Under the pieces are notes generated by a model. The model did not search any database, had not been told where the DNA came from, and was given only the letters and a program-made list of their open reading frames with translations. From IMG/VR virus record IMGVR_UViG_3300026184_000179, positions 1 through 34,621 of that record: a DNA stretch of 34,621 nt; one strand, given 5' to 3'. The translations under genes were made by a program, and so were the position numbers. This document shows, piece by piece, positions 1 to 34,621 of this stretch (position 1 is the first letter of the stretch; each line of letters starts with the position of its first letter). The DNA comes from a virus.

Positions 1-192
1 GATATTGATCCAAGCTATATTGTTTGGATGTATGAGAATGTTCAGCCAATAAGGTGTAGTAGAGAATTATATATGGATGCTTGCTCTGAGGTTGAAGACC
101 AACAATCAGAATATCATTGTCATTCAAAATACTATGATATGGATGAAAGCCCATGGGGTGAAATTGATTGGAATGATAATTGGAGAGGATAA
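1..192 (+). CDS. C-terminal end of an unknown protein (partial)
   Basis: An open frame runs from the first base of the window to a TAA at 190-192, giving the last 63 residues of a protein whose start lies outside. It is acidic and rich in Tyr, Asp, Glu and Trp, with several Cys and His residues (a CHCH-like stretch near the middle) and ends in WNDNWRG. Its stop overlaps the next start as TAATG, so the two are probably translationally coupled. I do not recognise the family and assign no function. Confidence 0.7.
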   Translation, partial: DIDPSYIVWMYENVQPIRCSRELYMDACSEVEDQQSEYHCHSKYYDMDESPWGEIDWNDNWRG

Positions 193-593
193 TGTTAAAT
201 CATAAAGATTTAAGAGTTCTTTCAAATTTGTTATTTAAAAGCACTAATAATGATCTTAGTTCTTCACACCCATCTTCACTTACATTTAGGTGGAAAGATA
301 AGCAAGATAATTTTCACAACCCTCATAATATGGAAACTCGCCATTTATTCTTCACAGTAAGAATGATTTGTAATCATAGCATGCCTATGAAATTGCGTCC
401 ATATAATGAATATAGATTCGATAGATTCTATACAAAAGAATATATGGAAAGAACAATCAGAATTTTGATTCCAATACTTGTTGAAAGAGAAGATATTAAA
501 CAACAGTGGTTGGAAGAATTATTTGCTATGGTTGATTGGTTAGCAAGAAATCAAGTGCCTGAATTGAAAAATAGATCAATTGAATCCAAATGA
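192..593 (+). CDS. Hypothetical protein, 133 aa
   Basis: The ATG at 192 follows a GGAGAGG ribosome-binding site at 182-188 and overlaps the previous stop (TAATG); an in-frame TTG at 180 is less likely. The product is basic at the N terminus, rich in Asn, His and Arg, and has a predicted helical second half (about residues 75-120) with many charged and aromatic residues. No transmembrane segment or catalytic motif is visible. It sits in a run of small early-type phage genes ahead of the replication block. Family not recognised. Confidence 0.7.
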   Translation: MLNHKDLRVLSNLLFKSTNNDLSSSHPSSLTFRWKDKQDNFHNPHNMETRHLFFTVRMICNHSMPMKLRPYNEYRFDRFYTKEYMERTIRILIPILVEREDIKQQWLEELFAMVDWLARNQVPELKNRSIESK

Positions 594-600
594 GGTTAAA

Positions 601-1194
601 ATGACTACTTGTGAGGTTTGTGAAAAAAATGAAGCAATTGGAGTTGCTTCTGTTCCTGGAGTTCCTTATTCAGCAGCATATTGCAATGAATGTTTAAATG
701 CCAATGCCCATCCATATTTTATAATTGTGGCAAACACTGCCTGTATAGGAGGATATGATCAAGCAAATAATCAGTGGAAAGAGATGGTTGATTGTACTTT
801 AAAGCATCTTGGTAAAACTATGGATGAGTTTAATCACGACGTTAAACAACAAGATCATCTTATTGATGAAGAATTAATTGTTGTTGAGGATAAACGCGAT
901 TTTGAATCAGAGGCAATCAATCTGATAAGAGAAAATCCAAGCCTAAAGAAATTGGCTGAAGCATCACAATTTGATAAAAACCAATTGCTGGCTGAAATAT
1001 CAAAATCAGTTGATGCCTGTTTAACTGAATTCTTTGGTAGAAAAATTCCATTTGTTTTTATATCAATGGAAGAAAATAACCTTAATTTTTCACACAATAT
1101 TGCTGATAAAAATTCACTTGCAAAAATTCTTGAAGAGGCCTCTGAAAAATTAAGAAGTTATAATGGTGAAGAATCATTTATATATAAGCATTAA
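601..1194 (+). CDS. Hypothetical protein with N-terminal zinc-ribbon-like cysteines
   Basis: The start is ATG 601, preceded by TGAGG at 591-595; an in-frame TTG at 580 lacks a comparable site. The 197-residue product begins with two CxxC pairs (CEVC near residue 4 and CNEC near residue 28), spaced as in small treble-clef or zinc-ribbon domains. A central acidic, helical region follows. The cysteine pairs suggest zinc binding and so a possible protein or nucleic-acid contact role, which is inference. It is followed within two bases by the next gene. Family not recognised. Confidence 0.72.
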   Translation: MTTCEVCEKNEAIGVASVPGVPYSAAYCNECLNANAHPYFIIVANTACIGGYDQANNQWKEMVDCTLKHLGKTMDEFNHDVKQQDHLIDEELIVVEDKRDFESEAINLIRENPSLKKLAEASQFDKNQLLAEISKSVDACLTEFFGRKIPFVFISMEENNLNFSHNIADKNSLAKILEEASEKLRSYNGEESFIYKH

Positions 1195-1196
1195 TT

Positions 1197-1391
1197 ATGC
1201 AAATAAAAATAACAAGCATAGGCGCTTTATTATTGGCAATATCTTTCTTTATGTCAATAACAATTTCATCAATGATAATATCTAGTGGCTTTATAAAAAC
1301 AAAAGAAATCGATCTTGAGATAGAGAAAATGAAAGCTATTTCAAAAACATGGGGAACTAATTGTAAACAAGAGGCATTTGAAGATGAGTGA
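1197..1391 (+). CDS. Small single-pass membrane protein, 64 aa
   Basis: Residues about 7-31 form one long hydrophobic helix rich in Ile, Leu, Ser and Phe, followed by a charged Lys/Glu tail, so this is most likely an inner-membrane microprotein with a cytoplasmic or periplasmic helical tail. It starts two bases after the upstream stop with no obvious Shine-Dalgarno sequence, so it may depend on translational coupling. Its end overlaps the next gene. The position, outside the late lysis genes, argues against a holin. Function unknown. Confidence 0.6.
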   Translation: MQIKITSIGALLLAISFFMSITISSMIISSGFIKTKEIDLEIEKMKAISKTWGTNCKQEAFEDE

Positions 1392-1806
1392 TGAAATGAG
1401 CATTGAATATAAAGTTAAGGAATGGCACAGATTAGCTACTTTGTTAAAAGAAGCAAAGCAATCTGAAATGCAATTAAGGAAAGATATATGCATTCATATG
1501 CTAAAGGATATAGCAAAGAAGGGGTCAAAGTCTGGTGTTATAGGGAATTTGAAGTTAAAGGCAAAAGTTGACATGGCAATCAAAGTATCTGATGAAGCTG
1601 TGCTTGATCAGATATGGGATGAGTTGACTGAGCTTGAAAGGGATTGTATAAAACACAAGCCTGAAGTTATTAAGTCAAGATTCAATGACTTGGATGAAGA
1701 TTCAATGATAATGATAGCTTTAGAAGAAAAGCCATCGGCGCCAACCCTTGAGGTTTTGGCTGAAATTGATTTGGATGAAAGTCCATTTAACCAAAGCCAG
1801 TCATAA
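1384..1806 (+). CDS. DUF7173-like phage protein of Sak4/DUF669 replication clusters
   Basis: The start is ATG 1384, with GAGG at 1371-1374; the gene overlaps the previous one by eight bases. The 140-residue product has an N-terminal helical part (about 8-40), then a strand-rich part reading GNLKLKAKVDMAIKV, and a C-terminal segment with KPEV and EKPSAPTLEV. In phages, proteins of this shape (helix, then a short beta segment, then a KPAKPSV-like tail) commonly lie just upstream of Sak4-type ATPase and DUF669 genes, as here. The DUF7173 name is from memory and unchecked. Its role is probably replication-associated but undefined. Confidence 0.6.
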   Translation: MSDEMSIEYKVKEWHRLATLLKEAKQSEMQLRKDICIHMLKDIAKKGSKSGVIGNLKLKAKVDMAIKVSDEAVLDQIWDELTELERDCIKHKPEVIKSRFNDLDEDSMIMIALEEKPSAPTLEVLAEIDLDESPFNQSQS

Positions 1807-1823
1807 TGGCTTATTAGTCCTAT

Positions 1824-1852
1824 TATACTTCAACCGTAAAATATAGTATAAT
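1824..1852 (+). promoter_or_regulatory. Candidate promoter for the Sak4/replication block
   Basis: A perfect TATAAT lies at 1847-1852, 35 bp upstream of the 1887 start, in a short AT-rich gap after a run of overlapping genes. The -35 region (near 1823-1829) is a poor match to TTGACA. The position at the first clear gene gap supports a promoter, but the weak -35 leaves it uncertain. Confidence 0.45.
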
Positions 1853-1886
1853 AGAAATCCTTTATTTTTGATCTGGAGGCATTTTT

Positions 1887-2075
1887 ATGTCAGAATCTGG
1901 CGCTTTTACTACTCAACAAGCACGCACATTGGCTGGCTTGAAATCAGCAGTCGATGAAGCAATTCGCATCCATGGTTGCGAATCCATTGTTGAGTGCAAC
2001 GTAGATATTTTCACCCCAAGCGATGATGACTACGTTGGTAGTATTTCGCATGATGCTTTTAGCGACAGCGAATAA
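1887..2075 (+). CDS. Small acidic hypothetical protein, 62 aa
   Basis: ATG 1887 follows a CTGGAGG ribosome-binding site (1875-1881). The product begins MSESGAFTTQQARTLAGLK, is helical in its first half and very acidic in its C-terminal half (several Asp runs and a Ser/Asp tail). Base composition is visibly less AT-rich than in the genes before it. It is the first gene after the candidate promoter and precedes the Sak4-like ATPase by 26 bases, so it may be co-regulated with recombination genes. No family recognised. Confidence 0.65.
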   Translation: MSESGAFTTQQARTLAGLKSAVDEAIRIHGCESIVECNVDIFTPSDDDYVGSISHDAFSDSE

Positions 2076-2086
2076 GCATCAATCAC

Positions 2087-2098
2087 AACACAGGAGAT
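2087..2098 (+). promoter_or_regulatory. ACACAGGAGAT ribosome-binding site of the Sak4-like gene
   Basis: The sequence AACACAGGAGAT precedes ATG 2102 with five bases between AGGAG and the start. It is one of five nearly identical leaders in the window. It contains the ACA and GGA elements of the known CsrA target consensus, and this phage encodes a CsrA. Confidence 0.6.
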
Positions 2099-2101
2099 AA
2101 T

Positions 2102-2800
2102 ATGGGGATAAAAATACAATCAACAAAGGATGTTGGCGCTGACGGCGTCAAACTCCTTATCTATGGTAAAGCAGGCATAGGTAAAACAACACTCATGAGT
2201 ACTCTTCAAAATCAGATTATTTTGAGTGCTGAATCTGGCCTTCTTTCCCTACAGGAATTTGATATTCCATACATTGAAATCAATACGCTTCAGGATATTT
2301 ATGATGCGTATAATTGGCTAACGGAATCTGATGAGGCAAAAGTCTACGAATCTGTTGGTCTTGATTCAGTGACGGAAATTGCTGATGTTATTCTTAGCAC
2401 TTATAAAAGGGAATACAAAGATGCTAGAAAAGCATATGGCGATCTTGCTGATGATATGATGGAGTTGCTTCGCAAATATCGCGATATCAAAGGCAAGAAC
2501 ATCATCTTCAGCGCACAAACTGCCAGGCTTGTTGATGAAGATAGCGGTATTACAAACTATCTACCAGCAATGCCTGGTAAGCAACTGCTGAATAAAGTGC
2601 CCTTCTATTTTGATGGGGTTTACTTTATGACTTCGATGCTTGGTGAGGATAATGAAGAATACCGAGTTTTGAGAACTCAAACTGGTATAGGCTATGAGGC
2701 CAAGGATAGGAGCAAAAAGCTCAAGCCGATTGAAGAGCCTCACCTTGGCAAAATCTTCAGCAAAATTATTAATCAACCTCAAGGAGAACAAGCAGCATGA
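2102..2800 (+). CDS. Sak4-like RecA-type ATPase (single-strand annealing recombination)
   Basis: The 232-residue protein has a Walker A motif GKAGIGKTT at residues 22-30, a Walker B-like hydrophobic strand ending in Asp (VGLDSV, near residue 80), and an SAQT motif near residue 140. This matches phage P-loop ATPases annotated as Sak4 or phage nucleotide-binding protein, which are short RecA-core proteins acting with an SSB partner in annealing-type recombination and replication. The next gene encodes such a partner and overlaps by ATGA, which strengthens the call. The leader carries the shared ACACAGGAGAT ribosome-binding site. The family call is strong; the biochemical role is from family knowledge. 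Confidence 0.85.
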   Translation: MGIKIQSTKDVGADGVKLLIYGKAGIGKTTLMSTLQNQIILSAESGLLSLQEFDIPYIEINTLQDIYDAYNWLTESDEAKVYESVGLDSVTEIADVILSTYKREYKDARKAYGDLADDMMELLRKYRDIKGKNIIFSAQTARLVDEDSGITNYLPAMPGKQLLNKVPFYFDGVYFMTSMLGEDNEEYRVLRTQTGIGYEAKDRSKKLKPIEEPHLGKIFSKIINQPQGEQAA

Positions 2801-3342
2801 CTCTTTTACCGCGTCAGTTTAACTCTGGTGATCATGAGGATATGAATGATTTTTCCCCTGTTCCTGAAGGGGATTATATCGCTCAAATCCACAAATCATC
2901 AATGGAAAACTGCAAGGAAACTGCCAAGGATCCAAATGGGAAATACTTGAAGCTTGAGTGGAAAGTAATTTCACCCAAAAAGTATCAAGGCAGACTCCTT
3001 TGGACTCAGCTTAACATCATTAACAAGAATACCCAGGCAGTTGAGATTGCACAGAAAGAATTGGCCACTATTTGCAGAGCATGTGGCATTCCTTCAGTTC
3101 AAGATTCACAACAGCTTCATGGTATTCCTTGTAAGTTGAAGGTTGATGTTAAGCCTGCAACCGCTCAATGGCCAGCAAGCAATCGAATCAAATACTATGA
3201 AAAAGCTGATGCGCATGTGTCTGCTGAGCAGCCTTCTCAACCCTCTCAACCTTCACAAGCGCCGCAGCAGGAAGAACAACAAGCATCACAGCAAGAAGAA
3301 CAGCAAGAAGCGACTGCAAAACCAAAGAAACCCTGGGAATAA
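2797..3342 (+). CDS. DUF669-family single-stranded-DNA-binding protein
   Basis: The 181-residue protein overlaps the Sak4-like gene (ATGA). Residues about 15-115 match the DUF669 pattern, including the VPEGDYIAQI start and a KLEWKVISPKKYQGR core. The C-terminal 45 residues are a low-complexity Gln/Glu/Ser/Pro tail ending KPWE, reminiscent of the disordered acidic tail of bacterial SSB, which recruits partners. DUF669 proteins habitually pair with Sak4-type ATPases and are thought to bind single-stranded DNA during phage replication and recombination. The pairing here fits that exactly. DNA binding is inferred from the family. Confidence 0.8.
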   Translation: MTLLPRQFNSGDHEDMNDFSPVPEGDYIAQIHKSSMENCKETAKDPNGKYLKLEWKVISPKKYQGRLLWTQLNIINKNTQAVEIAQKELATICRACGIPSVQDSQQLHGIPCKLKVDVKPATAQWPASNRIKYYEKADAHVSAEQPSQPSQPSQAPQQEEQQASQQEEQQEATAKPKKPWE

Positions 3343-3388
3343 AGTCCAATCTAAGCACATGGATGTGCTAACTTCTTAGGAGAGTAAA

Positions 3389-3964
3389 ATGAATGATACT
3401 GCTAACAGCATGAATCATGCTGAGATGGTTAAAGTATTGGCCAAGCCTGGTGAGACTATACGTCAAACTTGTACTCCACACCAATGCCATATGATACATA
3501 TGGCAATCGGATTATCAGGAGAAGTAGGAGAGTTGATGGATGCTGTTATATTTGATCCATTAAACAAGGAAAATATACTTGAAGAACTTGGTGATATTGA
3601 ATTTTATTACCAAGGATTAGCACAAGAAATAACTGACTATAATGAAATATATTGTAGCTCAATCAGGCTCTATGCTCCACAAAGAATCTCAGTATCAGAA
3701 GCAATCATAAAATCAAGTATCAAAGCCAGTCAAATTCTTGATGTAATCAAAAAGTATTACATATATCAAAAGGATTATGATAAAAAATCGTTGGTTGCAT
3801 TTATGTGTAAGCTTCAATGTCTTCTTCAAGTTATAAGGGAATATAATGGATTCTCAAGAGAGGACACAAGAGTACACAACATATCAAAATTATCCATTCG
3901 ATATAAAAACTTTCAATATTCAGATGAAGCTGCACAGAATCGCGCGGATAAAGGTGAAGAATAA
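3389..3964 (+). CDS. MazG-like nucleotide pyrophosphohydrolase
   Basis: ATG 3389 follows AGGAGAG about nine bases upstream. Residues 41-75 carry the all-alpha NTP-pyrophosphatase signature: GLSGEVGEL (E45, E48) followed by EELGDIEFYY (E65, E66, D69), which coordinate magnesium in this superfamily. Such enzymes hydrolyse nucleoside triphosphates to monophosphates and pyrophosphate. Phage versions are thought to remove particular nucleotides or to modulate (p)ppGpp. The C-terminal half is helical, with no second copy of the motif. It lies between the SSB-like and nuclease genes, consistent with nucleotide-pool management during replication. The substrate cannot be read from sequence. Confidence 0.78.
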   Translation: MNDTANSMNHAEMVKVLAKPGETIRQTCTPHQCHMIHMAIGLSGEVGELMDAVIFDPLNKENILEELGDIEFYYQGLAQEITDYNEIYCSSIRLYAPQRISVSEAIIKSSIKASQILDVIKKYYIYQKDYDKKSLVAFMCKLQCLLQVIREYNGFSREDTRVHNISKLSIRYKNFQYSDEAAQNRADKGEE

Positions 3965-3965
3965 A

Positions 3966-4862
3966 ATGGTACAGATACCTGAAAATCCAAACTCAACAAT
4001 TAAAGAAATTGATTCAATAACATATCCACAAGATTTTCGAGAGTATCTTAGCATGTCTGATATAGGGAATACATGCCCTAGATCAATGTGGATGTCGTTT
4101 AGGTGGTGCTCTGATATTGAGATTGAGGCCAAAGGTAAAAGGATATTTGAGCGCGGCGATATTGAAGAGGAAAGAATAATCAGGGATTTGAAGTCTGTTG
4201 GTTGTAAGGTATTTAGGCTTGATGAAGATGGAAATGAAATTGATTTGGTTGGAACAAAAGAAGAAAAACAAGAAGAATTAGTTGGGTTTGCCGGTCATTC
4301 AAAAGGCCATCCTGATGGTCGTGTTCGTTTATTGATTGAGGCTCCAAAAACAGATCATCTTCTTGAAGTCAAAAGCGCAAAAGAAAAATATTACAATCAA
4401 TTCCTTAAAGAAGGATTGAGAAAAACTTGGCCCAAATATTATGATCAGATGCAAAGATATATGGGCGAGATGAAATTGAAGCGTGGATACTTTATTGTTT
4501 GTAATAAGAACACTGAAGACCGTGCTGCTGAAAGGGTATACTTTGATAAGGAAAGATACAATTTGCTTTTGGAAAAAGAGCAAGGGATTATTATGTCAGA
4601 GTATATCCCAACCAAACCATTTCAACCATCGCATTATGAGTGTAGATATTGCAACCATAGGTTTTCTTGTCACTCTGAGTTTTATGAAAAATTTGAACAG
4701 GCCCAGCCTATAAAAAGAACTTGTAGGACTTGTAAGTTTGTTGATCTTGGCGAGGATGGTAAGTGGTTTTGTAGCGCACAAGATGATAAAGAGCTATCAA
4801 AACAAGATCAACTTAATGCTTGCCCTATGTATAAGCTTGGTATCTATCCTGAAGAGGATTGA
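3966..4862 (+). CDS. Cas4/RecB-like PD-(D/E)XK nuclease with cysteine clusters
   Basis: ATG 3966 is chosen because it follows the previous stop and an AAGG site; the frame stays open upstream but overlaps the MazG-like gene. The 298-residue protein shows GHPDGR, then LLEVKSA, then a Gln/Tyr-rich QMQRYM helix: the Asp, Glu-x-Lys and Q-x3-Y layout of RecB/Cas4 nucleases. One Cys near the N terminus (GNTCPRS) plus CRYCNHRFSC near the C terminus fit a Cas4-type iron-sulfur cluster. A further CRTC plus two more Cys may form an extra metal site. Likely role: processing DNA ends with the Sak4/SSB pair and helicase. There is no CRISPR array, so this is a phage recombination nuclease. Confidence 0.8.
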   Translation: MVQIPENPNSTIKEIDSITYPQDFREYLSMSDIGNTCPRSMWMSFRWCSDIEIEAKGKRIFERGDIEEERIIRDLKSVGCKVFRLDEDGNEIDLVGTKEEKQEELVGFAGHSKGHPDGRVRLLIEAPKTDHLLEVKSAKEKYYNQFLKEGLRKTWPKYYDQMQRYMGEMKLKRGYFIVCNKNTEDRAAERVYFDKERYNLLLEKEQGIIMSEYIPTKPFQPSHYECRYCNHRFSCHSEFYEKFEQAQPIKRTCRTCKFVDLGEDGKWFCSAQDDKELSKQDQLNACPMYKLGIYPEED

Positions 4863-4864
4863 TA

Positions 4865-6487
4865 ATGAAATTACGGTGGTATCAGGGAGAAGCAGTTGAT
4901 GCTCTTATCAACTATTTGTTTTCTAATGAGCCTGGCCACCCTATTGTTGTTGCTCCAACTGGTAGTGGCAAAACTGCTATCATGTGTGGCTTTGCTGATG
5001 AGTTTCTTAGCAAAAAAATAGATTCCAATATACTTGTTCTTTCTCATGTTCAAGAGATATTGGAGCAGGATTATGATTCCCTATCAAACTACTTCGATGG
5101 ATTTGAAATAGGATTATTTAGCTCAGGATTACAGTCAAAAATAATAAAGAAAATAACAGTTGCCGGCATACAATCAGTATATCGACACCCAGAGCTATTC
5201 CAAGATTTTAATATTGTGTTGATTGATGAGTGTCATACAGTAACCATAAAAGAAACTGGCATGTATAGAAAGTTTCTTTCAAGCCTTGATGCTAATTACG
5301 TTGGTTTAACAGCAACTCCTTTCAGGCTTGGTCATGGTTATATTAACAAAGGCGAAGGCGCTTTATTTACTGATATAGTTTATGATCTATCATCAAAGGA
5401 AAATTTTAACAGGCTTGTTAATGAAGGTTATTTGGCAAGGCTGATACCAAAGTCAACTGAAATGGAGATGGATGTATCTGGAGTTCGCACTGTTGCTGGC
5501 GACTACTCTTTGAAAGATTTATCCCAAAAATTTGATAGAGAAGAAATAACAAAACAAGCAGTTGATGAGATAATAAAATATGGAAAGAATTATAAAAAGT
5601 GGCTAATATTTTCAATAGATATAGATCATGCCGAGCACATAGCCAGTTATTTGAATGAAAAAGGGATAAGAACTTGTTGTGTACATTCCAAAATGGAACA
5701 GGATAGAGAGCAGGTCATATCAGATTATAAGCGCAGTTATTATAGAGCAGCTGTTAATGTAGATATAATGACTACTGGTCTTGATGTTAAAGGGATAGAT
5801 TTAATAGCACAGCTTAGACACACAAAATCACCAGTTGTTCACGTTCAGTCTTTTGGAAGGGGATCAAGGGTTATATATGCTGATGGTTATGATCTTGATA
5901 CGATTGATGGAAGGATAGCAGCCATTGAGGCCAGTGAAAAAACACACTGTTTAATATTAGACTTTGCTGGTAATACCGAAAAGTTAGGGCCAATAAATGA
6001 TATAGTAATAAAGCAAAAGGGTGATAAAAAAACAGGCGGAGAGCCTGTTGTTAAAACATGTCCTGAATGTGGAGTATATCATCCGCCTGCTGTTAGGATA
6101 TGTGATGTTTGCGGTTATGAGTTTGAGTTTAAAACTAACCTTAATGCAAAGGCCAGTGGTGCTGATATAATAAAAGAGACAATTGTTGGTTGGGTTGATG
6201 TTGATAATGTTGAATATGATATACACCCTGGCAAGGGTAATAAGCCTGATAGTTTTCTTGTCAAGTATGTATGCGGTTTAAGAGTATTCAAGGAGTGGAT
6301 ATGCTATGATCATACGGGGTTTGCTGGCCACAAGGGCAGGCACTGGGTTAGGTATAGACTCAATGGATCGACTATGCCGAGTGACGTTTATGAATTAGCA
6401 CAATGGTCTGACCAACTTAGAAAGCCTAAGAGCATCAAAGTGGATACAACCGATAAGTTCCCGCGTATACTTGATGCTGAGTTCTAG
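4865..6487 (+). CDS. Superfamily 2 DEAD/DEAH-type helicase with C-terminal zinc finger
   Basis: Start ATG 4865 follows GAAGAGG (4851-4857) and overlaps nothing; an in-frame TTG at 4859 is less likely. The 540-residue protein contains Walker A APTGSGKT near residue 30, DECH near 125, TATPFR (motif III) near 155, and motif VI as QSFGRGSR near 325. This is a UvrB/RecG/Ssl2-like duplex helicase core. A CPEC...CDVC pair at about 399-417 suggests a zinc finger not present in minimal helicases, followed by a domain of about 110 residues of unknown role. It likely unwinds or remodels phage replication intermediates. Confidence 0.85.
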   Translation: MKLRWYQGEAVDALINYLFSNEPGHPIVVAPTGSGKTAIMCGFADEFLSKKIDSNILVLSHVQEILEQDYDSLSNYFDGFEIGLFSSGLQSKIIKKITVAGIQSVYRHPELFQDFNIVLIDECHTVTIKETGMYRKFLSSLDANYVGLTATPFRLGHGYINKGEGALFTDIVYDLSSKENFNRLVNEGYLARLIPKSTEMEMDVSGVRTVAGDYSLKDLSQKFDREEITKQAVDEIIKYGKNYKKWLIFSIDIDHAEHIASYLNEKGIRTCCVHSKMEQDREQVISDYKRSYYRAAVNVDIMTTGLDVKGIDLIAQLRHTKSPVVHVQSFGRGSRVIYADGYDLDTIDGRIAAIEASEKTHCLILDFAGNTEKLGPINDIVIKQKGDKKTGGEPVVKTCPECGVYHPPAVRICDVCGYEFEFKTNLNAKASGADIIKETIVGWVDVDNVEYDIHPGKGNKPDSFLVKYVCGLRVFKEWICYDHTGFAGHKGRHWVRYRLNGSTMPSDVYELAQWSDQLRKPKSIKVDTTDKFPRILDAEF

Positions 6488-6507
6488 GGCGATTATATGG
6501 CCCTAGA
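6483..6507 (+). other. Hairpin at the helicase stop codon
   Basis: TCTAGGGC (6483-6490) and GCCCTAGA (6500-6507) form a perfect 8-bp stem with a 9-base loop, spanning the helicase stop codon. No T-run follows. It could slow 3' decay or be part of the GC-rich TTAGGGGCGAT-type words that recur in gaps of this genome. Confidence 0.5.
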
Positions 6508-6605
6508 GAGGCTATTTTGCTGTAGGATGGGCTACCCTGCTGCTATATAAAACAACTCTTAGGGGCGATCTAGGGGCGTTAGAGAGGGTGTGATTTAGAC
6601 AAAAT

Positions 6606-6632
6606 AAAGCCCAGCCTATTTGGCTGGGCTTT
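6606..6632. terminator. Bidirectional Rho-independent terminator
   Basis: AAAGCCCAGCC (6606-6616) pairs perfectly with GGCTGGGCTTT (6622-6632) around a TATTT loop. A-run and T-run flanks on both sides allow termination in both directions. It sits between the convergent helicase gene (+) and the 6656-6970 gene (-), exactly where a shared terminator is expected. Confidence 0.85.
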
Positions 6633-6655
6633 AGTTCCGGGTTTCTCCTTTATTA

Positions 6656-6970
6656 TCAATGAAGAATACCCTCTGCATTTTGGATGAACTTAACAACGCT
6701 GTTCATTTCTTCAGTCTTCATGACCAGCGCCCCGTCGAAATTACGGGTGTAGCATTCCAGCGCGAATCCTTCCGCGATTTTCTTCAGGCCTTCTACGTTA
6801 TCCATGGTGGTTACGCGATAGCCATACCGAGTGGGCATAACATAGTAGGTATTTGAGGCGCGAATGGTAACCCCTTTGTTTGCTGTGATACGGACTCTTT
6901 CATTCTCCATATCATCCAGGGTATAAGCAACGCCAGAGAGTTCCTGATTGTGGATATAGATAACATTCAT
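6656..6970 (-). CDS. Hypothetical protein, 104 aa
   Basis: The start is ATG at 6970, preceded on the minus strand by ACACAGGAGAT with about eight bases spacing. The product is a soluble mixed alpha/beta protein with a hydrophobic start (MNVIYIHNQELSGVAYTL), a basic central strand region, and a helical end containing KTEEMNS. Composition is less AT-rich than in the big operons, like the other small genes with the same ribosome-binding site. It reads away from the 7739 operon, together with the 7057-7317 gene, so it is probably an early host-takeover or regulatory gene. Family not recognised. Confidence 0.7.
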   Translation of the reverse strand: MNVIYIHNQELSGVAYTLDDMENERVRITANKGVTIRASNTYYVMPTRYGYRVTTMDNVEGLKKIAEGFALECYTRNFDGALVMKTEEMNSVVKFIQNAEGILH

Positions 6971-6975
6971 TTCTC

Positions 6976-6989
6976 AATCTCCTGTGTTA
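6976..6989 (-). promoter_or_regulatory. ACACAGGAGAT ribosome-binding site of the 6656-6970 gene
   Basis: Read on the minus strand, TAACACAGGAGATT lies eight bases before ATG 6970. It shares its eleven-base core with the leaders of the Sak4-like and 8766 genes, which is more than Shine-Dalgarno function requires. Confidence 0.6.
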
Positions 6990-7056
6990 GTTAAGTAGCC
7001 TATCTCATCAGTGGCTGGAGGCTATCCCAGCCAGACGGCGCTGCGCGCCGTTTCGA

Positions 7057-7317
7057 TTATTCCTTTGTGATAGTAACTTTCATATCAAGGATATCAACTA
7101 TAACTTCATTCTTTTTGCGAAGTTCCTTTGTGATGTATCTCATTTCGCGGTTGATATCATTCTGGTCCAAATCTCCTGATTCCTTTAAATCAATTTTGGT
7201 TCCACCGATAGCCTGGATAAGAGCATCTGCATAATCGCTGTGGCTGGTTTCTTCAATTATTTCTTCCATTTCTGGCGAATCCATATCAATCAGGGTTTTG
7301 GTAATTTTGTAGCTCAT
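7057..7317 (-). CDS. Hypothetical acidic protein, 86 aa
   Basis: The frame is open from 7392, but the start is set at 7317 (MSYKITKTL) because AAACAGGAGATAAAG lies directly upstream at a good distance, while 7392 has no ribosome-binding site. The product is acidic and mostly helical, with MEEIIEE and a Lys/Arg-rich helix ITKELRKKNE, ending in a short beta segment. It is the first gene transcribed leftward from the promoter at 7350-7378, with the 6656-6970 gene downstream after an 86-base gap. Likely an early regulatory or anti-host protein by position only. Family not recognised. Confidence 0.7.
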   Translation of the reverse strand: MSYKITKTLIDMDSPEMEEIIEETSHSDYADALIQAIGGTKIDLKESGDLDQNDINREMRYITKELRKKNEVIVDILDMKVTITKE

Positions 7318-7320
7318 CTC

Positions 7321-7336
7321 TTTATCTCCTGTTTCC
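7321..7336 (-). promoter_or_regulatory. ACAGGAGAT ribosome-binding site of the 7057-7317 gene
   Basis: On the minus strand GGAAACAGGAGATAAA precedes ATG 7317. It belongs to the same leader family as four other genes in this window and decides the start against the longer open frame. Confidence 0.6.
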
Positions 7337-7349
7337 TTAACTCTTGATA

Positions 7350-7378
7350 TATATAGGCCAACTGTGGCCAGAAGTAAA
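7350..7378 (-). promoter_or_regulatory. Candidate sigma-70-like promoter, leftward
   Basis: On the minus strand TTTACT (7373-7378) and TATATA (7350-7355) are separated by exactly 17 bp, matching four of six bases at -35 and most of the -10. It lies 33 bp upstream of the 7317 start in a noncoding gap, so it is well placed to drive the two leftward genes. Confidence 0.6.
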
Positions 7379-7415
7379 GCATTTTCACACAAAAATTTGA
7401 ATTTTTTTCTTCAAT

Positions 7416-7676
7416 GAAATCAACAACTTAAATCACATATGAAACCCTAGAGTAAGACTATTCCAGCGTATCGGCGCTGACCCCTCGAAAATCGGCCTTT
7501 CGAGGCTGTGCAGGAGCCCAGAACGGGTTAGGGGCTGGGCCTTTCTATTCCCTAGAAAATCGGCGCTTAGGGGCGATTCTAGGGCGTCTCGCGGGCCTTT
7601 CTAAAATCCCTTTAAAATCAATGACTTACGTCATTGAAATACCCGGTATTTAAATATCAATAAAATCAACAACTTA
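7416..7676 (+). repeat. Iteron-like repeats AAATCAAYNACTTA, three copies
   Basis: Copies of the 15-base word (A/G)AAATCAAYNACTTA lie at 7416-7430, 7614-7628 and 7662-7676 on the + strand. The last two are 48 bases apart. Two more copies occur in the opposite orientation at 18186-18200 and 18236-18250. Repeated short words in an AT-rich noncoding gap at a transcription divergence are typical of protein-binding iterons, for example at an origin or operator. Confidence 0.65.
7487..7676 (+). repeat. Copy A of a diverged 190-bp inverted repeat; noncoding gap 7395-7738
   Basis: This 190-bp stretch matches the reverse complement of 18186-18375, also 190 bp. Best blocks are 7608-7631 (23 of 24 identical to the reverse complement of 18233-18256), 7557-7570 (14 of 14) and 7487-7524 (about 32 of 38). 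The gap also holds a perfect 8-bp hairpin (7483-7490 with 7498-7505) and a GCCCAG/CTGGGC stem (7516-7521 with 7535-7540). No open frame or RNA gene is recognisable. It separates the leftward pair from the rightward 7739 operon. Confidence 0.75.
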
Positions 7677-7722
7677 GAGTGCTTTATTTTTGATCAAAAA
7701 TGGAGTAATATAGAAGGAGAGA

Positions 7723-7733
7723 TCACAGGAGAT
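7723..7733 (+). promoter_or_regulatory. CACAGGAGAT ribosome-binding site of the DUF3846-like gene
   Basis: TCACAGGAGAT lies just upstream of ATG 7739. Another AGGAG occurs about ten bases earlier (near 7715), so the region has two GGA elements close together, an arrangement often seen in CsrA-bound leaders. Confidence 0.55.
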
Positions 7734-7738
7734 TTAAA

Positions 7739-7999
7739 ATGAGTCTAAACAAATCTGAAACTAAAGTATATCGACTAGACCACAAGCCAAGCCTGAAAGA
7801 AGCACAAGAGCTGGTAGGCGGATATGTCGAAATGAAAGAGCTAAGAAATGGAGATCAAATACTCTTCAATGAAGAGGGTAAGCTAATGGGCTTACCAGTG
7901 AATGTTGAAGCTACTGATATATTCACATCTCCAGGGAATTACGCCGACTATATAGTTGGGAATGCCATAATATTATCAGGAGAAAATAAATGGGTATGA
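7739..7999 (+). CDS. DUF3846-like small phage protein
   Basis: The 86-residue product has the pattern LKEAQELVGGYVEM, then FNEEGKLMGLPVN, then YIVGNAIIL. This corresponds to the DUF3846 family (a LQxLVGGYIE-like start, NEEGKLxGLPxN, and IVGNxLV end) found in phages and mobile elements with no established function. It is the first gene of the short rightward operon starting after the 420-bp noncoding gap, with the shared CACAGGAGAT site. The domain call is from pattern memory but several blocks agree. Confidence 0.75.
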   Translation: MSLNKSETKVYRLDHKPSLKEAQELVGGYVEMKELRNGDQILFNEEGKLMGLPVNVEATDIFTSPGNYADYIVGNAIILSGENKWV

Positions 8000-8115
8000 A
8001 AAATGATGAATTTAGCATATGGAACTGGTATGTTAAACCGGTAGTCTTCTTGATCCTTTCAATGATAGCTACCCTTATTATGACACTTCACTTAATAGGA
8101 GCACTGTATGGATAA
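7990..8115 (+). CDS. Single-pass membrane microprotein, 41 aa
   Basis: This short frame starts at ATG 7990 with AGGAG seven bases upstream (7979-7983) and overlaps the end of the DUF3846-like gene. A second ATG two codons on is also possible. The product has a polar N terminus containing WNWYVKP, then one hydrophobic helix of about 22 residues (VVFLILSMIATLIMTLHLIG), and ends AL-YG. The next gene starts inside it at 8108. The ribosome-binding site, operon overlaps and clean transmembrane helix support a real gene. Function unknown; it is not in the lysis region. Confidence 0.7.
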   Translation: MGMKNDEFSIWNWYVKPVVFLILSMIATLIMTLHLIGALYG

Positions 8116-8338
8116 AGACACAGAGAGTAAGGTAATGGAAAAGTTTTTCCATATGGGGTTTTTGCCTAATACCCCAACTATCATCTTTCACATAGATGAT
8201 ATTTACTACATCGAAGCAAAGCCTATCAACCCAGAAATTATTGGTAGGCGCTCGTTGTTAGCTTATCAGGTAGAGATAAGCAAGAGCACAGACAAAGGAG
8301 TTAAGCTTCAAAAAACTCGCATCTTAACTTTGGAGTAA
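8108..8338 (+). CDS. Hypothetical protein, 76 aa
   Basis: ATG 8108 follows AGGAG (8097-8101) with six bases spacing and overlaps the microprotein gene. The product has a charged helical start (MDKDTESKVMEKFFHMGFL) and a beta-rich remainder with IFHIDDIYYIEAKPI and VEISKSTDKG segments, consistent with a compact soluble alpha/beta or beta-barrel fold. It lies in a four-gene operon of small unknown proteins. No motif points to a function. Confidence 0.65.
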   Translation: MDKDTESKVMEKFFHMGFLPNTPTIIFHIDDIYYIEAKPINPEIIGRRSLLAYQVEISKSTDKGVKLQKTRILTLE

Positions 8339-8341
8339 GCT

Positions 8342-8614
8342 ATGCCACGTGAAGACCAAGACCTTGATCACAATTTTGATTTTCGTTTGGGTATCGGCAT
8401 TAAGCATCCTCACTATGATATGTGCCGCCGATACTATAACAAAGGGGAAAGGGATGCATTATACCCATTGGAAATTTTTGTTAGTATGTTGGGGTATAAT
8501 TCAATAGCAGATGCTATGAATGCTCTAAAAGATTATGAATCTAATGCGTCTGCTAAATTCCCAAAAACTCCTTGCTATGAAAAACCCGCTGATGAGACTA
8601 GCGAGGGGCGCTAG
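8342..8614 (+). CDS. Hypothetical protein, 90 aa
   Basis: ATG 8342 is preceded by TGGAG and lies three bases after the previous stop. The product is acidic, His/Tyr-rich early on (HPHYDMCRRYYNKGERDALY), has a helical middle (MLGYNSIADAMNALKDY), and ends in a polar tail. Its stop codon is inside the first of several hairpins that form the leader of the next gene. It ends the small-gene operon. Family not recognised. Confidence 0.65.
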   Translation: MPREDQDLDHNFDFRLGIGIKHPHYDMCRRYYNKGERDALYPLEIFVSMLGYNSIADAMNALKDYESNASAKFPKTPCYEKPADETSEGR

Positions 8615-8732
8615 TCGAAACGGTAGGCGCGGCGTAGATCGCCGCGCCTACCGTCCGGGAATAGCCTCAGAAATCTGTAGCGTTTTCCCGCCGTCTATTA
8701 TATACTAGACGGAAATCGGCGGTTCATCCGCC
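8596..8732 (+). promoter_or_regulatory. Structured leader with four hairpins before the 8766 gene
   Basis: Four perfect inverted repeats lie in a row: GACTAGCG/CGCTAGTC (8596-8603, 8609-8616), a 14-bp stem at 8621-8634 with 8640-8653 and loop TAGAT, CCGTCTA/TAGACGG (8691-8697, 8706-8712), and GGCGG/CCGCC (8718-8722, 8728-8732). None is followed by a T-run. A TATACT (8701-8706) inside the third could be a -10 box, but there is no good -35. The stretch is either a structured 5' leader or a set of protein-binding palindromes. Confidence 0.6.
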
Positions 8733-8748
8733 TGATTGCTCTTTCAAA

Positions 8749-8759
8749 ACACAGGAGAT
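8749..8759 (+). promoter_or_regulatory. ACACAGGAGAT ribosome-binding site of the 8766 gene
   Basis: ACACAGGAGAT precedes ATG 8766 with eight bases between AGGAG and the start, which decides against the upstream in-frame TTG at 8736. It is the same eleven-base word as at 2088-2098 and on the minus strand at 6977-6987. Confidence 0.65.
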
Positions 8760-8765
8760 AAAACG

Positions 8766-9575
8766 ATGATGTTCAAGATTAATGAGCAGTTCAAGGTTGT
8801 GTGCAAAGGTACTTCACTGAAGGCTGAAGAAGATGGAGATTTTCTTCTCCACGACAAGCTTCAGAAAGCAACCCTTCAGGAAGTTGCGAAAGCGAACAAT
8901 GTTGAAGTACCCAGGAAAGCCTCAGCCCCTGATCTGTTCAAGGCAATCGAAAAATCCTTCAACGAACGCGAGGACATACCAACCATGAACGATCAAACGG
9001 AAAACAAGGCTGAAGGCGCAGGTAAACCCAAGGCCAAGATCGACCAGAAGTACATCGACATCGTCAAGAAAGGCTTTGAAGCGAACAAGGATGCAGACGC
9101 TATCCAGGTTGACCTGGTTAAGGCCGGTCTGAAGTTCAAGCAGGCTGCTTCGATGTTCAAGAAAATCGCGGAGCAAGAAGGCTTCAAGATCAGCGCGAAG
9201 GAGCGCAACGAGAAAGCCAAGGAGCTGTTGGGCGATTTCGTACCCAAGAGCTGGGAAGATGTTGAAAAGTCTGTCAAGCACCTGACGGAAAACATCAAAG
9301 ATACTTCCGAACCCCAGGCGCTTGCTGTGCTTCGCAAGATTTGCAAGGATGCTGAAGTTGAGTTCCCCAAAAAGCCCAAGGGTGCCAAAGGCGGTGGCGG
9401 CCCGCGTGGCTTCAAGGCGGAAGTCTACAAGTGGATGCTGGAAAATCCGAAAGCAACCAAGAAGGAATTGGAGAAGTTCCTCACGGAAAACGGGCAGCGC
9501 CCCGTTTATATCCCGCATTACTGGGATATCATGGAGTTTGCACGGAAGTTCTCTGAAGTCTACAACAAGCAGTAA
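8766..9575 (+). CDS. Lysine-rich helical protein with SAP/HeH-like N-terminal motif
   Basis: The 269-residue product is very rich in Lys, Glu and Ala and almost entirely helical. Residues about 30-60 (KATLQEVAKANNVEVP then a second short helix) resemble a SAP or HeH helix-extension-helix, a DNA-binding or bridging motif. A basic, glycine-rich linker (about 208-222) precedes a helical C-terminal domain ending in an aromatic stretch with IPHYWDIMEF. Codon use is strikingly different from neighbours: AAG, CTG, ATC and GGC are favoured, suggesting high expression or separate origin. It has its own structured leader and a strong terminator, so it is an independent unit. A DNA-binding or host-takeover role is inference. 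Confidence 0.75.
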   Translation: MMFKINEQFKVVCKGTSLKAEEDGDFLLHDKLQKATLQEVAKANNVEVPRKASAPDLFKAIEKSFNEREDIPTMNDQTENKAEGAGKPKAKIDQKYIDIVKKGFEANKDADAIQVDLVKAGLKFKQAASMFKKIAEQEGFKISAKERNEKAKELLGDFVPKSWEDVEKSVKHLTENIKDTSEPQALAVLRKICKDAEVEFPKKPKGAKGGGGPRGFKAEVYKWMLENPKATKKELEKFLTENGQRPVYIPHYWDIMEFARKFSEVYNKQ

Positions 9576-9591
9576 GGGACCACTGCACCAG

Positions 9592-9624
9592 AAAGGGGCG
9601 CTAGAAATAGCGCCCCTTTTTTTT
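9592..9624 (+). terminator. Strong Rho-independent terminator
   Basis: AAAGGGGCGCTA (9592-9603) pairs perfectly with TAGCGCCCCTTT (9608-9619) around a GAAA tetraloop, followed by a run of eight T residues (9617-9624). This is a textbook terminator for the 8766-9575 gene. Confidence 0.93.
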
Positions 9625-9639
9625 GGGCTTATAAAAAGG

Positions 9640-9645
9640 TATAAT
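9640..9645 (+). promoter_or_regulatory. Candidate -10 box for the flavoprotein/ThyX operon
   Basis: A perfect TATAAT lies between the terminator and the first ribosome-binding site of the next operon. The -35 position falls in the T-run and does not match TTGACA, so the promoter may need an activator or a phage factor. Location is the main support. Confidence 0.5.
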
Positions 9646-9669
9646 ATAAGGTCAATAAAAGGAGATGGA

Positions 9670-9726
9670 ATGCTGGCCAACAAAATCCCTTCCCACCAAT
9701 CCCACAAAATTCTGGAGTCTCAATGA
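9670..9726 (+). CDS. Possible 18-aa leader peptide, coupled to the flavoprotein gene
   Basis: ATG 9670 follows AAAAGGAG (9657-9664) and encodes MLANKIPSHQSHKILESQ, ending at a TGA that overlaps the flavoprotein start (ATGA at 9723-9726). The good ribosome-binding site, right after a candidate -10 box, and the coupled overlap suggest translation. It may be a leader peptide that controls the operon, or a chance frame. The next gene also has its own GGAG site, so coupling is not essential. Confidence 0.4.
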   Translation: MLANKIPSHQSHKILESQ

Positions 9727-10667
9727 TAATTCTAGGCGCTGGTATGGCTGGCTGTTTAGTCGGTGCTATTAATAATGATGCTATCATATATGAGGCGCAA
9801 AATGAAATCCCTGATAATCACAATGCTGTTCTAAGGTTCAGGGAAGACAAGATAAGCAAGACCACAGGGATACCATTTAGAAAAGTAAAAGTAACAAAAA
9901 CAATATGGCATGATGGCAGAGAAGTCCAGCCATCACCAAGATTTTCAAATTGGTATTCAAAGAAGGTAACTGGTAAAATATCAGAAAGATCAATTGATAA
10001 TATTAATCCAGTTGAGCGTTTTATAGCCCCACCAGATTTCCATTTGATTCTTGCAGATATTTGCAGGAATAGAATCAAATTTGGCTACAAAGTATCAGAA
10101 ATACGCACTGATGGTATGATGTTTCATAACATAGAAGGTGCTTTTGATAGAAGTTTTACGCCAATCATTTCAACTATACCAATGCACATATTATCTGCTG
10201 TAACAAGAATACCTATAACAGCAGATTTTAATTTCAAAAATATTTTTATCACAAGATACAAAATAAAAAATTCAGACGTTTTCCAAACAATATATTACCC
10301 TGATCCACAATTCAAAATATATCGCGCCACTATAACTGGCGAAGATTTGATTGTTGAATCTATGGGCAATAATTTAGATGGGATAGAAGAAGCAATGCTG
10401 ATTGAAAGTCTTGGTTTAAAATCAAATGACTTGCAATTTGTTGCCCAAAAAGAACAGAAGTATGGTAAAATAAATCCAATAAATGATAATGTAAGAAAGA
10501 GATTCATGTTTGAAGCAACACACCAGCTAGCTATATATAGCCTTGGTCGTTTTGCTTGTTGGAGAAACATTCTGCTTGATGATGTTTATGATGACATCTT
10601 TAAAATAAAGAGAATGACTCAAAGTGATATTTACAATATAAAACTGGAGATGAGCAATGAAGGTTGA
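9723..10667 (+). CDS. FAD-dependent oxidoreductase (UGM/amine-oxidase-like fold)
   Basis: ATG 9723 follows GGAG (9714-9717). Residues 3-10 are a Rossmann FAD motif (G5, G7, G10 of GAGMAG), with an acidic residue E24 ending the second strand for ribose binding. The C-terminal region has YSLGRFACW followed by DD, the second FAD-contacting block seen in UDP-galactopyranose mutase and amine-oxidase-type flavoproteins. At 314 residues it is shorter than typical members, which suggests a reduced substrate domain. It overlaps the ThyX-like gene, which itself should use FAD, so the two probably act in one pathway. The substrate is unknown; a nucleobase or nucleotide oxidation step is inference. Confidence 0.7.
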   Translation: MIILGAGMAGCLVGAINNDAIIYEAQNEIPDNHNAVLRFREDKISKTTGIPFRKVKVTKTIWHDGREVQPSPRFSNWYSKKVTGKISERSIDNINPVERFIAPPDFHLILADICRNRIKFGYKVSEIRTDGMMFHNIEGAFDRSFTPIISTIPMHILSAVTRIPITADFNFKNIFITRYKIKNSDVFQTIYYPDPQFKIYRATITGEDLIVESMGNNLDGIEEAMLIESLGLKSNDLQFVAQKEQKYGKINPINDNVRKRFMFEATHQLAIYSLGRFACWRNILLDDVYDDIFKIKRMTQSDIYNIKLEMSNEG

Positions 10668-11436
10668 CTTAATTGATTACACAGGAGCAGGCCATAAATT
10701 CCCTGATCAATATGCAGGTAGATTGTTGGCCTATACAAAGAACACAAGATTGACTCAAGGAGCAGAGTCAAGAGATATGATTCAAGATTACTCATATGAA
10801 AAATTGATTGAGGAACTTGAATATATTGCTAACACAATCAGGAGTAGTTGGGAATTTATCAATTATACTTTTGAGATAAAAGGAGTAACAAGGGCATTCA
10901 CTCATCAGTTTGTTAGGACTAGGACAGCTAGTTTTGCTCAACAAACTATGCGTACTATTACTATTAAAGATATTCAAGTTTCAATCCCTGATTCAATAGT
11001 GCTTGGCAGTAGAGCATATGCATTATGGGATAGTGCTGTTGGTAAAATAAGGCACGTTTATGATCAACTGATACAAGAGGGAATACCACCAGAAGATGCT
11101 CGTGGTATTCTTCCAACCAATATAAAAACAAATATAATTGCTGGGATGAATTTAAGAACTCTTGCTGATCTTGTTGGTAAAAGGGATAACCCAAGAGCAC
11201 AAGGTGAGTATACTCACGTTGTAAAGCATATGTCAAACCTTGCCAGAGCAGTTCACCCATGGACTGAAAATTTCCTTTATCCAGATCGAACTAGCACACC
11301 TGAATTAAACAGGCTACTTTATTTGGTAAGAAATGAAGTTATTTCAAGAGGAATGAAAACAATTGGTGGCTATGATATCCCTGATCTTAAAACTATCTAT
11401 AAGGAATTGGATATGTTGAAAGGAGTATGGGGATGA
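10657..11436 (+). CDS. thyX: Divergent ThyX-like flavin-dependent thymidylate synthase homologue
   Basis: ATG 10657 follows GGAG and overlaps the flavoprotein gene. The 259-residue protein aligns along its length with ThyX: GVTRAFTHQFVRTR at 76-89, DARGILP at 148-153, MNLRTL at 164-169 and RAQGEY at 180-185. ThyX normally methylates dUMP using folate, FAD and NADPH. Key positions differ: the RHRX7S signature is here R87-T88-R89-X7-T97, the conserved His of the SFEH block is F67, and the Arg after AQxEI is T186. It may therefore use an altered substrate or one-carbon chemistry, or be less active. The fold assignment is firm, the reaction is not. Confidence 0.8.
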   Translation: MKVDLIDYTGAGHKFPDQYAGRLLAYTKNTRLTQGAESRDMIQDYSYEKLIEELEYIANTIRSSWEFINYTFEIKGVTRAFTHQFVRTRTASFAQQTMRTITIKDIQVSIPDSIVLGSRAYALWDSAVGKIRHVYDQLIQEGIPPEDARGILPTNIKTNIIAGMNLRTLADLVGKRDNPRAQGEYTHVVKHMSNLARAVHPWTENFLYPDRTSTPELNRLLYLVRNEVISRGMKTIGGYDIPDLKTIYKELDMLKGVWG

Positions 11437-11954
11437 CAGATGCCAAAGCTGTTATATTTGATATAGATCAAACGCTGGCAAATAATTTCCACAGGCATAA
11501 TCTTGCTGATAATAAGGATTGGAGTAAATTCCATGATGCCTGTTTGCTTGATGATCCAATAGTTCCTATGATGAAGCTATTGTGTATGTTTTATTATTCT
11601 GGTCATGAAGTTTTCTTATTAACAGCAAGGCCAGAAGCTGTAAGGATAAAAACTAACACTTGGCTAAAATCATATTCAGGGTTAGAGTTTGGCGCAAGAA
11701 ATTTATTGATGAGACGCAATGATGATGAAAGGCCAAGCTGTGAAGTAAAAGAGTCTATGTTACACAGAAAGATTTTAAAGCACTATGATATATTCTGTGC
11801 TTTTGAAGATAATGAAAATTGCATAGATATGTATACAAGGAATGGCATATTATGCATCAAGCCAATGATTAAGGGTGGTGATGTAACTCTTTGCAAAAAG
11901 TGTGGCAATTTAGTTAGAGATGAGGATGGAGATTATGTATTACAATCAAATTAA
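11433..11954 (+). CDS. HAD-family phosphatase resembling the polynucleotide kinase 3'-phosphatase domain
   Basis: ATG 11433 is preferred over ATG 11427 because the AGGAG at 11421-11425 is seven bases away; it overlaps the ThyX-like stop. Motif I is FDIDQTLA near residue 10, motif II LLTARPE near 67, and motif IV FEDNENCIDMY near 125. The layout, including the Arg-rich RRNDDERP segment and a Lys before the HxxI helix, resembles the phosphatase domain of T4 polynucleotide kinase; no kinase domain is attached. A CKKCGN pair near the C terminus may bind zinc. Likely substrates are DNA/RNA 3'-phosphates or nucleoside monophosphates. Either fits with the ligase downstream or the ThyX-like pathway upstream. 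Confidence 0.75.
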   Translation: MTDAKAVIFDIDQTLANNFHRHNLADNKDWSKFHDACLLDDPIVPMMKLLCMFYYSGHEVFLLTARPEAVRIKTNTWLKSYSGLEFGARNLLMRRNDDERPSCEVKESMLHRKILKHYDIFCAFEDNENCIDMYTRNGILCIKPMIKGGDVTLCKKCGNLVRDEDGDYVLQSN

Positions 11955-12453
11955 AACTCTTGAGGATTTCTTTTATGTTGGCCTTGATAGAGATGTTTCA
12001 AGAGTAATCCCTGATGTTAAAAAGCAACCCAGCATAATACTTAATGTTGGTGCTGGGGAAAAGGATATTGAGGGTGCTATTCCTCTTGATTACCCTGAGT
12101 ATGATTTTGACAAGGATGAAATACCTTATGTTGATAATTCTGTTGATCAGATACATGCTTATCATTTTTTGGAGCACTTACATAATCCTGTTTGGATGCT
12201 TCTTGAATTCCAAAGAGTTTTAAAGGTTGGTGGCCATGTTAATATCGTTGTGCCTTATTATAATGCACAAATAATGGCGCATGATCTTGATCACAAGCAT
12301 TCTTTTTGCGAGGATACATGGAAAATTTTATTCTCAAATCCATATTATAACAAGAATAAAGTTAGCTGGAGATTAGCAATTTATTTCAACATGATTATGG
12401 GTATAGTGGAGAGAAATTTATGCCTGTTCACTCAATTGGTAAAAAAGCTGTAG
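11935..12453 (+). CDS. Class I SAM-dependent methyltransferase-like protein
   Basis: ATG 11935 has GAGG nine bases upstream and overlaps the HAD gene by 20 bases; ATG 11926 is an alternative. Residues about 35-50 (IILNVGAGEKDI) are motif I of the Rossmann methyltransferase fold, with a DYPEYDF acidic loop, then HAYHFLEHLHNP (motif IV region) and VLKVGGHVNIVVPYY (motif V/VI). At 172 residues it is near the minimum for the fold and lacks a recognisable target-recognition domain, so it is not a typical DNA methylase. Acceptor unknown; its place between nucleotide genes suggests a nucleotide or small molecule, which is inference. Confidence 0.75.
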   Translation: MYYNQIKTLEDFFYVGLDRDVSRVIPDVKKQPSIILNVGAGEKDIEGAIPLDYPEYDFDKDEIPYVDNSVDQIHAYHFLEHLHNPVWMLLEFQRVLKVGGHVNIVVPYYNAQIMAHDLDHKHSFCEDTWKILFSNPYYNKNKVSWRLAIYFNMIMGIVERNLCLFTQLVKKL

Positions 12454-12746
12454 TACCAGAAGCACTTAGAAGTTGTGCTGAAATTTATGAAGAGCGCAAC
12501 AAGTTATATGGAGATAACTATAAACGCTTTGGTCAAGTTATGGGAATCTTATTCCCTAATGGTATTAATTTGGATAATGAAATGGAGTATAATAGATATG
12601 GAATATTTGTCCAAATGATATCAAAGATAATGCGTTACGCAGAAAACTGGGAGAAAGGCCACCCTGATTCTTTGGATGATCTTTCTGTATATTCACAAAT
12701 GCTTAATGAACTTGATGGCATTCTAAGAAAAGAAATGGAGAAATAA
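12420..12746 (+). CDS. All-alpha MazG/Nmad1 (DUF1599)-like protein
   Basis: ATG 12420 follows a GGAG site and lies inside the end of the methyltransferase gene. The 108-residue helical protein has the pattern ERNKLYGDNYKRFG, then RYGIFVQMISKIMRYAENW, then DSLDDLSVYSQML. This is typical of small all-alpha pyrophosphatase-like proteins annotated DUF1599 or Nmad1 (nucleotide modification associated domain 1). That family was named because it accompanies thymidylate synthase-like and base-modifying genes in phages, which is the arrangement here. The magnesium-binding acidic residues are only partly recognisable. Family call is from memory of the pattern. Confidence 0.65.
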   Translation: MPVHSIGKKAVVPEALRSCAEIYEERNKLYGDNYKRFGQVMGILFPNGINLDNEMEYNRYGIFVQMISKIMRYAENWEKGHPDSLDDLSVYSQMLNELDGILRKEMEK

Positions 12747-13312
12747 TGATTGTTTTTGACAATGAGACCACTGGCCTTTTAAAGCCTAGCCTAACAGATA
12801 TTTCTGAACAGCCTTATATAACTGAAATATGCTGTGTTAAAATCAACTTTGATCAAAACTCTGGAGAGTATGACTTTGTTGATGAAATGGAAACTCTTGT
12901 TAAGCCAGGCATGCCAATCCCTGAAGATTTAGAAGAAAAGATTGGCATAACAAATGAGATGGTTGAAGGTGCTCCGCCTTTCATAGAAATTTATGATCAT
13001 CTCTGTGATTTCTTTTTGGGCGAGCAAACTTTTGTTGCCCATAACCTTTCATTCGATGCCGGTTGTGTTAAATATGAATTGATGCGTCATGGTCTTGAAT
13101 TTAAATTCCCATGGCCAAAGAATTGGTTGTGTACTGTAGAGGCAACAAGGCATCTTGAAAATAAAAGACTGAGACTTGGTTACCTTCATGAATTGGCTAC
13201 AGGCAAACAACTTGAAGGTTGGCACAGAGCAAAGAATGATGTCTACGGACTCATCAGAATTTTAAATTGGATGGTTGATCAAAAAATCATTAATCCAGAG
13301 GCATATCCATGA
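12746..13312 (+). CDS. DEDDh 3'-5' exonuclease (DnaQ/epsilon-like)
   Basis: The start overlaps the previous stop as TAATG. Exo I is FDNETTG with D5 and E7, Exo II is HNLSFDAG with D104, and Exo III is HRAKNDV with H160 and D165, giving a complete DEDDh active site. The 188-residue length equals the catalytic core of the Pol III epsilon subunit. Three genes downstream lies a DnaE-type polymerase, so this is very likely its separately encoded proofreading exonuclease. There is no visible clamp-binding motif. Confidence 0.88.
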   Translation: MIVFDNETTGLLKPSLTDISEQPYITEICCVKINFDQNSGEYDFVDEMETLVKPGMPIPEDLEEKIGITNEMVEGAPPFIEIYDHLCDFFLGEQTFVAHNLSFDAGCVKYELMRHGLEFKFPWPKNWLCTVEATRHLENKRLRLGYLHELATGKQLEGWHRAKNDVYGLIRILNWMVDQKIINPEAYP

Positions 13313-13548
13313 AGGCAAAATTAATTATAGAGTGCACAATGGAATTGAATCTTGAAAGCTATCAAGGCCAAGATGATATGGTTGTTGAAACTTTTGATGA
13401 TGCCATTGAATATGAGAATAAATATGGGTCAGGCTCTGATCCTGAACAGGCCATTGAATATCTTTGCTTTGCTGGAGATTTTACTCACAAAATTGTTAGA
13501 GTAGAAGATGATGAAAAGATAGATATTGATGGGAGTGATATTGAATGA
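13309..13548 (+). CDS. Hypothetical acidic protein, 79 aa
   Basis: It overlaps both neighbours by ATGA. The product begins MKAKLIIECTMELNLESY, is strongly acidic, and has a helical middle around EQAIEYLCFAGDF, then an acidic end with DDEKIDIDGSD. The strand-helix-strand look suggests a small alpha/beta fold. It sits between the exonuclease and polymerase genes, so an accessory replication role is possible but not shown by any motif. Confidence 0.65.
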   Translation: MKAKLIIECTMELNLESYQGQDDMVVETFDDAIEYENKYGSGSDPEQAIEYLCFAGDFTHKIVRVEDDEKIDIDGSDIE

Positions 13549-13730
13549 GAGTTAAAATTGGCGATAAATGGCACAATTCAGATGATGAACCAATATGTAT
13601 TCAAATATCTGAATTAGAACAAAAACAAATTGGCAATATAGATCGTTCAGTTGCAACACAAGGAAAGTATGCAATATTCCCTGATGATTGGAGTCCAGAG
13701 CACTGTTTTTCTTGGATGAATGATTTATGA
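13545..13730 (+). CDS. Hypothetical protein, 61 aa
   Basis: ATGA overlaps join it to both the preceding gene and the polymerase gene, so its translation is probably coupled to the polymerase. The product is beta-rich with charged loops: MRVKIGDKWHNSDDEPICIQ at the start and a Trp-rich, acidic end (FPDDWSPEHCFSWMNDL). A small beta-sheet domain is likely. Family not recognised. Confidence 0.62.
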   Translation: MRVKIGDKWHNSDDEPICIQISELEQKQIGNIDRSVATQGKYAIFPDDWSPEHCFSWMNDL

Positions 13731-16543
13731 TTAACCTTGCATTACGCACTGAATATAGCTTCCAAAAAACTTTTGGACATCTAAATGATGTTGTTAAAGG
13801 TGATGAAAGTGCAGTTGGTATAGCTGATATTGGCAATACATTTGGTCACATAAGATTCCAAAAAATATGTGATGATAAGAAAGTCAAGCCAATTTTCGGA
13901 GTAAGGCTAGCAGTTGTTGAATCTGTATCTGAAAGAGTAAGAACAGAAGGCAGGCAGTATATTTTTCTAGCAAAAAATAACGATGGCTTATCTGAAATAT
14001 ATAGGCTAATAAAAACTGCTTATGAAAATTTCTATTATATACCAAGAGTTGGCCTGCTTGATGTTTGGAATTTAAGTGAAAATATATTTGTTCTTTCTGA
14101 TAACTTTGAGATACCAGAGAGAATAGATTATATTGCTTTATCACCAGGCATGAACCCAAAATGCTTAGAGTTTGATTTGCCTCGTGTTGCTATCAATAAT
14201 AATTACTATACAACGCCTCAAGATTATAAATATTATGAGGCATTGGCTAATGATAGGAATAGAGAAATACAAACATACTCTCAACACATATTATCAGAAG
14301 CTGAATTTTATTGGCTTTTCAAGGATAAATCTGCTATAGAAAATACATACAAGATAGCAGATGAATGTAATGCTAGAGTAAAAAAGGCTGAGATGGTAAA
14401 ATATAAAGGAGATTGGAATTTAAGGGATTTATGTTATCAAGGTGCTATTGAAAGAGGCGTTGATTTAAATGAGCCTATTTATTATGAAAGGCTTGAGAAA
14501 GAACTTGGGCTAATTGAAGATAAGAATTTTGGTGATTATTTTTTGATTACTTCAGAGATGATCAGGAAGGCAAAAAAGAAAATGCTTGTTGGCCCTAGTC
14601 GTGGTTCATCAGCTGGCTCTCTTGTTTGCTACTTAACTTATATAACAGAGATTGATCCAATCAAGTTTGGTTTAATCTTTGAACGTTTCGTTGATGTTAA
14701 TCGTTCTGATTTGCCTGATATTGATATTGACTTCCCTGATAAAAAGCGTGGCAAGGTCATCAAGGATTTGGAAAATACTTATGGCAAAGAGAATGTAACC
14801 CATATTGCAAATATCAATAGGTTGAAGGCCAAGTCTGCTATAGGTAGATTTGCACAAGCCATTAACATACCAGCATATGAAACAGAAGAAGTAAAAGATG
14901 CAATTATTGAACGTTCTGGCGGTGATGCTAGAGCAGCAATGTGCATTAAAGATACGCTAGAAACTACTGAAGTTGGGAAAGCTTTGATTGAAAAGTATCC
15001 TAATATGAAGTATGTTGAAATGTTTGAGGATCATGCTAGCCATGCTGGTATGCACGCTGCTGGTATTATTGTTTGTAACGAACCATTACATCATTATGGC
15101 GGAATCAATGTAAAAGATGATGTCATAATGATGGATAAGAAAGATGCTGAAGCTGTTAATCTTTTGAAAATTGATTGCCTTGGTCTTAGGACTTTATCAA
15201 TTTTAGAAGATTGTGCTAAACATGCTGGCTTTGATTTCCATGATTTCTATGAATTGCCTCTTGATGATAAAAAGGTTTTTGATGTTTTCAACCAAAGTCG
15301 TTTCCATGGCATATTTCAATTTGAAGGATATTCTCTTCAAGCAATTACAAAGGGCATGGGCGTTCATAGGTTTGAAGATATTGTTGCTATTACTTCTTTG
15401 TCCCGGCCTGGTGCTCTTCACTCTGGTGGCGCTAATCGCTATGTCAAACTTAGCAATCAGGAAAATGAGCCGACTTATTATGGCGATATACACAAAAGTA
15501 TCGTTGGTGAAAGTTTTGGCATCGTTATTTACCAAGAGCAAATGATGAATATTGCTAGGCTTATCGGCAATCTCAGTTGGGGTGATGTTGATAAGCTTAG
15601 GAGAGCAGCAAGTAAGAGTCTTGGTGATGAATTCTTTAGTCAATATAAAGATAAATTCATGACTGGTGCAGTTGATGAAAATAATGTTTCTGTTGAAAAT
15701 GCAGAAGCTTTATGGAATGATATTTGCCATTGTGGCTCTTGGATATTCAATAAGTCTCATGCTGTTTCTTATAGTCTTATATCATATTGGACTGCTTGGT
15801 GTAAAGCTTATCACCCATTAGCTTTTACAGCAGCAAATCTTAATAACGCAAGGGATGAAGAAACATCAATCAAGATATTAAGGGATGCTGTAAAATATGA
15901 TGGCATTGAATATACCGCCATTGATCCTGATGAATCTGATGTTGATTGGACCATAAAGGATGGCAAGCTTCTTGGTGGTCTCACAACTATAAAAGGAATA
16001 GGGGTTAGCAAGGCAAAGGAAATAGTGAGGCGTAGAAATAAAGGAGTTGAGCAAACTCCAAGCATTTATAAAAAGCTCATGAATCCTGAAACTAAGTTTA
16101 ACATTCTATTCCCTTGTGAATATCATTGGGGTGATATATACAGAAATTATAGAATGTATGGCCTTGATTTGCCACCAGTCCCAATTGAGATGATACAAGG
16201 TGCTGGGAATTATATTTTTATTGGATTACTTTCTGATAAAAACTTACGTGATTTAAATGAATATCAAAGCGTTGTTAAAAGAGGTGGCAAGATAATTGAA
16301 AATGATACCTTGTTTTTAAACTTGGTTTTTGAAGATGATACTGATAGTATTATGACTACAATAAACCGGTGGAATTTTGAAAGAATTGGTAGAGAAATAA
16401 CTGAAAAAGGTGTTGTTGGCAAACATTGGTATTTAATAAAAGGTACAATCAAAAACCCAGAATGGCGTCGCGTTGATATATCAGAGATAATAAACTTAAA
16501 CGAATACATCGGTTTAAAAGAGGTTGACAATGCTGTTAATTGA
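13727..16543 (+). CDS. dnaE: DnaE-type DNA polymerase III alpha subunit, inactive PHP domain
   Basis: The 938-residue C-family polymerase starts in an ATGA overlap. Residues 1 to about 200 form a PHP domain whose metal histidines are gone: the HSxYS site reads TEYSF, and the DHG site reads DIG. The palm has VGPSRGSSAGS near 287 and the catalytic aspartates D333 and D335 (PDIDIDFPD) and D483 (KIDCLGLRT). A helix-hairpin-helix (TIKGIGVSKAKEI) lies near 755 and an OB-like domain follows. Compared with E. coli DnaE (1160 residues), the C-terminal tau-binding region is missing. With the adjacent exonuclease it should replicate phage DNA; clamp and loader genes were not seen here. Confidence 0.92.
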   Translation: MINLALRTEYSFQKTFGHLNDVVKGDESAVGIADIGNTFGHIRFQKICDDKKVKPIFGVRLAVVESVSERVRTEGRQYIFLAKNNDGLSEIYRLIKTAYENFYYIPRVGLLDVWNLSENIFVLSDNFEIPERIDYIALSPGMNPKCLEFDLPRVAINNNYYTTPQDYKYYEALANDRNREIQTYSQHILSEAEFYWLFKDKSAIENTYKIADECNARVKKAEMVKYKGDWNLRDLCYQGAIERGVDLNEPIYYERLEKELGLIEDKNFGDYFLITSEMIRKAKKKMLVGPSRGSSAGSLVCYLTYITEIDPIKFGLIFERFVDVNRSDLPDIDIDFPDKKRGKVIKDLENTYGKENVTHIANINRLKAKSAIGRFAQAINIPAYETEEVKDAIIERSGGDARAAMCIKDTLETTEVGKALIEKYPNMKYVEMFEDHASHAGMHAAGIIVCNEPLHHYGGINVKDDVIMMDKKDAEAVNLLKIDCLGLRTLSILEDCAKHAGFDFHDFYELPLDDKKVFDVFNQSRFHGIFQFEGYSLQAITKGMGVHRFEDIVAITSLSRPGALHSGGANRYVKLSNQENEPTYYGDIHKSIVGESFGIVIYQEQMMNIARLIGNLSWGDVDKLRRAASKSLGDEFFSQYKDKFMTGAVDENNVSVENAEALWNDICHCGSWIFNKSHAVSYSLISYWTAWCKAYHPLAFTAANLNNARDEETSIKILRDAVKYDGIEYTAIDPDESDVDWTIKDGKLLGGLTTIKGIGVSKAKEIVRRRNKGVEQTPSIYKKLMNPETKFNILFPCEYHWGDIYRNYRMYGLDLPPVPIEMIQGAGNYIFIGLLSDKNLRDLNEYQSVVKRGGKIIENDTLFLNLVFEDDTDSIMTTINRWNFERIGREITEKGVVGKHWYLIKGTIKNPEWRRVDISEIINLNEYIGLKEVDNAVN

Positions 16544-16712
16544 TAGGAAAGCTGGAACGTCTGTAATATTGAAAACTAAATCAGGAGAAGAAATTAAAGT
16601 AACAGTTGTTTCTCAAAATAATTATGGAGTCAAACTTGGCTTTGATGCTGACAAGGAAACAGTTAATATTTTACGTGAAGAGGTTTATGATCGCAATCGC
16701 AACAAAGGATAG
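16530..16712 (+). CDS. csrA: Phage-encoded CsrA-family RNA-binding regulator
   Basis: ATG 16530 has GAGG six bases upstream and overlaps the polymerase end. The 60-residue protein matches CsrA: MLLIDRKAG at the start (E. coli MLILTRRVG), a central EIKVTVVSQNNYGVKLGFDA, and ILREEVYDR at the end (E. coli VHREEIYQR). The RNA-binding Arg residues equivalent to R6 and R44 are kept (R6, R49), with a five-residue longer second loop. CsrA dimers bind GGA motifs, usually over ribosome-binding sites, to repress or stabilise mRNAs. The phage copy may act on host transcripts or on the phage's own ACACAGGAGAT leaders. Confidence 0.87.
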   Translation: MLLIDRKAGTSVILKTKSGEEIKVTVVSQNNYGVKLGFDADKETVNILREEVYDRNRNKG

Positions 16713-16722
16713 GAGATAAAAG

Positions 16723-16953
16723 ATGAGAAAGAGAAGTAAGGCACAAGCACAGCATCGCAATTGGGCAAAGTATCGTATTTGTGGTGTTTACTATAACTTG
16801 AAAAGTCTTTGTTATAGTAGCAAAGGAACAAAGGTTGCTATGAGTCCATATGAAAGAAAAAGAATTAAAGAGGCTGAAAACATTATCAAGGATGTTATTG
16901 ATAGATGGGATCAGCGTACAGAAAAACTTGGATTCATAAGGAGAAAAAGATAA
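16723..16953 (+). CDS. Small very basic protein, 76 aa
   Basis: ATG 16723 follows AGGAGATAAAAG. The product is extremely Lys/Arg-rich, starting MRKRSKAQAQHRNWAKYR and ending FIRRKR, with two Cys in the middle and a long charged helix (ERKRIKEAENIIKDVIDRW). A nucleic-acid-binding role is likely from charge alone. Its stop overlaps the ligase start (TAATG), and it follows CsrA directly, so an RNA- or DNA-binding partner of either is conceivable. Family not recognised. Confidence 0.68.
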   Translation: MRKRSKAQAQHRNWAKYRICGVYYNLKSLCYSSKGTKVAMSPYERKRIKEAENIIKDVIDRWDQRTEKLGFIRRKR

Positions 16954-18017
16954 TGGAGAAAGTCACTTTATACAATAGAGATGCTGCTGGCCGAATAAGA
17001 ATTTGGAGCATTGAGCCACAAGATGATGGCTTATTAATGGAATATGGTTTACTGGATGGTGAAATCACCACACAATTTGAAGATGTTCCAGAAGGAAAGT
17101 CCACAAGAGATATAGTTGAGCAAATAGAATCAAGGATGAATTCAAGAATAAATAAAAAGCTTGATGTTGGATATGTCCGAACGCTTGAAGAGGCCAAAAG
17201 CAGGAAGCAAGTTTTAAATGCTCTTGGCCTTCCAAAGCCTATGCTAGCACATAGGATAGATAAAGTGAATGATGTCGATTATGAAGGATCAGTCATCCAA
17301 TATAAGTATGATGGGCATCGATGTTTAATAACAAATGAAGGCGGAGAAATTAAGGCATACTCAAGATCAGGCAAATGGATAGATACTATTCATGAGATAA
17401 TTGAATCAGTAAGTATTCCTGAAGGAATGATTCTTGATGGCGAATTATATTTGCATGGCAAGCCTTTAAATACAATAACAAGCCTGATTAAAAGGCGCCA
17501 AGAAGGAACTGAAAATTTGGTTTATATATGCTATGACGTTATGCTTGATGAGTGTTATAGCGATCGACTTAGTGTTATTGAAACGCTTAGCAAATATTGG
17601 GGTGATAATATACAAGTCGCACCAATATTAAATAATTGCCGTGAAAGTGAAATCCCTGGCTTGCTTGATGAAGCAATAGAAAGTGGATATGAAGGCTTAA
17701 TATTACGTCAGCCTGGTTATTTCTATGAGGATAATAAAAGATCAAAGGGATTGATTAAAATTAAAAAGTTCCTTGAATCTGATTTTGAAATATCTGATAT
17801 CAAACAGTCCAGAGAAGGTTGGGCAATATTAACTTGCTTAACTTCTGAAGGAAAGGAGTTTGATGTATCAGCACCAGGGGATTTTCAAGACAAGCACTGG
17901 CTTTGGATCAAAAGAGGCGAGTATATTGGTAGAAAAGTTAATGTAAAATATTCCAATATAACCTCATATGGAATACCATTCCATCCTGTGGCTACTAGGA
18001 TAGTTGAAAATTTGTAA
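16953..18017 (+). CDS. ATP-dependent DNA ligase with N-terminal WGR-like domain
   Basis: ATG 16953 overlaps the previous stop (TAATG), with AGGAG nine bases upstream. Residues 1-75 resemble a WGR domain (LYNRDAAGRIRIWSIE start, then a Gly-rich loop and a NKKLDVGYV end), a nucleic-acid-binding module known from PARPs and some phage ligases. The adenylation domain follows with K118 in YKYDGHR (motif I), LDGELYLHG (motif III), EGLILRQP (motif IV) and KGLIKIKKF (motif V), then a compact OB domain. It seals nicks in phage DNA after replication or recombination. It is the last gene of the rightward operon. Confidence 0.88.
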   Translation: MEKVTLYNRDAAGRIRIWSIEPQDDGLLMEYGLLDGEITTQFEDVPEGKSTRDIVEQIESRMNSRINKKLDVGYVRTLEEAKSRKQVLNALGLPKPMLAHRIDKVNDVDYEGSVIQYKYDGHRCLITNEGGEIKAYSRSGKWIDTIHEIIESVSIPEGMILDGELYLHGKPLNTITSLIKRRQEGTENLVYICYDVMLDECYSDRLSVIETLSKYWGDNIQVAPILNNCRESEIPGLLDEAIESGYEGLILRQPGYFYEDNKRSKGLIKIKKFLESDFEISDIKQSREGWAILTCLTSEGKEFDVSAPGDFQDKHWLWIKRGEYIGRKVNVKYSNITSYGIPFHPVATRIVENL

Positions 18018-18164
18018 TCGTTTGTACACAGTTGTACAGCTTGTAAATTTGTATTTCCATGATTTTATGGGATTTCGCTGGTTTACAAGCTTTACAAATT
18101 TTGTTCAGTGTACAAACGGTAAAATCGGCTATTTCGGACGATTACAAGCTGTACAATCGTTTGT
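18016..18164. repeat. Dyad-rich noncoding segment with TTGTACAGC/GCTGTACAA repeats
   Basis: TTGTACAGCTTGTAA (18032-18046) has a perfect inverted copy at 18142-18156. CGTTTGTACAC (18019-18029) has a perfect inverted copy at 18108-18118. AATCGTTTGT is repeated directly at 18016-18025 and 18155-18164, and a GTTTACAAGCTTTACAAAT half-site-like word lies at 18081-18099. This nested arrangement, starting on the ligase stop codon, is not a GC-rich terminator. It resembles a multi-site binding region for a protein recognising TTGTA/TACAA. Confidence 0.8.
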
Positions 18165-18185
18165 TCAATCGACAAAATGTGATCG

Positions 18186-18375
18186 TAAGTGATTGATTTT
18201 ATTGAAATTATAAATATACCGGGTTTTCAAGCACGTAAGTTATTGATTTTAAAGGGGTTTAGGGCGATATTTTAGGCTAATTCTAAGGCTCTCTAAGCGC
18301 CGATTTAAAAAGCCGTATATTCGCCCTAACCCCTCGCCGATCTGAGCCCCTGCAGCGCCTCGAAAAGCCGATTTT
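18186..18375 (-). repeat. Copy B of a diverged 190-bp inverted repeat; noncoding gap 18018-18401
   Basis: This is the inverted partner of 7487-7676, equal in length, and includes two iteron-like words TAAGTNATTGATTTT (18186-18200 and 18236-18250, 50 bases apart). The remaining part of the gap up to 18401 is GC-richer. No gene, tRNA or convincing terminator was found although the ligase (+) and amidase (-) genes converge here. Confidence 0.75.
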
Positions 18376-18401
18376 ACCGGGTCAAGGGTCGATTCCCGCA
18401 A

Positions 18402-19016
18402 TTAGGCGAAGTCTACCGAATTTAACATGCCATCAAGCAAATACCAGTTAAATCTACGGCCTGGATCGCTTTTCCTTCCTGGCGATATAAATTCATGTCC
18501 TGTTATAGTGGAGCCATATAAAGGCCTGTACAGGCCTATATTCTGATCATACCCTATTTTTAAATGCATCTGAGGGTATTGATTTTTTATAAGCCAAGCA
18601 AGTGATTTATATTGAAGGTATTCATACTCTGTATGATCATCACCTATCAACTCAATACCATCAGAATATTTATTAAGGCCATCCAAATTTTTATGATCTT
18701 TACTTATCCATTCAGATCGGCCTGCATGATATTGTTGATATCCTTCTTCACACAACTCCCATATTTGGCCCATCCTACCAATCAACCATCTTGCTGAAGC
18801 ATACATCCTATTTGGATTGCTTTTCAGCTTAAAGTTCCTGCGTTGATCAATAGGTAAATTAAGATCAACAAATAGCTCCCAGCATTTTTGCAAATCAAAC
18901 TTTTGGCTTGTGAATGCATATTTGCCGCTGAAAAAATGTATAACAATAGCATCAAGAGAATATAATTCATCTCCTGAAAAACAGAAATCTGGTAAATGTT
19001 CTTTAACAATATTCAC
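18402..19016 (-). CDS. Endolysin: N-acetylmuramoyl-L-alanine amidase (Amidase_2 type)
   Basis: The start is set at GTG 19016, overlapping the upstream stop as GTGA, with AAGGGG eight bases before it; the frame continues upstream to 19109 without a ribosome-binding site. The 204-residue enzyme has AIVIHFFS (zinc His near residue 27), ASARWLIGRMGQIWELC, HAGRSEW, and ITGHEFISPGRKSDPG containing the second zinc His, the catalytic Lys and the third ligand Asp. This is the AmpD/T7-lysozyme pattern. It cleaves the amide bond between N-acetylmuramate and L-alanine in peptidoglycan. No signal peptide is seen, so release needs a holin, encoded just upstream. Confidence 0.87.
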   Translation of the reverse strand: MNIVKEHLPDFCFSGDELYSLDAIVIHFFSGKYAFTSQKFDLQKCWELFVDLNLPIDQRRNFKLKSNPNRMYASARWLIGRMGQIWELCEEGYQQYHAGRSEWISKDHKNLDGLNKYSDGIELIGDDHTEYEYLQYKSLAWLIKNQYPQMHLKIGYDQNIGLYRPLYGSTITGHEFISPGRKSDPGRRFNWYLLDGMLNSVDFA

Positions 19017-19282
19017 TGTATTAACCCCTTTGCTTGAAATAAAGCTATAGTAAGCCAACCGCTTACACTTAAAAGTATCATAATCAAAGCACCTGATAGC
19101 ATAAGCCACCTATTGCTCATACTATCAATACGCCTGAATATGCCGCCAATCTTTTGATTTAGCTCAGCACGATCCCTTTGATACTGTTCATTGAACTCCT
19201 TTCTATCCCTCTCATATATTTGTATATGAGTTTCAACTTGCTGCTTGGCTTCTCTTGCTATTTGCAAAGCATCTTCGCTCAT
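19013..19282 (-). CDS. Candidate holin or lysis accessory protein with C-terminal membrane helix
   Basis: The 89-residue protein has a long charged coiled-coil-like N-terminal part (residues 1-55, many Glu, Gln and Arg) and one hydrophobic segment at about 60-83. The end overlaps the amidase start. A coiled coil followed by one membrane helix occurs in some one-helix holins and antiholin-like proteins of Gram-negative phages. Position between the spanin pair and endolysin supports a lysis role. The two-helix protein at 19905-20177 is a competing holin candidate. Confidence 0.6.
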   Translation of the reverse strand: MSEDALQIAREAKQQVETHIQIYERDRKEFNEQYQRDRAELNQKIGGIFRRIDSMSNRWLMLSGALIMILLSVSGWLTIALFQAKGLIQ

Positions 19283-19289
19283 TTGCGCC

Positions 19290-19616
19290 TCAAAGATCGT
19301 TTTGTATAAAATCTACCAACCTATTATGAATAGCATGGCACTCCTTTGCCTTTGCCATATTTTTATTATGAACCTTCAAAACTTTCTTTGTAGGGATTTG
19401 ATTATCACTTTGTGATAATTTTTCAAACCACTCACACCTTTTTAAATATTCAGAAGGTATTTCATTCTTTATTTTATTAATGGCTTTTTCAAAAATTATC
19501 GCAGAGTCAATTGTCGGTTCCCCTATAGATGGGCTCACCGATGGACTTGTTGAACAGCCTACCAAAATCAGGGCTGAGATAATCACAGCCAAGCTCCGAT
19601 TGATTAATCTCTTCAT
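19290..19616 (-). CDS. Outer-membrane spanin lipoprotein (Rz1-like o-spanin)
   Basis: The start is M at 19616, giving MKRLINRSLAV followed by a hydrophobic segment and a lipobox LVGC with C21, the expected signal peptidase II site, then a Ser/Pro-rich stretch typical of Rz1. The 108-residue length is longer than the classic Rz1 (60 residues). The first 110 bases overlap the i-spanin gene in another frame, the arrangement known for Rz/Rz1. The lipoprotein should anchor in the outer membrane and contact the i-spanin across the periplasm to fuse membranes at lysis. Confidence 0.8.
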   Translation of the reverse strand: MKRLINRSLAVIISALILVGCSTSPSVSPSIGEPTIDSAIIFEKAINKIKNEIPSEYLKRCEWFEKLSQSDNQIPTKKVLKVHNKNMAKAKECHAIHNRLVDFIQNDL

Positions 19617-19905
19617 CTGTAACAGTAGGTTTTGCATTTTCCTGTAACTCCTTAATAAATTTCAAAGCTTCTTTTCTTTTCCTTTCACTCTCTGATATTG
19701 CATCTTTTAATCTCTGATCAAACTGGTCATTTAATTTCTTTTTTAGCTCTTCAGTTTTCTCAGATTGCTCTGCTTTACAAGCATCAACCCCTGATTGGAA
19801 AATCTTATCAGTGTACCATTTGAATGCTGAATAAACTCCAGCCAAAAACACACCAATAAGGATTAATATAAAAATCCACTTATATTGTTTGAAAATTGAT
19901 AGCAT
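19507..19905 (-). CDS. Inner-membrane spanin (Rz-like i-spanin)
   Basis: The 132-residue product has an N-terminal membrane anchor (residues about 9-29, IFILILIGVFLAGVYSAF), then a long Lys/Glu/Gln-rich coiled coil (about 45-90) in the periplasm. That is the i-spanin design. It overlaps the Rz1-like gene and starts in a TAATG overlap with the upstream two-helix membrane gene. No sequence identity to lambda Rz is claimed; the assignment rests on topology, overlap and neighbours. Confidence 0.8.
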   Translation of the reverse strand: MLSIFKQYKWIFILILIGVFLAGVYSAFKWYTDKIFQSGVDACKAEQSEKTEELKKKLNDQFDQRLKDAISESERKRKEALKFIKELQENAKPTVTDEEINQSELGCDYLSPDFGRLFNKSIGEPIYRGTDN

Positions 19906-20177
19906 TAATTTTCACCATGCGTAATTCGATTATTTTCCTTGTATTCTTTTACTTTCTCAGTTCCTTCTCTAACAAGCCATATCCCTAATACAGCAGATAT
20001 AGCTGCTCCAAATGAACCAAGTCCTATCAATTCAACGCCACTGCCTTTGCATTCAAAAGCGCCGCATATATGATATACCATAAGATTGAATAAAAATGAT
20101 AGGCATACTAGTGCAAAAGCAATAGTAACAAAACCTAAAGTAGTTGATTGCTTGTTTCTGCATTTCATGCTAATCAT
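19905..20177 (-). CDS. Two-helix membrane protein, holin candidate
   Basis: The 90-residue protein has two hydrophobic segments (about 13-36 and 48-68), separated by a short loop with two Cys (CGAFEC), a basic N terminus, and a charged C-terminal tail. The size and topology suit a class II holin. It lies directly upstream of the spanins. The start at 20177 has AGGA about nine bases upstream; an internal Met at codon 4 is possible. It controls lysis timing if it is the holin, which remains inference. Confidence 0.62.
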   Translation of the reverse strand: MISMKCRNKQSTTLGFVTIAFALVCLSFLFNLMVYHICGAFECKGSGVELIGLGSFGAAISAVLGIWLVREGTEKVKEYKENNRITHGEN

Positions 20178-20182
20178 AATTA

Positions 20183-20557
20183 TTAATCCTGTGATAATGG
20201 CAATAATTCGATTGATAAATCCGTTGCTTGCTTTGGGTTTGGAGTTGACCTCGAATATGTTACAGTATTGCTTGGTACACTTCTTTTGCCACTTTGAGTT
20301 ATGGTAATAAGATAAATTTCATAATCACCAAACAATGGCACACCAACCTCTTCACAAGTTATTGGCGTTCCATGCTCAATTGTTGATCCACCTTGAACAT
20401 TACCACCTTCATATACAACTTCATAAAATAAAGGCTTATCTCCTTCTTGTATTGGATTGCCAGTTACATATTCAGTTGGCTCTGTGAAGTTTAAATTGCA
20501 ATTCCCATATGCAGAAACTGCAAAGAATAAAACCAAAACAGTAAAAATTACTTTCAT
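20183..20557 (-). CDS. Secreted protein with signal peptide, possible Ig-like/FN3 fold
   Basis: The start is ATG 20557, with GGAG six bases upstream. Residues 1-18 (MKVIFTVLVLFFAVSAYG) are a classical signal peptide with an AYG-type cleavage site; the mature 106 residues hold two Cys and many beta-prone segments ending in SGKRSVPSNTVTYS, reminiscent of a fibronectin type III C-terminal strand. It is likely exported to the periplasm or surface. It sits between glycosyltransferase and lysis genes. It might be a superinfection-exclusion or cell-surface protein, which is inference. Family not recognised. Confidence 0.65.
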   Translation of the reverse strand: MKVIFTVLVLFFAVSAYGNCNLNFTEPTEYVTGNPIQEGDKPLFYEVVYEGGNVQGGSTIEHGTPITCEEVGVPLFGDYEIYLITITQSGKRSVPSNTVTYSRSTPNPKQATDLSIELLPLSQD

Positions 20558-20559
20558 GA

Positions 20560-21240
20560 TTATCTCCAATTTTCCCTTACCCATTCAAAATGAGTAAATT
20601 TTGCAGGATCAAAACGACGACCATAAAGGCCAGCTATTTTTATATCACTTGATATTTCATTAGCATGCATCTCCTTGTGTTCTTTCATGCTATATATTCC
20701 ATCTGATTCATCCCAATATTTGCATGGATGAACATATTTGGATATTATTGCCTGATCCGTGCCCAGCCAGCCTTGGCTTCTTTTTTGTTGTATCTCTCTT
20801 TCTGGACACTCTTTAAACTTCTCATAAACTTCATTTAACACTCCATTTTTAAAAAGCATGAATGAAGTATTATACATAAAGCCTCTGGAACACTTGCTAG
20901 GACACTTCCATATTTTAAAATCATCATCAGTTATCATATTTGTTATATTTTTGATGATGATTATATCAATATCAATTTGTAATATTTTATCACCAAATAT
21001 ACTGCTGTTGGCAGATGATAGAATGTTAAGCCTTCTATAATTGAATTTTGTTTGGCCAAATTCTTCCCATATTGGCATTGTATTTATCTTTGATATAAAG
21101 TCTTCAGATTCAGGCTTATCAGTTATACAGAAGAAATCAAAATCAATATCAAGATTTCTTTTGACCATGTTATAACTTTTATTGACATGGTCAATAGAAT
21201 AAAGATCACCCCAAAGCCAAGTGACTACTGAAAGAGTCAT
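20560..21240 (-). CDS. GT-A-type glycosyltransferase
   Basis: The 226-residue protein begins LSVVTWLWGDLY, a typical nucleotide-sugar-binding start of GT8-like enzymes, and carries a DxD motif in LQIDIDIIIIKNI near residue 95, followed by NTSFMLFKNG and a GTDQAII block near 180 (the GxDQ of GT8-like proteins). The fold and metal motif support a retaining GT-A transferase. Sugar donor and acceptor are unknown. It overlaps the GT2-methyltransferase gene (ATGA), so the glycosyltransferases are one co-translated set. Confidence 0.78.
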   Translation of the reverse strand: MTLSVVTWLWGDLYSIDHVNKSYNMVKRNLDIDFDFFCITDKPESEDFISKINTMPIWEEFGQTKFNYRRLNILSSANSSIFGDKILQIDIDIIIIKNITNMITDDDFKIWKCPSKCSRGFMYNTSFMLFKNGVLNEVYEKFKECPEREIQQKRSQGWLGTDQAIISKYVHPCKYWDESDGIYSMKEHKEMHANEISSDIKIAGLYGRRFDPAKFTHFEWVRENWR

Positions 21241-22523
21241 ACATCTACCTTTATAATTGAATGCTTTTCTCTATGCACTAAATGATTATGTATTGAATAT
21301 TTCCTTATATAAAAATGCTCTGATATGAAAGACAAATAATCACTGGCGCTTCTAAAACACATATGGTGAGTGTTATTAAAGCTATCATGAGTATTTTCAT
21401 ATAAGAATATTTGGAAATCTTGTTCTTTTATTTTACTTAATTTTCTGAAAATCTCGCCAACTATATAATCACAATTGTGCTGCAAAACATTTGATGTAAA
21501 GAAAAGATCAAAATCAAAACCTAAATCATACACAAATGGATCAGACAATAATTTATACCAATAACCAGGATTATTTTCTGCTGCCATAAGTATAAATTTT
21601 TCAGTTATATCAACACCAAGATATTTTGACTTATCAAATAGCCTACTAAATTTACCTACACCACATCCATAATCTAAAGTACAAAGACCAACATCTAAAA
21701 ATTGCTTAATAAAATCTGTTTTAGATTTCATTATTGAATCCTGTATACCCCTATTTTTACCAGCATACCCAACTGCTAAATCATTTTGCTGAGAGGCTCT
21801 GTTTGACCAATAATCTTTAACCTTATCAACATTTAATCCGCCTTGATATTTGTTTCTTGGGTCTTGGTTGTATGATATATTATTTCTCCATGTAGAATTA
21901 TACCTTTCAGCATTATGTCTTACTAAATTTGGAACAACAAGATATTTTACTTTGCCATTTTGCCTATTCTTTCTATGGTATATATTTACATCAATTTTAC
22001 TACCAATGCAATTATTACCAATCATTGTTGGTGTAGGGAAATTATGTTGGCTTTCCATAGGGAACCATTTTTGCCAGGTAGATTTTTTGGCCAACAATTG
22101 TGTGAATCTTGATGAGTGTTTTATTTTATATCCACTGCCTGATCTAAATGATTTATGGTCCGGCGCATCATATCCTGTTATAAAATCAATGTCATAATTT
22201 GAATATTCCATAAGCTTTTCAAGCCAACCATATTCAAATTCAACATCATCTTGAAATTCACAAACCCATAAACTATTGCACAAAGATATTGCTTGATTAA
22301 ACCTTGGTATTATTCCTATCCTTTCATTTTGATTTGGCAATAATTTTATTTTTGGGAATTGTGTAATTATTGATTCTATATATTCTTTTGTTCCATCTGT
22401 TGATCCATCATTTGATATAATTATTTGATTGATTTTATCAAGATCAGTATTTGCAAAAAAACTATGCATAGTTCTTTTGAAAAGACTTTCTCTATTATAT
22501 GTTGTTATAATTACATCAAACAT
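21237..22523 (-). CDS. Fusion of GT2-family glycosyltransferase and SAM methyltransferase
   Basis: Residues 1 to about 220 are a GT2 domain: FDVIITTYNRESLF, ISNDGSTDGT near 40, and EFQDDVEF (DxD) near 93. Residues about 275-428 are a class I methyltransferase: LDYGCGVGKFSRLF (motif I), GVDIT acidic loop, then FFTSNVLQH. The single 428-residue chain would transfer a sugar and methylate it or its carrier, a combination found in surface-polysaccharide synthesis. In a phage it may modify tail fibres, DNA or host surface glycans. It overlaps both neighbours. Confidence 0.82.
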   Translation of the reverse strand: MFDVIITTYNRESLFKRTMHSFFANTDLDKINQIIISNDGSTDGTKEYIESIITQFPKIKLLPNQNERIGIIPRFNQAISLCNSLWVCEFQDDVEFEYGWLEKLMEYSNYDIDFITGYDAPDHKSFRSGSGYKIKHSSRFTQLLAKKSTWQKWFPMESQHNFPTPTMIGNNCIGSKIDVNIYHRKNRQNGKVKYLVVPNLVRHNAERYNSTWRNNISYNQDPRNKYQGGLNVDKVKDYWSNRASQQNDLAVGYAGKNRGIQDSIMKSKTDFIKQFLDVGLCTLDYGCGVGKFSRLFDKSKYLGVDITEKFILMAAENNPGYWYKLLSDPFVYDLGFDFDLFFTSNVLQHNCDYIVGEIFRKLSKIKEQDFQIFLYENTHDSFNNTHHMCFRSASDYLSFISEHFYIRKYSIHNHLVHREKHSIIKVDV

Positions 22524-23338
22524 TTCAAAGCCTCATTCAAAATAATATCTGGTATTATTTCTCTACATGCCCACCAACAATTCAAATAATTATCAACCCA
22601 ATATTTTCTTCCATTAAGTTGGCATGGCTGGCAAGACAAACCTTGTTTTATGACTTTTGAGTGCTTATGAAAATCCTTATCATAATTTTTATCAGTATCA
22701 GTCATAGTAAATATGACTATATTTTTCACACCAAGAACATTTGCTGCATGATAAAAACCAGTATCATTACTTATCAAAAGTTTACAATTCTTTATTAACC
22801 CAATAGTTTCTTTTAAGCCAATATTTGTTCTATCAATAGTATGCTTTATCCACTCTCCTTTTACTCCTATCGATGCAACAGAATATCCATAATCTGATAA
22901 GTGCGATGCTACTTGCCAATAATATGGATATGATTTTACTTCCCAATCATTTTTATTATACCTCTTGTTATATCCATCACATATTAAAACATCGAATGAT
23001 TCAGATGCTTCTTCATATCCACAAAATCCTATTTTGTGATATTTTTTAGGAGATTCACAACCAACTAGTTTTAAATTTCTTTCAACTTCAGATTCTTTAC
23101 CACCCTTTTTAAAAGTGGTTGGACTAGAACATTTAAATAAATGTCTTGAATTATTTATTTGATGACCAGCAACCAACAAATCTTTATCTCCATAAACACA
23201 CTTAGTAAAATGCTCATACTCTTTAGAGCAAACAACAACAACCCTTTTATAGATACTTCTCAAATATCTATATGCAGGAGTGGTTTGGATAATGTTCCCA
23301 AATCCATTGCCAACTCTATAAAAAGCAGTATCAGCCAT
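22511..23338 (-). CDS. GT9-like (heptosyltransferase-type) glycosyltransferase
   Basis: The 275-residue product begins with YRVGNGFGNIIQTTPAYR, like the GDxxxxTP start of heptosyltransferases, and contains LLISNDTGFYHAANVLG near residue 190, which corresponds to the NDSGPMHLAAALG nucleotide-sugar-binding block of GT9. A Cys-rich stretch near the end (CQPCQL, CWWAC) is unusual for the family. Heptosyltransferases build lipopolysaccharide core, so it may alter host LPS or decorate a phage protein. Start at 23338 overlaps the upstream small gene. Confidence 0.78.
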   Translation of the reverse strand: MADTAFYRVGNGFGNIIQTTPAYRYLRSIYKRVVVVCSKEYEHFTKCVYGDKDLLVAGHQINNSRHLFKCSSPTTFKKGGKESEVERNLKLVGCESPKKYHKIGFCGYEEASESFDVLICDGYNKRYNKNDWEVKSYPYYWQVASHLSDYGYSVASIGVKGEWIKHTIDRTNIGLKETIGLIKNCKLLISNDTGFYHAANVLGVKNIVIFTMTDTDKNYDKDFHKHSKVIKQGLSCQPCQLNGRKYWVDNYLNCWWACREIIPDIILNEALKCLM

Positions 23339-23621
23339 TATTATCTTCTATCTGCTTTTGTGAATTACCGCTTGCGAGTTGAATTATTTTATTAAAAATT
23401 TTCATCAATTCTTTTCTCATTGCTCCTATTTCAGCAGCAGGACGTTGGCTATTGCTAATAACTTCCATGAGAAAATCTGGCAATGCTTGATATCCACATT
23501 GTTTTTTATTTCTAATTTTACCCATGTGATCTTCTTGAACATACTCCCACCACATTGGGCAGCCATTTTCATCATTGCTTTGCGGGCATTTATGGCATTT
23601 AAATGCATTTTTATAATTCAT
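23331..23621 (-). CDS. Small Cys-rich protein next to the tail fibre
   Basis: The start is M at 23621 (MNYKNAFKCHKCP), chosen for AAGGATT directly upstream; the frame is open further without a site. The 96-residue product has CHKC, then two more Cys (GCPMWW, KKQCGY) in the first half, suggesting one zinc site, then a helical half with MRKELMKIFNKI. It lies between the distal fibre and glycosyltransferases, begins right at the fibre stop, and overlaps the GT9-like gene. It could be a fibre chaperone or a glycosylation partner, both inference. Confidence 0.65.
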   Translation of the reverse strand: MNYKNAFKCHKCPQSNDENGCPMWWEYVQEDHMGKIRNKKQCGYQALPDFLMEVISNSQRPAAEIGAMRKELMKIFNKIIQLASGNSQKQIEDNNG

Positions 23622-23622
23622 A

Positions 23623-24621
23623 CTAATCCTTTTCGCAAATAATAACAGCATGATAACGTGGACGCCAAGAGCCATTTTGAGAGACTGAATGATTATGGCC
23701 GCTGCCTGATCCTTCATAGCTTGTATAATTTGCTTTACCAGTAATAAATTCAGAGCCTATAACATCACCAGTAAACCCTGAAGTACCAACGCTTCCAAAC
23801 CTACTTGTTATGCCATTACTGTTACTAGATGTTCTATGAACAGTACCGCCTTCATGCCTATGCTGTGGTATTTGAGATATTGAAAGCGTAGTGTTGGATG
23901 ATGATAGTCCTGATATAGTCCACGTGCCGCCAGATGAGCCGCCATTGCTATTATCAACCATTAAAACACGATCATTACCAGCAAATAATATCGACCAGCC
24001 TGATGGTGCTGCAGCCTGATAAAATATTGCTCTTGTCCCTGCTGGGAATACTGTCCCATCAAGAGCATCATTCAAAGCAGCTTGTAGGCCTTGTGGCGTC
24101 ACTGCTCTTGTATTATCTGACCCTGAGATACATTCAGCATCAGTAGCCAACTCAACCTTGCCTTGCTTTGTTTGTGTTGCTTGGTGAGTATAGCTAATAA
24201 TGAACGAATCAGCAAATGAAAAGTATGTAAGCTCAATATAGTTTACTGGTATATCACCATTTTGTACAGGGTTAAAATCATCCCTCAAAATAGCTTTTGA
24301 GCCAAGACTATTAACATTTACTGTAGATGCACTAGTATTCCCATTAGCAGCAAAGAATCTTACTACCATACCATCAAAATAAGAAGTGGGGCCATCCTTG
24401 GCCCCAATGGGGGCTAACACATAGTTATTAACTGAACCATTGTCAGTATAATATGAGCCACTAGCAACATAATTTGCTATTGACTTTGAAAGCTGTGTAA
24501 GATCAGCATCAGTTAAAGATATACCAGTTGCTGTTATAGCATTTTCAATTTCACCTGGTATATCATTAAACTCATCTGCTGATAGCGTATCACCAGTACT
24601 TTTGCTTGTGATATCTCTCAT
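23623..24621 (-). CDS. Tail fibre/collar-domain protein
   Basis: The 332-residue protein has three parts. Residues 1 to about 190 match the N-terminal part of the 26203-27216 fibre (ADEFNDIPGEIENAITATG, ADLTQLSKSIANY, TKQGKVELATDAE, RAVTPQGLQAAL). Residues about 200-235 look like a phage tail-collar segment (FPAGTRAIFYQAAAPSGW, then NDRVLMVDNS). The C terminus is Gly/Ser-rich with repeated His pairs (PQHRHEGG, GHNHSV) and ends RPRYHAVIICEKD, as in T4 gp37-type or lambda-Stf-like tips. The His-x-His pairs often hold iron in fibre tips. It is the distal, adsorption-side fibre by analogy. Confidence 0.8.
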   Translation of the reverse strand: MRDITSKSTGDTLSADEFNDIPGEIENAITATGISLTDADLTQLSKSIANYVASGSYYTDNGSVNNYVLAPIGAKDGPTSYFDGMVVRFFAANGNTSASTVNVNSLGSKAILRDDFNPVQNGDIPVNYIELTYFSFADSFIISYTHQATQTKQGKVELATDAECISGSDNTRAVTPQGLQAALNDALDGTVFPAGTRAIFYQAAAPSGWSILFAGNDRVLMVDNSNGGSSGGTWTISGLSSSNTTLSISQIPQHRHEGGTVHRTSSNSNGITSRFGSVGTSGFTGDVIGSEFITGKANYTSYEGSGSGHNHSVSQNGSWRPRYHAVIICEKD

Positions 24622-24642
24622 AAATCACCATAATAATTTAAA

Positions 24643-26190
24643 TTATCCTGCAGGGCCATGGGGGCCATTACCTATATAAAAAACAAACCTATAGGTTCTT
24701 AAATCTTGATTTGTAACATCTATAAAAGCTATTTCTATTCCATTAATTGCAGCTAATGATGCTCCCCCAGCACCAGATATACCAACTCCATTACCAATTT
24801 GTGACCAATCTGTACCATCAAATCGGTAAGTTCTTAAATCTTCATCAACACCAAACAACACAATATCAGTATCATTTAATGCAGCAACTCTAGGGGAATC
24901 AGTCACAGATAAATTTAATGAATTTCCAATTTGAACCCAATCAGACCCATCAAATCTATATGTTGTCAAATTCAAATTACTAACATCTATAGCAGCAATA
25001 TCAGTTGAATTTAAAGCAGTTATTGACGAAAATCCAGCCCCTGATATAGACAATGGATTGCCAATCTGTGACCAATCAGACCCATCAAATCGGTATGTTA
25101 TTAAATCATCATTGCCGCCATCAAGAATAGCAATATCAGTGCCATTTAATGCAGCAATTGACATAAGCCCCATGCCAGTTATATTAAGATCATTACCAAC
25201 CTGTGACCAGTTAGTCCCATCAAATCGGTAAGTTCTTAAATCTTCATTTGAATCATCAATAAAGGCTATATCAGTGTCATTTAATGCTGCTATTGCTGGC
25301 GTAGACATGCCAGATATATTAAGATCATTCCCAACTTGAGACCAATCAGTGCCGTCAAATCGGTAAGTTCTTAAATCATCATTAATAGCATCAGCAAAGG
25401 CTACATCAGCCCCATTTAATGCAGCCATAGACACATTGCCAATACCAGATATATTAAGATCATTACCAATTTGCTCAGCACGTATGTAATTTATATTTTT
25501 ATCAAATTTTGTATTATCAATATAATGAGCATAATAATTTACGCCATCATAATAAATAAATACAAAGAACTTCTCGCCATCAGGCAACGAAACATCAGGG
25601 GCAAACCCATTCAACCAAACAACATTTGATGGCCAATTCGTTATATTCCATTGACCATAATTATCTTGCTCAACAATGAGTATTGATTCAGAACCAGCTA
25701 AAATTCCTGATATACTTGATATTGATTCGTCTGCATCAATAGTTAATATTCCAATTTTTTTGTTATCAAAATCAATATCATCATAAGCATCAAGAGTTAA
25801 AGTTTGAGCACTCCACGCTATTTGACCAAGTTGATTTAATAAAGTATTGCCAGTGAAATTCCATTGGCTTGCATTGGTTATAATAAGTGGAGCATCAAGC
25901 AATAAGCTAACAATAGATGATATAGTTGATGCTTCAGTAGAAGTTAATTCAAAATTGCTGGCGCCATATTCATCACCTTCAATATAAAGACCAGCATTCT
26001 CACCAGGATCAGTTATCCTTAGACTGAAAGCATCATATTGATCTTCTGATATGGCAATTTCCATGAGGACATTGTCATCAGAATCCTGTATTTGAATGCC
26101 ATGCTCATCAGGGCTTAATACTGCAAAATATGGCAGTTGGTTTGGCTTGCCACCAGTATTTATTTGGTTTCTCTTTAATTTGTTACTCAT
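24643..26190 (-). CDS. Receptor-binding-type protein with six propeller-like repeats
   Basis: The start has GAGG eight bases upstream. The 515-residue protein has an N-terminal part of about 235 residues (acidic, beta-rich, with LSPDEHGIQIQDSDDN) and a C-terminal array of six ~45-residue repeats. Each repeat has WSQIGN, an (S/T)G block, AALN-TDIA, a (N/D)-DL turn, and TYRFDG(T/S)(D/N). The last repeat ends in YRF and is followed by a short Gly/Pro-rich tail. Six repeats would make a six-bladed beta-propeller. It lies between two fibres with related N termini, so it is probably a tail tip or receptor-binding subunit. I do not know a matching family. Confidence 0.7.
   Translation of the reverse strand: MSNKLKRNQINTGGKPNQLPYFAVLSPDEHGIQIQDSDDNVLMEIAISEDQYDAFSLRITDPGENAGLYIEGDEYGASNFELTSTEASTISSIVSLLLDAPLIITNASQWNFTGNTLLNQLGQIAWSAQTLTLDAYDDIDFDNKKIGILTIDADESISSISGILAGSESILIVEQDNYGQWNITNWPSNVVWLNGFAPDVSLPDGEKFFVFIYYDGVNYYAHYIDNTKFDKNINYIRAEQIGNDLNISGIGNVSMAALNGADVAFADAINDDLRTYRFDGTDWSQVGNDLNISGMSTPAIAALNDTDIAFIDDSNEDLRTYRFDGTNWSQVGNDLNITGMGLMSIAALNGTDIAILDGGNDDLITYRFDGSDWSQIGNPLSISGAGFSSITALNSTDIAAIDVSNLNLTTYRFDGSDWVQIGNSLNLSVTDSPRVAALNDTDIVLFGVDEDLRTYRFDGTDWSQIGNGVGISGAGGASLAAINGIEIAFIDVTNQDLRTYRFVFYIGNGPHGPAG
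24683..25487 (-). repeat. Six diverged ~132-bp coding repeats of the propeller-like protein
   Basis: On the plus strand the word CCATCAAATCGGTA or near variants recurs at about 24829, 24951, 25082, 25218 and 25350, spaced about 122-136 bp; this encodes the YRFDG of each repeat. The sixth repeat ends YRF without the DG. The repeats are coding and diverged in DNA, so they are an old internal duplication rather than a recent expansion. Confidence 0.75.
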
Positions 26191-26202
26191 AATGAAACCT
26201 CA

Positions 26203-27216
26203 TTAAAATGCTGCAGGAGTTGCTTGAGTTACTCTTGCATCAATGTATTCAAATATATCTCCAGCCTCTGCAGCAGCATGGGACTCAAGAGTTATTTCAC
26301 CATACACAGAATCAGTCACAACATAATCTGGCTGCTGTGAGCCTATAAGAGAATTGAATGCATTGTTAACAAGAAGTTGACCATTTTTATATATCAAATG
26401 ATTTTTCACTTGACCTTGAACACCACCGCCTACATCATCAATGATGGTGTTATTAAAATCAATGATAAGTTGGCCATCAGTATCAGCAACAACTATTACA
26501 TGAGTTCTTGGGTCTTGTGATAAATTGGCATCTATTTCTAGCCACTCATCACCACCATCATTCATTTCAGTTAATGAAATACCATCACCAGCAACAAGCT
26601 TATCATCAAGCCTATCTTGTGTAGTATCATTATTTGAAACACTAACCCTTCCAGCAGAATCTGCCAATGCAGGAGCTACCCCTGCTGGAGTAACTGCTCT
26701 TTGGCTGTCCGTTCCAGCAGTAGTTTCTGCTATAGTAGCCAACTCTACTTTGCCTTGCCTAGTTGTGGTTGCTTGCAAAATAGAAACGATAGTAAAAGCA
26801 TTTTGTGATGAAATAAATGCCAATTCAACTATACCAGGCAAAAGATCATTTGCTATTAATGCTTCAGTAGCATTATTTTTTCTTATTGCTCTTTGGCCTA
26901 AGCCAGCAACATTAATAGTAGCAGCACCAGTATTAGCAGAATCAATAATACCCCTAACAGTCATACCATTAAAATATTGCGTTGGAGCATCTCTTGATCC
27001 AATAACTGAGAATGTATAATCATTGCCAGTAGAACTAACTAAAAAGAAAGTACCAGCAGCAGCATAATTTGAAATAGTCTTAGACAACTGTCTAAGATCA
27101 GCCCCTGATAAAGTCTGCCCTGTAGCTGTTACTGCATTCTCAAGCTCAAATACAATGCTATCAAATTCTTCAGCATTGACTGTATTGCCATCTTCTTTAT
27201 CTGGTATATTTAACAT
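26203..27216 (-). CDS. Tail fibre protein with duplicated N-terminal domain
   Basis: The 337-residue product shares its N-terminal ~185 residues with the 23623-24621 fibre (AEEFDSIVFELENAVTATG, ADLRQLSKTISNYA, TRQGKVELATIAET, RAVTPAGVAPAL). Its C-terminal ~150 residues are different: acidic and beta-rich, with VIVVADTDGQLIIDFNN and SVYGEITLESHAA. It directly follows the gp48-like gene, as in Mu-type phages where the first fibre attaches to the baseplate. It probably anchors or carries the distal assembly. Function is by position and shared domain. Confidence 0.78.
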   Translation of the reverse strand: MLNIPDKEDGNTVNAEEFDSIVFELENAVTATGQTLSGADLRQLSKTISNYAAAGTFFLVSSTGNDYTFSVIGSRDAPTQYFNGMTVRGIIDSANTGAATINVAGLGQRAIRKNNATEALIANDLLPGIVELAFISSQNAFTIVSILQATTTRQGKVELATIAETTAGTDSQRAVTPAGVAPALADSAGRVSVSNNDTTQDRLDDKLVAGDGISLTEMNDGGDEWLEIDANLSQDPRTHVIVVADTDGQLIIDFNNTIIDDVGGGVQGQVKNHLIYKNGQLLVNNAFNSLIGSQQPDYVVTDSVYGEITLESHAAAEAGDIFEYIDARVTQATPAAF

Positions 27217-27224
27217 ATCCTTAC

Positions 27225-27836
27225 CTATGACGTAGATATATTGAAATAAAATAACTCAACATTGGCTGGTTTCAGCTTCTTGAGAAAACATATTAACTTT
27301 GTTGCTGTAGTCTCACCAAGAGTAAATGGAAGTATTAGCGGGAATACAGAGCCAACGCCACTTACGTCAGTAATAACTATTGAGAATCTTGCATGCTTCT
27401 CATTGTCAAAAAAGAAAATTGGGAAAGTAAATGGGAATCTCATCAAATCAATTCCAGCATTGACAACAAGATTTAATCCCAAAAGATTACCCATCTCAAT
27501 AAAATCTTCAGCAGTTTGTGTTCCTCTTGCTATAAGCTTAATGAGTACATGGGCACGCCTTTCCACAATAGTGCCATCTCCTTTAAAGCAATCATCTGGT
27601 ATACCAAGAGCACTTTCCCATTCTTGAATAAAAAGAGTTGTTGTTCTTATATCATACTCTTTGGCTGCTGTTATTAAATAACCCTCAGCAGTAAACAGCT
27701 CATGTGATATCCCAAGCAAAAGCTTTCTAAAATTTGAATCTGTTATCCTAGCAGATTTAAACAGTTCTCCACTAGGAAGGTATGCTGCTATACTATCAGC
27801 ATGTTCGCCAATAGAATGTTGCTCAAATAATGTCAT
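27225..27836 (-). CDS. Mu gp48-like baseplate protein (DUF2313/YmfQ type)
   Basis: The start is M at 27836 (MTLFEQHSIGEHADSIAAYL); a GTG at 27848 inside the upstream gene is possible. The 203-residue product has the family features: an N-terminal segment ending AAYLPSGELFKS, EWESALGIPDDCF near 85, and the ERRAHVLIKLIARG block near 105. Such proteins link the baseplate wedge to the fibre. Its position after gp47-like and before the fibre matches Mu. The C terminus is beta-rich. Confidence 0.85.
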   Translation of the reverse strand: MTLFEQHSIGEHADSIAAYLPSGELFKSARITDSNFRKLLLGISHELFTAEGYLITAAKEYDIRTTTLFIQEWESALGIPDDCFKGDGTIVERRAHVLIKLIARGTQTAEDFIEMGNLLGLNLVVNAGIDLMRFPFTFPIFFFDNEKHARFSIVITDVSGVGSVFPLILPFTLGETTATKLICFLKKLKPANVELFYFNISTS

Positions 27837-29151
27837 AGCCAATATCACCTAATGTTGGCAATTCATTAACAGCATTTGATATATCCCCTGATGGGAAATT
27901 CAGTGCAAAAGTTTGCATTGGCTGCCCAGTTTCAGTATCTACTGTTGAGAATATAGCAGCCCTATAAGCATCTTCATCAATACCAACACCAACATCAGTT
28001 GATTCCTTAAAAAATTGATCAAGGTTTGCTGCTATAGCATTTCTCATGCTAACAGTATCTGGGGTTAAAGCGCTGAATTCAAAATCAATAGAATTTTCAG
28101 AAGGCGCTTCAACTATAACATCATCATCTGATGTTTGTGCTGGCTTTATCTCCAATATTTTATTTTTAACATTGGTGACTTGCGTTGAAGTAGGTATAAT
28201 ATCATCATCATTATCCCTAACAAAATAAACTGTTACTTGCCCTATATCTGGAGTAACTTCTTTAACAAAAACTCTTGTTACTCCAGTTATTTCTTTGGCC
28301 TTATCCTTTATTGCCTGGACATTAAATAGTGTAGTAGGATTTTGAACGCCTTCAAGAAACCTACTTCTAAATTCATCATCTGATTCTGCGCTTGATCCAC
28401 CTGTTACGCCTTCAGCATCAACTTGGGCTGTACCATCAACGCCAGTTATTGGTGATAATGGAGTAAGTTGTGTGTCAGTCTCAAGATTAACTTCAAGATC
28501 ACTTGCTTGAAATTCTATTGACTTAACAGGCACAATAGCAAACTGTGCCGATAGAGATATTGTACCAGTTGCTGGTGTAGTTGGCGATCCACTTACTTCA
28601 TAAGTGAATTTATCAACATCTGTAACTTTTATCTCTATATCAGATTGATTATATTCACTTTGATTTGCACCTGATATAGTAGGAGTTACATTAGATGCCA
28701 TACCATGGGCGCCATCTGTGGTAACAATTGCTGTATTTCCTGATCTCTCAATGCTCAATATATCTATTGAAACATCATCAATCTGAACTGCTGTTAATAC
28801 TTCATATTCAACGCCATTGCTAGTTTTAAATGAATCTGAAGTTAATATATCAGCATAAAGAGTACCAGTAGCAACTATATTACCTAATGATTTTGATGCA
28901 GCATTGCCAGTAAAACCAAACCAAGAGGCTTGCCTTTTGAGAAAATCACCAGTGGAAGTATCCCAAAAACTTTCTCTAAGAAGGTTTTTGAGCTGTATAT
29001 AAAAATCAAAAAATCTATTTGATGTACCTGTGATTAATGCACCAAGCCAACTATTAGGCAAAAAAGGATTTGACGTTGGTAATTTACGCTGAACGTCAGT
29101 CTTTTGCCTTTGCTCTATTTCAGTTGCATTGTTTGGTAATTTAATAGGCAT
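27823..29151 (-). CDS. Baseplate J / Mu gp47-like wedge protein
   Basis: The 442-residue product matches the baseplate J family, which forms the baseplate wedge in contractile tails. Signature regions are LPNSWLGALITG near residue 30, FLKRQASWFGFTG near 70, VDGTAQVDAEGVTGGSSAESDDEFRSR (split here by its Gly run) near 245, and a C-terminal NELPTLGDIGYD. The start at 29151 has AGGAC eight bases upstream. It overlaps gp48 at its end. Confidence 0.9.
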   Translation of the reverse strand: MPIKLPNNATEIEQRQKTDVQRKLPTSNPFLPNSWLGALITGTSNRFFDFYIQLKNLLRESFWDTSTGDFLKRQASWFGFTGNAASKSLGNIVATGTLYADILTSDSFKTSNGVEYEVLTAVQIDDVSIDILSIERSGNTAIVTTDGAHGMASNVTPTISGANQSEYNQSDIEIKVTDVDKFTYEVSGSPTTPATGTISLSAQFAIVPVKSIEFQASDLEVNLETDTQLTPLSPITGVDGTAQVDAEGVTGGSSAESDDEFRSRFLEGVQNPTTLFNVQAIKDKAKEITGVTRVFVKEVTPDIGQVTVYFVRDNDDDIIPTSTQVTNVKNKILEIKPAQTSDDDVIVEAPSENSIDFEFSALTPDTVSMRNAIAANLDQFFKESTDVGVGIDEDAYRAAIFSTVDTETGQPMQTFALNFPSGDISNAVNELPTLGDIGYDII

Positions 29152-29152
29152 A

Positions 29153-29602
29153 TTATGCAGTCCTATCCCAAAGCTTATAGTATCTAGTTTCAGATTCTGA
29201 TTGATGCCTGTTAAAAGTTATTTCTGCTCCAACTTCTCTTGAATTAAATATTGGCCTAACAGAAATAGACTTTAGCAGACTTTCATCAACGAACCAAAGA
29301 AAATCAACATTAAGCTGGGAAGACAATTGCTCCAATATACTTGCTGTAATACGCTCTTGGTAATACAGCCAAGCCTTGGATCCAATTTGAAATCCAGGTG
29401 TTGATTCATTACCAATCCAACCACGCCTTCTGGAAACATCAGGCATCTCTGAAGGCAATGCTCTTTTATGGCAATGTATTGTCATTAAAATAGCAGTGTT
29501 AAACTGATCACCAGTCAGGATATCGCCATCATCATCAATAAGGATATCATAATATCCTGCTGAATTATCAAGCTTAACATCAAATTGATTTTCCAAACTC
29601 AT
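29153..29602 (-). CDS. Mu gp46-like baseplate protein (GPW/gp25-type)
   Basis: The 149-residue protein has DILIDDDGDILTGDQF near 18, then RRRGWIGNE near 60 and GSKAWLYYQERIT near 73, the GP46 family pattern. This family is the Mu counterpart of T4 gp25, which joins wedge proteins to the tail sheath. ATGA overlap with the spike gene upstream, and one base gap to gp47-like. Confidence 0.88.
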   Translation of the reverse strand: MSLENQFDVKLDNSAGYYDILIDDDGDILTGDQFNTAILMTIHCHKRALPSEMPDVSRRRGWIGNESTPGFQIGSKAWLYYQERITASILEQLSSQLNVDFLWFVDESLLKSISVRPIFNSREVGAEITFNRHQSESETRYYKLWDRTA

Positions 29603-30183
29603 GGCTTAACAGTACCAGTATCAGAAACAGGCCCATCAGGTGCAGTCGGCGAACCATCATGGGTATGAGTTTCATCTATTGGGAATCCATTTGCACTAAC
29701 AGAACCAGTAAAAGCAGTATTCCCATTAACATTAAAATTGGCAGTTATGTTAAAATTAGATGCTTGTGCATTAATATCAGCACCAGCAGCTAAATCTATA
29801 TTCTGTTCAGCGGTAATTTTATAGTTCTTGCAATTTAATATGTAATCTCCTTTTGCAAAAACTTCAACATCACCATTATTTTTATAATGAGTAAATGACT
29901 TTGTTGTCGGGTGAAAATAAATAACTTCACCAGGCTTCAATCCTTTTATTCTTTTTTCTGATAAGTGTGGCAACATATGTAGATTGCCTTCATCAGCATT
30001 ACAATTCAATATCGTACCAAGGCAATCTATTGGTAAATTTGCATGCATACCATATGGGAAAACTACCAAACAAGGAGTAGGCTTGCCCATATAATTAATT
30101 TGTTGTATAGAATACTTGCCATCATCTTTAGATGATAGAGTTATTCGAGCCAGCTTAATCAAATTTCTAAGTTTCCTAAGCAT
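29599..30183 (-). CDS. Mu gp45-like baseplate spike protein (puncturing tip)
   Basis: The start is M at 30183 (MLRKLRNLIKLARITLSS), which fits the usual gp45 beginning; M at 30195 is an alternative. The 194-residue product has a short basic N terminus, an OB-like domain (IQQINYMGKPTPCLVVFPYGM) and a C-terminal beta-helix. Near its end is a THTH pair, likely the iron-coordinating His-x-His at the spike tip. This trimer pierces the outer membrane. It overlaps the gp44-like gene by eight bases. Confidence 0.85.
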   Translation of the reverse strand: MLRKLRNLIKLARITLSSKDDGKYSIQQINYMGKPTPCLVVFPYGMHANLPIDCLGTILNCNADEGNLHMLPHLSEKRIKGLKPGEVIYFHPTTKSFTHYKNNGDVEVFAKGDYILNCKNYKITAEQNIDLAAGADINAQASNFNITANFNVNGNTAFTGSVSANGFPIDETHTHDGSPTAPDGPVSDTGTVKP

Positions 30184-31258
30184 TGGCAAATACATTCCCA
30201 ACTTCTTCATCTTCAGGCTCAGATAAAGCAACCTTATAAGAATTTTTATTCACAAAGTTAAGCAAACACTCTGACCCCTTTTTATAATCATACTGTACGC
30301 TATTCAATAGCATAAGATCATTTATGTCTGCAAAGTCATCAATAACTCTCATCAATAAATTTGGCGTAAGAAAAACTCCATCAATGTAAAATCTATCCAA
30401 AGTACAGCTATATATTTCACCTTTAGTTTTTCTTATGTTTGCTTCCCATTTCGTTCTTTCATTTGCAGACTGTTCGCCAGATAGATTTTCAGTTTGAAAT
30501 ATAAACTGTCTTGACCTTCTTATTGCTGAATCTATAATGGTATTGCTCTGCTGGTCAGTTAAATCTTTTGCTGATATCTCGCCAGCATATTCACCAGCAA
30601 GCATATTCATTTGGCTTACTGCTTTATATCTTGAGAACCTATTTTCATCATTAAAATCCCAAGATGAACTTGTTATATTATTCCTATCAGAATCAATTTG
30701 ATGCCTTATTTGAGCACCAACCATAACCCCAGTTGATCTATCTATTACTAAATTTCCGTCACCATTACATGTAAGCAAAACTTGTTTCTTTTGCGCAAGC
30801 TTAGATACGAAATCAAAAGCATTATCGCCAACTTCTGATGATGGCAAATCTTCTGAATTTTTAAAATCTGATGGGTTGACCTTATCAATCACCAGTATAT
30901 CTGCGCCAATTTGTTGTATAACTTTTTCAATAGCTTTCTTTAAACTTATTGGTGGATTTAAAGTTATAACATCAATGGTAGAGTCGATAAAATCTGCTGT
31001 TTTATCCCTTCCCTCAATAGTTATTTGGTGATTATTTGCACTTGCTGATCCTGATACTTTCTCCACAAAGCCAGTTATTACTTTTTGATCATCAGCATAT
31101 ATTTCACAACTATCACCCTTTTTTACAGGGAATGTTAATGCAGTTTTAGTTTTAACTGCATCAAATCTAAATGATCCGCTCGCAGCATCCAGCTGTTTGG
31201 TAGCAGTAGCAGACTCAAACAAAGAGTAATTAACACCATTTATAGAAATGGTAATCAT
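30176..31258 (-). CDS. Mu gp44-like baseplate hub (gpD-like) protein
   Basis: The 360-residue product starts MITISINGVNY and has the LDAASGSFRFDAV and KKGDSCEIYADDQKVITGFV blocks of the gpP/gp44 hub, then GRDKTADFIDSTID. It forms the ring that carries the spike. ATGA overlap with the gp43-like gene and overlap with gp45-like. Length is close to Mu gp44 (379 residues). Confidence 0.88.
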   Translation of the reverse strand: MITISINGVNYSLFESATATKQLDAASGSFRFDAVKTKTALTFPVKKGDSCEIYADDQKVITGFVEKVSGSASANNHQITIEGRDKTADFIDSTIDVITLNPPISLKKAIEKVIQQIGADILVIDKVNPSDFKNSEDLPSSEVGDNAFDFVSKLAQKKQVLLTCNGDGNLVIDRSTGVMVGAQIRHQIDSDRNNITSSSWDFNDENRFSRYKAVSQMNMLAGEYAGEISAKDLTDQQSNTIIDSAIRRSRQFIFQTENLSGEQSANERTKWEANIRKTKGEIYSCTLDRFYIDGVFLTPNLLMRVIDDFADINDLMLLNSVQYDYKKGSECLLNFVNKNSYKVALSEPEDEEVGNVFANA

Positions 31259-32442
31259 TCAGTAAATACTCTTATAGTTCCTTCAACAAATGATGGATCA
31301 TTAATTAAATTCAAATTGGCTATTCTTTCACCAACTGAACTATCAGCATAATATTGATATGCTATAACTCTTGCTGGTAATATTGGAGTTCTTATTTCAG
31401 TAATCTTGTCAACATTAAGCTTTTCATTTTTGAAAAACCTAGATGTTACAGATCGCAAATCCTTTAATATAGAAACCATGTCACCACTTAATTGTGGCTC
31501 ATTAATTAATGCTTGGTAATTGGCCTCAATATCTGATTCTACTGATTCAATATCCTCAACCGTATCAAATTCTAGCTTGGCAGCATTCTGATATTGGTAT
31601 CCTAGTGACATTGCCTTAACAGAGGAATTTATTACATCATTATTTTTCTGTCTCTGCTGTAAACCTGCTGTAGTAATATCAAGACTTATATCACTATCAC
31701 CAAAATCACTAAACCTTTTATAAACATCAAAAGAATCCTTTATATTAACATATAAAGAATCTATTGAATCAAACATGCTTACTATGCTTGTGGCCAAATT
31801 CGCTGGTTTAGTCACAAGCTCATTAACATTGTTACCAAAGTCAGACAACAATGCATTAAATTCATTAGCGCCAGCCTGTATCTTAAACACAAAGCTGGTT
31901 TCTTTCCTTACTTCATTATTTAACTCAAGCAATTTCTGGCGTGCTTGCTGAAAGTTATTTTGGAACTTATTTGTTACAAGGAAATTGCCTGAAATATTCT
32001 CTTGTGTTGCTGTTGATAAATTACCTCTTGTGCTTTCGATGTTACCAATAACATCAAGCTCTTGCTTAGGCAATCCAGTATCATCATCAACTTCAAATGA
32101 TATTTGGAATTTAGCTTCACCAAGCTCAGATAAGTCTTCATTTATAGTATAATCAACAGCAGCGATATTCGGTATATCGCCATAAAATGGATGCGTTAAA
32201 ACACCAGCACCACCTTCATCAAGAGCGCGAATTAAAGCATCACGCTTTTGGAAATAATTTGGCCAGAATATAAAAGCAGTTATTCTGTGACTTTTAGGAA
32301 GCAAACCAAAATCTTCAATGGTCTGCTTATCAGAATTTGGGAACTCATGTTTTTGAGTTTTACGTCCGCCAGTAATCGAAGATGTCCTGATCCAGAAATC
32401 AACACCTTTATATTTACCAGGCTTTAAATTCTCAAGTATCAT
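31255..32442 (-). CDS. Mu gp43-like DNA circularisation/tail protein
   Basis: The 395-residue product has the N-terminal DNA_circ_N pattern: YKGVDFWIRTSSITGGRK, HEFPNSDKQTIEDFG and GAGVLTHPFYGD, with a helical C-terminal half. In Mu gp43 (gpN) sits between tape measure and hub. Despite the historical DNA-circularisation name, its tail role is better supported here. TAATG overlap with the tape measure gene and ATGA overlap with gp44-like. Confidence 0.87.
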   Translation of the reverse strand: MILENLKPGKYKGVDFWIRTSSITGGRKTQKHEFPNSDKQTIEDFGLLPKSHRITAFIFWPNYFQKRDALIRALDEGGAGVLTHPFYGDIPNIAAVDYTINEDLSELGEAKFQISFEVDDDTGLPKQELDVIGNIESTRGNLSTATQENISGNFLVTNKFQNNFQQARQKLLELNNEVRKETSFVFKIQAGANEFNALLSDFGNNVNELVTKPANLATSIVSMFDSIDSLYVNIKDSFDVYKRFSDFGDSDISLDITTAGLQQRQKNNDVINSSVKAMSLGYQYQNAAKLEFDTVEDIESVESDIEANYQALINEPQLSGDMVSILKDLRSVTSRFFKNEKLNVDKITEIRTPILPARVIAYQYYADSSVGERIANLNLINDPSFVEGTIRVFTE

Positions 32443-33911
32443 TAATAAGCCTCAAGGACATTCAATCCAATATTGGCGTTGCCAGATTTATTTCTAGCAC
32501 CAGCATTTGCAACAGTTCCAGGCTCTCCTTTTACGTTGACATTTATTTCAGTTTCATTCTGGCTAGTTTTACTTATATCACCACCAACATCTATCTTACT
32601 ACCAAATAGCATATCTCCGCCAAAGTCACCAATCTTTTTAAGTATACCAGATATTGCTGGTATTGAAGTTATTTTATCAAACAAGTCTTTGACCTTTGAT
32701 GCTATTTCTACGAAAACAGGTTTCAATTTCGACATCAAACCCCATATCGTTTTCATAGCCTTAATAGCCATAATCAATGGGAAGAAAGCTATTGTTAATG
32801 CCGCTTTTGCTTTTGGCGACATTTCAGAAAATTTCTTTTTCAGCTTATCAAGGTTCATAACTACTGCTATTATAATAGCAATACCAGCACCTATAGCCAA
32901 TATTGGCAATAATAGTGCACTAACAGTCACACCAAGAGCGCCAGCAGCTAATGTTAAACCAACAAAGGCAGAACTCAATGCCCCTAATATAAGAAGCAAT
33001 GGACCAACGACTGCTATAACAGCAAGTATAATAAGGATAACTTTTTTCACTCCTGGCGAGAGATTGTTTATTTTTTCAGTTATGCTTATTAAAGACTTTC
33101 TGACTTTAATGGCAACTGGTAGCAATAGCTTACCAAACGACTCTGCCATTTCCTTGGTAAGTTCCTGATTGATTCTCGTTTGGTTGGCATACTGATCTTG
33201 AGTTCTAGCAAAGTCACCAATGGCATCCTTATTCCTTTCAGTAACAATAGCCAATGTAGCAAGAGCCTTGGCCTGCTGTTCTGTTAATCCCCTTCTTTTA
33301 GATGCTATTTTAACAGCACGCTTTTTGACTTCTTCTTCTAAAACGGCAGTTTTAAAAGTTTCCTTGAGCATTTCTCTCTCGCCAAGCAGAGCCTTGGTAA
33401 GAGAGATAGCAGCGCGCTCAGTACCACCCTGCACATTTTTGAAAGAAGCAACATCAGCAGAAAGTCTAACAACGCCTTCTGATAATTTCAGCGCTTCTTT
33501 TCTATTCAAGCCCAAGCCAACAAGCAAATCACCAGTATTTGAAAGTAATTCTTGTGATGTACTGCTAGCTAACTTAAAATCCTTGGCAAGACCAGCTACT
33601 GCTTGACCTCTTTCATTTTGGATTCCTTTAAATACCTCAGCAAACTTATTTGCTGTTTCAGTAGCATCCGACGCCATGTCAATCATTTTCTTAAAGCCAA
33701 AAGCAATAGGCAATGACGCAAATAGCGTCATCTTTTTACCAGCATCAACTACTGATCTGTTGAAGCTTCTCCAACCCTCAGTAGCTTTCATTGAGGCTGC
33801 GTGTTGCTGCTTAATTTTATTTGTTAAGGCAACAGTATCCCTTTTAATTCTCCTTGCTGTTGCAGAGAATTTATTGAGAGCCAAAAATGTATATGATACT
33901 TGGAAAGTCAT
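32442..33911 (-). CDS. Tail tape measure protein
   Basis: The 489-residue protein has a charged helical N-terminal half with a TP901-type core (KKMIDMASDATETANKFAEV, LLSNTGDLLVGLGL, ALATLAIVTERN), a central hydrophobic region (about residues 275-350) with two or three membrane-prone segments, and a short C-terminal part. Using the usual 1.5 angstroms per residue, it would specify a rather short tail of about 70 nm. ATGA overlap with the chaperone end. It sets tail length and is threaded through the tail tube. Confidence 0.9.
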   Translation of the reverse strand: MTFQVSYTFLALNKFSATARRIKRDTVALTNKIKQQHAASMKATEGWRSFNRSVVDAGKKMTLFASLPIAFGFKKMIDMASDATETANKFAEVFKGIQNERGQAVAGLAKDFKLASSTSQELLSNTGDLLVGLGLNRKEALKLSEGVVRLSADVASFKNVQGGTERAAISLTKALLGEREMLKETFKTAVLEEEVKKRAVKIASKRRGLTEQQAKALATLAIVTERNKDAIGDFARTQDQYANQTRINQELTKEMAESFGKLLLPVAIKVRKSLISITEKINNLSPGVKKVILIILAVIAVVGPLLLILGALSSAFVGLTLAAGALGVTVSALLLPILAIGAGIAIIIAVVMNLDKLKKKFSEMSPKAKAALTIAFFPLIMAIKAMKTIWGLMSKLKPVFVEIASKVKDLFDKITSIPAISGILKKIGDFGGDMLFGSKIDVGGDISKTSQNETEINVNVKGEPGTVANAGARNKSGNANIGLNVLEAY

Positions 33912-34135
33912 TTGCTTTGCTTAGCTCTATTAATCTCCTGGCGTCTTGCTTCTGTTAATCTTTGGGCCTGTTCTATTGCTTCTATAACAGTGGAGAATGG
34001 ACTGTCAATAAGCTTGTGATAATCCAATCCGCCTTCAAAGAATAGAACAGTGTCCCAAATTTTATCCCTTAACTTTGCCTCTGTGAATCCCTCAGCACAG
34101 AGGCTAGAATAAAAGTCATGGCATATTCGCCACAC
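33908..34135 (-). CDS. Second frame of the tail assembly chaperone, likely made by -1 frameshift
   Basis: The open -1 frame runs from a TGA at about 34166-34168 to 33908 and contains no internal ATG. The GTG at 34135 has AGGAG only one base away, so independent initiation is unlikely. The frame overlaps the end of the 34069-34527 gene, placed directly before the tape measure, exactly like the G/T and E/E' chaperone pairs. A TTTT at 34111-34114 (ACT-TTT-A in the zero frame) is the only plausible slip site in the overlap, but it is not a classical X-XXY-YYZ heptamer. The coordinates therefore mark only the open stretch. Confidence 0.6.
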   Translation of the reverse strand: MWRICHDFYSSLCAEGFTEAKLRDKIWDTVLFFEGGLDYHKLIDSPFSTVIEAIEQAQRLTEARRQEINRAKQSK

Positions 34136-34527
34136 ACTCCTTCTACATCCTCTTGGCTCAGCTCTTCAAAAATAGGCTTAGTCAGCTTTACTTCGCCATC
34201 AACATAAGCGATATTTGGAGACGTTAAAAGCTCTCTCATGTAAACAAAAAACTTTGATACATCCTCATTGGACATATAAAGTGCTTGCATTAAATCGCTT
34301 CCAGTTGTCTCAGTCTCGCTTTTAGACTCTTGTGCCTCTTTAATTTCCTCATCACTATATCCTTCAGAGATGTCATTAAAGGCACGCAAGCACATCTGCT
34401 TAATAGGTGCAGTATAATTCAAGTGCTTGGCTGTAAATTCATTAATAGAAATGAATCTGGCAGCTACAGTCTCTCCTTTGTTGGCATATTCAAGCTTTCC
34501 TTTTAAATGATATTCAACCGTTTCCAT
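34069..34527 (-). CDS. Tail assembly chaperone (first frame)
   Basis: The start is M at 34527, METVEYHLKGKLEYANKGE, two bases after the upstream stop; there is no strong ribosome-binding site, so coupling to the tube gene is likely. The 152-residue product is helical after a short beta N terminus and acidic in the middle (EGYSDEEIKEAQ). Such a protein between tail tube and tape measure normally coats the tape measure during tail assembly. It ends in VLRDSQRQS. Confidence 0.7.
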   Translation of the reverse strand: METVEYHLKGKLEYANKGETVAARFISINEFTAKHLNYTAPIKQMCLRAFNDISEGYSDEEIKEAQESKSETETTGSDLMQALYMSNEDVSKFFVYMRELLTSPNIAYVDGEVKLTKPIFEELSQEDVEGVCGEYAMTFILASVLRDSQRQS

Positions 34528-34528
34528 G

Positions 34529-34621
34529 TTACACCGCTGCTTGTGATTGAAATTCCAAAGGCACAGTAGTATCAGAGCCAAGAGCAACTTCATAGTTGTT
34601 CGTAATAATGGCCTGATTAAA
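34529..34621 (-). CDS. C-terminal end of an upstream tail protein, probably the tube (partial)
   Basis: Read on the minus strand, the frame is open from the window edge to TAA at 34529-34531, giving 30 residues that end TVPLEFQSQAAV. It is beta-prone (NNYEVALGSDTTV). In Mu-type gene order the tail tube gene precedes the chaperone pair, so this is probably the end of the tube protein. Too short to confirm. Confidence 0.6.
   Translation of the reverse strand, partial: FNQAIITNNYEVALGSDTTVPLEFQSQAAV

What the first reader, a model, noticed from the sequence alone, without database searches (positions are those of the whole stretch)
9670..12746. Candidate nucleotide/base-modification operon around the divergent ThyX
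Flavoprotein, ThyX-like, HAD phosphatase, small methyltransferase and Nmad1/MazG-like genes follow one another with overlapping starts and stops. Phage clusters pairing a thymidylate-synthase homologue with Nmad-type domains, phosphatases and oxidoreductases are known for making hypermodified pyrimidines. This combination, with a UGM-like flavoprotein, is one I do not recall. It might make a new thymine derivative or convert the host pool. This is inference from gene content.
Basis: inference. Interest (0 to 1): 0.7.

Follow-up and report, generated by a model that had tools for sequence, protein, structure and literature searches.

The report
Phage flavoenzyme-ThyX base-modification cassette
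Many unrelated phages, including ones used in therapy, carry a tightly conserved set of genes that pairs an altered thymidine-making enzyme with a second flavin enzyme, and it may build an unknown DNA base that shields the phage genome from bacterial defences.

Summary
The five overlapping genes are real. Four form a deeply conserved core: a flavoprotein with a UDP-galactopyranose-mutase-like predicted fold, a ThyX relative, a HAD phosphatase and a DUF6378-like helical protein, next to DNA polymerase III exonuclease/DnaE. Of 47 loci picked by the flavoprotein alone with at least 5 kb downstream, 47 have the ThyX and 45 all four. The methyltransferase is an optional add-on. The new result is a clean split. 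ThyX proteins beside the flavoprotein keep the nucleotide-binding arginines but lack His at positions 53, 59 and 79 (T. maritima numbering; one of 86 keeps His79), whereas 92 of 92 ThyX from loci without it keep His79. Actinophages carry a diverged version with rearranged order. Around the core sit swappable tailoring enzymes (reductase, methyltransferase, carbamoyltransferase, sulfotransferase, radical SAM). Carriers (Wifcevirus, Pbunavirus) show restriction resistance that their authors could not explain, and the seven carrier genomes tested have no recognised DNA methylase or deazaguanine gene. I read it as a nucleotide-level pyrimidine-modification cassette; plain thymidylate supply remains possible. 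No base was measured.

The parts
9723..10667 (+). Flavoprotein, UGM-like predicted fold, phrog_4828 (core gene 1)
   Evidence: phrog_4828 7.5e-78; AlphaFold2 pLDDT 89.9; VIA Z 21.9 to UDP-galactopyranose mutase 4dsh, 298 residues aligned, 3.2 A, 16% identity
10657..11436 (+). ThyX relative lacking the canonical histidines (core gene 2)
   Evidence: Thy1 6.4e-33; T. maritima H53/H59/H79 correspond to I61/F67/T88; residue table
11427..11954 (+). HAD phosphatase, PNKP-phosphatase type, catalytic DIDQT present (core gene 3)
   Evidence: PF25109 6.9e-19; phrog_415 5.8e-35; sequence
11920..12453 (+). Small SAM-dependent methyltransferase, phrog_6636 (accessory, not core)
   Evidence: Methyltransf_11 9.1e-7; phrog_6636 1e-47; in 6 of 80 loci plus the window
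12420..12746 (+). DUF6378-like four-helix protein, possible nucleotide pyrophosphohydrolase (core gene 4)
   Evidence: 23 of 29 homologues hit PF19905, best 3e-5, the window protein itself does not; model pLDDT 91.6, four helices
12746..13312 (+). DNA polymerase III epsilon-like exonuclease, conserved downstream neighbour
   Evidence: RNase_T 9e-20; in 44 of 47 long loci
13727..16543 (+). DnaE-like DNA polymerase III alpha, conserved downstream neighbour
   Evidence: phrog_405 1e-220; in 43 of 47 long loci

Best explanation
This is a nucleotide-level pyrimidine-modification cassette. The ThyX relative still binds dUMP (or a close pyrimidine nucleotide) but has lost the histidines that in ordinary ThyX help handle folate and flavin. 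Together with its dedicated UGM-fold flavoprotein it would put something other than a plain methyl group on C5, for example a hydroxymethyl-type handle. The HAD phosphatase and the DUF6378 protein, often fused, would strip unmodified dTMP/dTTP from the pool, as SPO1/SP8-type phages do by other enzymes. The adjacent exonuclease/DnaE would incorporate the new nucleotide. Optional tailoring enzymes would finish the base differently in different phages, giving protection from restriction. Shown: gene identities, core conservation, the ThyX/flavoprotein split, swappable tailoring genes. Taken from print: restriction resistance of carriers. Inferred: substrate, product, pool clearing and the protective role.
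For: Core kept: of 47 loci selected by the flavoprotein alone with at least 5 kb downstream, ThyX 47, all four 45; order 59 of 60; HAD-DUF6378 fused in 13 of 80. ThyX split: 86 of 86 flavoprotein-partnered ThyX lack H53 and H59 and 85 of 86 lack H79; 92 of 92 from loci without the flavoprotein keep H79; Q75, R78, R80 and R90 kept in all 178, R147 and R174 wherever aligned. Reverse scan: 73 of 76 such ThyX loci hold the flavoprotein; 0 of 89 canonical ThyX loci do. One ThyX clade, support 99/96, includes the actinophages, which carry a distant flavoprotein (hhalign 92.8%) in another order. Tailoring genes: SDR in 24 of 83 loci, VOC-like 18; carbamoyltransferase, radical SAM; sulfotransferase. 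Actinophage HAD matches pyrimidine 5'-deoxynucleotidase NT5C 1.5e-7. [quoted passage not shown] JG024 DNA uncut by ScaI, NdeI, BsaI although it has 2, 10 and 5 sites. No DNA methylase of four Pfam families and no TGT in 7 of 7 carrier genomes.
Against: Window ThyX passes NCBI's thyX equivalog cut-off (90.3 vs 87.9 bits), so ordinary thymidylate synthesis is possible. JG024 DNA is cut by XbaI and SacII, and all four phages of another study, two of them Pbunavirus, by HindIII and MspI, so any modification is partial, tolerated or small. Two Pbunavirus isolates at 95.6% identity differ in resistance (10 vs 7 of 16). Wifcevirus is sensitive to EcoP1_I. RHph_TM39 has the ThyX and HAD-DUF6378 but no annotated flavoprotein at the site; its record is titled a partial genome. 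The altered ThyX is one clade, so loss of the histidines counts as one event. No nucleoside was measured.
Confidence: 0.5

Rival explanations
1. Plain thymidylate supply. The cassette ThyX makes ordinary dTMP for replication, with the UGM-fold flavoprotein as a dedicated redox or assembly partner that compensates for the lost histidines; HAD and DUF6378 are general pool housekeeping.
For: ThyX over the equivalog cut-off; dUMP-binding residues kept; it is the only thymidylate synthase in 39 of 40 records, no ThyA in 40 of 40; location in the replication module; carrier DNA cut by several enzymes with T in the site.
Against: Ordinary phage ThyX needs no partner (89 of 89 canonical loci without it). 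Does not explain the swappable carbamoyl-, sulfo- and methyltransferases, SDR and radical SAM genes at the site, nor the restriction resistance of carriers.
Confidence: 0.32
2. The restriction resistance comes from an unrelated source (an unrecognised methyltransferase such as phrog_6636 acting on DNA, or a protein inhibitor), and the cassette only affects free nucleotides.
For: JG024 carries a phrog_6636 relative outside the cassette; its authors suggested methylation.
Against: phrog_6636 is absent from E79, WFH and Carpasina, and Wifcevirus is RM-resistant although the one Wifcevirus genome searched, WFH, lacks it; no N4/N6, C5, D12 or Dam-type methylase in 7 of 7 genomes.
Confidence: 0.12
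3. The cassette modifies something other than DNA, for example a nucleotide sugar or a signal nucleotide, with the UGM-fold enzyme acting on an NDP-linked substrate.
For: Fold closest to UDP-galactopyranose mutase; the weak sequence hit to UGM lies in one short stretch (E 0.67).
Against: Constant linkage to ThyX and the replicative polymerase; no glycosyltransferase in the core.
Confidence: 0.06

Closest known systems
Flavin-dependent thymidylate synthase ThyX (PF02511)
   Same: Thy1 domain, dUMP-binding arginines, Q180/E182
   Different: H53, H59, H79 and Y91 replaced; S88 relaxed; constant flavoprotein neighbour
Thymidine hypermodification pathways of phages ViI, M6, phiW-14 (recalled; restriction papers seen as passages only)
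   Same: Thymidylate-synthase-superfamily logic plus variable tailoring enzymes including radical SAM; partial restriction resistance
   Different: Those start from a ThyA-type hydroxymethylase (recalled); here 0 of 40 records have a ThyA-type enzyme and a ThyX plus UGM-fold flavoprotein takes its place
SPO1/SP8-type pool switching to 5-hydroxymethyl-dU (recalled)
   Same: Proposed removal of dTMP/dTTP alongside a dUMP-modifying enzyme
   Different: Different enzyme families; activity untested
UDP-galactopyranose mutase
   Same: Predicted fold over nearly the whole protein (Z 21.9, 298 of 314)
   Different: No GLF Pfam match, no sequence link to E. coli Glf, 150 to 200 residues shorter than the best-matching eukaryotic enzymes
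phrog_8720 'oxidoreductase' sets of actinophage clusters D, DV, EF
   Same: Flavoprotein, HAD, SDR, DnaE, His-less ThyX; methyltransferase in D and DV
   Different: Flavoprotein diverged to profile-level similarity; ThyX downstream of DnaE in D and DV; annotated gene by gene, not as a system

Membership tests
ThyX (PF02511) | Thy1 domain over the curated cut-off | tested here: met
   114.6 bits vs 24.8; TIGR02170 90.3 vs 87.9
ThyX (PF02511) | RHR motif histidine (H79) and the H53/H59 pair | tested here: not met
   I61, F67, T88 in the window; 92 of 92 flavoprotein-less ThyX keep H79
ThyX (PF02511) | dTMP synthesis from dUMP with methylene-tetrahydrofolate | not testable with these tools
   needs enzyme assay
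UDP-galactopyranose mutase | UGM fold | tested here: met
   VIA Z 21.9 vs 19.3 for the next family, protoporphyrinogen oxidase
UDP-galactopyranose mutase | sequence family membership | tested here: not met
   no Pfam family for the window protein and none of the 4 families seen among 40 members is GLF; hhalign to E. coli Glf 8.8%
ViI/M6-type thymidine hypermodification | ThyA-type dUMP hydroxymethylase | tested here: not met
   PF00303 in 0 of 40 records, which may be fragments
ViI/M6-type thymidine hypermodification | 5-hmdU DNA kinase and amino-acid transferase | not tested
   no model searched
ViI/M6-type thymidine hypermodification | modified thymidine in virion DNA | not testable with these tools
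   needs LC-MS
Nmad1 / MazG-like | sequence match | tested here: not met
   no Pfam match for the window protein; 23 of 29 homologues match DUF6378 instead
Nmad1 / MazG-like | MazG fold | tested here: inconclusive
   four-helix model, best PDB match Z 7.8; Foldseek none at E <= 0.001
HAD phosphatase (PNKP/NT5C type) | HAD domain with catalytic aspartates | tested here: met
   PF25109 68.8 bits vs 27.6; DIDQT motif in sequence; actinophage counterpart NT5C

The most novel reading that the evidence does not exclude
A previously undescribed two-flavoenzyme route (His-less ThyX plus a UGM-fold partner) makes a new C5-substituted deoxyuridine at the nucleotide level, with lineage-specific decoration (methyl, carbamoyl, sulfo, reduced forms), and virion DNA of hundreds of isolated phages, including the Pbunaviruses used in therapy, contains it unnoticed.
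Probability: 0.4. Interest if true: 0.88.

Novelty: new variant of a known kind. Interest (0 to 1): 0.72.

Why it matters
[quoted passage not shown] This cassette is a concrete candidate that one LC-MS run could test. If true, widely used therapeutic phages carry a non-canonical base, which would bear on host range, CRISPR sensitivity and genome engineering, and ThyX chemistry would gain a second, partner-dependent branch.

Tried and rejected
Looked for a sequence link between the flavoprotein and bacterial UGM (E. coli K-12 glf): none; PDB sequence search gave only noise-level hits. Looked for an M6 relative: no flavoprotein hit among ORFs of the stretch fetched. Looked for a MazG-like fold of the DUF6378 protein: no confident match. 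Treated the methyltransferase as core, then dropped it (6 of 80 loci; 6 of 40 records genome-wide, of which one match is weak). First mis-placed T. maritima H53 onto the EH histidine, corrected with the alignment; that numbering assumes a 12-residue tag in the PDB chain, and the residue roles are recalled from memory, since the search for the literature found nothing. Known defence models: none. Literature: no paper describing this cassette was found with searches in the held library only. Read: PMC11990801 passages and section 16; PMC11945000 passages and section 26; PMC10913387, PMC3008698, PMC6521218, PMC7824862, PMC7653180, PMC6449724 passages; PMC11385102 first part of the whole text; PMC12783734 and PMC13390438 term searches only. 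Lee et al. 2018/2022 and the SPO1/SP8 pathway are recalled, not read. Bias notes: the scans used patterns that cover some of the residues later counted (H53, H59, H79), so only the flavoprotein-selected set is unbiased for the ThyX residues; the canonical scan's patterns do not touch H79. Some loci are the same or near-identical contigs (L038/L039, L050/L057, L027/L108, L081/L174), so counts are of loci, not independent lineages. One search kept 80 of 196 relatives and 80 of 586.
Full report
Observation. The window is a virus record of 34,621 bases. Five + strand ORFs run from 9723 to 12746 with overlapping junctions, and the last shares a base with the exonuclease gene that leads to DnaE. They are a flavoprotein without a Pfam name but in phrog_4828, a ThyX relative, a HAD phosphatase of the PNKP-phosphatase type, a small methyltransferase (phrog_6636) and a 108-residue helical protein. 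Of 29 homologues of the last, 23 match DUF6378.

Conservation. A scan of IMG/VR with the flavoprotein alone found 196 relatives and kept 80 loci. ThyX is present in 77 of 80; the three without it end within 1 kb of the flavoprotein. In the 47 loci with at least 5 kb downstream, ThyX is in 47, all four core genes in 45, exonuclease in 44, DnaE in 43, and the order flavoprotein-ThyX-DUF6378-exonuclease holds in 59 of 60 loci where it can be read. HAD and DUF6378 are fused in 13 loci. Among 50,697 phage records, 359 encode the flavoprotein, 357 over most of its length. The records opened include Pbunavirus, Wifcevirus, Carpasinavirus, Cuauhnahuacvirus, Vibrio and Cronobacter phages, and Luteibacter and Salmonella phages. 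In 84,980 bacterial and archaeal species genomes a pattern-based scan found two, both on MAG contigs with the ThyX nearby. The family is essentially viral. The methyltransferase is optional: 6 of 80 loci plus the window. One apparent exception to the pair is RHph_TM39, which has ThyX and HAD-DUF6378 but no annotated flavoprotein; its record is titled a partial genome.

The flavoprotein. An AlphaFold2 model from 40 sequences has mean pLDDT 89.9. VIA-align puts UDP-galactopyranose mutases on top (Z 21.9, 298 residues, 3.2 A, 16% identity), ahead of protoporphyrinogen oxidases (Z 19.3). Foldseek mixes UGM with amine-oxidase-type enzymes. Sequence does not link it to UGM, so it is a UGM-fold enzyme of unknown substrate.

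The ThyX. Profile alignment to T. maritima ThyX places window I61, F67 and T88 at H53, H59 and H79 (numbering assumes a 12-residue tag). Over all ThyX rows, 86 of 86 flavoprotein-partnered enzymes lack H53 and H59 and 85 of 86 lack H79. By contrast 92 of 92 ThyX from loci without the flavoprotein keep H79, 91 keep H53 and 88 keep H59. Q75, R78, R80 and R90 are kept in every row of both groups, and R147, R174, Q180 and E182 wherever aligned. In the reverse direction, 73 of 76 loci picked by the altered ThyX hold the flavoprotein; of the three that do not, two have under 1 kb upstream and the third 4.1 kb. None of 89 canonical ThyX loci holds it. All altered ThyX in the tree form one clade with 99/96 support, a second, very divergent ThyX of L085 apart, so the histidines were probably lost once and the pair then stayed together over very deep divergence. 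The histidines' roles (folate and flavin handling) are recalled, not read. ThyX is the only thymidylate synthase in 39 of 40 records, and none has ThyA. Against altered chemistry, the window ThyX passes NCBI's thyX cut-off by 2.4 bits.

Actinophages. Mycobacterium phage Thoth and Gordonia phage Xenia2 carry an 'oxidoreductase' (phrog_8720), a HAD phosphatase, a phrog_6636-type methyltransferase, an SDR, DnaE and, downstream of DnaE, a ThyX that also lacks the three histidines. Microbacterium phage Hiddenleaf carries the oxidoreductase next to such a ThyX. Microbacterium phage Sparcetus has the oxidoreductase, HAD, SDR, VOC-like and DUF6378-like set, with its ThyX a few kilobases away. The oxidoreductases are profile relatives of the flavoprotein (hhalign 92.8%, 230 columns). 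Thoth's HAD matches pyrimidine 5'-deoxynucleotidase. The same parts in another order in another host phylum argue for joint function. A genome announcement lists these genes one by one, without describing a system (PMC11385102).

Tailoring genes. Between ThyX and the exonuclease, and sometimes between flavoprotein and ThyX, sit genes that differ between phages: an SDR in 24 of 83 loci, a VOC-like protein in 18 (17 of them with the SDR), radical SAM in 4, carbamoyltransferase in 3, and a sulfotransferase in one Vibrio phage. The VOC label rests on weak Pfam hits. A constant core with swappable decorators is the layout expected of a hypermodification cluster; this is inference.

Phenotypes in print. 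[quoted passage not shown] Pbunavirus JG024 DNA was not cut by ScaI, NdeI or BsaI but was cut by XbaI (PMC10913387, passages) and SacII (PMC3008698, passages). Its genome has 2, 10, 5, 6 and 3 such sites. Pbunavirus AA20 and AC20 DNA resisted 10 and 7 of 16 enzymes (PMC11945000 section 26); SmaI and XhoI have no site in JG024, so part of that resistance may be trivial, and their own genomes were not examined. N4/N6, C5, D12 and Dam-type methylases and TGT are absent from 7 of 7 carrier genomes tested. phrog_6636 is absent from WFH, Carpasina and E79, so it is an unlikely explanation for Wifcevirus.

Mechanism. Best reading: dUMP (or a close pyrimidine nucleotide) is altered at C5 by the ThyX with its flavoprotein; HAD and DUF6378 deplete dTMP/dTTP; DnaE incorporates; tailoring enzymes decorate. 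Shown: identities, linkage, residue split, swappability. Inferred: everything chemical. The main rival is plain dTMP supply by a partner-dependent ThyX. The absence of the flavoprotein from all canonical ThyX loci and the decorators count against it; the equivalog score and the T-containing sites that are cut count for it. Only nucleoside analysis decides.

Novelty. No paper in the held library describes this cassette (searches; most subscription papers are not held). I rate it a new variant of a known kind, with a less likely but possible new branch of ThyX chemistry.

Noticed in passing
L063 9837-10361; L019 10758-11120 and relatives: A pyrimidine-dimer glycosylase (Pyr_excise, DenV-like) lies after ThyX in 14 plus 11 loci of two clusters; role beside a pyrimidine cassette unknown.
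   Followed up: partly
L044, L050 and L057 (8900-10612 in L057): A full NodU/TobZ-type carbamoyltransferase sits between the flavoprotein and ThyX; L050 and L057 are near-identical loci.
   Followed up: partly
L085 9292-9900 and 14792-15568: One virus carries two ThyX genes, one of the altered cassette type and one very divergent (long branch) with a broken RHR motif.
   Followed up: partly
L088 6792-7394: Pbunavirus JG024 holds a close relative of the window's methyltransferase far from the cassette.
   Followed up: partly
window 3389-3964: A separate MazG-like pyrophosphatase gene (phrog_229) on the same strand upstream.
   Followed up: no
window 8736-9575: A 279-residue protein of unknown function precedes the flavoprotein; hits in 6 loci (the window counted), including Vibrio and Cronobacter phages.
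   Followed up: no
window 21237-22523, - strand: A GtrB-like glycosyltransferase (phrog_841, 2.5e-6) lies on the - strand, the strand that carries the tail genes.
   Followed up: no
L269 7731-7956: RHph_TM39 lacks the flavoprotein and neighbouring genes present in its close relatives at this spot; deletion or incomplete record.
   Followed up: partly
L094 6619-7653 and 7861-10116: Microbacterium phage Sparcetus has DnaE split into two ORFs around a small gene.
   Followed up: no

Follow-up and report, generated by a model that had tools for sequence, protein, structure and literature searches.

Does a viral ThyX homologue that lacks several signature residues of its family still make ordinary thymidylate, or has it been turned to another product? 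This question is raised by an open reading frame in an IMG/VR virus record of 34,621 bases, which is called the window here. In the ThyX reaction, a methylene group is transferred from folate to the N5 of the flavin and from there to C5 of dUMP, followed by reduction.

A ThyX homologue with a changed active site

The open reading frame (10657-11436, plus strand) starts with ATG, is intact, and encodes a protein of 259 amino acids. The initial annotation of this DNA had called it a ThyX homologue, and all subsequent comparisons agree with this. The protein matched the Pfam family Thy1 (PF02511; 6.4e-33, 114.6 bits with a cut-off of 24.8) instead of the ThyA family (PF00303), scored just over the cut-off of the NCBIfam thyX equivalog model TIGR02170 (90.3 versus 87.9 bits), and falls in PHROG 85, thymidylate synthase. 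An AlphaFold model, built with 18 sequences from the window and from viral contigs as input, reached a mean pLDDT of 81.5 and a pTM of 0.69, with lower confidence for residues 81-110, which form the active-site loop, and with the part from approximately residue 215 to the C-terminus lying outside most structural matches. The best Foldseek match of this model was the ThyX of Thermotoga maritima (E 3e-10), and VIA-align gave a Z of 16.2 and an rmsd of 2.8 Å over 189 residues. By fold and profile, the protein therefore belongs to the ThyX superfamily. It shares approximately 24% identity with the T. maritima enzyme (FDTS; 1o26, 7ndz, and 8ren), from which it differs by a C-terminal extension of approximately 45 residues and, as outlined below, by its active site and by the gene with which it is paired.

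The residues were compared using T. maritima numbering, anchored at R78 of the RHR motif. The RHRX7S signature is absent, and reads RTRX7T in the window protein (R87, T88, R89, and T97), as had been noticed at the outset. T88 stands for H79 and T97 for S88, and three further residues are replaced: I61 is found at the position of H53, F67 at that of H59, and T100 at that of Y91. The last of these, a catalytic residue described as strictly conserved, was missing from the initial annotation. That annotation had also pointed to F67 as the replacement of the conserved His of the FEH block; the letter and its place were right, but the His of this block is His59, whereas the residue that has been studied is His53, six residues further upstream, and neither His is present in the window protein. 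Retained are Q84 (Q75), R87 (R78), R89 (R80), S92 (S83), and R99 (R90), and in the C-terminal half R149 (R147), N165 (N163), R167 (R165), and R176 (R174), which include the dUMP-binding and FAD-site arginines. The HQFVR, ARGILP, and NLR blocks are present as first described. On its RHRX7S, His53/His59, and Tyr91 features, the predicted protein is thus not a canonical ThyX. Two other candidate losses were dismissed. T186, which follows AQGEY in the window protein, had been taken for a lost signature Arg after AQxEI, but T. maritima has a Gln there and the clade to which the window protein belongs has R, Q, or T. The change from H178 to R180 concerns a position at which canonical ThyX proteins vary freely.

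The functions of these residues have been studied in the T. maritima enzyme. In the reduced enzyme, His53 stacks on the flavin and forms hydrogen bonds with Tyr91 and Asn85, and in the folate complex it stacks on the pterin (PMC11940539). A role in the departure of water from the flavin carbinolamine has been proposed for Ser88 and Tyr91, and changes of Tyr91 slow the reaction 100- to 1000-fold (PMC8316439, PMC11940539). Arg174 activates dUMP (PMC8316439). The initial annotation had assumed that both the His and the Arg equivalents of the active site were affected. In the alignment, His53 and His59 are both lost, but the dUMP-binding arginines are all intact. The retained residues Q84, R87, R89, R99, R149, R167, and R176 point to a nucleotide and flavin pocket that is probably unchanged. 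Since the losses lie on the side of folate and methylene transfer, and the side of dUMP and flavin is kept, it seems likelier that the carbon donor, the reaction, or the product has changed than that the nucleotide has.

The variant defines a large clade

A tblastn search with the window ThyX matched 661 phage records, 334 of which cover at least 80% of the query. We aligned 32 proteins of the window type, consisting of 8 from the window and named phages (with Cronobacter, Vibrio, Rhizobium, Xanthomonas, Pseudomonas, Escherichia, and Aeromonas as hosts), 19 from viral contigs, and 5 from contigs binned with bacterial MAGs. Position 53 is Ile and position 59 Phe in all 32. Position 91 is V, T, A, I, or M and in none of the 32 aromatic, position 79 is T, N, or S in 31, and position 88 is Thr in 30. 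The dUMP- and FAD-contacting residues R78, R80, R90, R147, R165, R174, and Q75 are kept in every one of these proteins. In a set of 25 canonical ThyX proteins from bacteria, archaea, and phages, H53, H59, H79, and S88 are invariant, and position 91 is Tyr in 22 and Phe in 3.

The ThyX-like proteins of Gordonia, Mycobacterium, Microbacterium, and Streptomyces phages belong to the same clade. They are likewise encoded near a divergent UGM-like gene and DnaE, and lack H53, H59, and H79 (n = 5), but unlike the window protein they are 310-446 amino acids long, have F or A at position 91, and keep S88. His53 and His59 are thus absent from all 37 clade members (32 of the window type and 5 from actinophages), and the changes at His53, His59, and Tyr91 extend to a protein of a 203-kb Rhizobium phage. 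A maximum-likelihood analysis of 66 sequences placed the 35 module-linked ThyX proteins in one clade with support of 99/93, which was recovered in 100% of the bootstrap trees. Judged from these alignments, the active-site losses are features of a clade, and neither a quirk of one sequence nor decay. The intact reading frame, together with variant residues that are invariant across a deep clade, rules out a pseudogene. The original suggestion of altered specificity rather than decay therefore holds for its second half, since the variant has been maintained throughout a large clade, together with all dUMP-binding arginines and constant gene neighbours; altered specificity itself is plausible.

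Two other deviating groups were encountered. Three Aenigmatarchaeota contigs (L048, L049, and L050) encode ThyX-like proteins of approximately 300 amino acids without His53 and His59, in which R165 is replaced by Glu and Tyr91 is kept, and which form a separate divergent branch. A bacterial ThyX-like group (L052-L055, L058-L060, and L062) has Gln for Arg90, Asp for Gln180, and one extra residue after RHR.

A flavoenzyme partner and nucleotide-processing neighbours

Directly upstream of thyX, and overlapping it by 11 nucleotides, lies a gene (9723-10667, plus strand) for a 314-amino-acid FAD enzyme resembling UDP-galactopyranose mutase (UGM). The protein was assigned to PHROG 4828 (phrog_4828; 7.5e-78, profile E 5.6e-117), and a Pfam search matched it to no family. 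With its model (pLDDT 81.6), UDP-galactopyranose mutases matched first, with a Z of 18.8 over 286 residues, closely followed by protoporphyrinogen and amine oxidases (Z 15-17). UDP-galactopyranose mutases (4dsg, 3ukk, and 5vwu) resemble the partner in its predicted fold, share the GxGxxG FAD motif and a C-terminal GRxxxW-type motif with it, and are 390-510 amino acids long compared to its approximately 310. A literature search found no description of the ThyX variant or of its UGM-like partner.

In each of the 32 loci of the window type, a homologue of the partner lies close to thyX, and none was found near canonical thyX in the canonical loci that were fetched with their flanks. In the named-phage collection, the numbers of records with thyX and with the UGM-like gene are equal for Pseudomonas (291/291) and Escherichia phages (27/27), as tallied per genus and not matched record by record. 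Counted in the same way, ThyX and a diverged oxidoreductase are also equally frequent in phages of Gordonia (46/46), Microbacterium (36/36), and Arthrobacter (2/2). The window-type UGM-like sequence profile gave no match in actinophage genomes; the relation of their oxidoreductase to the partner is based on a profile-profile comparison (hhalign, E 1.8e-6) and on common STxP and GRxxxW motifs. For Streptomyces and some Mycobacterium phages the counts were uneven, suggesting an oxidoreductase without ThyX, but this was not borne out in the two phages examined, Streptomyces phage Gibson and mycobacteriophage Onyinye, which each encode both genes.

Downstream, on the same strand, the end of thyX is overlapped by a gene for a HAD phosphatase resembling the phosphatase domain of PNKP (11427-11954; Pfam HAD_PNKP 6.9e-19, phrog_415), a candidate nucleotidase. 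It is followed by a methyltransferase gene identified in the Pfam and PHROG searches (11920-12453; phrog_6636), which is an optional member of the cluster, and by a gene for a small DUF6378-like protein (12420-12746), which aligns with the C-terminal part of phrog_4889 and is probably of the NTP pyrophosphohydrolase type; relatives of this protein match DUF6378, with the domain fused to a HAD domain. Next are a DnaQ-type 3'-5' exonuclease (12746-13312; Pfam RNase_T 9e-20) and a DnaE-type DNA polymerase III alpha subunit (13727-16543; Pfam, phrog_405 1e-220), the usual downstream neighbour of the cluster. The downstream genes are a nucleotide-processing set beside the phage polymerase. Homologues of the HAD phosphatase, downstream of thyX, and of DnaE occur in most clade loci and in actinophages, and in some relatives a short-chain dehydrogenase and a glyoxalase-fold protein are encoded as well. 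PADLOC matched no defence family in the cluster.

The methyltransferase, which also occurs at 3388-3918 of L072, is 41.8% identical to gp63 of mycobacteriophage Gumball; in the window and in Gumball it lies inside the same gene cluster. Phage records with PHROG 6636 number 58 for Pseudomonas, 45 for Gordonia, and 20 for Mycobacterium, and the family also occurs in Salmonella phage L076, where no thyX is annotated nearby. Upstream of the gene pair, the window encodes a lysine-rich protein (8736-9575, plus strand), with a similarly placed homologue in Cronobacter phage Ss1, Vibrio phage VA-RY-3, and L030. The replication region contains a further nucleotide-pool enzyme, a MazG-like pyrophosphatase (3389-3964, plus strand).

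A possible flavin route to a modified pyrimidine

The loss of presumed donor-handling residues, combined with a constant second gene for a flavin enzyme, suggests that these phages may produce a modified DNA base in place of ordinary thymine. What is seen across the clade is the loss of folate and methylene-transfer residues, the retention of the dUMP-binding arginines, and a strict gene pairing; the altered chemistry, the identity of the product, the order of the steps, and the modified base in the DNA are all four what we infer. Our main reading, for which we put the chances at about even, is that the variant is a flavin-dependent one-carbon enzyme acting on C5 of dUMP that has been repurposed for a modified pyrimidine. 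It would be an active FAD enzyme that binds dUMP, or a close pyrimidine nucleotide, without carrying out the standard reaction from methylenetetrahydrofolate to dTMP. As the variant has neither the His that stacks on folate nor Tyr91 as an acid, and carries Thr in place of Ser88, the carbon unit would be delivered or finished differently, and another one-carbon group might be installed at C5, the simplest being that of 5-hydroxymethyl-dUMP. The UGM-like flavoenzyme may act on the product of ThyX, or supply the carbon, and the HAD phosphatase and the MazG/DUF6378-like proteins may deplete the competing nucleotides (dTMP or dTTP), as in SPO1-type phages. The phage DnaE polymerase would then incorporate the modified nucleotide, resulting in modified thymine in the phage DNA and resistance to host restriction. 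Hydroxymethylases of the SPO1 type and T4 gp42 make a C5-hydroxymethyl pyrimidine nucleotide for phage DNA, and nucleotidases and pyrophosphatases remove the normal nucleotide; these enzymes resemble the window ThyX in its proposed role, but have the ThyA fold. To our knowledge, C5-modified phage thymines start from ThyA-type enzymes, and a start from a ThyX-type enzyme would, if true, represent a second, flavin-based route.

Several observations weigh against the main reading and leave room for its main rival, which we regard as doubtful but quite conceivable: an ordinary flavin-dependent dTMP synthase that boosts dTMP for phage replication, with Thr97 serving for Ser88, hydrophobic residues for the two His, and another group for Tyr91. 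The intact dUMP pocket and the TIGR02170 score above cut-off make ordinary dTMP synthesis by such a rearranged active site possible, and the protein keeps all dUMP- and FAD-contacting arginines and matches the ThyX fold (Z 16). T. maritima H53A and S88A mutants still fold and crystallise, natural ThyX proteins with Phe at position 91 exist, and a single common descent would by itself also keep neighbours constant. Moreover, the variant is the sole thymidylate-synthase-like gene in each named phage tested: among 12 related named phage genomes, no member of the ThyA family (PF00303) was found, nor was a second ThyX in these phages or the window. A dUTPase was not matched in the window or in 11 of the 12 phages. 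In the Rhizobium phage, the variant thyX lies near ribonucleotide reductase and dUTPase genes, the usual context of dTMP synthesis. A mere rearrangement is at odds with the joint loss of H53, H59, H79, and Y91 in a pattern kept over a deep clade, and with the tie of this clade to a second flavoenzyme that is absent from canonical ThyX loci. In addition, E. coli has its own ThyA, as found in a search control, thus a Wifcevirus phage, which infects this host, is not strictly in need of a thymidylate synthase.

The same residues bear on two other explanations. That the variant applies otherwise standard chemistry to another pyrimidine nucleotide (UMP, dCMP, or a triphosphate) is unlikely in our view. 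There is a precedent in PolB, the UMP/dUMP methylase of polyoxin biosynthesis (4p5a and 4p5b), a solved ThyX homologue among the structural matches (Z 15-16) that serves a modified nucleoside and not DNA thymine, but PolB keeps HGSPFEH (H53 and H59), RHR, S88, and Y91 in the alignment, so a change of nucleotide alone needs no such losses, and the residues that hold dUMP in T. maritima are intact in the window type. A catalytically dead protein, present as a subunit of the UGM-like flavoenzyme to bind nucleotides or to regulate it, would fit the loss of several catalytic residues, the strict pairing, and the overlapping reading frames in the window; we consider this very improbable, as it is difficult to see why all substrate-binding arginines would be invariant over deep divergence if the protein neither catalysed a reaction nor bound nucleotides tightly.

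If the main reading is extended to the whole viral ThyX branch, then this branch and the UGM-like flavoenzyme might constitute a flavin-based pathway to a modified pyrimidine in DNA that is distinct from the ThyA-based pathways known so far. Such a pathway would explain the restriction resistance of Wifcevirus, and PB1-like therapy phages and many actinophages may use it as well. We propose this tentatively, at somewhat less than even chances. Wifcevirus (Escherichia phages) carries the gene pair, and four Wifcevirus isolates resisted nearly all restriction systems tested by a mechanism that is not known, but were still sensitive to EcoP1_I, which weighs against the main reading (PMC11990801). 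In early mapping studies, restriction enzymes did cut the DNA of PB1-like phages (PMC12390725), thus a modification, if present in these phages, leaves some enzymes able to cut. The same paper on Pbunavirus suggested DNA hypermodification as one route past host defences and cites a preprint by Yee et al. on nucleases targeting hypermodified phage genomes, which, to judge from its citation in PMC12390725, may already report modification of Pbunavirus DNA. These observations are leads, and not proof that the cluster makes a modification.

The ThyX/UGM-like cluster offers a concrete candidate for why Wifcevirus escapes restriction systems. Many isolates exist of the phages concerned, among them PB1-like phages of Pseudomonas that serve in therapy, Wifcevirus of E. 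coli, and more than 100 actinophages, and the clade provides a natural set of active-site variants for probing His53 and Tyr91 in ThyX chemistry. Elsewhere in the window, near the tail genes, a run of three glycosyltransferase-like genes is present on the minus strand (20560-23338), encoding a family 2 enzyme fused to a methyltransferase-like part, a family 9 enzyme, and a PHROG 1962 glycosyltransferase, the target of which could be a base, a tail protein, or the host surface.
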